Shown in pieces: positions 1-40,673 of a DNA stretch of 40,673 nucleotides. The position numbers and the translations under genes are program-made. The notes beneath the pieces are model-generated. The model searched no databases and was not told the DNA's origin. It saw only the letters and a program-made list of their open reading frames with translations. This DNA comes from Spirochaetales bacterium. Its GTDB lineage: Bacteria > Spirochaetota > Spirochaetia > JAIPGG01. The stretch spans positions 1 through 40,673 of the forward strand of contig JAIPGG010000015.1 of NCBI GenBank assembly GCA_021736255.1. Reading direction: 5' to 3'. How positions within the stretch are numbered: the first letter of the stretch is position 1; each line of letters opens with the position of its first letter.

Positions 1-600
1 AACGTCATTTCCTGTCATCTGGGGAACGGGGCTTCCATAACGGCAATCAAGGAAGGAAGGTCGATTGATACATCGATGGGTTTTACCCCCCTCGAGGGTT
101 TGGTTATGGGAACGAGGAGCGGGGACTTCGATCCATCGATCATCTTTTATCTGCTCGAACGGGGCTATACCCTCGAGCAGCTGAAAAAAATGGTAAACAA
201 GGAAAGCGGGCTCTATGGGCTTTCTGGTATCTCGAATGACCTGCGCGATCTTGAAGCGGCGGCGGAACAAGGAAACCGGAAAGCTATAGAGGCTCTCGAC
301 GTCTATGCACATCGCATTCGTATGTACATCGGGGCCTATGCAGCAAATATCGTAAAGATGGATGTGCTGGTGTTTACCGGGGGAATCGGTCAGTACGGGG
401 TGCGTATGAGAGAGCGCATCTGCAATCGATTGGAAAACCTGGGAATCGTTATGGATGAACGAAAGAACCTGGAGAATGGGCCGAACACCGGTATCATATC
501 TACAAATTATTCGCCGACTACCATTGTAGTCTTGCCGACCAACGAAGAGCTGCAAATAGCGGATGATACAGATAAAATCATCTTTGGTAACGGCCGATAG
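1..600 (+). CDS. ackA: Acetate kinase, C-terminal part (5' end outside window)
   Basis: The frame is open from base 1, so this is the last 199 codons of a gene that starts upstream. Acetate kinase interconverts acetate plus ATP and acetyl phosphate in the cytoplasm, the last ATP-yielding step of acetate fermentation. The visible part holds the family core: HLGNGASI at the edge, [20 protein letters not shown] near residues 23-42, the IGAYAA stretch and FTGGIG. Butyrate kinase has a different sequence at the DTSMG site, so acetate kinase is preferred. A second, complete acetate kinase lies at 35451-36791 on the other strand; the two share the core motifs but are clearly diverged, so they are paralogs and not a recent duplication. 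A short exported protein follows 18 nt after the stop. Confidence 0.95.
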   Translation, partial: NVISCHLGNGASITAIKEGRSIDTSMGFTPLEGLVMGTRSGDFDPSIIFYLLERGYTLEQLKKMVNKESGLYGLSGISNDLRDLEAAAEQGNRKAIEALDVYAHRIRMYIGAYAANIVKMDVLVFTGGIGQYGVRMRERICNRLENLGIVMDERKNLENGPNTGIISTNYSPTTIVVLPTNEELQIADDTDKIIFGNGR

Positions 601-618
601 AATTTAGCTGCAGAGAAA

Positions 619-1140
619 ATGCATGTACTGACTATTGTAATAGCGCTCTTATTTTTCTCGGGAACCGGGATGATCCAGGCCGGCGAGTCTACCGAATGTC
701 AGGCTGAGGAGCAATATCAGGTTATCCCGGAGGACAAGCTTCGGCATTTAGGAGCAGGGATGGCGGCCGGATTGACAGGCTGGGCCGGGGTAGTATTCGG
801 ATACAGTGCAGGTAGTGCTGAAGCATTTTCGCCGGGAGGATCGGCAGAGGTTTTGAGATGGGCTGCTTTCAGCGGGATTGCTTTGAGTTCTGCTGCCGGA
901 GGGCTGAAGGAATACCTCGACAGCCGGAAAAGTGGAACGGTGGAGGCTGCCGATTTCTTTTTTACAATGACCGGCGGAGTGATCTCGAGCCTTTTCGCCA
1001 GCGGAGCAGGGGCTGCCTGGTTCGGTTCAGGCAATCGCTCTGGTTCGGACGAGGGAATGGTTGCAGCAGGGACAGCAGCCGGTATCGCACTGGTCTTGTC
1101 CATGTTTTCTCTGTGGGGTTGGGAAGAGACCGAACAATGA
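619..1140 (+). CDS. Small exported or membrane protein, YfiM/DUF2279-like
   Basis: A 173-residue protein with an N-terminal signal peptide (hydrophobic stretch at about residues 3-17, likely cleavage after IQA). The mature part has DKLRHLGAG near residue 39, a Gly/Ala-rich hydrophobic segment, then GGLKEYLDSR followed by AADFFFTMTGGV, and a last hydrophobic segment near residues 150-167. The order DK-x2-H, K-E-x-D, then a polar-to-hydrophobic AAD helix recalls the YfiM/DUF2279 lipoprotein family, but no lipobox cysteine is seen. That assignment is from memory of the family and is tentative. The gene sits 18 nt after the acetate kinase stop and may be co-transcribed with it. Its ribosome-binding site is weak. 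No function is proposed. Confidence 0.65.
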   Translation: MHVLTIVIALLFFSGTGMIQAGESTECQAEEQYQVIPEDKLRHLGAGMAAGLTGWAGVVFGYSAGSAEAFSPGGSAEVLRWAAFSGIALSSAAGGLKEYLDSRKSGTVEAADFFFTMTGGVISSLFASGAGAAWFGSGNRSGSDEGMVAAGTAAGIALVLSMFSLWGWEETEQ

Positions 1141-1215
1141 ATCTCGTGTTCTTGGCAATCATGTGACTTCTTGGTAATCTGATCACTTCGAAAAGGCCTT
1201 GCCGGGTTGCAATTC

Positions 1216-1244
1216 TTGTCAGGCCTGCCGGCGGGTTATGTGAT
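1216..1244 (+). promoter_or_regulatory. Possible purE promoter
   Basis: TTGTCA (1216-1221), a 17-nt spacer and TGTGAT (1239-1244) lie upstream of purE; transcription would start near 1251, leaving a short leader that contains the ribosome-binding site. The -10 match is poor, so this is a weak call. Confidence 0.3.
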
Positions 1245-1267
1245 TGGGAAAACATAAGGAGTGAATG

Positions 1268-1804
1268 ATGGCACAAAAACAAGAAGAAATCCTAGTGGGA
1301 ATAGTAATGGGCAGTGATTCCGACTTGCCGGTAGTAAAGGCTGCTGCTGTTTTATTTGAAGAACTCGGAATCGGTTTTGAGATGCGGGTTTTGTCGGCTC
1401 ATCGTACACCTGAACAGACGGCGGAATACACACGGTCTGCCGACGGTCGCGGTCTGCAGGTGCTAATTGCCGCTGCCGGAGGAGCAGCTCATCTTCCCGG
1501 CGTAATGGCATCTCTGACAAATCTTCCTGTTATCGGTATACCGGTTCGGACTTCGGGACTGGGAGGTGTGGATTCCCTCTATTCTATTGTTCAGATGCCG
1601 CGGGGGATTCCGGTTGCGACAGTAGGGATAAATAATTCGAAGAACGCGGCCTTGCTTGCCGCTCGTATTATCTCCGTCAGCAGGCCCGAACTGAAAAAAA
1701 GGCTTGCAGAATACACAGGAAATGCTGCATCCGAAGTACTCGATAAATCCGAACGAATGCAGCAGGAGGGCTGGCGCGAGTATCTGGCTTCTATGGAGAA
1801 ATGA
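1268..1804 (+). CDS. purE: N5-carboxyaminoimidazole ribonucleotide mutase, class I PurE
   Basis: PurE acts in de novo purine synthesis in the cytoplasm. Class I enzymes convert N5-CAIR, made by PurK, to CAIR. The protein shows MGSDSDLPVV near the N-terminus, SAHRTPE, AAAGGAAHLPGVMA, and MPRGIPVATVGI followed by NAALLAA. These are class I features. Class II PurE, described for Treponema denticola, lacks the AGGAAHLPG stretch. Two ATGs occur in tandem at 1265 and 1268; AAGGAG at 1256-1261 lies 3 nt from the first and 6 nt from the second, so the second is the better start. The stop overlaps the next gene's ATG (ATGA), implying translational coupling. purK is not in the window. Confidence 0.95.
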   Translation: MAQKQEEILVGIVMGSDSDLPVVKAAAVLFEELGIGFEMRVLSAHRTPEQTAEYTRSADGRGLQVLIAAAGGAAHLPGVMASLTNLPVIGIPVRTSGLGGVDSLYSIVQMPRGIPVATVGINNSKNAALLAARIISVSRPELKKRLAEYTGNAASEVLDKSERMQQEGWREYLASMEK

Positions 1805-2820
1805 GCCTCGGCAATACGCGAAAGGAGCTTCTGCGATGCGGGATAGTAGGTCTTGGCAGGATCGGAAGCCTTCTGGAAAAGGACAAACTCCGGGAGAAAC
1901 CATGCAGTCATGCCGGGGCAATTCATCGCAACAGGCAGACGGAATTATCCGCCGGCTGCGATATTGACAAAGACCGCCGCGACTTATTTCAGCGGCAGTG
2001 GAAATGCGGCAGTCTGTACCACGATTACAATGATTTTTTCTCCGAAACAGATCTCGATCTTGTTACTATAGCAACCCCGCCGGAGACGCATCTGCCGATT
2101 CTCGAGGCAGCGGCCGGCGCCGGGATAAAAACAGCGGTATGTGAAAAACCGCTCGCCGGGACCCTCGAAGATGCGAAAAGAATTGTGGCGTTACACAATT
2201 CAGGCAGGGTGCGTATTCTAGTAAATCACGAACGCCGCTACTCGGCGGATTATCAGCTCGTTCGGCGCAGGATACGTGAATCAGTCTATGGCGAACTTCG
2301 ATCCGTTCATGCCAAGATTTATATGGGGAATACGAGAAGCAGAAGCGAGGTAGCCTTTTGGGATGGGACCCATCTTTTGGATATCATAAATTTTTTGATT
2401 GACGGTTCTCTACAGATTCGGCATGTTCGGGCAAGTGAAGATAAGGACAGAAGTAATTTCCTTGTGGCTGCCGAGGTATCCGGAAACGAAAGACTCGACG
2501 GGGTTCCGGTATTGGTCGAGATCGGCACACGGAGAAATTATATCCATTTCGAAGTGGACTGTTTTTTTGAGAAGGGGCGAGTGATTGTCGGGAACGGAAT
2601 ATACCGGGAGTATGAAAGCCGAAAAAGCCCCTATTATGAGGGGATGAGGTCGCTGGTATTGGTAAAACGAAAGCTGCGCGGGAAAACCGGTTATTTTTCG
2701 AATATGTTCCAGGATGCGGTGCTGCTGGCACAAGGGAAAACAGGGTCTCCCGTCTCTTCGGCACGGGATGGATATATTGCCCAGGAAATGATCGAACGTG
2801 TTATAGAAGAAAGTGAATGA
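1801..2820 (+). CDS. Gfo/Idh/MocA family oxidoreductase
   Basis: A 339-residue NAD(P)-dependent sugar or cyclitol dehydrogenase-like protein. The N-terminal Rossmann fold shows GIVGLGRIGS (about residues 14-23), an acidic residue after the second strand (GCDID), the TIATPPETH strand and loop, and CEKPLAG (about residues 114-120), whose EKP motif is the family hallmark. HERRY near residue 143 starts the substrate-binding half, and WDGTHLLDI is where the catalytic His of the family lies. The substrate cannot be told from sequence. The start ATG overlaps the purE stop by 4 nt, so the two are read as one operon, although a dehydrogenase has no known place in purine synthesis. The reading frame is intact to its TGA at 2818-2820. 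Confidence 0.85.
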   Translation: MSLGNTRKELLRCGIVGLGRIGSLLEKDKLREKPCSHAGAIHRNRQTELSAGCDIDKDRRDLFQRQWKCGSLYHDYNDFFSETDLDLVTIATPPETHLPILEAAAGAGIKTAVCEKPLAGTLEDAKRIVALHNSGRVRILVNHERRYSADYQLVRRRIRESVYGELRSVHAKIYMGNTRSRSEVAFWDGTHLLDIINFLIDGSLQIRHVRASEDKDRSNFLVAAEVSGNERLDGVPVLVEIGTRRNYIHFEVDCFFEKGRVIVGNGIYREYESRKSPYYEGMRSLVLVKRKLRGKTGYFSNMFQDAVLLAQGKTGSPVSSARDGYIAQEMIERVIEESE

Positions 2821-2826
2821 GGCAGT

Positions 2827-3165
2827 CTAAATTGTTTTTTTTCCCTCGGGAGCAAACTGGTTCCCAAAGTTCTGAAAAAACTCTTCCAGGCTGCGCTCGA
2901 TTTCCGGTCCCGATGATTCTATAGCGGCAAATGCTGCCCAGATAATTGTCCCGAAAATTGCTACGATAAGTATTGAAACGACCAGTCCGATGATGCCGGT
3001 TATAAGCCCGGCCGTTGCAAGTCCATGTTTTTCCGGTTCCCGTCTTTTCCCAGGTCCTGAGAAGACGATTGCAAGAATGCCGAGAGGTAAGCCGGCAACG
3101 GAGCCTACGACCGTAAATGCTCCGAGAATAGAAAGAATACCTAGAACAAGTGATGCTACTGCCAT
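2827..3165 (-). CDS. Small two-segment membrane protein, DUF4190-like
   Basis: A protein of 112 residues with hydrophobic segments at about 2-31 (ASLVLGILSILGAF and onward) and 48-78 (GLATAGLITGIIGL and onward), separated by a basic linker. The SLVLGI and AGLITGIIG pair with a Gly-rich turn resembles DUF4190-type membrane proteins; function unknown. An in-frame ATG lies 5 codons upstream at 3180, but neither start has a Shine-Dalgarno site. The ATG at 3165 is preferred because a promoter (-35 at 3195-3200, -10 TATACT at 3172-3177) ends exactly 6 nt before it, which would give a leaderless mRNA. The gene is convergent with the oxidoreductase, 6 nt between stops. Confidence 0.65.
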   Translation of the reverse strand: MAVASLVLGILSILGAFTVVGSVAGLPLGILAIVFSGPGKRREPEKHGLATAGLITGIIGLVVSILIVAIFGTIIWAAFAAIESSGPEIERSLEEFFQNFGNQFAPEGKKTI

Positions 3166-3171
3166 ATGTGA

Positions 3172-3200
3172 AGTATACATAATCTGAACGGCAGCAACAA
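3172..3200 (-). promoter_or_regulatory. Candidate leaderless promoter of the DUF4190-like gene
   Basis: On the minus strand: TTGTTG, 17 nt, TATACT, 6 nt, ATG at 3165. The start of transcription would fall on or next to the A of the ATG. The -10 box matches 5 of 6 consensus bases; the -35 box matches only TTG. Confidence 0.45.
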
Positions 3201-3201
3201 C

Positions 3202-3235
3202 AAAAAAAGGGACTGCCTACTTATGAGACAGCCCC
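3202..3235 (-). terminator. Rho-independent terminator after the opuC operon
   Basis: Read on the minus strand, a 10-bp stem with two G-U pairs (arms 3226-3235 and 3209-3218, 7-nt loop) is followed by seven T (3202-3208). It lies 20 nt past the stop of the binding-protein gene. Confidence 0.8.
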
Positions 3236-3254
3236 CCAAAGTTAATCAGTATAA

Positions 3255-4199
3255 TCAGTCGATCAATCCTTCGGATTTCAAGAATTCGGTTGCAACCACT
3301 TCGGCAGGAAGGCCCTCGGCGTCTACCCGATAATTCAGGGACTGCATAGTTTTGTCGTCAAGAAGGGTGGCAAGGGGTTTCAGGATTTCCCGGATCTCCG
3401 GATTTTCATCCAGCACGTCTTTCCGGACGGTGACACAGAGATTGTAAACGGGGAAAAACTGTTTGTCGTCTTCGAGTACCTTCAAGTTGTACTCTTTCAA
3501 CTTTCCGTCGGTTGAAAAAACCATTGCCACATCCACATCACCATTTTTGACGGCATCGTAGGTTAGTCCGATATCCATGGTTTTGACCTTTTTTTTCGGT
3601 GTTTCGAAACCGTAGGTCTTTGCCATTCCAAAGTAACCGTCGGGGCGTTCATAGAACTCGGGATCAACTCCCACTACGAGGTCGTTCGGATTCTTGGAGA
3701 TGTAATTTCCCAGATCGCTAATGGAATCGCCGATTTTGGATACATCTTCCTGGCGAATTGCCAGGGCATAGGTGTTGTTCAACGGGAATCTGTCGAGCCA
3801 TACGATGTTATTTTTTTCCATGTCCTCGGTCTTGACCTTGTTGTAGAGCTCAACCGGATCGTTGATTTGCTCATTGTGTTCGAGATATACGGTCCATGCG
3901 GTTCCGGTGTAGTCGGCATAAAGATCGGTCTGGCCGGTTGTAAGACCTTGGCGTGCGATGCTGCTGGAAACTCCGAATTTTTCATCGACCTCATACCCTG
4001 CTTCCTGTAGCAGCAAACTCATGAGATTTCCAACAACGTACTGTTCGGTGAAGTTCTTTGCCCCGACTGTCAGAGAGCCTTTTTCCTCGGTCGGCTCACC
4101 GGCGGCCTGACCGCCTTCCTGTTGTCCTCCGGCAAATACTGTCCCTGCTATAAGCAGAACCAGTGCCATCATGAAAACAATTCCTAGTGTTTTCTTCAT
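3255..4199 (-). CDS. opuCC: Osmoprotectant ABC transporter, substrate-binding protein (OpuCC/ProX type)
   Basis: The periplasmic receptor of a glycine betaine/choline/carnitine-type importer, 314 residues. The signal peptide ends VFAGGQQEG with an A-x-A site and no lipobox Cys, so a soluble periplasmic form is likely. The mature protein starts with VGAKNFTEQYV and carries LYADYTGTAW near residue 95, the aromatic stretch typical of quaternary-amine-binding proteins of this group, then GLTYDAVKNGDVDVAMVFSTDG in the second lobe. AAGGAG stands before the ATG. It is the last gene of a four-gene operon, 2 nt after the second permease, and a strong terminator follows. The exact ligand cannot be assigned from sequence. 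Confidence 0.92.
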   Translation of the reverse strand: MKKTLGIVFMMALVLLIAGTVFAGGQQEGGQAAGEPTEEKGSLTVGAKNFTEQYVVGNLMSLLLQEAGYEVDEKFGVSSSIARQGLTTGQTDLYADYTGTAWTVYLEHNEQINDPVELYNKVKTEDMEKNNIVWLDRFPLNNTYALAIRQEDVSKIGDSISDLGNYISKNPNDLVVGVDPEFYERPDGYFGMAKTYGFETPKKKVKTMDIGLTYDAVKNGDVDVAMVFSTDGKLKEYNLKVLEDDKQFFPVYNLCVTVRKDVLDENPEIREILKPLATLLDDKTMQSLNYRVDAEGLPAEVVATEFLKSEGLID

Positions 4200-4201
4200 A
4201 A

Positions 4202-4864
4202 TTACGCTCCTTCGTGTATTCTTTTCACCAGAAGTCCTTTTGGGGTAACCTTTTTCTCTACGTTGGAAAGGATGCCGTCGATAATCAGTGCCAGGGCCGA
4301 AGTGAGAATCGTACCAATCAGTATGATATGAGTCTTCTGGAGTTTTAGACCAATAAAGATCATGTCTCCAAGTCCTCCGGCTCCGATAACCGATGCGATG
4401 GCTGCCGTTCCGATATTTATTGTGGCGGCACTTCTAATACCTGCCATAATAACCGGTGTGGCAATGGGAACCTTTACCTTCCAGAGAATCTGTTTGGGTG
4501 TTAGCCCAAGCCCCCGGGCGGCTTCCAGTGTTTTCGGATCAACACTTAACATTCCAGATGATGCATTAAATATTATTGGGACCAAACTGTATAGAAGCAG
4601 AGCAATCACAGCAGGTTTGAAACCGATACCAACCAGTAAAAAGACCAGCGCAATTACGGCTAGTGAGGGAACTGCCTGTGCTGTAGCTGTAATACTCAAA
4701 ATTAAACGGCCTATTCTTTCTTTTCCCTCGCGTGTGACAAGAATGGAAATTCCCACCCCGATTACCAGAGCTATTATTGTAGAAACAAGGAAAAGGTAAA
4801 AATGCTCGAAAATTGCCTGGCCGATATCGAGGTAGTGTTCTTGAATATATGTAACAAATTCCAT
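4202..4864 (-). CDS. opuCD: Osmoprotectant ABC transporter permease (OpuCD/ProW type)
   Basis: An inner-membrane permease of 220 residues with about six hydrophobic segments. The cytoplasmic EAA loop, which contacts the ATPase, reads EAARGLGLTPKQILWKVKVP near residues 117-136, followed by the conserved IMAGIRSA and IGAGGLGDMIFIGL segments. Length and motifs match the short permeases of the OpuC/OpuB group. The start ATG lies 3 nt after the ATPase stop and GGGGAAG precedes it. With the other permease (6008-6646) it probably forms a heterodimeric membrane channel. Confidence 0.92.
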   Translation of the reverse strand: MEFVTYIQEHYLDIGQAIFEHFYLFLVSTIIALVIGVGISILVTREGKERIGRLILSITATAQAVPSLAVIALVFLLVGIGFKPAVIALLLYSLVPIIFNASSGMLSVDPKTLEAARGLGLTPKQILWKVKVPIATPVIMAGIRSAATINIGTAAIASVIGAGGLGDMIFIGLKLQKTHIILIGTILTSALALIIDGILSNVEKKVTPKGLLVKRIHEGA

Positions 4865-4867
4865 GTG

Positions 4868-5971
4868 TTATTCTTCCCCGTTTTTCATTTCGTTGAAGAT
4901 ATCGTGCAGATTTATGAGTCCAACGAAACGGTTCCTTTCTGTTACAACGGGCAGGGTGGCTTCTCCCGATTCGATCATAAGTGAGAAGGTTTCCTGCAGG
5001 TTATTGTGGCGCTCTACGGTTATTGTGTCTTCGAGAAGTATGAGGCGGGGTTCGAGGTCTTTTTTGCCCTTTTCAATAATAAATATTCCCTGAAATTTAT
5101 TATCTTCATCGACAACGTAGGCTTTCTTTTTATTATTTTCCTGCATTCTTGCTAGGATTTCAGACCTTTTCGTACTCTTTTTGCAGGTAATGAATCCCTC
5201 TTTCATTACGAACTCGTGGTTTTTCTTCAGGACCATGGCCTTGATGTTACGATCATGACCGAGAAGCTGTTCCACGAATTCATTTTCGGGATGATAGAGA
5301 ATGTTGTGCACATTATCATATTGAACAAGATCCCCGTCCCTGAGAATGGCGATACGGTCACCGAGTTTGATTGCTTCGTTGATGTCATGAGTGACGAAAA
5401 CAATAGTTTTTTCGATCTGTTCCTGGATAGTAATAAATGAATCGTGAAGCTTGGCACGGTTTATAGGATCTATAGCACCAAAGGGTTCATCCATAAGAAG
5501 GATTTCCGGATTGGCAGCCAGAGATCTGGCAAGTCCTACCCGCTGGCTTTCACCGCCGCTGAGCTGCAGGGGATACTTGTACATGAACGATGTATTGAGA
5601 GTAACCAAATCGAGAAGTTCTTCGATTCGTTCCTTGATAGCTTTTTCCCTCCAACCGAGGAGGCGAGGAACGATTGCAATATTATCGAAGACATTCATGT
5701 GGGGGAAAAGACCGGTTTCCTGAATGACATACCCGATACTGCGGCGCAGCTCTACCGGATCGAGATCAAAGATTGATTCATTCTTAATCAATATATCACC
5801 TTCCGAGGTGTCAATAAGCCGGTTGATCATCTTGAGAGTGGTTGTCTTTCCACATCCGGAGGGGCCGATCAGCATTGTGATTTTTCCCTTCTCGATGTTC
5901 ATATTCAAGTCTTCTACGGCAACTTTTTTACCAAATCTTTTGGTAAGATGTCTTAATTCAATTTCAGTCAC
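4868..5971 (-). CDS. opuCA: Osmoprotectant ABC transporter ATP-binding protein with CBS domains
   Basis: A 367-residue ATPase that powers the OpuC importer. Walker A is GPSGCGKTT at residues 36-44, the Q-loop YVIQETGLFP, the signature LSGGESQRVGLARSL, Walker B EILLMDEPFGAIDP, and the H-loop VTHD. From about residue 250 to the end there is a CBS-domain pair; the second has GEATLPVVTERNRFVGLINLHDIF. In OpuA and OpuC relatives the CBS pair gates transport in response to ionic strength or nucleotides, so post-translational osmotic control is likely. The gene order permease, ATPase, permease, binding protein differs from the ATPase-first order of Bacillus opuC. Confidence 0.95.
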   Translation of the reverse strand: MTEIELRHLTKRFGKKVAVEDLNMNIEKGKITMLIGPSGCGKTTTLKMINRLIDTSEGDILIKNESIFDLDPVELRRSIGYVIQETGLFPHMNVFDNIAIVPRLLGWREKAIKERIEELLDLVTLNTSFMYKYPLQLSGGESQRVGLARSLAANPEILLMDEPFGAIDPINRAKLHDSFITIQEQIEKTIVFVTHDINEAIKLGDRIAILRDGDLVQYDNVHNILYHPENEFVEQLLGHDRNIKAMVLKKNHEFVMKEGFITCKKSTKRSEILARMQENNKKKAYVVDEDNKFQGIFIIEKGKKDLEPRLILLEDTITVERHNNLQETFSLMIESGEATLPVVTERNRFVGLINLHDIFNEMKNGEE

Positions 5972-6007
5972 GAACTTCCTCCGTCAGTCATTAATCCAGC
6001 TTAATAT

Positions 6008-6646
6008 TCATTTATTTACTTTGAGCCCGCGTGGTGTTACTAAATCCTCTACCCAGATAAGGAGATAATTGATTCCTATGCCGAGGGCGGATACGAGAAT
6101 TGTTCCGGTAAGAACCATGAGAAGACTTGTTCTTGAAATACCGGAGAAGATGAAATAACCAAGACCGCCGGCAGCCACGAGTGAAGCAAATGTTGCTACT
6201 CCCACTCCGAGAACCATAGCATTTCTTACACCGGCCATGATAACTGCAATCGAAAGGGGAAATTTGATCCGAAAAAGTATCTGGAGCCTTGTGTACCCGA
6301 TACCATATGCTGCTTCGATCATCTTCGGATCGACCTGGTTCAAAGCGGTATAGGTGTTTCTGATTATTGGCAGGAGAGAATAAATCATAATAGCCAGTAC
6401 AGCCGGCAGCTTTCCGAGGCCGAGATTGAACGGAGCAAGAATTACAACCATTAATCCAAACAGAGCTAGACTGGGAATGGTCATAAAAATACTGGCTATT
6501 TTAATCACAAAACCGGCCACTCTCGGTTTATTTGTTACATAAAAGCCGATAGGTACACTGATTGCAATTGCCACCGGAAGACTGATGAGAATGATCTGAA
6601 AATGTTCCAAAAACCGTTCAAATATTGACGGGCCAAAATAGGACAA
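6008..6646 (-). CDS. opuCB: Osmoprotectant ABC transporter permease, first gene of operon; true start may be AUC at 6664
   Basis: A second inner-membrane permease, 212 residues from the TTG at 6646. The EAA loop is EAAYGIGYTRLQILFRIKFP, followed by IMAGVRNAMV and VAAGGLGYFIFSGI. TTG at 6646 is the only conventional start in frame, but the strong Shine-Dalgarno AAAGGAGG (6670-6677) lies 23 nt upstream, too far away. Six codons upstream in the same frame is ATC (6662-6664), 5 nt from the Shine-Dalgarno; starting there gives IDLSTYL before the listed start. An AUC start, rare but known in bacteria (rare non-AUG starts are used in infC and pcnB), therefore fits better. A single-base sequence error (ATG to ATC) is the alternative. 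Confidence 0.9.
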   Translation of the reverse strand: MSYFGPSIFERFLEHFQIILISLPVAIAISVPIGFYVTNKPRVAGFVIKIASIFMTIPSLALFGLMVVILAPFNLGLGKLPAVLAIMIYSLLPIIRNTYTALNQVDPKMIEAAYGIGYTRLQILFRIKFPLSIAVIMAGVRNAMVLGVGVATFASLVAAGGLGYFIFSGISRTSLLMVLTGTILVSALGIGINYLLIWVEDLVTPRGLKVNK

Positions 6647-6669
6647 ATAGGTTGATAGATCGATGACTT

Positions 6670-6677
6670 CCTCCTTT
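6670..6677 (-). promoter_or_regulatory. Strong Shine-Dalgarno site of the opuC operon
   Basis: AAAGGAGG on the minus strand. It is 5 nt from an in-frame ATC and 23 nt from the nearest in-frame conventional start (TTG at 6646), so it decides against the TTG. Confidence 0.75.
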
Positions 6678-6679
6678 CA

Positions 6680-6957
6680 AGGCAATCGTTACGTCACGTG
6701 GTGCATTCGTGTTGCGTCTCGCCGACAACTATGTGTTCAGAGATTATATCGAAGTCATGTATTATGGAAATGTTTATAATTGCGAAACAAGGCAGTTTTT
6801 CTCATTAAAACGAGAGTGTTCAGGCGATTAATCTGCCTTTTTGCCGTTGGTTGATGCAGTTCCGTCGGGCGGGAACAAAATATGTCTGAAAAGGAACTAA
6901 CCATAATACGATGTTCATTCTAACCGAATACCATAAAAGAATCAAGTACTAAAAATT
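6680..6957. other. Intergenic region upstream of opuC; contains a possible promoter at 6743-6771
   Basis: About 280 bases lie between the dinB stop and the opuC ribosome-binding site, both genes on the minus strand. A perfect TATAAT is present on the minus strand at 6743-6748, but 17 nt upstream only ATTTCC is found as a -35, so any promoter here may depend on an activator, plausible for an osmotically controlled operon. The leader would be near 70 nt. No convincing dinB terminator or conserved riboswitch fold was recognised, and no open frame of note. Confidence 0.4.
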
Positions 6958-8145
6958 TCAGTCCGTATTTTTTTTATCATAGTCGGTATTGAGAAAACCC
7001 GCGCGTTCTATCGGTATGGAATGGTATTTTTTTCTCAATTTTCCAATGGCCTGTTCGACCTTTCCCCGCTTGTTTTCGGACTCCTCGAAAAGATCACCAG
7101 CTTCTTCTCTTAGAGAATATAAATTGCTGCAGCCGCATCCGAGAAGGCGCACAGAGAGTCCGGTATGTGTATATTTTTCTAAAAGCTTCTTTGCGTATTC
7201 GAATAACTCTTTTGATGAATGTACCGGATGATTTAATGTAGTCTGGGCCGTATGGGTCGAAAAATCATGGTATCTTACTTTAATGAAAACAGTATTAGAA
7301 ACGAGCTCGTTGTCGAGGAGTCTGAAGAAAACCTCTTCGGAAAGTTCGAGGAGAAACCGTTCGAGAATTTCAGGGTTGTTTATATCTTCGGGAAATGTTC
7401 GTTCAGAACTCATGGACCTGCTCTTCGGTTTTCGAGTCCAAATCCCGGGATCGATTCCCCTGCATGCCCGGTAAAGAAAACTGCCGCCTGCTTTTCCGAA
7501 ACGTGATTCGAGATACTCCTGAGCAACCCGGCGGAGGTCGCTGACTGAGTGAATATTTAAGGTATTAAGTAATTCCTTGCTTTTCTTTCCGATGCCCCAT
7601 AGCTTCTCGAGCGGAAGTTGATCGAGGAATTCTTCGACCTGGTCAGAATCCAGTCTGAATAGGCCGTTCGGTTTTTTATAATCGGAACAGAGTTTTGCAA
7701 GGTAGTAATTCTCGGCAATACCGATGGAAATATTCAGGCCGATTCGCTCTTGTACTCTTGATTTCAGACTTTGAGCGAATTCCAAGGGTTCTCCAACCAA
7801 TCGTTGTGTCCCGGACATATCGAGAAATGCCTCATCGACGGAGACCTGGTGAAAAACAGGTGTTTGTTCGGATAAAAGCTCCATTACCACCTTTGAAACA
7901 GCTTGATAACGCTGCATTCTTACCGGAAGAAATATTCCTTTCGGGCACAATGCGGCTGCACGAGCGGAAGGCATTGCCGAGTGAACTCCGAATTCACGTG
8001 CCTCGTAGGAGCAGGCTGAAACAACACCTCTTTCTCTGCTTTGACCACCGACAATAACAGGTTTCCCTCGTAGTTCAGGATTATCGAGCTGTTCTACGGA
8101 AGCGTAAAATGCATCTAAATCGACATGGAATATCACTTTACTCAT
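6958..8145 (-). CDS. dinB: DNA polymerase IV (Y-family, translesion)
   Basis: Error-prone DNA polymerase of 395 residues, used for lesion bypass. The start is set at the ATG at 8145, giving SKVIFHVDLDAFYASVE; upstream codons do not match the family. Catalytic acids are Asp9 in the DLDAFYASVE motif and Asp104-Glu105 in VSVDEAFLD, both present. KKPNGLF and the helix-hairpin-helix LWGIGKKSKELL follow, then the little-finger domain with SSERTFPEDI. The ATG overlaps the end of the upstream membrane-protein gene by 8 nt, so the two are co-transcribed; GAGGAA lies 10 nt before the ATG. I saw no LexA-type operator. The C-terminus lacks an obvious beta-clamp peptide of the QL-S-LF kind, though I could easily miss a divergent one. 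Confidence 0.95.
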   Translation of the reverse strand: MSKVIFHVDLDAFYASVEQLDNPELRGKPVIVGGQSRERGVVSACSYEAREFGVHSAMPSARAAALCPKGIFLPVRMQRYQAVSKVVMELLSEQTPVFHQVSVDEAFLDMSGTQRLVGEPLEFAQSLKSRVQERIGLNISIGIAENYYLAKLCSDYKKPNGLFRLDSDQVEEFLDQLPLEKLWGIGKKSKELLNTLNIHSVSDLRRVAQEYLESRFGKAGGSFLYRACRGIDPGIWTRKPKSRSMSSERTFPEDINNPEILERFLLELSEEVFFRLLDNELVSNTVFIKVRYHDFSTHTAQTTLNHPVHSSKELFEYAKKLLEKYTHTGLSVRLLGCGCSNLYSLREEAGDLFEESENKRGKVEQAIGKLRKKYHSIPIERAGFLNTDYDKKNTD

Positions 8146-10390
8146 TTGGTAGTTGTTCCTCTTGTTCGAATAAGAGTGTACGGTTTTCGGTATAATCAAG
8201 ATAAAATCGTCCGGATGCGGTGAGTTGTCCTCCGCCGTCGATCAGAAGGCGGAACTGTAATGGGACAGGAGGATTGTGGCCAAAGAGGAGTACTGCAGAC
8301 CGATTCCCATCTCCCATTTGAAATGGAACAGGGGATCTCAGTATGTTGAAGGAGGTTTCTCCGCTTAATGTCAACATCAGTCTTCGTCGAATAAGCTGAT
8401 GATCCGAATCAATATTGGAGAGATCTTGGTTGGTATGAATTGAGACAATTCTGTGACCGAGTACTTCTCCGGTAGAACCTGAGATCGTAAATGGAGCTTC
8501 TGTTTCCGGGAGGATGGTCAATTGAGCTTTTTCAGTTTTATTTTCTACAGAAGGCTTGGCGTCCAAGGTCAAAAAATATATTGAAGCTGAAAGCACCAAA
8601 AGGGCGGTAAGAGGCACCATCATATGGAGGCTTCTTCCTTCTTTATGGTGACGGAGCCATATGCGGATAAGAAGAAACAGAAAGGGAAGCATGCTGGTGC
8701 TAACAAGAATGTTCCCTGCTATGGGAGAAAAAAGCACAACACGAAGAATTCCATTCGCTTCAAGGTTAACCATGTCGTAGCCTGCTTGCACTATCAGTAA
8801 GGGAGAGGCAAGCATTAAAACAAAACTAAACCATCGGATTTTTATCAGATTGGAAAAGGAAACGAGAAAAAACGCCCAAATAATATAATATGCAAAAGTA
8901 ATGTCTCCGGATGCATACACCGGAATTAAAACGGCCAGAAGCAACCCAGCTGAGTATCCCCAGAAACCCTCTTCCGGCGGGAAGCGCAGACGTGCAAGAA
9001 GCGGGGCCAGGGCAAGTAATACCGCCGAAGATGTTGCTGTTTTGAATAAAACAAGATAGCCGGTATATTCGGTCCATACTTGTGGATCCGCCATAGGAAG
9101 AAGCGAGGCCAGCAGTGCTACTCCTGCATTGATTACAAAGAAAGCGCCGACCAGTATGCCGACTTTCCACCAGTGACGGATAACATGCATGAAATCAGCA
9201 GTTACCCAGCCGGGAAAAGAGAAAACGAGAGCTAAAGTGATGGCAATCAAGAGGAGAAATACGGCAATGTACCAGTATTCAGAGATAAAAACCGTACGTC
9301 CGAAGATCTTGAAGGTGAGGTAATTTTTGTCCCATTTTCTCGGTATTCCTTTATCGAGGGAACCAATCAAAGAATCAAGGGCTTCAGTCAACTTCATGGA
9401 GAGTTCGACTTGTTCGCCTTTATGATCATCTGCTGCGCGTGCCTGTGCCTCCGCCCCGTCAGGTGTTTCGCTCAGACGTATTGCCGGAAAGCCGGCAGAA
9501 AGAAATGGTTCTGTAACCGGGTCCTCTTCGGAAAAAGGGAACCGTCGAAGCTGATTCCTGCTCCCGTTAAAGGAAAAAGATAAACTATGATCGGTCAAGC
9601 TCTTCGCCAGGTCACGGACCAGCCACAGAGGTGGGACTATTCCGCCGCCGCCGCCGGAGACATCGAGTTTGCGGAAAACACCTGCGATATCCAGGTAAAC
9701 TACGGCCGCGGTAGATTCCGGAAAAAAGCCTTCAAGAAAGGTTCTGCTTCCCAGAAGGGAACGCGGCTGTCCGCTGTTATTTAAGGAGGCAGTTTCGAAT
9801 TCCGCACCCGCAAAAAGTATTTTGACGTTTATCGGCGGAGGTTTGCCGGTGCTTTTTTTGCTGCCGAGCCGTAAGGCAAGATTGAGTGCAGTTGCAGCCG
9901 GAATAGTATACCGTCGGTTCTCTTTTGCTCCAGTCCGATGGTTGAGAGGAGCTACAATTACAAGCGTATCCTCTTGTATTCCACGAATTTCGGCTTCGAT
10001 GATGGATGAAAAAGAATGGTTGTCTTTCAGGCGGCCTATGGATCGGTGGTTGTACGGTATATGAGCATCTTTTAAATTTTTTTGTATAATTCTAACGAGC
10101 ACCTGTTCATTTACTGATCCTTCAGGTCTCGGGGCCGTTAACGAGACCAGAGAGGTTGTGCGTATTGCCGCAGCTTGTTTTGAACCGTGAAGCTCTAGGA
10201 TCTGGTGTTTTCCTGTTTTCGTCTGATCCGCCGGCTCAATATAAATTGGTTCCGGTATTTCGTCGGATTCGAGTTGTTCGGAAACGGCACCTGCGGCCGC
10301 GCTAAAAGGCAAAAAAAATAAAATGGTAATAATAATACCGAAAAACATGAAAATATTTACATGTCCGGTCGTTGGAGATGGATTTTTCAT
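8138..10390 (-). CDS. Polytopic membrane protein with degenerate M28-peptidase-like ectodomain
   Basis: A 750-residue protein of unknown role. An N-terminal signal or anchor segment (about 12-34) is followed by an exported region resembling M28 aminopeptidases: VIVAPLNH where the family has a metal-binding AHYDS, ILFAGAEFE where it has an AEE motif, then LGSRTFLEGFFPE, VVYLDIAG and FLSAGFPAIRL. The usual zinc ligands are mostly missing, so catalysis is unlikely. From about residue 370 to 610 there are eight or so hydrophobic segments, then a C-terminal soluble domain of about 130 residues. The arrangement recalls M28-plus-membrane proteins such as eukaryotic GPAA1, but that is only an architectural likeness. 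It is the first gene of an operon with dinB. GAGGG lies about 9 nt before the ATG. Confidence 0.75.
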   Translation of the reverse strand: MKNPSPTTGHVNIFMFFGIIITILFFLPFSAAAGAVSEQLESDEIPEPIYIEPADQTKTGKHQILELHGSKQAAAIRTTSLVSLTAPRPEGSVNEQVLVRIIQKNLKDAHIPYNHRSIGRLKDNHSFSSIIEAEIRGIQEDTLVIVAPLNHRTGAKENRRYTIPAATALNLALRLGSKKSTGKPPPINVKILFAGAEFETASLNNSGQPRSLLGSRTFLEGFFPESTAAVVYLDIAGVFRKLDVSGGGGGIVPPLWLVRDLAKSLTDHSLSFSFNGSRNQLRRFPFSEEDPVTEPFLSAGFPAIRLSETPDGAEAQARAADDHKGEQVELSMKLTEALDSLIGSLDKGIPRKWDKNYLTFKIFGRTVFISEYWYIAVFLLLIAITLALVFSFPGWVTADFMHVIRHWWKVGILVGAFFVINAGVALLASLLPMADPQVWTEYTGYLVLFKTATSSAVLLALAPLLARLRFPPEEGFWGYSAGLLLAVLIPVYASGDITFAYYIIWAFFLVSFSNLIKIRWFSFVLMLASPLLIVQAGYDMVNLEANGILRVVLFSPIAGNILVSTSMLPFLFLLIRIWLRHHKEGRSLHMMVPLTALLVLSASIYFLTLDAKPSVENKTEKAQLTILPETEAPFTISGSTGEVLGHRIVSIHTNQDLSNIDSDHQLIRRRLMLTLSGETSFNILRSPVPFQMGDGNRSAVLLFGHNPPVPLQFRLLIDGGGQLTASGRFYLDYTENRTLLFEQEEQLPNE

Positions 10391-10420
10391 TTGACGGGGC
10401 CCTCGAGTTCGTGGTACAAA
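10391..10420 (+). promoter_or_regulatory. Candidate leaderless promoter of the nitroreductase gene
   Basis: TTGACG (10391-10396), 18 nt, TACAAA (10415-10420), 6 nt, ATG at 10427. No Shine-Dalgarno is present before this ATG. The -35 box touches the start codon of the divergent membrane-protein gene. Confidence 0.55.
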
Positions 10421-10426
10421 AGATGT

Positions 10427-10936
10427 ATGTCTCTGCTTCCCGAAATAGCCGGCTGGAAAAGCAATACCTCCTTTCTGGATACTGCGGTGGATCGATCAAT
10501 CATTCTCAGAGTCCTCGATGCCGGCAGACGGGCACCCTCCGCCAAGAATCGTCAGGCATGGCGTTTCGTTGCTATAACAGAGGAAGAAAAACGAAAGCAG
10601 ATTCATGAAGCTGCTTATCAGGAACCTCACCTCATTGAAGCTCCGGTAATTATTGCCGGGTGTACCACCAATATTGATTACCGAATGCCCAACGGCCAGC
10701 TCTCTTATCCCATAGATATAAGCATAGCCCTTTCTTTCATGATGCTCCAGGCCCGCCACGAGGGATTGGAAACCTGCCCGGTAACGACTTTCATGGAACA
10801 AGAGGTAAAGGAAGTGCTTACTGTTCCGTATGCAATGAGAGTTGTAATGCTTCTTTTGGTGGGATACGGAAACGATCAATCCGAACCCCGGCAGCGTCTG
10901 CCTCTGGAAGACGTAATTTCTTTCAATCACTGGTAA
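10427..10936 (+). CDS. Nitroreductase family protein (flavin-dependent)
   Basis: A 169-residue FMN-binding oxidoreductase of the nitroreductase fold. RRAPSAKNRQAWRFV near residues 34-48 is the phosphate- and flavin-contact motif (R-x-SP/S-x-N-x-Q-PW/AW), and YPIDISIALSFMMLQARHEGLETCPV follows in the dimer interface; the end has LLLVGYG. The substrate is not predictable: the family reduces nitroaromatics, quinones and enones. The ATG at 10427 is chosen because the residues before it do not fit the family and because a promoter places the transcript start at this codon. It is divergent from the M28-like gene, 36 nt between start codons, and its last 10 bp overlap the end of ddl on the other strand. 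Confidence 0.88.
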   Translation: MSLLPEIAGWKSNTSFLDTAVDRSIILRVLDAGRRAPSAKNRQAWRFVAITEEEKRKQIHEAAYQEPHLIEAPVIIAGCTTNIDYRMPNGQLSYPIDISIALSFMMLQARHEGLETCPVTTFMEQEVKEVLTVPYAMRVVMLLLVGYGNDQSEPRQRLPLEDVISFNHW

Positions 10937-12039
10937 TCACGTTTTCTGCTGAGCAGTTGTACCTGTTCCGCTTTTTCTGCGGCCAGCTTTATCAACCTGT
11001 CGATCAAAAATGGAAATTCCAGCCCAGAATGGGCGCATAGTTTGGGAAACATGCTGATCCTGGTAAAGCCGGGAAGGGTGTTTACCTCATTCAGATACAC
11101 TTTCCCGGATTTTCGTTCAAGGAAAAAGTCGACCCGTGCCATTCCTTCGATTCCTGCAGCATCGACAGCCTGCTCTGCGATCTTTTTTATATAGCTGGTA
11201 TATTCCTCGTTGATTTCAGCGGGAATCGACAGATGTGCACCATCCGGGTCGAGATATTTCGACTCATAATCGTAGTAATCTGAACGTGGAATAATCTCCC
11301 CGATACTGCATGCCCTCGGGACTGCATTTCCGATGACCGAACATTCGAGTTCCCGTGCATCGAGAAACGGTTCGATCAGAGCGGTTCTGTCATAGTGAAA
11401 CGCACGTTCGAGTGCTTTTTCGAGTTCAGCCCTGTTTTCCGCACTCCCGGTTCCTACCGAGGAACCCCCGGCCGAGGGTTTTACAAAAACCGGGTATCCG
11501 AAATGTTCCTCCGCTTCTTTGAAAAAGCGGGAACGCAGAGAAGAATCGGCAAAATCTGCTGATTTTACCGTCGAAAATGGAACTACCGGAAGATCTGATT
11601 GCTGCCAGAGCCGCTTTATTACCGCTTTTTCCATACCCAGTGCTCCGGCGAGAACCCCGGCGCCGACATAATCGAGCCCTGCTGTCTCCAGTGTGCCCTG
11701 AAGGACACCATCTTCTCCGTTCGTGCCGTGAAGGACAGGAAAGACCATATCGATTTCCAGTGGGCCCGCTGCTGTATGAAGCCCATCGCCGGGAAGAATC
11801 ATGACCTGCCGGCGCGGGTCTTGCTTTAGCGGGAGGGGAGAGGGAATGGAAGCTGTATCCTGTTCATCGTTCGATTTGCTTAGTTCGGGCTGTAGATACC
11901 ATTTTCCCTCCGGATCGATCCCGATAACGGTAATCGCGTACCGGTCCCGGTTGATATTCCGAAGAACTGCCGCCGCAGATTGCAGCGAGACCTCGTGCTC
12001 CCCGGATTTTCCGCCATAAAGTATACAAAGATTCATCAT
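10927..12039 (-). CDS. ddl: D-alanine--D-alanine ligase
   Basis: ATP-grasp ligase that makes D-Ala-D-Ala for the peptidoglycan stem peptide, cytoplasmic, 370 residues. ILYGGKSGEHEVSL opens the protein; HGTNGEDGVLQG, VFVKPSAGGSSVGTG, YYDYESKYLDPDG and NEVNTLPGFT follow in order. The Tyr in the YYDYESKY loop corresponds to the residue that favours D-Ala over D-lactate in Ddl enzymes, so a vancomycin-type D-Lac ligase is not suggested. The ATG overlaps the murE stop (ATGA); a second ATG follows directly. Together with murE it forms a two-gene cell-wall operon. The 3' end overlaps the convergent nitroreductase by 10 bp. Confidence 0.95.
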   Translation of the reverse strand: MMNLCILYGGKSGEHEVSLQSAAAVLRNINRDRYAITVIGIDPEGKWYLQPELSKSNDEQDTASIPSPLPLKQDPRRQVMILPGDGLHTAAGPLEIDMVFPVLHGTNGEDGVLQGTLETAGLDYVGAGVLAGALGMEKAVIKRLWQQSDLPVVPFSTVKSADFADSSLRSRFFKEAEEHFGYPVFVKPSAGGSSVGTGSAENRAELEKALERAFHYDRTALIEPFLDARELECSVIGNAVPRACSIGEIIPRSDYYDYESKYLDPDGAHLSIPAEINEEYTSYIKKIAEQAVDAAGIEGMARVDFFLERKSGKVYLNEVNTLPGFTRISMFPKLCAHSGLEFPFLIDRLIKLAAEKAEQVQLLSRKRDYQ

Positions 12040-13562
12040 TCGCTGTTTTCCTCGGTAGTTTTCATTATATCTTTCAAAAGAGAACGTGCGGTTTCGGCTT
12101 CGTCCCAGGGACGACTGCCTGTTGAATACTGGATGCTTCCTTCGTGTCCCTTTCCCAGCAGCAGAACCGTATCGCCTTTCGCTGCGATCCCCAGGGCGGT
12201 TTGGATTGCCGTTTTCCTGTCGGGAATAAGAAAGAGGTCTTTGTTTTCCGTATGGCTGCTGCAGGCATCAGCTATCTCTCGGATGATGGCCATCGAATCT
12301 TCTCCCCGGGGATCCTCATCAGTCAGTATGATAATGTCGGAATAAGTATCGGCAATTTCACCCTGGAGCCGCCGCTTTCTGGTGTCACGTTCGCCTGCGG
12401 AACCGAAAACAGTTATGCATCGGCCGGGTGTCAGATGGCGGACCGCCGGGAGAAGCCTGGAGAAAGCCCCCGGGGTATGCGCATAATCGATGAGTACCGT
12501 AAAGGTTTGGCCCATCCGCAACGTTTCCATTCTTCCCGGCACGGGTCGGAGGGTCTGGAGGCGTTCTGCAATATCCGATAACGGACGGCCGGTCAGTTTA
12601 TGGACCGTAAGAACGGCGGCTGCAGCATTTTCTACAAAGAAATCGCCCGGTATTGAAAGGCGGCCGAGGGATTCTTGGCCGCTGCCTGCCGAAAGCGCTT
12701 TCAAATACAGCCGGCTCCCTGCGAGGCCTTCCGAAACGGAACGAAAAGACAGATCGAAATTGATTTCCCGGCCGTACCGGTAGACAGAAGCTGAAGAAGC
12801 CTGTACAAAAAATCCCGCTTCCTGATGGTCCCCGTTGACAACGCCGAAGCCGTCTTCCCGGAGCGCGGCAAAGAGTCTTCCTTTGTCCCGGCGGTACTGC
12901 TCGTAACTCCCGTGGAATTCCAGATGTTCGTGACTGATGTTGGTAAAGACGGCGGTACGAAAACGCAGGCCCTCCAGGCGGGATGTGCGGGGAGAAAGTC
13001 CGTGAGAGGTAGCCTCTATCACCGCATACCGGCAGCCGTTTTCGTACATTCGGGCAAGGATTTGTTGAATCTCGGGGGCTTCAGGGGTGGACTGACGGAA
13101 AGGATTGGATTCTGTGCCATCTCCAGCATCATAGGCGACTGTAGAGAGGTATCCGGTCGGTTGTCCGAGGCTGGTTAACAGTTGATGGATGAAGGATACG
13201 GTGGAGCTCTTTCCGTCTGTTCCGGTAACGCCGATCAGTTCGAGTTTTTCTCCAGGATAATCGAAGAGGGCGGCAGAGATTTTGCTCATTTCCCGTCGGG
13301 TATTATCTGTTTGCAGATAGGTAATGCCGGGAAGGAACTGGGGCGGTTCCCCCTGATAAAGAACGGCAGAAGCCCCAGCGTCGACAGCCTGACGAATAAA
13401 ATTTTTGCCGTCTGTATGGATGCCGGGAAGAGCAACAAAAAGATCCCCCGGCCGGGTGCGCCGGGAGTCGTAAGAGATACCGTTTATCTTTTTCCATAGA
13501 TCACCATGGACATCGCTTATGTTGCAGCCTGTGGTGATTTTTGATATGCTCTTCGACACCAT
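12036..13562 (-). CDS. murE: UDP-MurNAc-L-Ala-D-Glu ligase for the third stem residue (MurE)
   Basis: Mur ligase that adds the diamino acid to UDP-MurNAc-dipeptide, 508 residues. SYDSRRTRPGDLFVALPG in the N-terminal domain, the P-loop GVTGTDGKSS at 111-120, IEATSHGL, FTNISHEHLEFHG and GKGHEG are all present. The specificity site reads DEDPRGED at 415-422: the Arg that contacts meso-DAP is kept, but the preceding Asn of the DAP-type DNPR motif is Asp. Spirochaetes commonly use L-ornithine, so the amino acid added is uncertain. No Shine-Dalgarno precedes the ATG at 13562; instead a promoter ends 6 nt before it. ddl follows with a 4-nt overlap. Confidence 0.93.
   Translation of the reverse strand: MVSKSISKITTGCNISDVHGDLWKKINGISYDSRRTRPGDLFVALPGIHTDGKNFIRQAVDAGASAVLYQGEPPQFLPGITYLQTDNTRREMSKISAALFDYPGEKLELIGVTGTDGKSSTVSFIHQLLTSLGQPTGYLSTVAYDAGDGTESNPFRQSTPEAPEIQQILARMYENGCRYAVIEATSHGLSPRTSRLEGLRFRTAVFTNISHEHLEFHGSYEQYRRDKGRLFAALREDGFGVVNGDHQEAGFFVQASSASVYRYGREINFDLSFRSVSEGLAGSRLYLKALSAGSGQESLGRLSIPGDFFVENAAAAVLTVHKLTGRPLSDIAERLQTLRPVPGRMETLRMGQTFTVLIDYAHTPGAFSRLLPAVRHLTPGRCITVFGSAGERDTRKRRLQGEIADTYSDIIILTDEDPRGEDSMAIIREIADACSSHTENKDLFLIPDRKTAIQTALGIAAKGDTVLLLGKGHEGSIQYSTGSRPWDEAETARSLLKDIMKTTEENSE
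13522..13550 (+). promoter_or_regulatory. Possible promoter of the queD-like/methylase pair
   Basis: TTGCAG (13522-13527), 17 nt, TATGCT (13545-13550), giving a start near 13557 and a leader of about 50 nt. It lies inside the first codons of murE on the other strand. Confidence 0.35.
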
Positions 13563-13568
13563 CGTCGT

Positions 13569-13597
13569 ATGGTAGCAACAGCATTCGGCTTCTGCAA
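13569..13597 (-). promoter_or_regulatory. Candidate leaderless promoter of murE
   Basis: On the minus strand: TTGCAG (13592-13597), 17 nt, TACCAT (13569-13574), 6 nt, ATG at 13562. No Shine-Dalgarno is present. Confidence 0.5.
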
Positions 13598-13605
13598 GAG
13601 CGGTT

Positions 13606-13974
13606 ATGTATCAGGTACGAACGGAAGACCATTTCGCCGCAGCTCATTTCCTCGCCAGTTATCACGGTAAGTGCGAACGGGTGCACGGACACAATTACCG
13701 GGTGCGTTTGACCTGTGAGGGACAGGAGCTGGATGAGGGGGGAATGCTCGTTGATTTCGGCGTGCTCAAACAAGCCCTGAAGACAGTGCTCCTGGAACTC
13801 GACCACACCAACCTGAACGACCATCCGGAATTTGCCCGGGCAGGGGACCCGAGCGCTGAACACATTGCTGAATTCATCTACCGCCGGGTTCACCGGCAAT
13901 TACCCGATGCACCGCTGACCATGGTCGAAGTCTTTGAAACGGACAAGAACCGTGCAGCCTATCTTCCCGACTGA
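13606..13974 (+). CDS. queD: 6-carboxytetrahydropterin synthase-like protein (QueD/PTPS family)
   Basis: A 122-residue PTPS-fold enzyme. Three zinc-binding His are visible (His14, His27, His29), with Cys23 in the C-x3-HGH arrangement that marks QueD-type enzymes of queuosine synthesis rather than animal pyruvoyl-tetrahydropterin synthase. DHTNLND and the late Glu in VEVFET complete the active site. QueD turns dihydroneopterin triphosphate into 6-carboxytetrahydropterin, the second step towards the queuosine base. No other que gene is in the window. The start has only a weak AAGAG site 5 nt upstream. Its 3' end overlaps the methylase gene. Confidence 0.88.
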   Translation: MYQVRTEDHFAAAHFLASYHGKCERVHGHNYRVRLTCEGQELDEGGMLVDFGVLKQALKTVLLELDHTNLNDHPEFARAGDPSAEHIAEFIYRRVHRQLPDAPLTMVEVFETDKNRAAYLPD

Positions 13975-15733
13975 GACCGGCCCAGCACCGGTTACCGGTA
14001 ACAATCCCCCCATCGGAAAAGAGATTCCCTACCTGCAGGACCAGCTGATAGCCTATATCGGCAACAAGCGGGCTCTGCTCGGGTTCCTTGCGGAGGTCTT
14101 CCGCTCCCTCGCGGACTCGCTGTCTGCAGAGAATGCGAACGGTAGAATCAAATTCCTCGATGTCTTTGCAGGGTCTGGAGCGGTAGCAAGGCTTGCAAAC
14201 TATCTCGGTTATCAAGTAGCTGCCAACGACTGGGAACCCTATTCCTACTATTTGAACTCAGCATATCTTACTGTCCGTGCCGATGAGCTGAACGGGCTTT
14301 TTCCCGATGCAGGCGGATTCCAGGCTGTGCTCGACCGGCTCAATACCGATGAAGGAAGCTATGAAGCATACCTCAGCCGGTTTTATGCCCCCCAAAATAC
14401 GGCAGATGCTGATTACCGCACCGAGCGCCTCTTTTATACACGGGAGAATGCCGTCTTTCTCGACCGTGCGCGGGAGCGGATAGAACAGTGGTACCCCGGC
14501 TGGAGCAGATTGCCGGCCGATTCACGGGCGGCAAAAAGTGTTCTCCTGTCGGGGCTCATCTACCAAGCGGCAACCCATGTAAACACCTCCGGGGTATTCA
14601 AGGCCTGTCACAAGGGCTTCGGCGGCCATGGGCAGGACGCCCTCGAGCGTATTATGAGGCCGATGCAGCTTTCCCGGCCGATACTGATAAACGGTTCCCC
14701 GGAAAACCGGGTAACGCAGGAGGATGCGGCGGATTTTGTTTCAAAGCGGAGCGGGGATATCTGTTATCTTGACCCGCCCTATACCGTGCATCAATACGGG
14801 AGCAATTACCACTTGCTCAATACCCTCGCCCTGTGGGATAAACCCGAGGTAAACCAGGAACGGGGATACGACGGCCGGCTCAAGGAAAAGGCCGGTATCC
14901 GCAGGGACTGGAAGAAGACGCGTTCTGCCTACTGCTATAGCAGCCAGGCCGAAGATGCCCTGAACGATCTTCTCCGGCACATAGATGCCCGTTATATTGT
15001 CCTGAGTTACAACAGCGACGGGCTCATCCCTTATGACAGGCTTCTCGAGCTTTTATCCCGGCGGGGAAGCGTACGGGTGGAGAGCCGCCCGTATGTTACC
15101 TACCGTGGGGGCAGAAGAAGCAACAGCGTCAAGGCGAGCACCTTCGAATTTCTGATGATCGTGGACACAAGCCGGGCTTTTTCTCCCCGCCAACGCAGCC
15201 GGGCTGAATCACTCTATTACCGTCATCGGTTGAGGGTGCTGCTGCAGTCTTCCTTTTGCCCGGACAAGATAATCGAACAATTTCCCGAGAGGGCTGGGAA
15301 CGAGGGGATGGAGGATGGAAGTCTTTTTGTTTCTTCTCTAGGGGAAAAAGGGCGGTCCCTCAGACTGCCCATGGAAAGATGGTACCGATTCAAAGTGGTT
15401 CCGCAGGAAATTGAATCTCTCCGGCTCAGCGAGATTCAAAGATTGATCGACCGGCTGGAAATCTGCCTCTGCTCAGGGCGGATCGAGGAAGCAGGCGTGC
15501 TGCTCGAGATTCTTCAAGATCCGGAGCTTGAAAAGGCTGAGCGGGAACGGTATGCGGCGGAGCTGGTAAAGGTGTTGCGGTATCTTGCCCACCAAAAGTA
15601 CCGGGAGGATTTTCTCCGGTTGTGGGAAGCTGCAAAGCGAATCTTTTCCAATTCACTTCGGCCGGTTTCGGGAAAAAACAGGCAGGCCCTCGAGGCAGTG
15701 ATGGAACGGGCGCGCAGGCGGTTTAGCGGATAG
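13934..15733 (+). CDS. D12-class DNA adenine N6-methyltransferase with long C-terminal extension
   Basis: Up to 599 residues. The amino-methyltransferase core has YIGNKRALL at 41-49 (the D12-class opening motif), DVFAGSG at 76-82 (AdoMet loop) and the catalytic DPPY at 280-283, followed by HQYGSNYHLLNTL. About 190 C-terminal residues, rich in charged helices, have no motif I recognise. It should methylate adenine N6 in an unknown DNA site. No restriction nuclease or specificity subunit is nearby, so it looks like an orphan regulator-type methylase. The start is uncertain: TTG at 13934 overlaps the queD-like gene by 41 nt, GTG at 13952 by 23 nt; neither has a good ribosome-binding site and no ATG exists before the first motif. 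Confidence 0.85.
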   Translation: MKRTRTVQPIFPTETGPAPVTGNNPPIGKEIPYLQDQLIAYIGNKRALLGFLAEVFRSLADSLSAENANGRIKFLDVFAGSGAVARLANYLGYQVAANDWEPYSYYLNSAYLTVRADELNGLFPDAGGFQAVLDRLNTDEGSYEAYLSRFYAPQNTADADYRTERLFYTRENAVFLDRARERIEQWYPGWSRLPADSRAAKSVLLSGLIYQAATHVNTSGVFKACHKGFGGHGQDALERIMRPMQLSRPILINGSPENRVTQEDAADFVSKRSGDICYLDPPYTVHQYGSNYHLLNTLALWDKPEVNQERGYDGRLKEKAGIRRDWKKTRSAYCYSSQAEDALNDLLRHIDARYIVLSYNSDGLIPYDRLLELLSRRGSVRVESRPYVTYRGGRRSNSVKASTFEFLMIVDTSRAFSPRQRSRAESLYYRHRLRVLLQSSFCPDKIIEQFPERAGNEGMEDGSLFVSSLGEKGRSLRLPMERWYRFKVVPQEIESLRLSEIQRLIDRLEICLCSGRIEEAGVLLEILQDPELEKAERERYAAELVKVLRYLAHQKYREDFLRLWEAAKRIFSNSLRPVSGKNRQALEAVMERARRRFSG

Positions 15734-15739
15734 CCTGTT

Positions 15740-15776
15740 AAAAAAAGAGGCTGCCTGAGTTGTTTCCCAGGCAGCC
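15740..15776 (-). terminator. Rho-independent terminator after hflKC
   Basis: A perfect 9-bp stem (15749-15757 with 15768-15776) followed on the minus strand by TC and seven T (15740-15746). It lies 84 nt past the hflC stop. It may also slow transcription from the methylase gene, whose stop is at 15733. Its sequence is almost identical to the terminator at 35377-35412. Confidence 0.85.
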
Positions 15777-15859
15777 CCTTGTTGATTTTCTCGTTGTCCT
15801 TCGTTACCGGCTGCAGCTGAGAACCTGTCGGTTCGAAGCCAAAAGCCTGCTTTTATTCC

Positions 15860-16855
15860 TTATCTCCCCGTTTGATTGTAGAGATAATTAAAGTATTCCA
15901 TATCCGTAGAGAGGGTCTTCTTGAACTGCGGCATGGATCGCCTATAGGACTCCATGGCTCTCCAGAACTCGAAGAAACCAGGGTCCACCGAGTATGCATC
16001 TGCATAGATACTTGTGGCCTCAGCATCGGCTTGGCCCTTTATTGTCTCGGACTTCTGATAGGCCCGGGAAAGGATGGCCTTTTGTTCATTCTCGAGTTTA
16101 CCGAGCCATTCGGCCTTTTTCCCCTGTCCGTAGGACCGGAAGGCCTCAGCAATCTGGTTCCGTTCCTTGATCATCCGGTTGTAAACGCTCTCTGTCAGGT
16201 CGTCGGAGTAGCGGATTTGACGGATTACGATGTCGATAAGCTTGATTCCGAACTGAGGGGTAACTTCTTTTGCAGCTTTCAGCATATTTTGGGACAATTG
16301 CTCCCGCCCTTTGCTGACCTCTTGATATTCGGTGGAAGTGGCGGTCATGTTCCTCAGATCCTCAATACCCTCCGAATCGAGTTCGGCGGTTGACTGCTGC
16401 TGAATGACCTCGGTGCGATCGAGCTCGTTAATGATGTTTGAATTTCTAACGGCCTCCGGCAATTCATTCTTGGCGATTACAGTCCGTACCGAGGAATCGA
16501 TAACCTCGTCGAGACGGCCGTAGCCCTCGCTGACGGTATTTACCGCCTCATAGAAGAGTTGTGGATCGGTGATCTCCCAGCGGGCGGTGGTATCAACCCA
16601 GATGAACTGATTTTCCTTGGTTGGAACACGCTGCGGATCGCCGTCCCATGAAAGGATCCGTTTTGAATAACGGACCACCCGGTCTACTACCGGCATCTTG
16701 AAGTGAAGGCCGGCCTCGGTATAGGCACCGGTAATTCGTCCGAACCGTGTTACGACGGCTTGTTGGCCTTCTTCGATGATAAAAAGCGGGCCGACGGCAA
16801 GAAAGATAATAAGAATAATTGCTATGACTACCAGGGTTACGATGAGTTTTTTCAT
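15860..16855 (-). CDS. hflC: HflC, SPFH-family membrane protease modulator
   Basis: A 331-residue band-7 protein anchored by one N-terminal helix (about 4-26) with the bulk outside the cytoplasm. VVTRFGRI, AGLHFKMP, ITDPQLFYEAV and the coiled segment with RAYQKSETIKGQADAEA are typical. HflC and HflK form a large cage around the FtsH protease and modulate its action on membrane proteins. The ATG overlaps the hflK stop by 4 nt (ATGA). The C-terminal part SVDPGFFEFWRAMESYRRSM and EYFNYL matches HflC. ftsH is not in the window. Confidence 0.94.
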   Translation of the reverse strand: MKKLIVTLVVIAIILIIFLAVGPLFIIEEGQQAVVTRFGRITGAYTEAGLHFKMPVVDRVVRYSKRILSWDGDPQRVPTKENQFIWVDTTARWEITDPQLFYEAVNTVSEGYGRLDEVIDSSVRTVIAKNELPEAVRNSNIINELDRTEVIQQQSTAELDSEGIEDLRNMTATSTEYQEVSKGREQLSQNMLKAAKEVTPQFGIKLIDIVIRQIRYSDDLTESVYNRMIKERNQIAEAFRSYGQGKKAEWLGKLENEQKAILSRAYQKSETIKGQADAEATSIYADAYSVDPGFFEFWRAMESYRRSMPQFKKTLSTDMEYFNYLYNQTGR

Positions 16856-17874
16856 TGGTTGCCTCCCCCGGTCTGGTTCGTGCCGGTTGTACCCGGTATG
16901 GTAGACGATCCCGAGTTAAGGGGTTTGAAGGGAATAAAATTCTTCAGGCTCCTGTCGATCAAGTCGGTTCCTTCTTCTTCTGCGAAGACGTCTTCGACCA
17001 TCTCGTAGTAGAGACGAGTCCTTGTAACATCGGGCGCCTCACGATAGCGGTTGTATACTGAGGTAAACCGGGCCACATCGCCCTCTGCTTCGTTGACCCG
17101 CTCTGCTGCATAACCCTCGGCCTGTTGAACAATCTGATCGGCTTGGCCGCGGGCCTTGGGGATCTCCTTGTTATACGCCTGTTTCCCCTCGTTGATAAAC
17201 CGGTTCATGTCTTGAATCGATTTGTTCACGTCCTCGAAGGCGTCCTGTACCGGTCCTGCAGGCGGCAGTACGTTTCTCAGTTTAATCGTTGTCACATTGA
17301 TACCGAGTCCATAGTAATCGAAGAGCGCGTTCATTCGTTCTTGTCCGCGCAGTTCGATATTCGAGCGTTCGCTGCCGATAACATCAAAGATGGTCCGGTC
17401 CCCCACCAGCAGGTTTATTACCGACTGGGAGATATCCCGAATCGTCTTTTGCTGGTCCTCGACATTGAAGAGCCAATTTCTCGGTTCATTTATCCGGTAC
17501 TGAACAACCCATTCAGCGTCGACAATATTCAGATCACCGGTCAGCATGATGGATTCTTCCGGATAGTCCCGGCTGGAGTAGGTGGTGTTGACACCGGACT
17601 GCTCCGTTCTAAATCCGAACTGCATATTCTGTATGACCTGGGTCGGTACGTTATAGTTTTTTTCAATACCAAAGGGAAGCTTGAAATGGAGCCCCGCTCC
17701 GGTAGTGCGGTTGTATTTGCCGAAAAGCAGTACGACCGCTTGTTCCGTCTGGTCCACAACATAAAAGCTGCTCATCACCACAACAATTGCGAGTATCACG
17801 ACAATAATAATCACGACAAGTCGCGGTCGTATGGTGAAATTCGGACCCTGCGGAGTTACGTCTCGTTCGGACAT
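16852..17874 (-). CDS. hflK: HflK, SPFH-family membrane protease modulator
   Basis: A 340-residue partner of HflC. After a short cytoplasmic start it has one membrane helix (about 18-41), then VDQTEQAVVLLFGKY, GAGLHFKLP and the band-7 fold, with the coiled segment NEGKQAYNKEIPKARGQADQ. The C-terminus ends in a Gly/Pro/Thr-rich tail. Unlike enterobacterial HflK it lacks a long Gly-rich N-terminal extension. AAGGAGG stands 4-5 nt before the ATG and the gene leads a two-gene operon divergent from metG. The order hflK then hflC is the usual one. Confidence 0.94.
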   Translation of the reverse strand: MSERDVTPQGPNFTIRPRLVVIIIVVILAIVVVMSSFYVVDQTEQAVVLLFGKYNRTTGAGLHFKLPFGIEKNYNVPTQVIQNMQFGFRTEQSGVNTTYSSRDYPEESIMLTGDLNIVDAEWVVQYRINEPRNWLFNVEDQQKTIRDISQSVINLLVGDRTIFDVIGSERSNIELRGQERMNALFDYYGLGINVTTIKLRNVLPPAGPVQDAFEDVNKSIQDMNRFINEGKQAYNKEIPKARGQADQIVQQAEGYAAERVNEAEGDVARFTSVYNRYREAPDVTRTRLYYEMVEDVFAEEEGTDLIDRSLKNFIPFKPLNSGSSTIPGTTGTNQTGGGNQ

Positions 17875-17904
17875 AATTCCTCCTTAGGATATGTTCTTGC
17901 TTAC

Positions 17905-17933
17905 AAGGTAAATGAGTTATACCATCCGGTCAA
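17905..17933 (-). promoter_or_regulatory. Probable hflK promoter
   Basis: On the minus strand: TTGACC (17928-17933), 17 nt, TACCTT (17905-17910), placing the start near 17898 and leaving a leader of about 24 nt with a normal Shine-Dalgarno site. An extended -10 alternative, TGGTATAAC, overlaps it. Confidence 0.45.
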
Positions 17934-17944
17934 GATGTATCGCC

Positions 17945-17973
17945 TTGACAGCTTGTCGGGGCGAACCTATAGT
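17945..17973 (+). promoter_or_regulatory. Strong candidate leaderless promoter of metG
   Basis: A perfect TTGACA (17945-17950), exact 17-nt spacer and TATAGT (17968-17973), then 7 nt and the metG ATG at 17981. No Shine-Dalgarno fits in the gap. This is the best sigma-70-type promoter in the window and the clearest leaderless case. Confidence 0.75.
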
Positions 17974-17980
17974 AAGCCCC

Positions 17981-20185
17981 ATGAAAAAGAGACTTATCAC
18001 CTCGGCTCTGCCCTACGTAAACAATATTCCGCACCTCGGAAACCTCATTCAGGTGCTCTCCGCCGATGTTTTCGCCCGCTTCTGCAGATCCCGCGGGTAC
18101 GAAACCCTCTACGTCTGCGGTACCGACGAGTATGGAACCGCCACCGAGACCCGGGCCCTCGAGGAAGGGATTACGCCCAAGCAGCTCTGCAGCCGGTACT
18201 TTGAGATCCACGATGATATCTATCGCTGGTTCAATATATCCTTCGACAAGTTCGGCAGGACATCTGCTCCCGAGCATACCGAGATTACCCAGGACATCTT
18301 TCTCAAACTCGATAAGAACGGCTACATTACCGAGAGGACGGAGAAACAGCTCTATTCGGAGAAAAGCGGGATGTTTCTTGCAGACCGCTATGTCCGCGGG
18401 ACCTGTCCCCACTGCGGCTACGAAGAGGCCCGTGGAGATCAGTGCGAGAATTGCGGCAAACTGCTCGACCCTATGGAGCTGGTCAATCCCCGGAGTGCCT
18501 TCGATGAATCCACTCCGGTGGTACGGGAAACAACGCACTTATATATTGATCTGCCGGCAATCAGACCGAGGCTCGAGGCATGGATCGATCAGGCATCGAA
18601 AAGTGGTTTCTGGGCGAACAATGCAATCAAAATGACCAGGGCCTGGATCCGGGACGGTTTGAAGGAACGAACGATCACCCGGGATCTGAAATGGGGAATC
18701 CCGGTTCCCAAGGACGGCTTTCGGGACAAGGTCTTCTATGTTTGGTTCGATGCACCTATCGGGTATATCTCAATAACCGCTACGCTCACCAAGCAGTGGG
18801 AAAAGTGGTGGAAGAATCCCGAAGAGGTAGAGCTCTTCCAGTTTGTTGGAAAGGATAATATTCCCTTTCACACGGTAGTTTTTCCCTCGTCTCTGTTGGG
18901 ATCGGGGGACAGGTGGACTATGCTCCATCACATGTCTTCGACCGAATACCTGAACTACGAAGCAGGGAAATTCTCCAAGAGCAAGGGAATGGGGGTGTTC
19001 GGCACCGATGCAATGGAAACGGGTATTCCCGCAGATGTCTGGCGGTTCTACATGTACTATAACCGGCCGGAAACATCGGACTACCTTTTTACCTGGGATG
19101 ATTTTCAGGAGAAGGTGAACGGTGAATTGATAGGGAATCTGGCCAACCTGGTGAACCGGACCCTTACCTTTGGTTCCCGATACTTCGACGGAAAACTTCC
19201 GGAGCTTCCGCCGGGCCGGGAGGCGGAAAGCAGAGAGTTCTGGGAGCATGTGCGGAAAATGGAGAAGGAGATCACCGACCGACTCGAACGGGCCGAACTC
19301 AGAGAGGCCTTTCGGAGGATATTTGCCCTGGCATCCTACGGGAACAAGGCTTTTCAGGACGGCGAGCCGTGGAAAACGAGGAAAACTGATCCGGAAGCAG
19401 CGGGAAGGCTGCTTCGTGATCTGATACTGCTGGTCAGGGACCTGGCCGTTCTTGTCGAACCATATCTGCCCGAGACTTCGGGAAGGATACTCAAATTCCT
19501 GGAGGTGGAGCAGGCGGATTGGTCGGTGCTCGCGGAGACTGGGGGAGTAAAGGCGATATCGGCGCCCGAAATCCTCTTTCAACGCTTTGAGGATGAGCAG
19601 GTTCACCGCTATCGCGAGCGGTTTTCAGGAAGTCAAAAGGAACGAGAAATGGAGGCGGATTCAATGCTGGAAGAAAGCGCACAGAATCAAGGAAAAAGTC
19701 TGGAAGAACAATTTGTGGAACAGGTAGACCTGAGGGTTGCAAAGATCATCGACATCGAACGCCACCCAAAGGCGGATAAACTCTATGTCGAAACCATCGA
19801 TATGGGCGAAGGAGAAACCCGGACCATCGTTTCGGGACTGGTTCCGTATTACAAAGAAGAAGATTTGAAAGGACGGCATGTTGTTGTTGTCGCGAACCTC
19901 AAGACCGCCAAACTCAGGGGAATCGAAAGCCAGGGTATGCTGCTTGCAGCCGAAGAGGATGAAATCGTGGAGGTGGTGTTTGCCGATTTTGCTGAACCCG
20001 GCACCCCTGTCCTGCCTACCGGTTTCAGCGCTCCTGCCGAGCCGCCTGCCGAGATCGAGATAGATGATTTTTTCGAGGTTCCGATCGCGGTAACCCGGCA
20101 TTTCATCCTTATCGGGGACAGTCACCTCGAAGCCGACGGGATTACCCTCAAGGTTGATCAGGTAAACCACGGCAGCGTTGGATGA
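17981..20185 (+). CDS. metG: Methionyl-tRNA synthetase
   Basis: Class I synthetase of 734 residues that charges tRNA-Met. The HIGH motif is HLGN at 18-21, zinc-binding cysteines are Cys142, Cys145, Cys155 and Cys158 (a single knuckle, CPHC and CENC), and KMSKS appears as KFSKS near residue 330. The anticodon-binding helices follow, and from about residue 620 there is a C-terminal tRNA-binding OB-fold domain (VDLRVAKIIDIERHPKADKLY), as in EMAP/Trbp111-type MetRS. The start is the ATG at 17981: family similarity begins with KKRLITSALPYVNN, and a promoter ends 7 nt before it. The stop overlaps the next gene's ATG (ATGA), so the FemAB-type gene is translationally coupled to a housekeeping synthetase. 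Confidence 0.96.
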   Translation: MKKRLITSALPYVNNIPHLGNLIQVLSADVFARFCRSRGYETLYVCGTDEYGTATETRALEEGITPKQLCSRYFEIHDDIYRWFNISFDKFGRTSAPEHTEITQDIFLKLDKNGYITERTEKQLYSEKSGMFLADRYVRGTCPHCGYEEARGDQCENCGKLLDPMELVNPRSAFDESTPVVRETTHLYIDLPAIRPRLEAWIDQASKSGFWANNAIKMTRAWIRDGLKERTITRDLKWGIPVPKDGFRDKVFYVWFDAPIGYISITATLTKQWEKWWKNPEEVELFQFVGKDNIPFHTVVFPSSLLGSGDRWTMLHHMSSTEYLNYEAGKFSKSKGMGVFGTDAMETGIPADVWRFYMYYNRPETSDYLFTWDDFQEKVNGELIGNLANLVNRTLTFGSRYFDGKLPELPPGREAESREFWEHVRKMEKEITDRLERAELREAFRRIFALASYGNKAFQDGEPWKTRKTDPEAAGRLLRDLILLVRDLAVLVEPYLPETSGRILKFLEVEQADWSVLAETGGVKAISAPEILFQRFEDEQVHRYRERFSGSQKEREMEADSMLEESAQNQGKSLEEQFVEQVDLRVAKIIDIERHPKADKLYVETIDMGEGETRTIVSGLVPYYKEEDLKGRHVVVVANLKTAKLRGIESQGMLLAAEEDEIVEVVFADFAEPGTPVLPTGFSAPAEPPAEIEIDDFFEVPIAVTRHFILIGDSHLEADGITLKVDQVNHGSVG

Positions 20186-21450
20186 TTCAGCCTCTCGAGC
20201 TGCACGAACTGCCGGTCGACCTGCCGCTGCTTCAGTCCTCTCTGTGGGCTGAGCACAAACAGGCCTTCGGCTGGCAGCCGGCGGCTTTTCGCTTCGAAAT
20301 AAATCTGGAGCAGGCCGCCCCAGAGTTTCGAGGCCGCGATGCTGCAGAAAAAGCAGTCGGGGGCATGCATACCGGGTATATTCTCGTGCTGATCCGGAGA
20401 ATCGCCCCAGGTTTGCGGATGGCTTACGTTCCCCACGGTCCCCTCCTCGATCAGGCGGAGAATGGGGCCGGCATCCTCGCACCAGCACCGGAACATGCAG
20501 GGCGAGTCCTTTCAGGGCTTGCCCAGGAACTCGGTTCCTGGTTTTCGAAACCGGCCTTTTTCCGTTTCGATCCCGACTGGCGCATGCCGGAGGGGCTCGG
20601 CCGGGAGGCGGCCGATCTGCCCGGTCTGCAGCGCGCTGTCATGGATGTTCAGCCCCCGGATACCGTTCTCCTCGACATCACCCCCGACGAGGAGGAGATC
20701 CTATCACAAATGAAGTCGAAGACCCGCTACAATATCCGGTTGGCCGGGAAAAAGGGGGTGCAGGTGCGAAGGGGCGTAGTGGCCGGCGCTGGGAAGGAGC
20801 CCGGCGCAGGGAAGGAGCCCGGCGCAGGGAAGGAGCCCGGCAGCGCCTCCGGCGATCAGAGAGGCGGCTCCGGCAATGCCGGCGGCGATGATCTTTCACG
20901 GTGGTACGAGATGTACCGGACTACGGCGAAGAGGGACGGTATTACCATCCATTCAAAGGAGTACTATCGTCGCCTTTTCGAACTGGACCGCAGCGGCCGG
21001 GTGGCGTGGAACGGGGATCAGACCAAGCAAAACGGGGACCTGAGCCTTCAGGAAGACCGGCCCGGCGGAATCGAACTCCTGCTTGCAGAACACGATGGGG
21101 ACCTTCTTGCCGGAATAATCGTTTCCTACCGCGGGCCTGCAGCGGTCTACCTCTACGGTGCTTCCTCGAATCGAAAGCGGAATCTCATGCCTGCCTATGC
21201 TCTGCAGTGGGAGGCCATTCGGGGGGCGCGAAAGCGTGGATGCCGCCGGTATGATTTGTTCGGAATTCCCCCGGCCGACGACCCGGAACACCCCATGCAC
21301 GGCCTGTACCGTTTCAAAACGGGCTTTGGAGGAGAGATCGTACGCCGTTATGGTTCGTGGGATTATCCTTCCCGGCCGTTACGGTACGGACTCTACCGGA
21401 GAGCCGAGCAATTCCGGCTCCGCCGGAAAATCAGGGCGAAAAAGCGCTAG
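20182..21450 (+). CDS. FemAB/FemX-type peptidoglycan aminoacyltransferase
   Basis: A 422-residue protein with two GNAT-like halves. Features of the Fem family: SSLWAEHKQAFGW near the start, VPHGPLL, DITPDEEEILSQMKSKTRYNIRLAGKKGV (lipid II and tRNA contact region), LLAGIIVSYRGPAAVYLYGASS and YDLFGIPPADD followed by GLYRFKTGFGGE. Fem proteins move an amino acid from aminoacyl-tRNA to the stem peptide of lipid II; coupling to metG in one operon fits a tRNA-using enzyme, though the amino acid is unknown. Residues 202-219 are three exact GAGKEP repeats within a Gly/Ser-rich insert of about 40 residues, placed between the halves and probably a surface loop. Confidence 0.87.
   Translation: MIQPLELHELPVDLPLLQSSLWAEHKQAFGWQPAAFRFEINLEQAAPEFRGRDAAEKAVGGMHTGYILVLIRRIAPGLRMAYVPHGPLLDQAENGAGILAPAPEHAGRVLSGLAQELGSWFSKPAFFRFDPDWRMPEGLGREAADLPGLQRAVMDVQPPDTVLLDITPDEEEILSQMKSKTRYNIRLAGKKGVQVRRGVVAGAGKEPGAGKEPGAGKEPGSASGDQRGGSGNAGGDDLSRWYEMYRTTAKRDGITIHSKEYYRRLFELDRSGRVAWNGDQTKQNGDLSLQEDRPGGIELLLAEHDGDLLAGIIVSYRGPAAVYLYGASSNRKRNLMPAYALQWEAIRGARKRGCRRYDLFGIPPADDPEHPMHGLYRFKTGFGGEIVRRYGSWDYPSRPLRYGLYRRAEQFRLRRKIRAKKR
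20785..20838 (+). repeat. Three tandem 18-bp units inside the fem-like gene
   Basis: Units at 20785-20802, 20803-20820 and 20821-20838 differ by one base (T or A in GGCGCT/AGGG). They keep the frame and encode GAGKEP three times. Confidence 0.95.
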
Positions 21451-21495
21451 CATGCTCCGGCTTGTTTCGTTCCCAGGCGGCACAGGAGGTCCAGG

Positions 21496-21810
21496 ATGCC
21501 CGGAAGGCCCGAGGCCATAGGTCGACCGGACGCCCCAAGCGAGACGGCCCGTGGGACCCAGGCGAGACGGCCCAAGCGAGGCAGCCCGTGGGACCCCAAG
21601 CGAGGCAGCCCGTGGGACCCAGGCGAGACGCCCCAAGCGAGACGGCCCGTGGGACCCAGGCGAGACGGCCCGTGGGACCCCAAGCGAGGCAGCCCGTGGG
21701 ACCCCAGGCGAGGCGGCCCAGGCGAGGCGGCCCGGCTCGCCCCTGCGCACCGGTCTCCGTTTAGTCGGTCACCCCGTATTCGGCTGCAACCTCCTCGTAG
21801 AAATCGATAA
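21496..21810 (+). CDS. Possible repeat peptide read through the minisatellite
   Basis: An ATG at 21496 has a perfect ribosome-binding site, AGGAGGT (21484-21490), 5 nt upstream, 45 nt after the fem-like gene stop. The frame runs 104 codons through the minisatellite and about 50 bp into the 3' end of add on the other strand. The product would be very basic and Pro/Arg/Gly-rich with recurring KRGSPWDP and RRPVGP words, no hydrophobic core and no family resemblance. All frames are open across the GC-rich array because its units contain no stop in any frame, so openness proves nothing. The ribosome-binding site is the only real evidence of translation. Confidence 0.2.
   Translation: MPGRPEAIGRPDAPSETARGTQARRPKRGSPWDPKRGSPWDPGETPQARRPVGPRRDGPWDPKRGSPWDPRRGGPGEAARLAPAHRSPFSRSPRIRLQPPRRNR
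21540..21743. repeat. GC-rich minisatellite of 14-bp and 23/24-bp units
   Basis: The array consists of units that all begin CGAG: long (23 or 24 bp) at 21540, 21577, 21601, 21638, 21661 and 21685; short (14 bp) at 21563, 21624 and 21709; and a decayed last unit at 21723. A short unit is CGAGACGGCCCAAG; a long unit is the same with GTGGGACC(C) inserted after the GCCC. The array fills the gap between the convergent fem-like gene and add. The inserted CCCGTGGG can form small hairpins, so the array could slow convergent transcription. It is not a CRISPR: there are no unique spacers. Confidence 0.93.
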
Positions 21811-22969
21811 TACGCCGTACATAGGCCCGTTTTTCCGGATAGGGCCGGTAGAAGAAAGAGCGTTTGAAACCGTAGATGATTATGTCCTTCAGCTGTTTCG
21901 GCGGAATAGAGAAGTTGTTTACCGCCAGGCGTATTTCTTTTGTGACATTGGTGTTCGAGACCAAGCGGTTATCCGTACAGAAGGTCAAAGAAAGCCGCTT
22001 TTCGAGCATTTTCCCCAGTGAGTGGTTCCGGACATCACCGATCTGTGGAGATGTTTGAAGATTGCTCGTAAGGCAAACCTCGACGGTTATTCGGTTATCG
22101 GCTATATAGTTGGCCAGAGCGTTTACATAACCCTCTCGGTCTTGGATCTCCTCCGATAGGATCATGGAGGTATCGAACAGGTGCAGTCCGTGCCCGATAC
22201 GGTCGGTGTGAAGTTTGGTGATTGCCTGAAAGATCGATTCGGGTCCGTAAGCTTCTCCGGCATGAACGGTTTTCTTGAGAAAGTGTTTGTGTACGTACTG
22301 GTAGGAATTCTCATGTTCAGCGGCGGGGTTGCCGTACTCACTGCCGGCCAGGTCGAAGGCGACGATTTGGATATCCGTATCCCGCTTGATTTTTATGGCG
22401 GCCCGGGCCAGTTCGAGCGAGGCCATCCGGGTGATTTCGAGGGGATCAGCATAGGGGTGAACGTCAAAGAGCTGCTGATAATAGTTGCTGAAGCCGGCGG
22501 TGAAAAAACGCATGGCACAGACGATGATCCCGAACTCAAAGGGCGGCTGATCCTGAGGCAGAGAGGCATTTATCTCTTCTCGTGCCTGTTTTAACCCCCG
22601 GTCGACTGCTCTCAATACCTCTTTGAAACTGAGTCGTTCATTCATATGGAGTTGGGGGGCAAAACGTACCTCGAGATAGCGGACCCCTTCATCGGCATTG
22701 TCGAGGGCGAGCTCATAAGCGCTCCGTTGGAGGGCTTCTTCCTGCTGCAAAACGGCAACGGTCAGGGCGAAGCCCTTGAGGTATTCATCGAGATTTGCAT
22801 ATTGAGGTTTGAACACCTCCCGTCTCAGCCCCTCGGCGCTGTTCGCCGGTAATTCGACGCCCTGTTCTTTGGCGAGCTCTATCAAGGTTTTCAATCTCAA
22901 CGAACCGTCGAGATGTACATGAAGGTCGGTTTTCGGTATTGCCTTTAAAAATTCATCGGAATACGTCAT
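21761..22969 (-). CDS. add: Adenosine deaminase
   Basis: Zinc enzyme of 402 residues that converts adenosine to inosine in purine salvage. Metal ligands His17 and His19 are in KTDLHVHLDGS, HAGEAYGPES holds the next His and catalytic Glu, RIGHG the catalytic His, and CTDNRLVSNT the metal-binding Asp. The residue after that Asp is Asn instead of the Asp found in animal and E. coli enzymes; a TDNR form is known to me from actinobacterial-type deaminases, so this is a subfamily trait and not damage. The ATG shares one base with the murD stop (TAATG). It ends the three-gene operon; the minisatellite lies beyond. Confidence 0.94.
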   Translation of the reverse strand: MTYSDEFLKAIPKTDLHVHLDGSLRLKTLIELAKEQGVELPANSAEGLRREVFKPQYANLDEYLKGFALTVAVLQQEEALQRSAYELALDNADEGVRYLEVRFAPQLHMNERLSFKEVLRAVDRGLKQAREEINASLPQDQPPFEFGIIVCAMRFFTAGFSNYYQQLFDVHPYADPLEITRMASLELARAAIKIKRDTDIQIVAFDLAGSEYGNPAAEHENSYQYVHKHFLKKTVHAGEAYGPESIFQAITKLHTDRIGHGLHLFDTSMILSEEIQDREGYVNALANYIADNRITVEVCLTSNLQTSPQIGDVRNHSLGKMLEKRLSLTFCTDNRLVSNTNVTKEIRLAVNNFSIPPKQLKDIIIYGFKRSFFYRPYPEKRAYVRRIIDFYEEVAAEYGVTD

Positions 22970-24480
22970 TAGTTTTTCTCCTTTTTAATAGTTTGTGGAT
23001 AGGCAGTGACTGTTTTTGTTCTTTTTTGTACCGCAGCGAGAAATTGCTTGCCCCGGTCGAATTCGTTTTCGAACCATTCGAACGAAGCACAGCCGGGAGA
23101 CAGCAGGATCTGATCGCCGTTTTCTGCAAGAGAGGATGCAGCACGGACTGCCTCTTCCATAAGCTGGAAGGGTCCGAAACAGGGCGGGAAGGGTGGTTTC
23201 CCGCTGGGGGCCTTCACCTTTTCGTCGAGACCGGACATAAGTTTTTCGGTCCCGCTGCCTGCCAGCAATACCAGGGCCTTGCATCGGCCGGCGGCGGAAA
23301 TCAGGGGAGTAAAGTCCAGTTGTTTGTCCGTCCCACCGGTAATCAGGATAACCGGACCAGCCTCTATTAGGCTGTCCACTGCAGCTTCGGCCGCCTCAGG
23401 AATAGTTGCTGCGGTGTCGTTGATGTAGGAAACGCCCTCCGCTCGGCCCGCCGGTTCGAGGCGGTGCGGGATTCCGGGAAAGCCTGCCGCTTCTCGGCGC
23501 ACCTGTTCACCATCCATTCCAAAATGCCTGCAGGCAGCGGCGGCAAAGAGCAGGTTGAGTTTTTGGTGCCTGCCCGGAACCATTACCTGCTCCGGCACAA
23601 GCACCTCTTTGCTTTCTTCGTAAAGGAGGACCCCCTCGTTTGCTTCGAGAAATGCGTGTCCTGCAGCTCCGGCGACGGAGGGGTTCCCGTCTCTATCCGG
23701 GCCTTCCTTGGAGAACGATGCGTTTTCTGCCGCTATCCGGACCAGGGGAGGGCCATGTTCGTCCCCGAAGGCTCTGCAGTAGGGGTCGTCGTGCGAGGTG
23801 ATCAGGAGCCTTTCCGCCGACTGTCCGGCATAGATTTCCCGCTTATCTGCTGCATAGTCCTCCATGCTTTTGTATCGGTTTTGATGGTCGTGCATGAGAT
23901 TGGTAACAACAGAAATTTCCGGATCGAGGACTCCTCGTCCGCGCAGATCTGCGAGCTGCCATGAGGAGAGTTCGAGCACAACCGGTGTTCCCTTTTTCAC
24001 CTGGTCGAGGAATGTCAGCGGGGAGACCTTGATGTTTCCTCCGAGCAGGGTCTCGGGATAGACGGCCTTCAAGATATGATGGATTGCCGAGACAACCGTA
24101 GACTTGCCTTTACTGCCGGTAACAGCAATCAGGCGGGGTTCGGTGAGGGTCAGGAAGACGGAAATATCTGTCTCGATCCAGGAGGATGCCTGCAGGTAGG
24201 GGTTGTCCGCCGGTACGGCGGGATTCTTCAGAACAAGATCCGCCCCGCTGAAGTCCTCCATGCGGTGACCGCCGAGGTGGTAGCGGATCGGATAGCCGGC
24301 AAGCCTTTGTATCGAGGAACTCAGCTCGTTTTCGGTTTTGGTATCCGTGACGGTAACGGTTGCACCCCGGCGGGCAAAATATTCGGCAGTCGCTATCCCC
24401 CCCCCGTGCAGCCCGAGGCCCATAATCGTTACCCGGAGTCCCCGGGGGTCCTGCAAGAGTGCACGCCGCTGTTGCTTCAT
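22969..24480 (-). CDS. murD: UDP-N-acetylmuramoylalanine--D-glutamate ligase
   Basis: Mur ligase that adds D-Glu to UDP-MurNAc-L-Ala, 503 residues, slightly longer than usual. IMGLGLHGGGIATAEYF near the start is the UDP-binding glycine loop, VTGSKGKSTV the P-loop, VLELSSWQLADL and NLMHDHQNRY the catalytic region, PGRHQKLNLLFAAAA the family link, and ITGGTDKQLDF and LSPGCASFEWFENEFDRG the C-terminal domain. MurF and MurC differ in these last motifs. The ATG at 24480 is chosen over one at 24528 because GGAG lies 5 nt upstream and it avoids a 38-nt overlap with the preceding gene. It sits between an unknown gene and add, far from other mur genes. Confidence 0.95.
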   Translation of the reverse strand: MKQQRRALLQDPRGLRVTIMGLGLHGGGIATAEYFARRGATVTVTDTKTENELSSSIQRLAGYPIRYHLGGHRMEDFSGADLVLKNPAVPADNPYLQASSWIETDISVFLTLTEPRLIAVTGSKGKSTVVSAIHHILKAVYPETLLGGNIKVSPLTFLDQVKKGTPVVLELSSWQLADLRGRGVLDPEISVVTNLMHDHQNRYKSMEDYAADKREIYAGQSAERLLITSHDDPYCRAFGDEHGPPLVRIAAENASFSKEGPDRDGNPSVAGAAGHAFLEANEGVLLYEESKEVLVPEQVMVPGRHQKLNLLFAAAACRHFGMDGEQVRREAAGFPGIPHRLEPAGRAEGVSYINDTAATIPEAAEAAVDSLIEAGPVILITGGTDKQLDFTPLISAAGRCKALVLLAGSGTEKLMSGLDEKVKAPSGKPPFPPCFGPFQLMEEAVRAASSLAENGDQILLSPGCASFEWFENEFDRGKQFLAAVQKRTKTVTAYPQTIKKEKN

Positions 24481-24490
24481 TGCTTCTCCG

Positions 24491-25459
24491 TTATTCTTCA
24501 AGAACATACTCCCGCATTTCCTGTTCATTGAGATAAACCCTGAGTTTCAGGTCTTTCCAGCTCTCCGGCCAGAGCAGGGGGGCGGCGGCTTTTGTTTTCT
24601 GAAAGAGCGGGATGTCCTCTGAAAACTCGTTTTGACGCATAGTCTCCTGGATCTCTTCCATCCTCGGTAAGAAGAACCGGATGGATTTGTGGAGAAGAGG
24701 GAGACTCTGCTTCCTTTTTTCGGGGCCCAGATCGATAACCGTTTCACATATTGTCTTGTACTTACAGATAAGGGGATAGAAGGGGTAGGTCCGTTTTCCC
24801 TGGGGGACAATTGTCTTGGTGAAGAACTTGGTCAGATCGTTGTCGATCCAGATACCTTGAACAAAATACCCGCGTCCTGTTTCTCCGATCCATGTCTGAG
24901 AGATGGTCTGGAGTATCTGAAACGCGCTGATCCTGTCATCGCTGGTGATAAGATCTCTGAGAGGAATGAAGTTGGCCTCGAGAAACAGATGGTTGCTCGA
25001 ATATTCAGGGGTTTGATCGTTGGTTCCCCGCTGAATCAGTTCATGGTACTGGGCGCGGTAGTGAAGATCTAGGCGGAGCAGATAGAGGTAGCGCTGGTCT
25101 TCGATTCGGTATACCCGGTAAAAACAGGGGCGCAGATTTTCAGCAGGATCAAAAAAATAATTGAGCTCGGCAAAAATCTCCGGAACGATGTCGATAATCT
25201 GTTCAACCATGGAAGCGAGCCGATCGAGATAGCCCTTTTCCGGCCGTTTGTTGTAGATATCGTGATGAATAGGAAAGCTCGGAACGGTAAAGGGCTTGGG
25301 CAGCTGGAGAAAGAAATCCTCGCTCTGAGAAAAGTGTCGACTAACTGGATGCTGAGTGTTTTCTTCGCCTTTGACGGTGCTTGCGGTTTTTTGCTGTAAA
25401 AGCTTGTTGATCTGCGGATCAGCGTAATGAACGGTGATTACGTTCTCAATTTCTGCCAT
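24491..25459 (-). CDS. Conserved-looking protein of unknown function, first gene of murD-add operon
   Basis: A soluble protein of 322 residues with no signal peptide, membrane segment or motif I recognise. It is rich in aromatic residues and mixed helix/strand pattern; FYRVYRIEDQRYLYLLRLDLHYRAQYH near the middle and SNHLFLEANFIPLRDLI stand out. The listed start is the ATG at 25459. A TTG/ATG pair at 25528/25525 would add 22-23 residues, but a promoter (-35 TTGATA, -10 TATCAT) falls between the two starts and points to 25459. Ten nt separate its stop from the murD start. Its place before murD suggests, weakly, a cell-envelope or division role. Confidence 0.7.
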   Translation of the reverse strand: MAEIENVITVHYADPQINKLLQQKTASTVKGEENTQHPVSRHFSQSEDFFLQLPKPFTVPSFPIHHDIYNKRPEKGYLDRLASMVEQIIDIVPEIFAELNYFFDPAENLRPCFYRVYRIEDQRYLYLLRLDLHYRAQYHELIQRGTNDQTPEYSSNHLFLEANFIPLRDLITSDDRISAFQILQTISQTWIGETGRGYFVQGIWIDNDLTKFFTKTIVPQGKRTYPFYPLICKYKTICETVIDLGPEKRKQSLPLLHKSIRFFLPRMEEIQETMRQNEFSEDIPLFQKTKAAAPLLWPESWKDLKLRVYLNEQEMREYVLEE

Positions 25460-25468
25460 TGTATCGCT

Positions 25469-25497
25469 ATGATACGAGGAAAACGCCGAATTATCAA
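25469..25497 (-). promoter_or_regulatory. Candidate near-leaderless promoter of the unknown-murD-add operon
   Basis: On the minus strand: TTGATA (25492-25497), 17 nt, TATCAT (25469-25474), 9 nt, ATG at 25459. The transcript would start about 2-3 nt before the ATG. Both boxes match 5 of 6 consensus bases. Confidence 0.6.
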
Positions 25498-25512
25498 TGA
25501 AAAACCATCCGA

Positions 25513-25539
25513 TTGTTCCGATCATCAAAATGGTATAGA
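25513..25539 (+). promoter_or_regulatory. Possible promoter of the FecR-domain gene
   Basis: An extended -10, TGGTATAGA (TATAGA at 25534-25539), with TTGTTC (25513-25518) 15 nt upstream. The start would be near 25546, leaving a 20-nt leader with AAGGAG before the ATG. Confidence 0.45.
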
Positions 25540-25566
25540 TTGTTTACTGAATACGAAGGAGCCGGT

Positions 25567-26778
25567 ATGAAAAAGAGATTATTCCGGACCATCTTGGTCA
25601 TGCTGTTTGTTGTCGGAAGTACTGCTCTCGCGGGGGCTCAAACATCGGCCGAGATTATCTACGCGGAAGGAAACGAGTTCACTATCATCGGGTCGGAAGG
25701 CCCTGTTTCTTTCGATCCTTTCACCGACAATGTAATCGGCATGCAGCTGGAAGAGGGAGACGTGGTCCAGACCGCCGAGGAGACATTCCTGGAGATCCGG
25801 GTAGCCGGCGCGGAAAATTATCTGAAGGTTGCGGAAAACACCGTTTTTACTATCGAGTCGATGGGTTCAGGGGGAGGCGGCAGCTTTTCCATGACCTACG
25901 GCCGGCTTCGTGCCAAGGTAAACCGTTTGCTGTATGAGGAAGATTTCCGGATTTCCGGATCAAGTGCTGTAGCAGGGGTGCGGGGTACGGATTTCGGCTA
26001 TGACATTATCCTTGTCCCGGAGAAAGAAGCCTCTGGTGAGGGTGATGGTGTTCGCGGGGAGGAGGAACCTCTACAGACAGGACAGGTGGCAAAGGTTTAC
26101 TGTTTCGATGGAGAAGTCGAGGTGCAAACATTCGAGCCTGAAGATTTCGTCGGTGATCGGGTGCCGGATACAGCCGAACCTGCAGCGGAAGGCGGAAGTG
26201 AAGAAACAGAAGGGTTTTTCCCCGATGACGGAGATGAAGGGAAGATTCTGATAGTCCGTGCAAACGAGATGATCACCCTTGAAGAAAGTATGAAGATGAA
26301 GACGCCTTCCGGGGATTCGGAGCTTCCGAAAGAAGTCCCCTCCATAAAAATCAGAAGGAGTTCGATCAACTCCGAGATACAGTCATTCTGGGATGCCAAT
26401 TCCTTCCAAAGCCCGGAGATTTCTCTGCCGGAGCAGGGGGATGAGGACCAAAAGCTCGGGGCAAAGGCGACTGAATCGGATACCGAAGATGGTGGTGAAG
26501 CCGGGGATGCGGCAAAAGAAAAACATGATCGCCGCATCATTACCGAGAAAGAGGAACTAACCCTCCGCAAGCAGGCTCTCATCGTGCAGGGAAACACGTT
26601 GACGATTCTCGGAACCCTGACTGCAGCCGGCGGAGTTATCACGGCGGTAGCCGGACAGGACATCTTCCCCGGAATGAGCTCGGCCCAAGCCGAACAGGTC
26701 GGGCTGGGACTTACTATTACCGGCGGGAGCATGGTTCTCGGAGGTATTTTTTCTTATGTTGGTGCAGCGTTGGAATAG
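25567..26778 (+). CDS. Exported FecR-domain protein
   Basis: A 403-residue protein. The signal peptide runs to about residue 24 (cleavage after AGA). A FecR-type domain occupies residues 25-180: EGDVVQTAEETFLEIRV, then YGRLRAKVNRL and SGSSAVAGVRGTDFGYDI, the family's best conserved stretch. A long acidic, low-complexity linker (about 150-260 and 280-330) follows. The C-terminus has two hydrophobic segments near 340-400 (ILGTLTAAGGVITAV and LGLTITGGSMVLGGIFSYVG), so the protein may be anchored at both ends or insert in a membrane. In other bacteria FecR relays iron-siderophore signals to a sigma factor, but stand-alone exported FecR proteins of spirochaetes have no assigned job. AAGGAG precedes the ATG at 25567. 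Confidence 0.85.
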   Translation: MKKRLFRTILVMLFVVGSTALAGAQTSAEIIYAEGNEFTIIGSEGPVSFDPFTDNVIGMQLEEGDVVQTAEETFLEIRVAGAENYLKVAENTVFTIESMGSGGGGSFSMTYGRLRAKVNRLLYEEDFRISGSSAVAGVRGTDFGYDIILVPEKEASGEGDGVRGEEEPLQTGQVAKVYCFDGEVEVQTFEPEDFVGDRVPDTAEPAAEGGSEETEGFFPDDGDEGKILIVRANEMITLEESMKMKTPSGDSELPKEVPSIKIRRSSINSEIQSFWDANSFQSPEISLPEQGDEDQKLGAKATESDTEDGGEAGDAAKEKHDRRIITEKEELTLRKQALIVQGNTLTILGTLTAAGGVITAVAGQDIFPGMSSAQAEQVGLGLTITGGSMVLGGIFSYVGAALE

Positions 26779-26803
26779 CTGTTCCAACATACAGCAGGGA
26801 ACC

Positions 26804-27367
26804 CTATGTGTCGGTCCGTTCGGTCTCTCCGAATACGAGTGCCTCGAAACACAAGAGCTCAGTCTCGGGGTCTTTCCAGCAGCCCGGTGTGAGGCCGGCC
26901 TTTTTACAGGTCTGGTCGAGGAAGGTTATCCGGTCCCAGTTTTGTTCAATCGGAACCTGAGGGAGGAGGACTCCAGCGGCTCCTCGGCGCTTTATGTAGA
27001 GTCCGTGTCTTCCGACAACCACTTCCTCGGCTTTGCAGGGTTCGAGCGGTGAAAGGACAGAGATCTCAATATCGATCTGCTCGTATTCCTCTTTCTGCAA
27101 AGGGGGAAAGCGGGGGTCCCGGAAGGCTGCCGACAGGGCCATCTTTTCTATTGTTTCGTTGAGCGGCCCCTCAGCAACGATGTGACCAATACATCCGCGG
27201 AGCCTGTCTTCCTTGTGCAGGGTAACAAAGGCCCCGTATTCTTCGGTGAGTTCCGGGGGTACGGGTCCGGTTTTGGGTTTTCTGTTTTCGAGTTTCGCCT
27301 TGATGGTTTCTCTGGCGAGATTGAGCAAAAAATCCTTTTGTTCCTGATTCATTTCAAGTCTCATCAT
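26804..27367 (-). CDS. amrA: AMMECR1 family protein (AmmeMemoRadiSam system protein A)
   Basis: A 187-residue AMMECR1-domain protein. The hallmark LRGCIGHI lies near residue 58, with AAFRDPRFPPL near 82, IEISVLSPLE and GVLLPQV following, all in family order. Biochemical role unknown. In many archaea and bacteria it is encoded with Memo and a radical-SAM protein; here Memo is directly upstream and no radical-SAM gene is in the window. Tandem ATGs at 27367 and 27364 overlap the Memo stop; AGGGA 5-8 nt upstream supports them over the Met at 27352. The gene is convergent with the FecR gene; only 25 nt lie between, without a clear terminator. Confidence 0.9.
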   Translation of the reverse strand: MMRLEMNQEQKDFLLNLARETIKAKLENRKPKTGPVPPELTEEYGAFVTLHKEDRLRGCIGHIVAEGPLNETIEKMALSAAFRDPRFPPLQKEEYEQIDIEISVLSPLEPCKAEEVVVGRHGLYIKRRGAAGVLLPQVPIEQNWDRITFLDQTCKKAGLTPGCWKDPETELLCFEALVFGETERTDT

Positions 27368-28193
27368 CTTTATCCCTGAAAAATGCTAGTGCTCCGTAGG
27401 AAACCACGTGTTCTCGATTCCCGTCCAGCTGCTGTGAGTTTCCCGTACTCAAGACCTCGCTCCGGCACGGCCCGTTCATACAAGAAAGCAGAACGGAAAT
27501 CGGACCGAGGCCGCACGGGGAGACCTCGTGCCGAAGACCGGCGTCCAGAACGGCTTGAGAATCCCCTTCTCTTATGAGCCTGATGAGTTCTTGGGTTTGG
27601 TTATCGCTTTCTTCCGTCGATTTGCTGCTGCTCAGATTTGAAGAGACTACAAAGAGCACCTCTTCTGGGGCTTTCCCGCACAGAAGGTTCAGAGCGCTGG
27701 AGAGAACACGGACATTCTTTCGGGAAGCTCGCCCCATGAGGATCGGCACAATCCGTATTTTCGGAAACAGATGAAAAAGGAAGGGCAGGTGAACCTCTAT
27801 TGCATGTTCCTCGAGATGAGGGATGTCGTTTCGCACGAAGTTCGTGCCGGCTGATTCGAGTTCTTCGACGAGTTCCTGGTCTACTGCGATTTTTCCCGAA
27901 GGTATGAGGAAGCTCGTGGATTCGGGAAGAACGAGAATATCTTCTTCTTCCCGGTGAACAGGAGCGAGGAGAACAGCCGTTTTGTAGCTGCCGGAGGATA
28001 CAGCTCGAAACCCCTCTCCGTACTGGGTCCCGGCATAGTCGTAGCCTGCATGGGGGAGGATGAGTCCAGCGGCTTTCCCCTTTTGTGTTTCAGCATTGTC
28101 GAGAAGGCGGCGGACTGTTGTTTTCAACCCCTCCGAGTCGGAAGGATAGAATATCCCGGGTACAATCGGTTCACGTACGGTTTCCTCGATCAT
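27354..28193 (-). CDS. amrB: Memo family protein (AmmeMemoRadiSam system protein B)
   Basis: A 279-residue Memo-fold protein, related to LigB-type dioxygenases. PHAGYDYAG near residue 47, LLAPVHREEE near 76, HLEEHAIEVHLPFL near 125 and SPCGLGPI near 226 match the family, and the His, His and Cys that line the metal pocket in Memo are present. The usual SSDxSHY motif reads SSNLSSS, losing an Asp and a His, so chemistry at this pocket may be altered. No Shine-Dalgarno precedes the ATG; it follows the NFACT stop by 2 nt, as if translation were coupled, or it may use the promoter at 28202-28230. AMMECR1 overlaps its 3' end. Confidence 0.9.
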   Translation of the reverse strand: MIEETVREPIVPGIFYPSDSEGLKTTVRRLLDNAETQKGKAAGLILPHAGYDYAGTQYGEGFRAVSSGSYKTAVLLAPVHREEEDILVLPESTSFLIPSGKIAVDQELVEELESAGTNFVRNDIPHLEEHAIEVHLPFLFHLFPKIRIVPILMGRASRKNVRVLSSALNLLCGKAPEEVLFVVSSNLSSSKSTEESDNQTQELIRLIREGDSQAVLDAGLRHEVSPCGLGPISVLLSCMNGPCRSEVLSTGNSQQLDGNREHVVSYGALAFFRDKDDET

Positions 28194-28195
28194 AA

Positions 28196-28483
28196 CTAGA
28201 AATTATGAGGCATTTTATCGTCGAATGCAACGCCGTTCTCTTCACCCGCCCCGAACAGGCGTTTCAACCGTTCCTTGTCGAGCCGGACAGCGAGGTTCTT
28301 TTCCTGTGTAGGAATTACGAGTCCGGTCTTGCCCTGTTTGACACGCCGCAAATATTTGACTTGGGTGTAATAGACGTCGGCGCTTCCTGCCTTTCTGAGT
28401 TTGCTGAAATGGAGGGCGAGGTTTGCCGCATCGAGAAGTGTTTCGAGGGGAATCGATTTGCCCGACTGCTGCTGTATAAATAG
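28196..28483 (-). pseudogene. C-terminal remainder of NFACT/RqcH gene after the in-frame UAA
   Basis: Directly after the UAA at 28484-28486 the same frame stays open for 95 codons to TAG (28196-28198). It reads SGKSIPLETLLDAANLALHF, then KLRKAGSADVYYTQVKYLRR, VKQGKTGLVI, EKNLAVRL and the tail DDKMPHNF. This is the rest of the NFACT-R domain in perfect register, so no frameshift is involved: one codon, expected to be Tyr or His (family PGSY/H), has become a stop. The lack of further stops and the good match mean the change is recent, a sequence error, or tolerated by readthrough. Confidence 0.9.
28202..28230 (-). promoter_or_regulatory. Possible internal leaderless promoter of the Memo gene
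   Basis: On the minus strand: TTGCAT (28225-28230), 17 nt, CATAAT (28202-28207), 8 nt, ATG at 28193. It lies in the last codons of the NFACT frame. The -35 match is weak. Confidence 0.3.
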
Positions 28484-29668
28484 TTACGAGCCTGGAGCGT
28501 TTCGGACATGGAGCGATGTGTCGTTTCCTCTGGTATGGCGCCGGAGCAATTCGTCGTTTTCCCGGTCGTTTCTTCCTACCAGAATCGTGTGCAGACCGGA
28601 ACGGAAGGCAAGACCGGGACGGCCTTCCTCGACCCGGGGTTTTTCCGGCGGTTGGTGTTTTTTCAAAAAGCTTTGGGCATAGTCGGGATCGTTCAGAATC
28701 TTTTCGCGCCGTTCTTCCAGGTCTTCGAGTTCACGGCGGACTTGTTTTTCCTCATTCTCGAGCCGTTCTTTTCGGGAGGCGATTTTTCCGGCACGCCGGT
28801 AATAGGCCTGAGCTTGGTCGGGAGCACTCAAGCCGGCAGAGAGGGGTATCTCGTAATGGGTTCCCGGAAAACGATAGCTTTCCAGGGTGATCGAGGATGA
28901 TCCCTCCGTCAGTTTGTTTTCCACATCCCGGAGAGAGGCAAAGATCAGGTCCCCGTATTCCCGGTACATGGTTTCATCCGCCGCTGAATCGAGCTGTTTC
29001 CTGATTCGTTCGAGCGCCGAACGAAGCGCATTACAGCGCCGCTCGAACAGCGCCCGGGCCCGCTCGATAACATCGCCCGTCTCCGTACTGCTGGGGCTTT
29101 GAAGATAGTGATTGTCGAGCCGTTCCTGGAAGCTGCCCTCTCCCGGCAGGTCGCGGATGCGTCCCGGAAAATCAGAAGAAGAAACAAGGCTGGAATCGAG
29201 TTCGGGGTGGTAAAACCCGCCGGTAACCTCTCCACGGCGCGGGCGCCGATACCACACGTCGAGGATTGTCCCTTCCCGGTCGGTGACGATCATGTTTGCC
29301 GCCCCTCCCCAGAGCCGAAGCCAAAGGAGGGTGGTTTCAAAATCTTTTTCCACGCCCTTTGTGAGCGTAAATTTTACAACCCGTTCCCTTCCGAGCTGAT
29401 AGACTTCGGCGAATCGTGCTCCGCCGATACGGGAAGCGAGGAATTGGGCAAACCGAAGGGCTCCCCCGCTTTTGGGAAATCCCCGCCTGGTAATGTGAAA
29501 GCGCATGGCCCTATGGTCGAGGGAGATAAAGAGGTTTCTGTTCCCCTGTTCTCCGTGGAGTTGAAGAAACATCTCATTGTAGGATGGCTGTCGTATCTTG
29601 CGAACAAAGTCGCCGGGAAACTCAGCCTCTTCCAGAATAAGATCGATTTCCGCCCAATTCAGTCCCAT
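28484..29668 (-). CDS. rqcH: NFACT/RqcH-type ribosome quality-control protein, cut short by in-frame UAA
   Basis: RqcH binds the stalled large ribosomal subunit with peptidyl-tRNA and adds alanine tails that mark the chain for proteolysis. This part has the NFACT-N domain (PSYNEMFLQLHG near 28, LWGGAANMIVTDREGTILD near 112), helix-hairpin and coiled-coil region (about 200-340), and the start of NFACT-R (HTILVGRNDRENDELLRRH, LHVRNAPGS) before UAA at codon 395. The full frame would be 490 residues, a normal length. In NFACT-N the conserved Asp-Arg pair (Asp97-Arg98 of Bacillus RqcH, from memory) seems to be Glu95-Arg96. The start is the ATG at 29668, with AAGGAG 5 nt upstream, not the adjoining TTG. 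Losing NFACT-R should impair ribosome binding. Confidence 0.9.
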   Translation of the reverse strand: MGLNWAEIDLILEEAEFPGDFVRKIRQPSYNEMFLQLHGEQGNRNLFISLDHRAMRFHITRRGFPKSGGALRFAQFLASRIGGARFAEVYQLGRERVVKFTLTKGVEKDFETTLLWLRLWGGAANMIVTDREGTILDVWYRRPRRGEVTGGFYHPELDSSLVSSSDFPGRIRDLPGEGSFQERLDNHYLQSPSSTETGDVIERARALFERRCNALRSALERIRKQLDSAADETMYREYGDLIFASLRDVENKLTEGSSSITLESYRFPGTHYEIPLSAGLSAPDQAQAYYRRAGKIASRKERLENEEKQVRRELEDLEERREKILNDPDYAQSFLKKHQPPEKPRVEEGRPGLAFRSGLHTILVGRNDRENDELLRRHTRGNDTSLHVRNAPGS

Positions 29669-29699
29669 CAAGTCTCCTTTTTTCTCTGAAGCCTAAAAA

Positions 29700-29728
29700 A
29701 GCCTAAACCTCAGACTGTTATTTGTAAA
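29700..29728 (-). promoter_or_regulatory. Possible promoter of the NFACT-Memo-AMMECR1 operon
   Basis: On the minus strand: TTTACA (29723-29728), 17 nt, TAGGCT (29700-29705). Its -35 box lies on the same bases as the -35 of the divergent PAS gene promoter. Confidence 0.4.
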
Positions 29729-29750
29729 TTCCGGGAAAGTATCATACTAT
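29722..29750 (+). promoter_or_regulatory. Probable promoter of the PAS protein gene
   Basis: TTGTAA (29722-29727), 17 nt, TACTAT (29745-29750); start near 29757, leader about 23 nt with AAGGTG at 29761-29766. Confidence 0.5.
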
Positions 29751-29779
29751 TCTCAGCAATAAGGTGCGTAAAAAAAGTC

Positions 29780-30715
29780 ATGATGGTTCCCGATGATATA
29801 CCTCTTCTGCTCGTGACGTTTCTCGGTATCTTTGTTTTTATCCTTTTTTTGTTTCTCGTTTTTTATCAGATCTATCGCCGGAGGGAAAGCGAAAGGGCCT
29901 CCCTGGAACAGCAGGAGCTTCTCTTCGACCTTTTGGATTATCTTGGGGAGGGGTTTTTCTTGAAGGACACCGAGTTTCGGTTTCTCCTTGGTAACCGTAC
30001 CACTGCCGAGCTCCACGGATTTCCATCGCGGGAAGAGATTACCGGGAAAACAGATTTCGACATGCATGAAGCGGAGCCGGCTCAGAGGTTTTATGAAGAG
30101 GAACAGGAGCTTTTAAAAACCGGCAAGGCCATCGCCAATCGGATAGTGGAATTGAACGGTGCCGACGGCCCCCGGTTTCTGCGGTACACAAAGATTCCAC
30201 GAAAGGATTCCGAGGGAAAAATCATTGGAATCGCCGGTGTGATCGAGGACGTTACTGATCGGATTTTGCGGGAAAAGGAAAACGAGAAATACCGCAGAAA
30301 GATGGAGGAGTTTGTTCAAGCCAAAACGCAAACGGAACGGCTCAACATGCCGGACGAAAAGACGGCATCTCCCGCTGAATTCGGGCGGCACCGGGTAGAC
30401 AGCCTGGTCGAAGAGGCGGCACGCCTGCTCCGGGAAAGGATGTCCCTGAAAGCGGGGAGGGAGCAAAAAGAGATAAAGATTCGTTTTTTTTCTCCCGATG
30501 ATGTGCTTTCCCTTTGGTGTGACCGGGGTGCGATGGTGCAGTTATTAGTAGATGTGTTTAAGAGTTCTGTGCAAGCCCTCCAGAACAGGAACATCCAATG
30601 GAACCAAATCGACCCCCAGATTATTGTTCGCTGCAGCAGGTACGAGAGCAACACGGAAATACAGGTAACAGCCAACGGGGCGAAAAACAGTTTTGTTATC
30701 CGGTCTATCCGGTAA
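29780..30715 (+). CDS. Membrane-anchored PAS protein with decayed, truncated kinase-like C-terminus
   Basis: A 311-residue protein. One membrane helix (about 8-30) is followed by a short coiled coil and a PAS domain (about 45-165): FFLKDTEFRFLLGNRTTAELHGF, then GKTDFDMHEAE, and the C-terminal PAC strand GIAGVIEDVTDR. After a linker, residues 230-311 resemble the start of a histidine-kinase ATPase domain: LWCDRGAMVQLLVDVFKSSVQAL parallels the N-box, but the Asn is gone, and the chain ends where the G1 box (DNGxG) should be (VTANGAKNSF). No phospho-accepting His motif is seen. It therefore looks like a sensor that has lost kinase function or works as a signalling scaffold. ATG ATG at 29780 and 29783 are both usable. 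Confidence 0.8.
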   Translation: MMVPDDIPLLLVTFLGIFVFILFLFLVFYQIYRRRESERASLEQQELLFDLLDYLGEGFFLKDTEFRFLLGNRTTAELHGFPSREEITGKTDFDMHEAEPAQRFYEEEQELLKTGKAIANRIVELNGADGPRFLRYTKIPRKDSEGKIIGIAGVIEDVTDRILREKENEKYRRKMEEFVQAKTQTERLNMPDEKTASPAEFGRHRVDSLVEEAARLLRERMSLKAGREQKEIKIRFFSPDDVLSLWCDRGAMVQLLVDVFKSSVQALQNRNIQWNQIDPQIIVRCSRYESNTEIQVTANGAKNSFVIRSIR

Positions 30716-30783
30716 AGGGTTTGCGGTTTTCTTCTGTGAGGATCAAACAACAATATGTTGAAGTACTCATATCCGGTTTCCTT

Positions 30784-32169
30784 TCACCCTCGAGTAGGCG
30801 AAAGAACATGGAGGATTTCGGCTGCAAAATAAAAGGAGCCGATTGCCAGGACCGGGTTCCCGAAAGCGACGGCCTGATCGACGGCCTTTTTTGTGTCCGG
30901 TTCGAAAAAAGCAGAAGCGAAGCCCTGCTGAAAGAAGCCGTAGGTCTCCCGGGGGCTGCTGGGCCGCACTGTTCCGGGGCTGGTAACGATGACCCGGTTG
31001 AACATGCCGGCGAGGGCTGCGGCCATCCCACGGTCATCCTTGCCGCTCACGCTTGCAAATAGCAGGGTCGTGTTTCGTCCGAACCGGGCCTCGAAACTGC
31101 GGGCCGCCGCCGACACCGAGGAGGGAGTATGTGCTCCATCGATAAAAAAGGGCGGGTCGGCCGCGATCTGTTCGAAACGTCCGGGAAGCGAGGCCGCGGC
31201 AAGCCCTGTTTCGATCTGCCGTGCCGGGATGAGGGGGAAGGTGAGGCCGGCTGCCGCCGCTGCGGTGAGCGCATTCTGTACCTGGATGCCGCCGGGAAGC
31301 CCGAGCTGAGCAGAGAGAGCGAGTTTTCGGGGTGTGCTGTCAGGTAGGGGGATGGCGAGTTCCGCCTCAACTCTGGTACCGGACGGTTTTTCAATAACCT
31401 CGCGTACATTAACCAGATCTTCGGTCCGGTAAAAAGGGGCTTCCTGTTTTCGTGCCGTTTCCCGTATTACCTGTTCTGCCTCGGCAGACAACCTCCCGAT
31501 AAGCAGCGGAACACCTTTCTTGATAATCCCGGCCTTTTCCCGGGCGATCTCCTCGATGCTGCTGCCGAGCACCTCGGTGTGTTCGAGCTCGATACTGGTA
31601 ATGACCGTACAAATCGGGGTGACTAGATTGGTTGCATCGAGTCTGCCCCCCAGACCGGTTTCGATGACCCCGTAATCTGTCTTCATTCTGCGGAAAAAGA
31701 GAAAAGCTGCAAGAGTGAGAAGCTCAAAGGTCGTAGGAGGTTCCCCGCCGGTCAGCCCGATCACTTCCAGTTTGCTGCGCAGTTGTTCTATCGTTCTGAT
31801 CAGGCCTGCGGTATTTTTTCTGCGGCGGCGTTTTGTTTCGGGGAGGATGCGGAAGCGTTCGCCGTAGTCCCGAAGGTGCGGCGAGGTGTACAAACCGGTG
31901 CGGAACCCCCCTGAAGCCAGAATAGATGCGAGAAAAGCGGCGGTTGATCCCTTCCCCTTCGAACCCGCCAGATGAAAGGAGGGGAAAGCCCGTTCGGGAC
32001 GATCGAAGGCTTTCAGGAGGGTATCCATCCGGTCGAGCCTGAAGTCGCGGAGTTCAGGCCGGCTCCGTTCGAGATTGGAAAAGCCCTCAAAAAAGGCGAA
32101 GGCTTCCTGTAATTTCGCGACGGGCTCAGCCCTTTTTGTTCGGATTGCGGTGGCGAATTGCTGCAGCAT
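30784..32169 (-). CDS. folC: Folylpolyglutamate synthase/dihydrofolate synthase
   Basis: Mur-ligase-fold enzyme of 461 residues that adds glutamate to folates, and in many bacteria to dihydropteroate. LAGSKGKGSTAAF holds the P-loop (69-75), TSPHLRDYGERF the folate loop, VIETGLGGRLDATN and SIELEHTEVLG the catalytic region, then AREKAGIIKKGVPL, and FFIDGAHTPSS in the C-terminal domain. HVAGTNGKGS is the usual P-loop wording; here Thr-Asn is Ser-Lys, still compatible. The ATG at 32169 is preferred to a TTG at 32196. It overlaps the end of hisD by 44 nt, an unusually long overlap, but family similarity needs these N-terminal residues. No other folate or histidine gene is near. Confidence 0.9.
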   Translation of the reverse strand: MLQQFATAIRTKRAEPVAKLQEAFAFFEGFSNLERSRPELRDFRLDRMDTLLKAFDRPERAFPSFHLAGSKGKGSTAAFLASILASGGFRTGLYTSPHLRDYGERFRILPETKRRRRKNTAGLIRTIEQLRSKLEVIGLTGGEPPTTFELLTLAAFLFFRRMKTDYGVIETGLGGRLDATNLVTPICTVITSIELEHTEVLGSSIEEIAREKAGIIKKGVPLLIGRLSAEAEQVIRETARKQEAPFYRTEDLVNVREVIEKPSGTRVEAELAIPLPDSTPRKLALSAQLGLPGGIQVQNALTAAAAAGLTFPLIPARQIETGLAAASLPGRFEQIAADPPFFIDGAHTPSSVSAAARSFEARFGRNTTLLFASVSGKDDRGMAAALAGMFNRVIVTSPGTVRPSSPRETYGFFQQGFASAFFEPDTKKAVDQAVAFGNPVLAIGSFYFAAEILHVLSPTRG

Positions 32170-33439
32170 GAGCTGGAAAGCCCTCGTAGTCGGCAAGGGT
32201 TTGCACAGTCGAGGCGATTCCCTCCAGTCCCTCTGAGGTGTTGTAGACTACCGACATGTAACGGATGAAATCCCTCACTGAAACAGGAGAAAAACTCGTT
32301 GCCTTTCCGCCGGTGGGGAGTACTGCATTGGCCCCGGCGGCATAGTTTGCTGAGGAAAAGGGGGTGTTGCTTCCGAGCAGAACCTCTCCTGCATTGCGGA
32401 TAGAATGCAGCAGGCCAAAGGGTTCGGCGGTATGGATTTGGAGATGTTCGGGTGCATATCGGTTTACGATGGAAACAGCCGTCTCCATATCCTGAGTGAC
32501 GAGGATTCCTCCGTAACCCGAAAGAACGTCATTGATAAAGCGCCTCCGGAAATCGGGGATATCCTGTAAAAGATCTTCGACTCTGCTTGCCACCTCTTCT
32601 GCGAGCTTCTGGTCGGGGGTAATCAGGAAAGCCGAGGAATCGGACCCGTGTTCGGCCTCGATCATCAGGTCGTGGGCCACGTCTTCGGGATTCGCCGTGT
32701 TATCAGCGAGGATCATTGATTCCGAAGGGCCGGCGGGCAGGCCGGTATCGACGATCGATCCGACAAGCTGCTTGGCTGCCGCTACATAGATGCTTCCGGG
32801 GCCTACGATCTTCGTTACGGCCGGAATGTGCTCGGTGCCATAGGCAAGTGCCGCTATGGCCTGTGCCCCTCCTATACGGTAGACCTCATGAACCCCGCAC
32901 AGACGCGCTGCGTATAGACAGGCAGGGTCGATTGTTCCGTCACGGCCGGGCGGGCTAACTACACAGATTCTGGGTACTTCGGCGATCATGGCCGGAACGG
33001 CCAGCATGTAAAGCATGGATGGAAAACTTCCCCGGCCTCGCGGCACATAGAGTCCTGCAGAGGGAAGAGGTAGGGCCCGCTCTCCAGCGAATACACCGGG
33101 AGTGACTTCAATAAAATTCAAATCATCAGGTTTTTGGTGTTCATGAAATCGGCGGACATTCCCTATCGCATGCTGAAGCGCCTGTTTGATTGATCCATCC
33201 AGAATCCCTTCCGCTGCTTCGAACTCCTCTTCAGTGACCTTGAGCCGGTCCTCGGAGAGCTCGGCCCCGTCGAATTCCCTGGTAAGGTCGACCAGTGCAG
33301 TGTCTCCATAATCACGTACTCGTTTTACAATAGAATCGACCACGGGGAGAACGGACTCGGTATCTCGTTCAGAACGGTGGTACACGGCTTCCCGTTCTTC
33401 CTCGGTCAGATGTTCCCAGTTCCTTAACTGTATATTCAT
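32126..33439 (-). CDS. hisD: Histidinol dehydrogenase
   Basis: Zinc, NAD-dependent enzyme of 437 residues that oxidises L-histidinol to L-histidine. YVPRGRGSFPSMLYM, VVSPPGRDG, RIGGAQAIAALAYGTEHIP, KIVGPGSIYVAAAK, GLPAGPSESMILAD and EAEHGSDSSAFLIT (catalytic Glu-His region), and YAPEHLQIHTAEP are all in place. The ATG at 33439 is chosen: upstream codons do not resemble the family and the promoter at 33446-33474 ends 6 nt before it. There is no Shine-Dalgarno; the bases just before the ATG are ACCTCC. It is the only his gene here, so either the other his genes lie elsewhere or this enzyme has been kept for another use. Confidence 0.95.
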   Translation of the reverse strand: MNIQLRNWEHLTEEEREAVYHRSERDTESVLPVVDSIVKRVRDYGDTALVDLTREFDGAELSEDRLKVTEEEFEAAEGILDGSIKQALQHAIGNVRRFHEHQKPDDLNFIEVTPGVFAGERALPLPSAGLYVPRGRGSFPSMLYMLAVPAMIAEVPRICVVSPPGRDGTIDPACLYAARLCGVHEVYRIGGAQAIAALAYGTEHIPAVTKIVGPGSIYVAAAKQLVGSIVDTGLPAGPSESMILADNTANPEDVAHDLMIEAEHGSDSSAFLITPDQKLAEEVASRVEDLLQDIPDFRRRFINDVLSGYGGILVTQDMETAVSIVNRYAPEHLQIHTAEPFGLLHSIRNAGEVLLGSNTPFSSANYAAGANAVLPTGGKATSFSPVSVRDFIRYMSVVYNTSEGLEGIASTVQTLADYEGFPAHAAAIRHRNPNKKG

Positions 33440-33445
33440 GGAGGT

Positions 33446-33474
33446 ACTGTAGTATAGCCGGCATTCTTGGTCAA
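33446..33474 (-). promoter_or_regulatory. Candidate leaderless promoter of hisD
   Basis: On the minus strand: TTGACC (33469-33474), 17 nt, TACAGT (33446-33451), 6 nt, ATG at 33439. Confidence 0.6.
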
Positions 33475-33542
33475 TTGAGTCAGGAGCAGACCGGCTGCAC
33501 CTGCGCGGCCCGCCGGCTGCTTTTGCTCGGCCGGGTTCATGC

Positions 33543-33571
33543 TTGACGAGGGGCAGGGGAATCATTACGGT
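33543..33571 (+). promoter_or_regulatory. Probable promoter of fabV/ter
   Basis: TTGACG (33543-33548), 17 nt, TACGGT (33566-33571); start near 33578, leader about 23 nt with GGAG at 33591-33594. Confidence 0.45.
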
Positions 33572-33600
33572 AAAACAATCAATTCAACCCGGAGAGAGCT

Positions 33601-34770
33601 ATGATTATCAAACCGAAAATTCGAAATAACATATGTATGAATGCCCACCCCGTCGGTTGTGCCGAAGCCGTCAGGAAAGATATTTCCTATGTAAAGAAAG
33701 CGGGAAATTTTTCAGGCCCCAAAAACGTCCTGGTAGTGGGCGCCTCCACCGGTTATGGACTTGCAGCACGGATCAGTGCCGCCTTCGGAGGCAAAGCTTC
33801 GACGCTGGCAGCAGCCTTTGAAAAGGAACCGACCGAAAAGCGTCCGGGTACGGCCGGATGGTACAATACGCGCGCTTTTGAACAGGAGGCCGCTAAGGAA
33901 GGACTCTATGCCAAGAGTCTCAATGGAGATGCCTTCTCTCATGAACTGAAGCAGCAGGCAATCGATATAATCAAGGAAGAGATGGGACAGGTCGATCTGG
34001 TGATCTACAGTCTGGCCTCTCCAATGCGGACGGACCCTGATACCGGCGAGACCTACCGGTCCGTACTCAAACCAATCGGCGAGACATATACAAACAGAAC
34101 TCTCGATGCTATGTCCGGAGAGGTAGGGACGGTAAGTATCGAACCGGCCGAGGAACAGGAGATAGCCAATACCGTTAAGGTTATGGGAGGCGAGGACTGG
34201 ATGCTCTGGCTTCGTGCTTTAAAGGATGCCGGTGTACTGTCGGAAGGTGCAAAGACCGTGGCCTTCTCCTACATAGGCCCTGAACTCACCTATCCGGTTT
34301 ACCGGCATGGAACCATCGGCAAGGCAAAAGAGCATCTGGAAAAGACCGCCGGTGAACTCAATGAGCTACTCGGTTCCGGCAGTGCCTTTGTCTCGGTCAA
34401 CAAGGCGGTTGTTACCCGGGCAAGTGCGGTCATCCCCGTAGTCCCCCTGTATCTGTCACTTCTCTTCCGGGTAATGAAGGGAAAGGGTATTCATGAGGGC
34501 TGCATTGAACAGATGTACCGCCTTTTCACCGAACGACTGCTCAACGAAAACGGCATCCCCCTAGACGAATCCGGACGTATCCGGATAGATGATTGGGAGA
34601 TGCGGGAGGATGTCCAAAAAGAAATAAATGCACTCTGGGATAAAGTGACAACGGAAAATGTCGAAACCATTACGGATGTAAAAGGTTACCGAAAGGATTT
34701 TCTGCAGCTCCATGGTTTCGATGTAGAAGGGGTGGATTACGATACGGACGTCTCTCCCTTTCTCGAATAA
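33601..34770 (+). CDS. fabV: trans-2-enoyl-CoA/ACP reductase (FabV/TER family)
   Basis: NADH-dependent reductase of 389 residues. The nucleotide-binding loop is VVGASTGYGLA at 46-56, and the catalytic pair is Tyr234-x8-Lys243 in YPVYRHGTIGKAK, the spacing that separates FabV/TER from FabI. ICMNAHPVGC near the start and the C-terminal GFDVEGVDYDTDV are typical. The Treponema denticola homologue reduces crotonyl-CoA to butyryl-CoA; here it may serve fermentation (redox balance) or the last step of fatty-acid elongation. GGAG lies 6 nt before the ATG. It is followed 56 nt later by the DJ-1 family gene, perhaps in the same transcript, and is divergent from hisD. Confidence 0.95.
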   Translation: MIIKPKIRNNICMNAHPVGCAEAVRKDISYVKKAGNFSGPKNVLVVGASTGYGLAARISAAFGGKASTLAAAFEKEPTEKRPGTAGWYNTRAFEQEAAKEGLYAKSLNGDAFSHELKQQAIDIIKEEMGQVDLVIYSLASPMRTDPDTGETYRSVLKPIGETYTNRTLDAMSGEVGTVSIEPAEEQEIANTVKVMGGEDWMLWLRALKDAGVLSEGAKTVAFSYIGPELTYPVYRHGTIGKAKEHLEKTAGELNELLGSGSAFVSVNKAVVTRASAVIPVVPLYLSLLFRVMKGKGIHEGCIEQMYRLFTERLLNENGIPLDESGRIRIDDWEMREDVQKEINALWDKVTTENVETITDVKGYRKDFLQLHGFDVEGVDYDTDVSPFLE

Positions 34771-34826
34771 TTTCCGAAAGTGAGCATTCAGCCGCACCGG
34801 TGGTTGTGAATGCAAGGAGGAAGAAC

Positions 34827-35375
34827 ATGGCGGAAACGGCAGTATTTTTAGCAGACGGATTCGAAGAGGTTGAAGCAATTACCCCGATTGATTTTCTCCG
34901 ACGTGCCGGTATTACTGTTCACATCGTTGGTGTGCGCAGGCAGGTGGTCAAGGGAGGACACGATTTGGTGGTACAGGCGGAAACATTGATAGATGATTTG
35001 AATGTTGATCTGGACGCCGTCATCTTCCCCGGAGGCAAGACCGGAGCGGAAAATCTTGCCGCTTCGGATGCTGTATCCAGCCTGATTCACGATACCTACA
35101 TCAAGGGGAACCTCGTGGCGGCTATCTGCGCCTCGCCGGCACTGGTGCTGTATCCTCAAGGAATTCTCAAGGGCAAACGCTTTACCTGTTATCCGGGTTT
35201 CGAAAAGAACACCGAGGGCGCCTATTTTACCGAAAAGCGTGTCGTACAGGAAGGAAACATTATTACCAGCAGAGGGCCGGGTTCGGCAGCGGAATTTGCC
35301 ATCGCGATTATCCGATACCTTGCTGGCGACGAAACGGCGAATACTATCCACGCTGCAACCCTGCAGAAGGTCTAA
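34827..35375 (+). CDS. DJ-1/PfpI family protein
   Basis: A 182-residue protein of the DJ-1/ThiJ branch. Glu16 in GFEEVEAITPID and the nucleophile Cys101 in AAICASPALVL are the conserved pair, and GGKTGAENLA and CYPGFEKN also match DJ-1. Members act as protein or nucleotide deglycases, chaperones or oxidative-stress sensors; the exact activity is disputed and not readable here. The ATG at 34827 has AAGGAGG 6 nt upstream, which decides against a GTG/TTG nine codons earlier. It follows fabV and ends just before a terminator that belongs to the convergent ackA gene. Confidence 0.92.
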   Translation: MAETAVFLADGFEEVEAITPIDFLRRAGITVHIVGVRRQVVKGGHDLVVQAETLIDDLNVDLDAVIFPGGKTGAENLAASDAVSSLIHDTYIKGNLVAAICASPALVLYPQGILKGKRFTCYPGFEKNTEGAYFTEKRVVQEGNIITSRGPGSAAEFAIAIIRYLAGDETANTIHAATLQKV

Positions 35376-35376
35376 T

Positions 35377-35412
35377 AAAAAAGAGGCTGCCCGAGTTGAT
35401 TCTCAGGCAGCC
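35377..35412 (-). terminator. Rho-independent terminator after ackA
   Basis: An 11-bp stem with one mismatch (35385-35395 with 35402-35412) followed on the minus strand by TC and six T (35377-35382). It lies 39 nt past the ackA stop and begins right after the DJ-1 gene stop, so it may serve both directions. Confidence 0.85.
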
Positions 35413-35450
35413 CCGCTTTGTAACAAAATCTTCTCAGCTGTTTCTGTTAA

Positions 35451-36791
35451 TCAACTCCGGGGGCTGACGATAATATTGTCCAAGCCGTCCCACTTCTTCA
35501 AGTCTTTGTCCAGACCTGCAAGACGAGACCTGTTTACGTAATCCTCACTCTGAAAGCTGTAGGTGTAGTTCGTGTGGACATCGTAGCTCCCGTTGACCAG
35601 GGCATAGGTGTCTTCGGTCATCACCAGTTCTTCGTCCGTCGGAATCACGAAAATCTTGACCGGTGAATCATCTGCAGAGATCTCGGTCTCCGCATTTCGG
35701 GTCATGGAAGCCTGGTTCTTGTCGGCATCGATTTTTATTCCAAGATTTTCCAGGTCTTCCGTTGATTTGAAACGGATGTCCGGACCGCGTTCGCCTACGC
35801 CTGCGGTAAAGACAACGGCATCTACTCTGCCGAGGGCTGCTGCATATGCGCCTATATATTTTTTGAGCCGATATGCCTCGATATTCTGTGTCATGATTGC
35901 TGTTTCGTTCCCTTTCCAGGCATTCTGCTCGATATCCCGCCGGTCGACCCATTTTTGACTGACCCCGAGCACGCCGCTTTTCTTGTTGAGAATTTTCTCG
36001 ACTTCCTCGGCGGACATGCCGGTCTGTTTCATGATGTGGATCGGTATGGCAGGATCGATGTCCCCGCAGCGGGTACCCATTACAAGGCCCTCGAGAGGGG
36101 TGAGTCCCATTGAGGTGTCTATCGAGATGCCGTTTTTGACTGCATTGATGCTGGCTCCGTTTCCGATGTGTGCGATGATGAGATTGGTCTCAAAGGGATT
36201 TTTCTTCAAGAGAGCCGCCGCGCGTTTGGCAGTGTAGAGGAACGAGGTGCCGTGGAAACCGTAGCGGCGAACCCCATGTTTTTCGTACCATTCGTAGGGA
36301 AGGGCATACAGGTATGCCTCTTTCGGCATTGTCTGGTGCCATGCGGTGTCCATGATCCCGCAGTGCGGTACCTTGGGCAGTACTTTCTGGGCCGCTTCGA
36401 TACCCATGATGTTGGCCGGGTTGTGGAGCGGTGCAAGGCTCGAGAGTTCCTTCATCGTGTTAAGTACCGCATCGTCGATGATCGTTGATTTCGCGAAGCG
36501 TTCGCCGCCGTGAACCGTGCGGTGACCGACTGCTTTTATCTCGGAGATGTCCTTTACTACACCCCATTCCGGGTCTTGAATTGTTTCTATGATGAGTTCG
36601 ATTGCTTCGTCATGGGTTGGGCAGGCGTGTTCTTTTGTGTATTCGGCCTTCCCTTTTGCTTTGTGTTCGATCCCGGAACCTTCCTGGGTCACCCGTTCTA
36701 CGATTCCTGTTGCCAGTGTTTCCTGGGCATCCCAGTCGTAGACCTGGTACTTTACCGAGGAAGAACCGCAGTTAAGCGTAAGAATTACCAT
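35451..36791 (-). CDS. ackA: Acetate kinase (complete)
   Basis: A 446-residue acetate kinase, about 40 residues longer than usual because of a C-terminal tail (from about residue 400, ending SPRS) without a motif I know. [16 protein letters not shown] opens the protein (first ATP/acetate motif), [45 protein letters not shown] and FTAGVGERG follow. It supplies ATP from acetyl phosphate. AGGAGG precedes the ATG by 7 nt. pta is not adjacent. It is the second acetate kinase of the window; the partial copy at 1-600 ends earlier and lacks the tail. Confidence 0.96.
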
Positions 36792-36952
36792 GCACTATCC
36801 TCCTGATTTGATTGCTTTTCGCCAATATGAATGACCCATTTTCCCATAGATCAGGCCAAACTTCAAGCTAAGGCTTGAGCTCACGAAAGAAACCCCGTCT
36901 AAACCGAGGCTGCCTCTGAAGCAGATTTCAATCTCATGGGGTTAGACATGGT

Positions 36953-38545
36953 ATGGGAAGTGGAAAAGAACAAAAAACTGGTAAACGGGGACGGCGAAGA
37001 CGGCGAAGCTCCAGGAGGCTGATGGTGCCGATCTGCTTGATTCTTCTGCTGCCGACTGCTGTTGCAGAGGGTGTTTTTGCAGAGGGTAACTCCGACAAGG
37101 GGCCGGCAGGATTAGGATTGCCCCCGGTTTCAGTTGATCTCAGGACGGATGTTGTCAAGCAGGAAACACTCCGGGCGGCCGCCGAGGTCTCTGCGGCTGG
37201 AAGATCTCTGCGCTTTGCTGCGTCAAAAAGGCAGTGGGAAGAGGGCCGGGCGGTCAGTGAATCTTCCTGGGACTGGAATCTTAGCTACAAAGGAAAAATC
37301 CTCCGGACCGGAGAAATGAAAGCGCGGGGGCTGATCAAAGAGCTCGAGAGCCCCCTCTCTTATAGCCCCTGGTCGTCGGTTTACACAGAACCCGCGGATT
37401 GGTACCCCTCCCGGGATTATGGTTCCTTTCGCCGATACGGCATCTTTGTTGGTTCGAACACTTGGCCTGTCGGAGGCTACCTTGTCCTCGAAACCGGCGA
37501 CAGTGATTCTCTATGGCAGAGGAGAAACGGTTCCTGGGCTGCCGGTCTCTCTCTCAAGGCCGCTGAGGATTTTACGCTGCTGCTCATTCTGAGCGGCGCC
37601 CCGCGGGATGACTACGGGAAAACCTGGTTTCCGGCATACCGGCGGTATCCGGGAGGGTCTGTGTTGATAGGAGCCATGGAGTACGAGCGGGAATTGAAGA
37701 TTCCCCGGGATTCTTCCGCGCCGTGGTTTGAAGGGGAGGCCTCTGTTCTGACTGCTGTAAGCGGGGGGCAGCGGATGCCCGCCTCCTGGTTGTTCCGGGT
37801 TCGCTGTGAGGGGGAGTGTGGACTTTACCGGGGGATCGGCGGATGGTCCGGTGATGCCGGGGCGAAGGGGGTAGTGCTCGGCGGAAGCCGGGGCGGAAAC
37901 TATCTTTCAGCAAGAGCGGACCTATCCGATGTATCCCGCCGTATCGGAGCCCAGACCAGAGCAGCCCTCTTTGTCCCTTTGTGGCTGAGGTTGCGGTGCG
38001 GCTATGTGGAAGAGAAAGAGCCTCTTGACCGTAAGCTTTTTCGGGACCGATCCTTCGATATGGAGGGACGTGTTCGACTTGAGTGGTCTGTGTGGGAGTC
38101 GCTTTTGTGGGATGAGTTCGAACATTTTCTTGTTCTGTCCCGGAAGCTGGACCGGGACGAGGAGGGGATGCAAACAGAGAAAGAGTTTCTGAGGCTCGAG
38201 CAGCGCTGGGATGGATTCGGTCTTTCCTTCGATCTTTTTTGGCAAGTTTCGAGGGAAGGAGGGCAGGATGCTGAGATTTACCGGCGGAGGTACGGGGGAA
38301 AGCTCGGGTACGGCAATGAACGGATCGAGGGGCAGCTTTCCCTTTCCCGCCGGGACGAGCAGGGAGAAGAGTCCACCCTCGATGGGTACGTGCGTCTGGA
38401 TCTGTTTTTCCCCCCGTTCTCCGCCTATCTGAAGGCTTCGACGAGGGAAGATCTGCCGGTACGAGATGACCTGATAGCCTACGTCAACACCGAGCCGCGG
38501 CGGTTTCTTTATTTCTCGACAGGCCTGCGCATACGGCTTCCGTGA
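36953..38545 (+). CDS. Probable outer-membrane or periplasmic protein, unknown family
   Basis: A 530-residue exported protein. The n-region is extremely basic (nine or ten Arg between residues 10 and 22), followed by a hydrophobic core (about 24-38) and likely cleavage after VFA. The mature part is rich in aromatic residues, alternates polar and apolar residues, and shows many short WxxGLSL-like strands from residue 150 to the end (for example YLSARADLSDV, GFGLSFDLFWQV, EGQLSLSRRDE), consistent with a beta-barrel. It has no clear C-terminal aromatic residue. The start is unsure: the ATG at 37022 lies inside the gene, 3 nt after AGGAGG, and would give a short signal peptide without positive charges. 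A 15-bp duplication includes its stop. Confidence 0.65.
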   Translation: MGSGKEQKTGKRGRRRRRSSRRLMVPICLILLLPTAVAEGVFAEGNSDKGPAGLGLPPVSVDLRTDVVKQETLRAAAEVSAAGRSLRFAASKRQWEEGRAVSESSWDWNLSYKGKILRTGEMKARGLIKELESPLSYSPWSSVYTEPADWYPSRDYGSFRRYGIFVGSNTWPVGGYLVLETGDSDSLWQRRNGSWAAGLSLKAAEDFTLLLILSGAPRDDYGKTWFPAYRRYPGGSVLIGAMEYERELKIPRDSSAPWFEGEASVLTAVSGGQRMPASWLFRVRCEGECGLYRGIGGWSGDAGAKGVVLGGSRGGNYLSARADLSDVSRRIGAQTRAALFVPLWLRLRCGYVEEKEPLDRKLFRDRSFDMEGRVRLEWSVWESLLWDEFEHFLVLSRKLDRDEEGMQTEKEFLRLEQRWDGFGLSFDLFWQVSREGGQDAEIYRRRYGGKLGYGNERIEGQLSLSRRDEQGEESTLDGYVRLDLFFPPFSAYLKASTREDLPVRDDLIAYVNTEPRRFLYFSTGLRIRLP

Positions 38546-38560
38546 ATACGGCTTCCGTGA
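38531..38560 (+). repeat. 15-bp tandem duplication across a stop codon
   Basis: ATACGGCTTCCGTGA occurs at 38531-38545 and again at 38546-38560. The first copy holds the last four codons and stop of the preceding gene (IRLP, stop); the second repeats them in frame. Confidence 0.95.
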
Positions 38561-38625
38561 ATACGACGGAAAAAAACGTTCTGCCGGACTACCGGAAGCG
38601 GTATCCCCACGATCGGGGGCAGAGG

Positions 38626-39972
38626 TTATAGAGTAAGAATAATCCGGCTTATCTCAAAATATATCGTCAGGCCGATTACATCGATCACCGTGGCCATCAG
38701 CGGCCCGGCCATAACCGTGGGATCGAACCCGAGGCGGTGAATGACCAGCGGAGCGAGGGCTCCCACCAATGTGGAGAAGAGGACCACAAAGGCTAACGAG
38801 GTGCCTACGGCCACCGCCTGGTAGACGCCGATGCCCGGCGGGAGAAAGTGGCTGCGCAAAAGGATAACAAAGGCAAGGAGAATTCCCATAATCAAACCTA
38901 CGAGCAGTTCCCGCATGAGTATGGAAAAGAAATCTCTGAAACGGATCTCGCCGGTAGCGAGTCCACGGATCATAAGGGTGGAAGACTGGGTTCCTGAATT
39001 CCCTCCGGTTTGGGTAATTACCGGCACAAAAAGAGTGAGAAATGCGGCACTGAGGAAAAGCGGTTCGTAGTTATGCAGAACATTCGTTGTCAGAGTACCT
39101 GCAAGCAGCAGTATGATCAGCCAGGGAATCCGTTTGCGCACCAGCCCCCAGATCCTTGTGTCCATATAGCGGTTGGTTTCTCCGCTCATGGCGCCCATCT
39201 TGTACACGTCCTCGGTCTGTTCTTCGCGAATGACATCTATGACGTCATCGACGGTGATGATTCCCAGAAGGCGTGAATAGTGATCGAGTACCGGCAGGGC
39301 TATGAGGTCATAATCCTCCATTACCCGGGCGACTTCTTCCTGGTCTGTTTCTTCTCGAACGGAGACAACCTTGCTTTCCATGATATCGGAGATTCGGCTC
39401 TCATCCTGAGCGGTTAAAAGCTGTCTGAGGGTAACTATGCCGGCAAGGCGTTTGAGCTGATCGACGACATAGATGTAGTAGACTGTTTCCACATCGGTTA
39501 TGGTGCGGCGGATGAATTGAATCGCCTGGTAGACGGTAATGTTTTCCCTGATCGCCACGTAGCGGGGAGTCATGAGTCCGGCGGCGTCATCCTCATCAAA
39601 GCGGAGGAGGAATTCGGTTTCCCGACGGGACTCGAAGTCCAAACTGTTCCATACCGACCGGCGGACCTCGGGTGATACCGACTGGATTACGTCGACGATG
39701 TCGTCCGGTTCCATTTCACTGAAAAGGAGCCTGGCATGTTCCTCCGAGAGCTGTTTGAGTAATTTTTCCTGTTCGTTATTGGGCAGGGAGTTTATCAGAT
39801 AGACTTTTCGTTCGGTATCGAGCTGAAGGAACAGGGTGAGTTTTTGATCATCTTCAAGAATATCCCAGGACATGATGACATCGGATATGGATGCCTCCGA
39901 GGCAAATTTCTTGAGCTCATCAGTACTGATGTGTTCCAGATATTCCTGGATGTTCTCAATTTGACTTTTCAT
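38626..39972 (-). CDS. mgtE: MgtE family magnesium transporter
   Basis: A 448-residue Mg2+ channel of the inner membrane. The acidic N-domain of armadillo-like helices (EMEPDDIVDVIQS, DEDDAAGLMTPRYVAI) is followed by a CBS pair (about 135-255; ALPVLDHYSRLLGIITVDDVIDVI) and five membrane segments from about 285, with PVITQTGGNSGTQSSTLMIRGLA and the pore helix ending ATVIDVIGLTIYF. Mg2+ binding between the N and CBS domains closes the pore, so the channel senses internal Mg2+. The ATG overlaps the murB stop by 17 nt and has GGGAGG 7 nt upstream, so it is co-transcribed with murB. Confidence 0.95.
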   Translation of the reverse strand: MKSQIENIQEYLEHISTDELKKFASEASISDVIMSWDILEDDQKLTLFLQLDTERKVYLINSLPNNEQEKLLKQLSEEHARLLFSEMEPDDIVDVIQSVSPEVRRSVWNSLDFESRRETEFLLRFDEDDAAGLMTPRYVAIRENITVYQAIQFIRRTITDVETVYYIYVVDQLKRLAGIVTLRQLLTAQDESRISDIMESKVVSVREETDQEEVARVMEDYDLIALPVLDHYSRLLGIITVDDVIDVIREEQTEDVYKMGAMSGETNRYMDTRIWGLVRKRIPWLIILLLAGTLTTNVLHNYEPLFLSAAFLTLFVPVITQTGGNSGTQSSTLMIRGLATGEIRFRDFFSILMRELLVGLIMGILLAFVILLRSHFLPPGIGVYQAVAVGTSLAFVVLFSTLVGALAPLVIHRLGFDPTVMAGPLMATVIDVIGLTIYFEISRIILTL

Positions 39973-40673
39973 GCCGGGCCTCCCAATCGCCGATCAGTCG
40001 TACTTCCCGTTCGAGAGAGAAACCGTATCTCTCGTACACCCGCCGTTCGATGTACCTTATAAGATCAAGGATATCACGGGAAGCAGCATTCCCGGTATTA
40101 ATTATTATATTTCCATGATAGGGAGCCACCATGGCACCACCGATTTGATACCCCTTCAAACCGAGTCTGTCGATGAGCACTCCGGTGGGACTGCCGAAAT
40201 CCCGGTTGTTCTTGAAGGTCGAACCGGCCGAAGCTGCCCGGAAGTGTCCTTTGGTTGTTCGATCCTCTCTGTTTTTTTCCATTCGGCGGCGTATTTGGGC
40301 AGGGTCTCCTTCTGCGAGTTGAAATACCGCATCGAGAATAACGGCATCCTTGTCCTGAAAGGGTGATGTCTTGTAACCAAAGTTCTTTGCGTCCACAATC
40401 ATCTCCCGTACCTGGAGATTCTCATCTAAATAGCGAACCGACTCGAGCCGTTCGCTAACGGAGATTCCGTAACAGCGGGCATTCATCCATACCGATCCCC
40501 CCACACTGCCCGGCATAGCATAAATGAACTCAAGTCCCGACAATCCCTTTTCTGCAGCATGTTCTGCGACCTTACTGATGTCACAGCCGGCTCCTGCGCG
40601 GATTCGAGTGTCTTGCACCTCGATATTCTGCAGCCGGCCCGTATCGATAACCAGGCCGCGGATGCCGGCATCC
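39956..40673 (-). CDS. murB: UDP-N-acetylenolpyruvoylglucosamine reductase, C-terminal part (5' end outside window)
   Basis: The frame is open past the window edge (the last visible codons read DAGIRGLVIDTG), so a Met or GTG inside is not the true start. MurB is the FAD enzyme that reduces UDP-GlcNAc-enolpyruvate to UDP-MurNAc. Visible: GLEFIYAMPGSVGGSVWMNARCYG (FAD and substrate loop), FGYKTSPFQ, the Ser-containing FRAASAGSTFKNN (catalytic Ser region), and LIDRLGLKGYQIGGA. The active-site Tyr of type I MurB near YGISVSE suggests type II or a spirochaetal variant; I cannot settle this from the fragment. It is read upstream of mgtE in one operon. Confidence 0.94.
   Translation of the reverse strand, partial: DAGIRGLVIDTGRLQNIEVQDTRIRAGAGCDISKVAEHAAEKGLSGLEFIYAMPGSVGGSVWMNARCYGISVSERLESVRYLDENLQVREMIVDAKNFGYKTSPFQDKDAVILDAVFQLAEGDPAQIRRRMEKNREDRTTKGHFRAASAGSTFKNNRDFGSPTGVLIDRLGLKGYQIGGAMVAPYHGNIIINTGNAASRDILDLIRYIERRVYERYGFSLEREVRLIGDWEARHEKSN

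Follow-up and report, generated by a model that had tools for sequence, protein, structure and literature searches.

Gene layout at the locus

The window, by which we mean the whole stretch of 40,673 nucleotides that was analysed, carries on its minus strand a gene of the NFACT (RqcH/NEMF) family whose reading frame is broken by a single in-frame TAA, followed in the same run by Memo and AMMECR1 (Table 1). The frame, translated from 29668 to 28196 on the minus strand, reads MGLNWAEID...HVRNAPGS*LFIQQQ...KMPHNF*, where the asterisks are stops; its ATG is preceded by the Shine-Dalgarno sequence AAGGAG, and the codon directly 3' of the in-frame TAA is CTA. The window was read again, and the coordinates of the gene, the UAA at 28486-28484 and the CUA after it are as given in a sequence-only reading of this DNA. 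The same reading had held that the 95 in-frame codons beyond the UAA are free of stops, encode the remainder of NFACT-R and end 2 nt before Memo, which translation and homology both bear out.

Table 1. Features of the NFACT locus and its downstream neighbours (positions in the window).
Feature	Position	Strand	Basis or remark
NFACT (RqcH/NEMF-family) gene with one in-frame TAA	28196..29668	-	NFACT_N PF05833 and NFACT-R_1 PF05670 matches in the read-through frame
Open frame before the TAA (394 codons), with NFACT-N, coiled coils, M domain and the beginning of NFACT-R	28487..29668	-	Predicted structure
In-frame TAA, codon 395	28484..28486	-	29 relatives: Tyr (26) or His (3)
In-frame part after the TAA (95 codons), with the larger share of the NFACT-R fold	28199..28483	-	Conserved positions, codon score, predicted structure
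Normal gene end, TAG	28196..28198	-	Frame translation
Memo (AmmeMemoRadiSam B)	27354..28193	-	ATG at 28193, 2 nt after the NFACT end
AMMECR1 (AmmeMemoRadiSam A), next in the same run	26804..27367	-	

The tail of the NFACT frame is taken as coding on the strength of homology, since a stop-free stretch alone is weak evidence: the chance of 95 stop-free codons at this composition is P = 0.014 to 0.06. No in-frame start-like codon occurs in the tail before codon +45 after the stop, which rules out the second half as a separate gene with its own start.

Domain composition

A member of the NFACT/RqcH family in the strict sense would be expected to take part in alanine tailing on the 50S subunit. Both characteristic domains of the family can be recognised in this gene. 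NFACT-N is present (PF05833, E = 2.4e-36, above the cut-off), and the match to NFACT-R_1 (PF05670) spans the TAA; its score of 44.7 bits (cut-off 29.8) requires reading through the UAA. With standard decoding, translation terminates within this domain, so that a complete NFACT-R is absent from the translated product, and according to the predicted structure the truncated protein would be without the strands and helices of NFACT-R at residues 396-474. The DR motif of NFACT-N, D97/R98 in B. subtilis RqcH, occurs here in the conservative form E95-R96; among 29 aligned relatives its first position is D in 15, E in 12 and another residue in 2, while R is found in 29/29.

A close examination of the predicted model between NFACT-N and the coiled coil showed no helix-hairpin-helix, residues 142-179 forming one four-residue helix only. 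Judging from this model, the NFACT proteins of the class, which are ~463-513 aa long, seem to lack the helix-hairpin-helix domain that B. subtilis RqcH has at this place. We also noticed that this protein and its aligned relatives (L003-L031) pass from NFACT-N almost straight into the coiled coil around residues ~142-178 (29135-29245, minus strand). Whether the label RqcH applies to this protein in the strict sense is uncertain; by length, the short form is class-wide.

Codon 395 in relatives

The comparison set consists of 29 aligned relatives (L003-L031) spread over many families of the class, with 35-44% identity to the protein. None of the genomes returned as relatives is from the same order, family or genus as this one, and pattern and protein scans of genome contigs, viral contigs and plasmids for close sister sequences gave no match. 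At the equivalent of codon 395 the relatives encode Tyr (TAT/TAC) in 26 cases and His (CAT/CAC) in 3, just the two residues that had been expected for the family from the letters alone, and in none of the 29 is there a stop. The UAA is private to this draft, the 29 aligned relatives being intact with a sense codon there, and a survey of the class revealed no stop at codon 395 in any other member among the matches listed.

The codon in sister genomes had been set beforehand as the discriminator between three readings of the stop, namely a fresh nonsense mutation, a sequencing error and a conditional readthrough, and the outcome favours mutation or error. These two readings are supported by the codons of the relatives, whereas conditional readthrough loses ground as the stop is shared by none of them. 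We therefore regard the UAA at codon 395 as very probably either a nonsense mutation, recent and private, or a wrong base in the draft, with no regulated two-form protein behind it.

State of the coding sequence on both sides of the stop

The read-through tail aligns to 29/29 class relatives, keeps 18/18 of the positions conserved to at least 95% among the other sequences, and has a codon score of 0.22, where the genome's long ORFs average 0.16. A long-standing pseudogene would be expected, from such alignments, to show decay in this part, and the tail is without any; its intactness indicates that the lesion is either recent or unreal. Upstream of the stop, 5 of the 36 strictly conserved positions (at least 95%) differ, including Q23R, W385S and D390N, of which the latter two lie within 11 codons of the stop and may reflect, as far as the sequences tell, lineage divergence or a slight older relaxation. 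Decay of the upstream part was considered and rejected: other class members vary as much at conserved positions, and this sequence, though among the more divergent ones there, is no outlier.

An intact tail is what would be seen if the organism had an intact NFACT gene and the stop were a sequencing or assembly error, a reading that we find quite conceivable, if on balance doubtful. The draft consists of 133 contigs and is 81.8% complete, and one base separates UAA from the commonest codon type of the relatives. Against an error speak the position of the site, a long way from either end of the 40.7-kb window, and the condition of other genes, as no other Pfam-domain gene checked in a sampled 200 kb of the genome is interrupted by a stop (the Pfam-checked candidates turned out to be gene junctions or to have no domain across the stop), which implies a low rate of erroneous stops.

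Lesions of the gene across the class

NFACT-R was matched in 176 of 198 class genomes; the 22 genomes with no match include some that are incomplete. Among the matches listed, the in-frame stops in NFACT are the present TAA and one TGA in genome G086. The latter (locus L083, contig C114) lies in the NFACT-R region and is a private TGA at what is an Arg codon (AGA) in its congeners, the rest of the gene being intact to the limit of the contig; the congeners G060 and G118 (L088, L089) are intact at that codon. In a further, near-complete genome (G197, locus L084) the gene carries a frameshift at a stretch of 7 T on the reverse strand near locus position 2572, whereas in its congener G155 (L087) the stretch is 6 T long and the frame intact; the shift in the poly-T run could be an error, a pseudogene or phase variation. 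Taken as sequences, these lesions are sporadic, varied in kind and site, and found beside intact congeners, as would be expected from mutation or error and not from a conserved device. No second copy of NFACT that would make the interrupted one redundant was found in the draft.

The sequence comparisons make a real and recent nonsense mutation, leaving an early pseudogene or a polymorphism with a truncated and probably inactive protein, a reasonably probable explanation. Loss of NFACT appears to be tolerated in the class, given the genomes without a match, the frameshifted near-complete genome and the draft with the UGA, and two strictly conserved residues beside the stop have changed as well; the 95 codons past the stop that are without decay weigh against this explanation.

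Genetic code and readthrough

Reassignment of UAA to an amino acid throughout the genome was ruled out by stop usage, tRNAs and stops in ABC domains. Of 122 long ORFs in 200 kb of the genome, 47 end in TAA, 57 in TGA and 16 in TAG; none of the 41 tRNA genes found in the draft has the anticodon TTA, CTA or TCA of a suppressor tRNA, so that none reads UAA; and 0 of 74 matches to ABC_tran domains across the genome contain an in-frame stop. RF2, which reads UAA and UGA, is encoded (SPF motif). Nothing beyond codon 395 itself speaks for reassignment, apart from the release factor RF1, which was not found: neither RF1 nor PrmC was detected above cut-off in the 82%-complete draft. The absence of RF1 is probably due to this incompleteness, since both TAG and TGA serve as normal terminators. 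As far as this draft goes, reassignment is refuted by the stop-free ABC domain matches, and we consider it practically inconceivable. We also noticed that tRNA-Tyr, tRNA-Ile(GAT) and tRNA-Ala(TGC) are not among the 41 tRNA genes; together with RF1 and PrmC they are probably gaps of the draft.

Programmed or leaky readthrough of the UAA, by which the factor would exist in a short and a long version, would fit a tail that is intact, coding and without a restart codon. The closer look at the orthologues, with Tyr or His in every one, removed the main reason for suspecting it. UAA is a normal terminator in this genome, there is no suppressor tRNA, and readthrough driven by RNA structure was rejected, as folding 3' of the UAA is within the range of shuffled sequences and no stronger than these (z = -0.37). 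The stop-CUA context, put forward in the sequence-only reading as a hint of readthrough, stems from eukaryotic UGA-CUA, and the argument finds no support in this genome. One survey reports that in-frame stops with constrained tails are widespread in bacteria, on the evidence of the same stop in orthologues and low dN/dS downstream (PMC7918605). This may be counted in favour of readthrough; the same survey, however, gives UGA and UAG as the stops known to be recoded, and the assumption of its authors is that functional recoding is absent from most of the cases detected. With a stop conserved in no relative, we judge readthrough at codon 395 to be very unlikely.

Memo and the neighbouring genes

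In 19 of the 29 relatives Memo likewise lies after NFACT on the same strand, and Memo and AMMECR1 beside NFACT are a common gene order in the class. No match to a Shine-Dalgarno sequence was found at the Memo start, where the duplex energy of +1.8 kcal/mol is the weakest of 26 starts tested. Translation of Memo is possibly coupled to that of NFACT and dependent on ribosomes that finish it, which we propose from the sequence because the Memo start lies 2 nt after the NFACT stop and has no Shine-Dalgarno. Such a dependence on full-length NFACT translation could be cited for readthrough, and the argument fits equally well with an intact NFACT gene in which the draft has one wrong base. A more elaborate version, in which leaky readthrough of the UAA keeps up a little full-length NFACT, couples it to Memo and lets the level of the factor track termination efficiency, appears highly improbable to us.

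Interpretation

Mutation or base error being preferred, the locus would hold an ordinary gene of the NFACT/RqcH family in which one codon, Tyr or His in the aligned relatives, reads UAA, in this draft only. Should the base be real, ribosomes would halt after 394 residues and release a product without most of NFACT-R; the nonsense mutation would thereby inactivate the gene, no further decay having followed so far, and translation of Memo, directly behind it, may be reduced through a polar effect.

The finding is ordinary. A single interrupted copy in a draft is no evidence of recoding and calls for caution, and the case would gain importance only if this UAA turned out to be conserved. To our knowledge, regulated readthrough of UAA in a ribosome-rescue factor would be new.

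Comparison with known systems

The gene shares with the RqcH/Rqc2/NEMF/FbpA (NFACT) family the order of NFACT-N, coiled coil with M domain, and NFACT-R, and differs from it in a frame that is cut by UAA inside NFACT-R. The best structural matches are structures of B. subtilis RqcH (7aqc, 8s1u and 7as8); the NFACT form found class-wide is, however, shorter than RqcH by ~100 residues, and the interval that separates the two matched stretches is 64 residues here as against ~157 in RqcH.

With the putative readthrough stops of bacteria (PMC7918605) the locus has in common an in-frame stop followed by a tail that may be constrained, but here the stop is found in no orthologue examined. In comparison with early-stage bacterial pseudogenes that carry a single nonsense substitution, the base at codon 395 comes here from a draft assembly, in which an error is possible; the likeness lies in the one stop, in the flanks that are both in frame, and in the absence of the lesion from the relatives examined.
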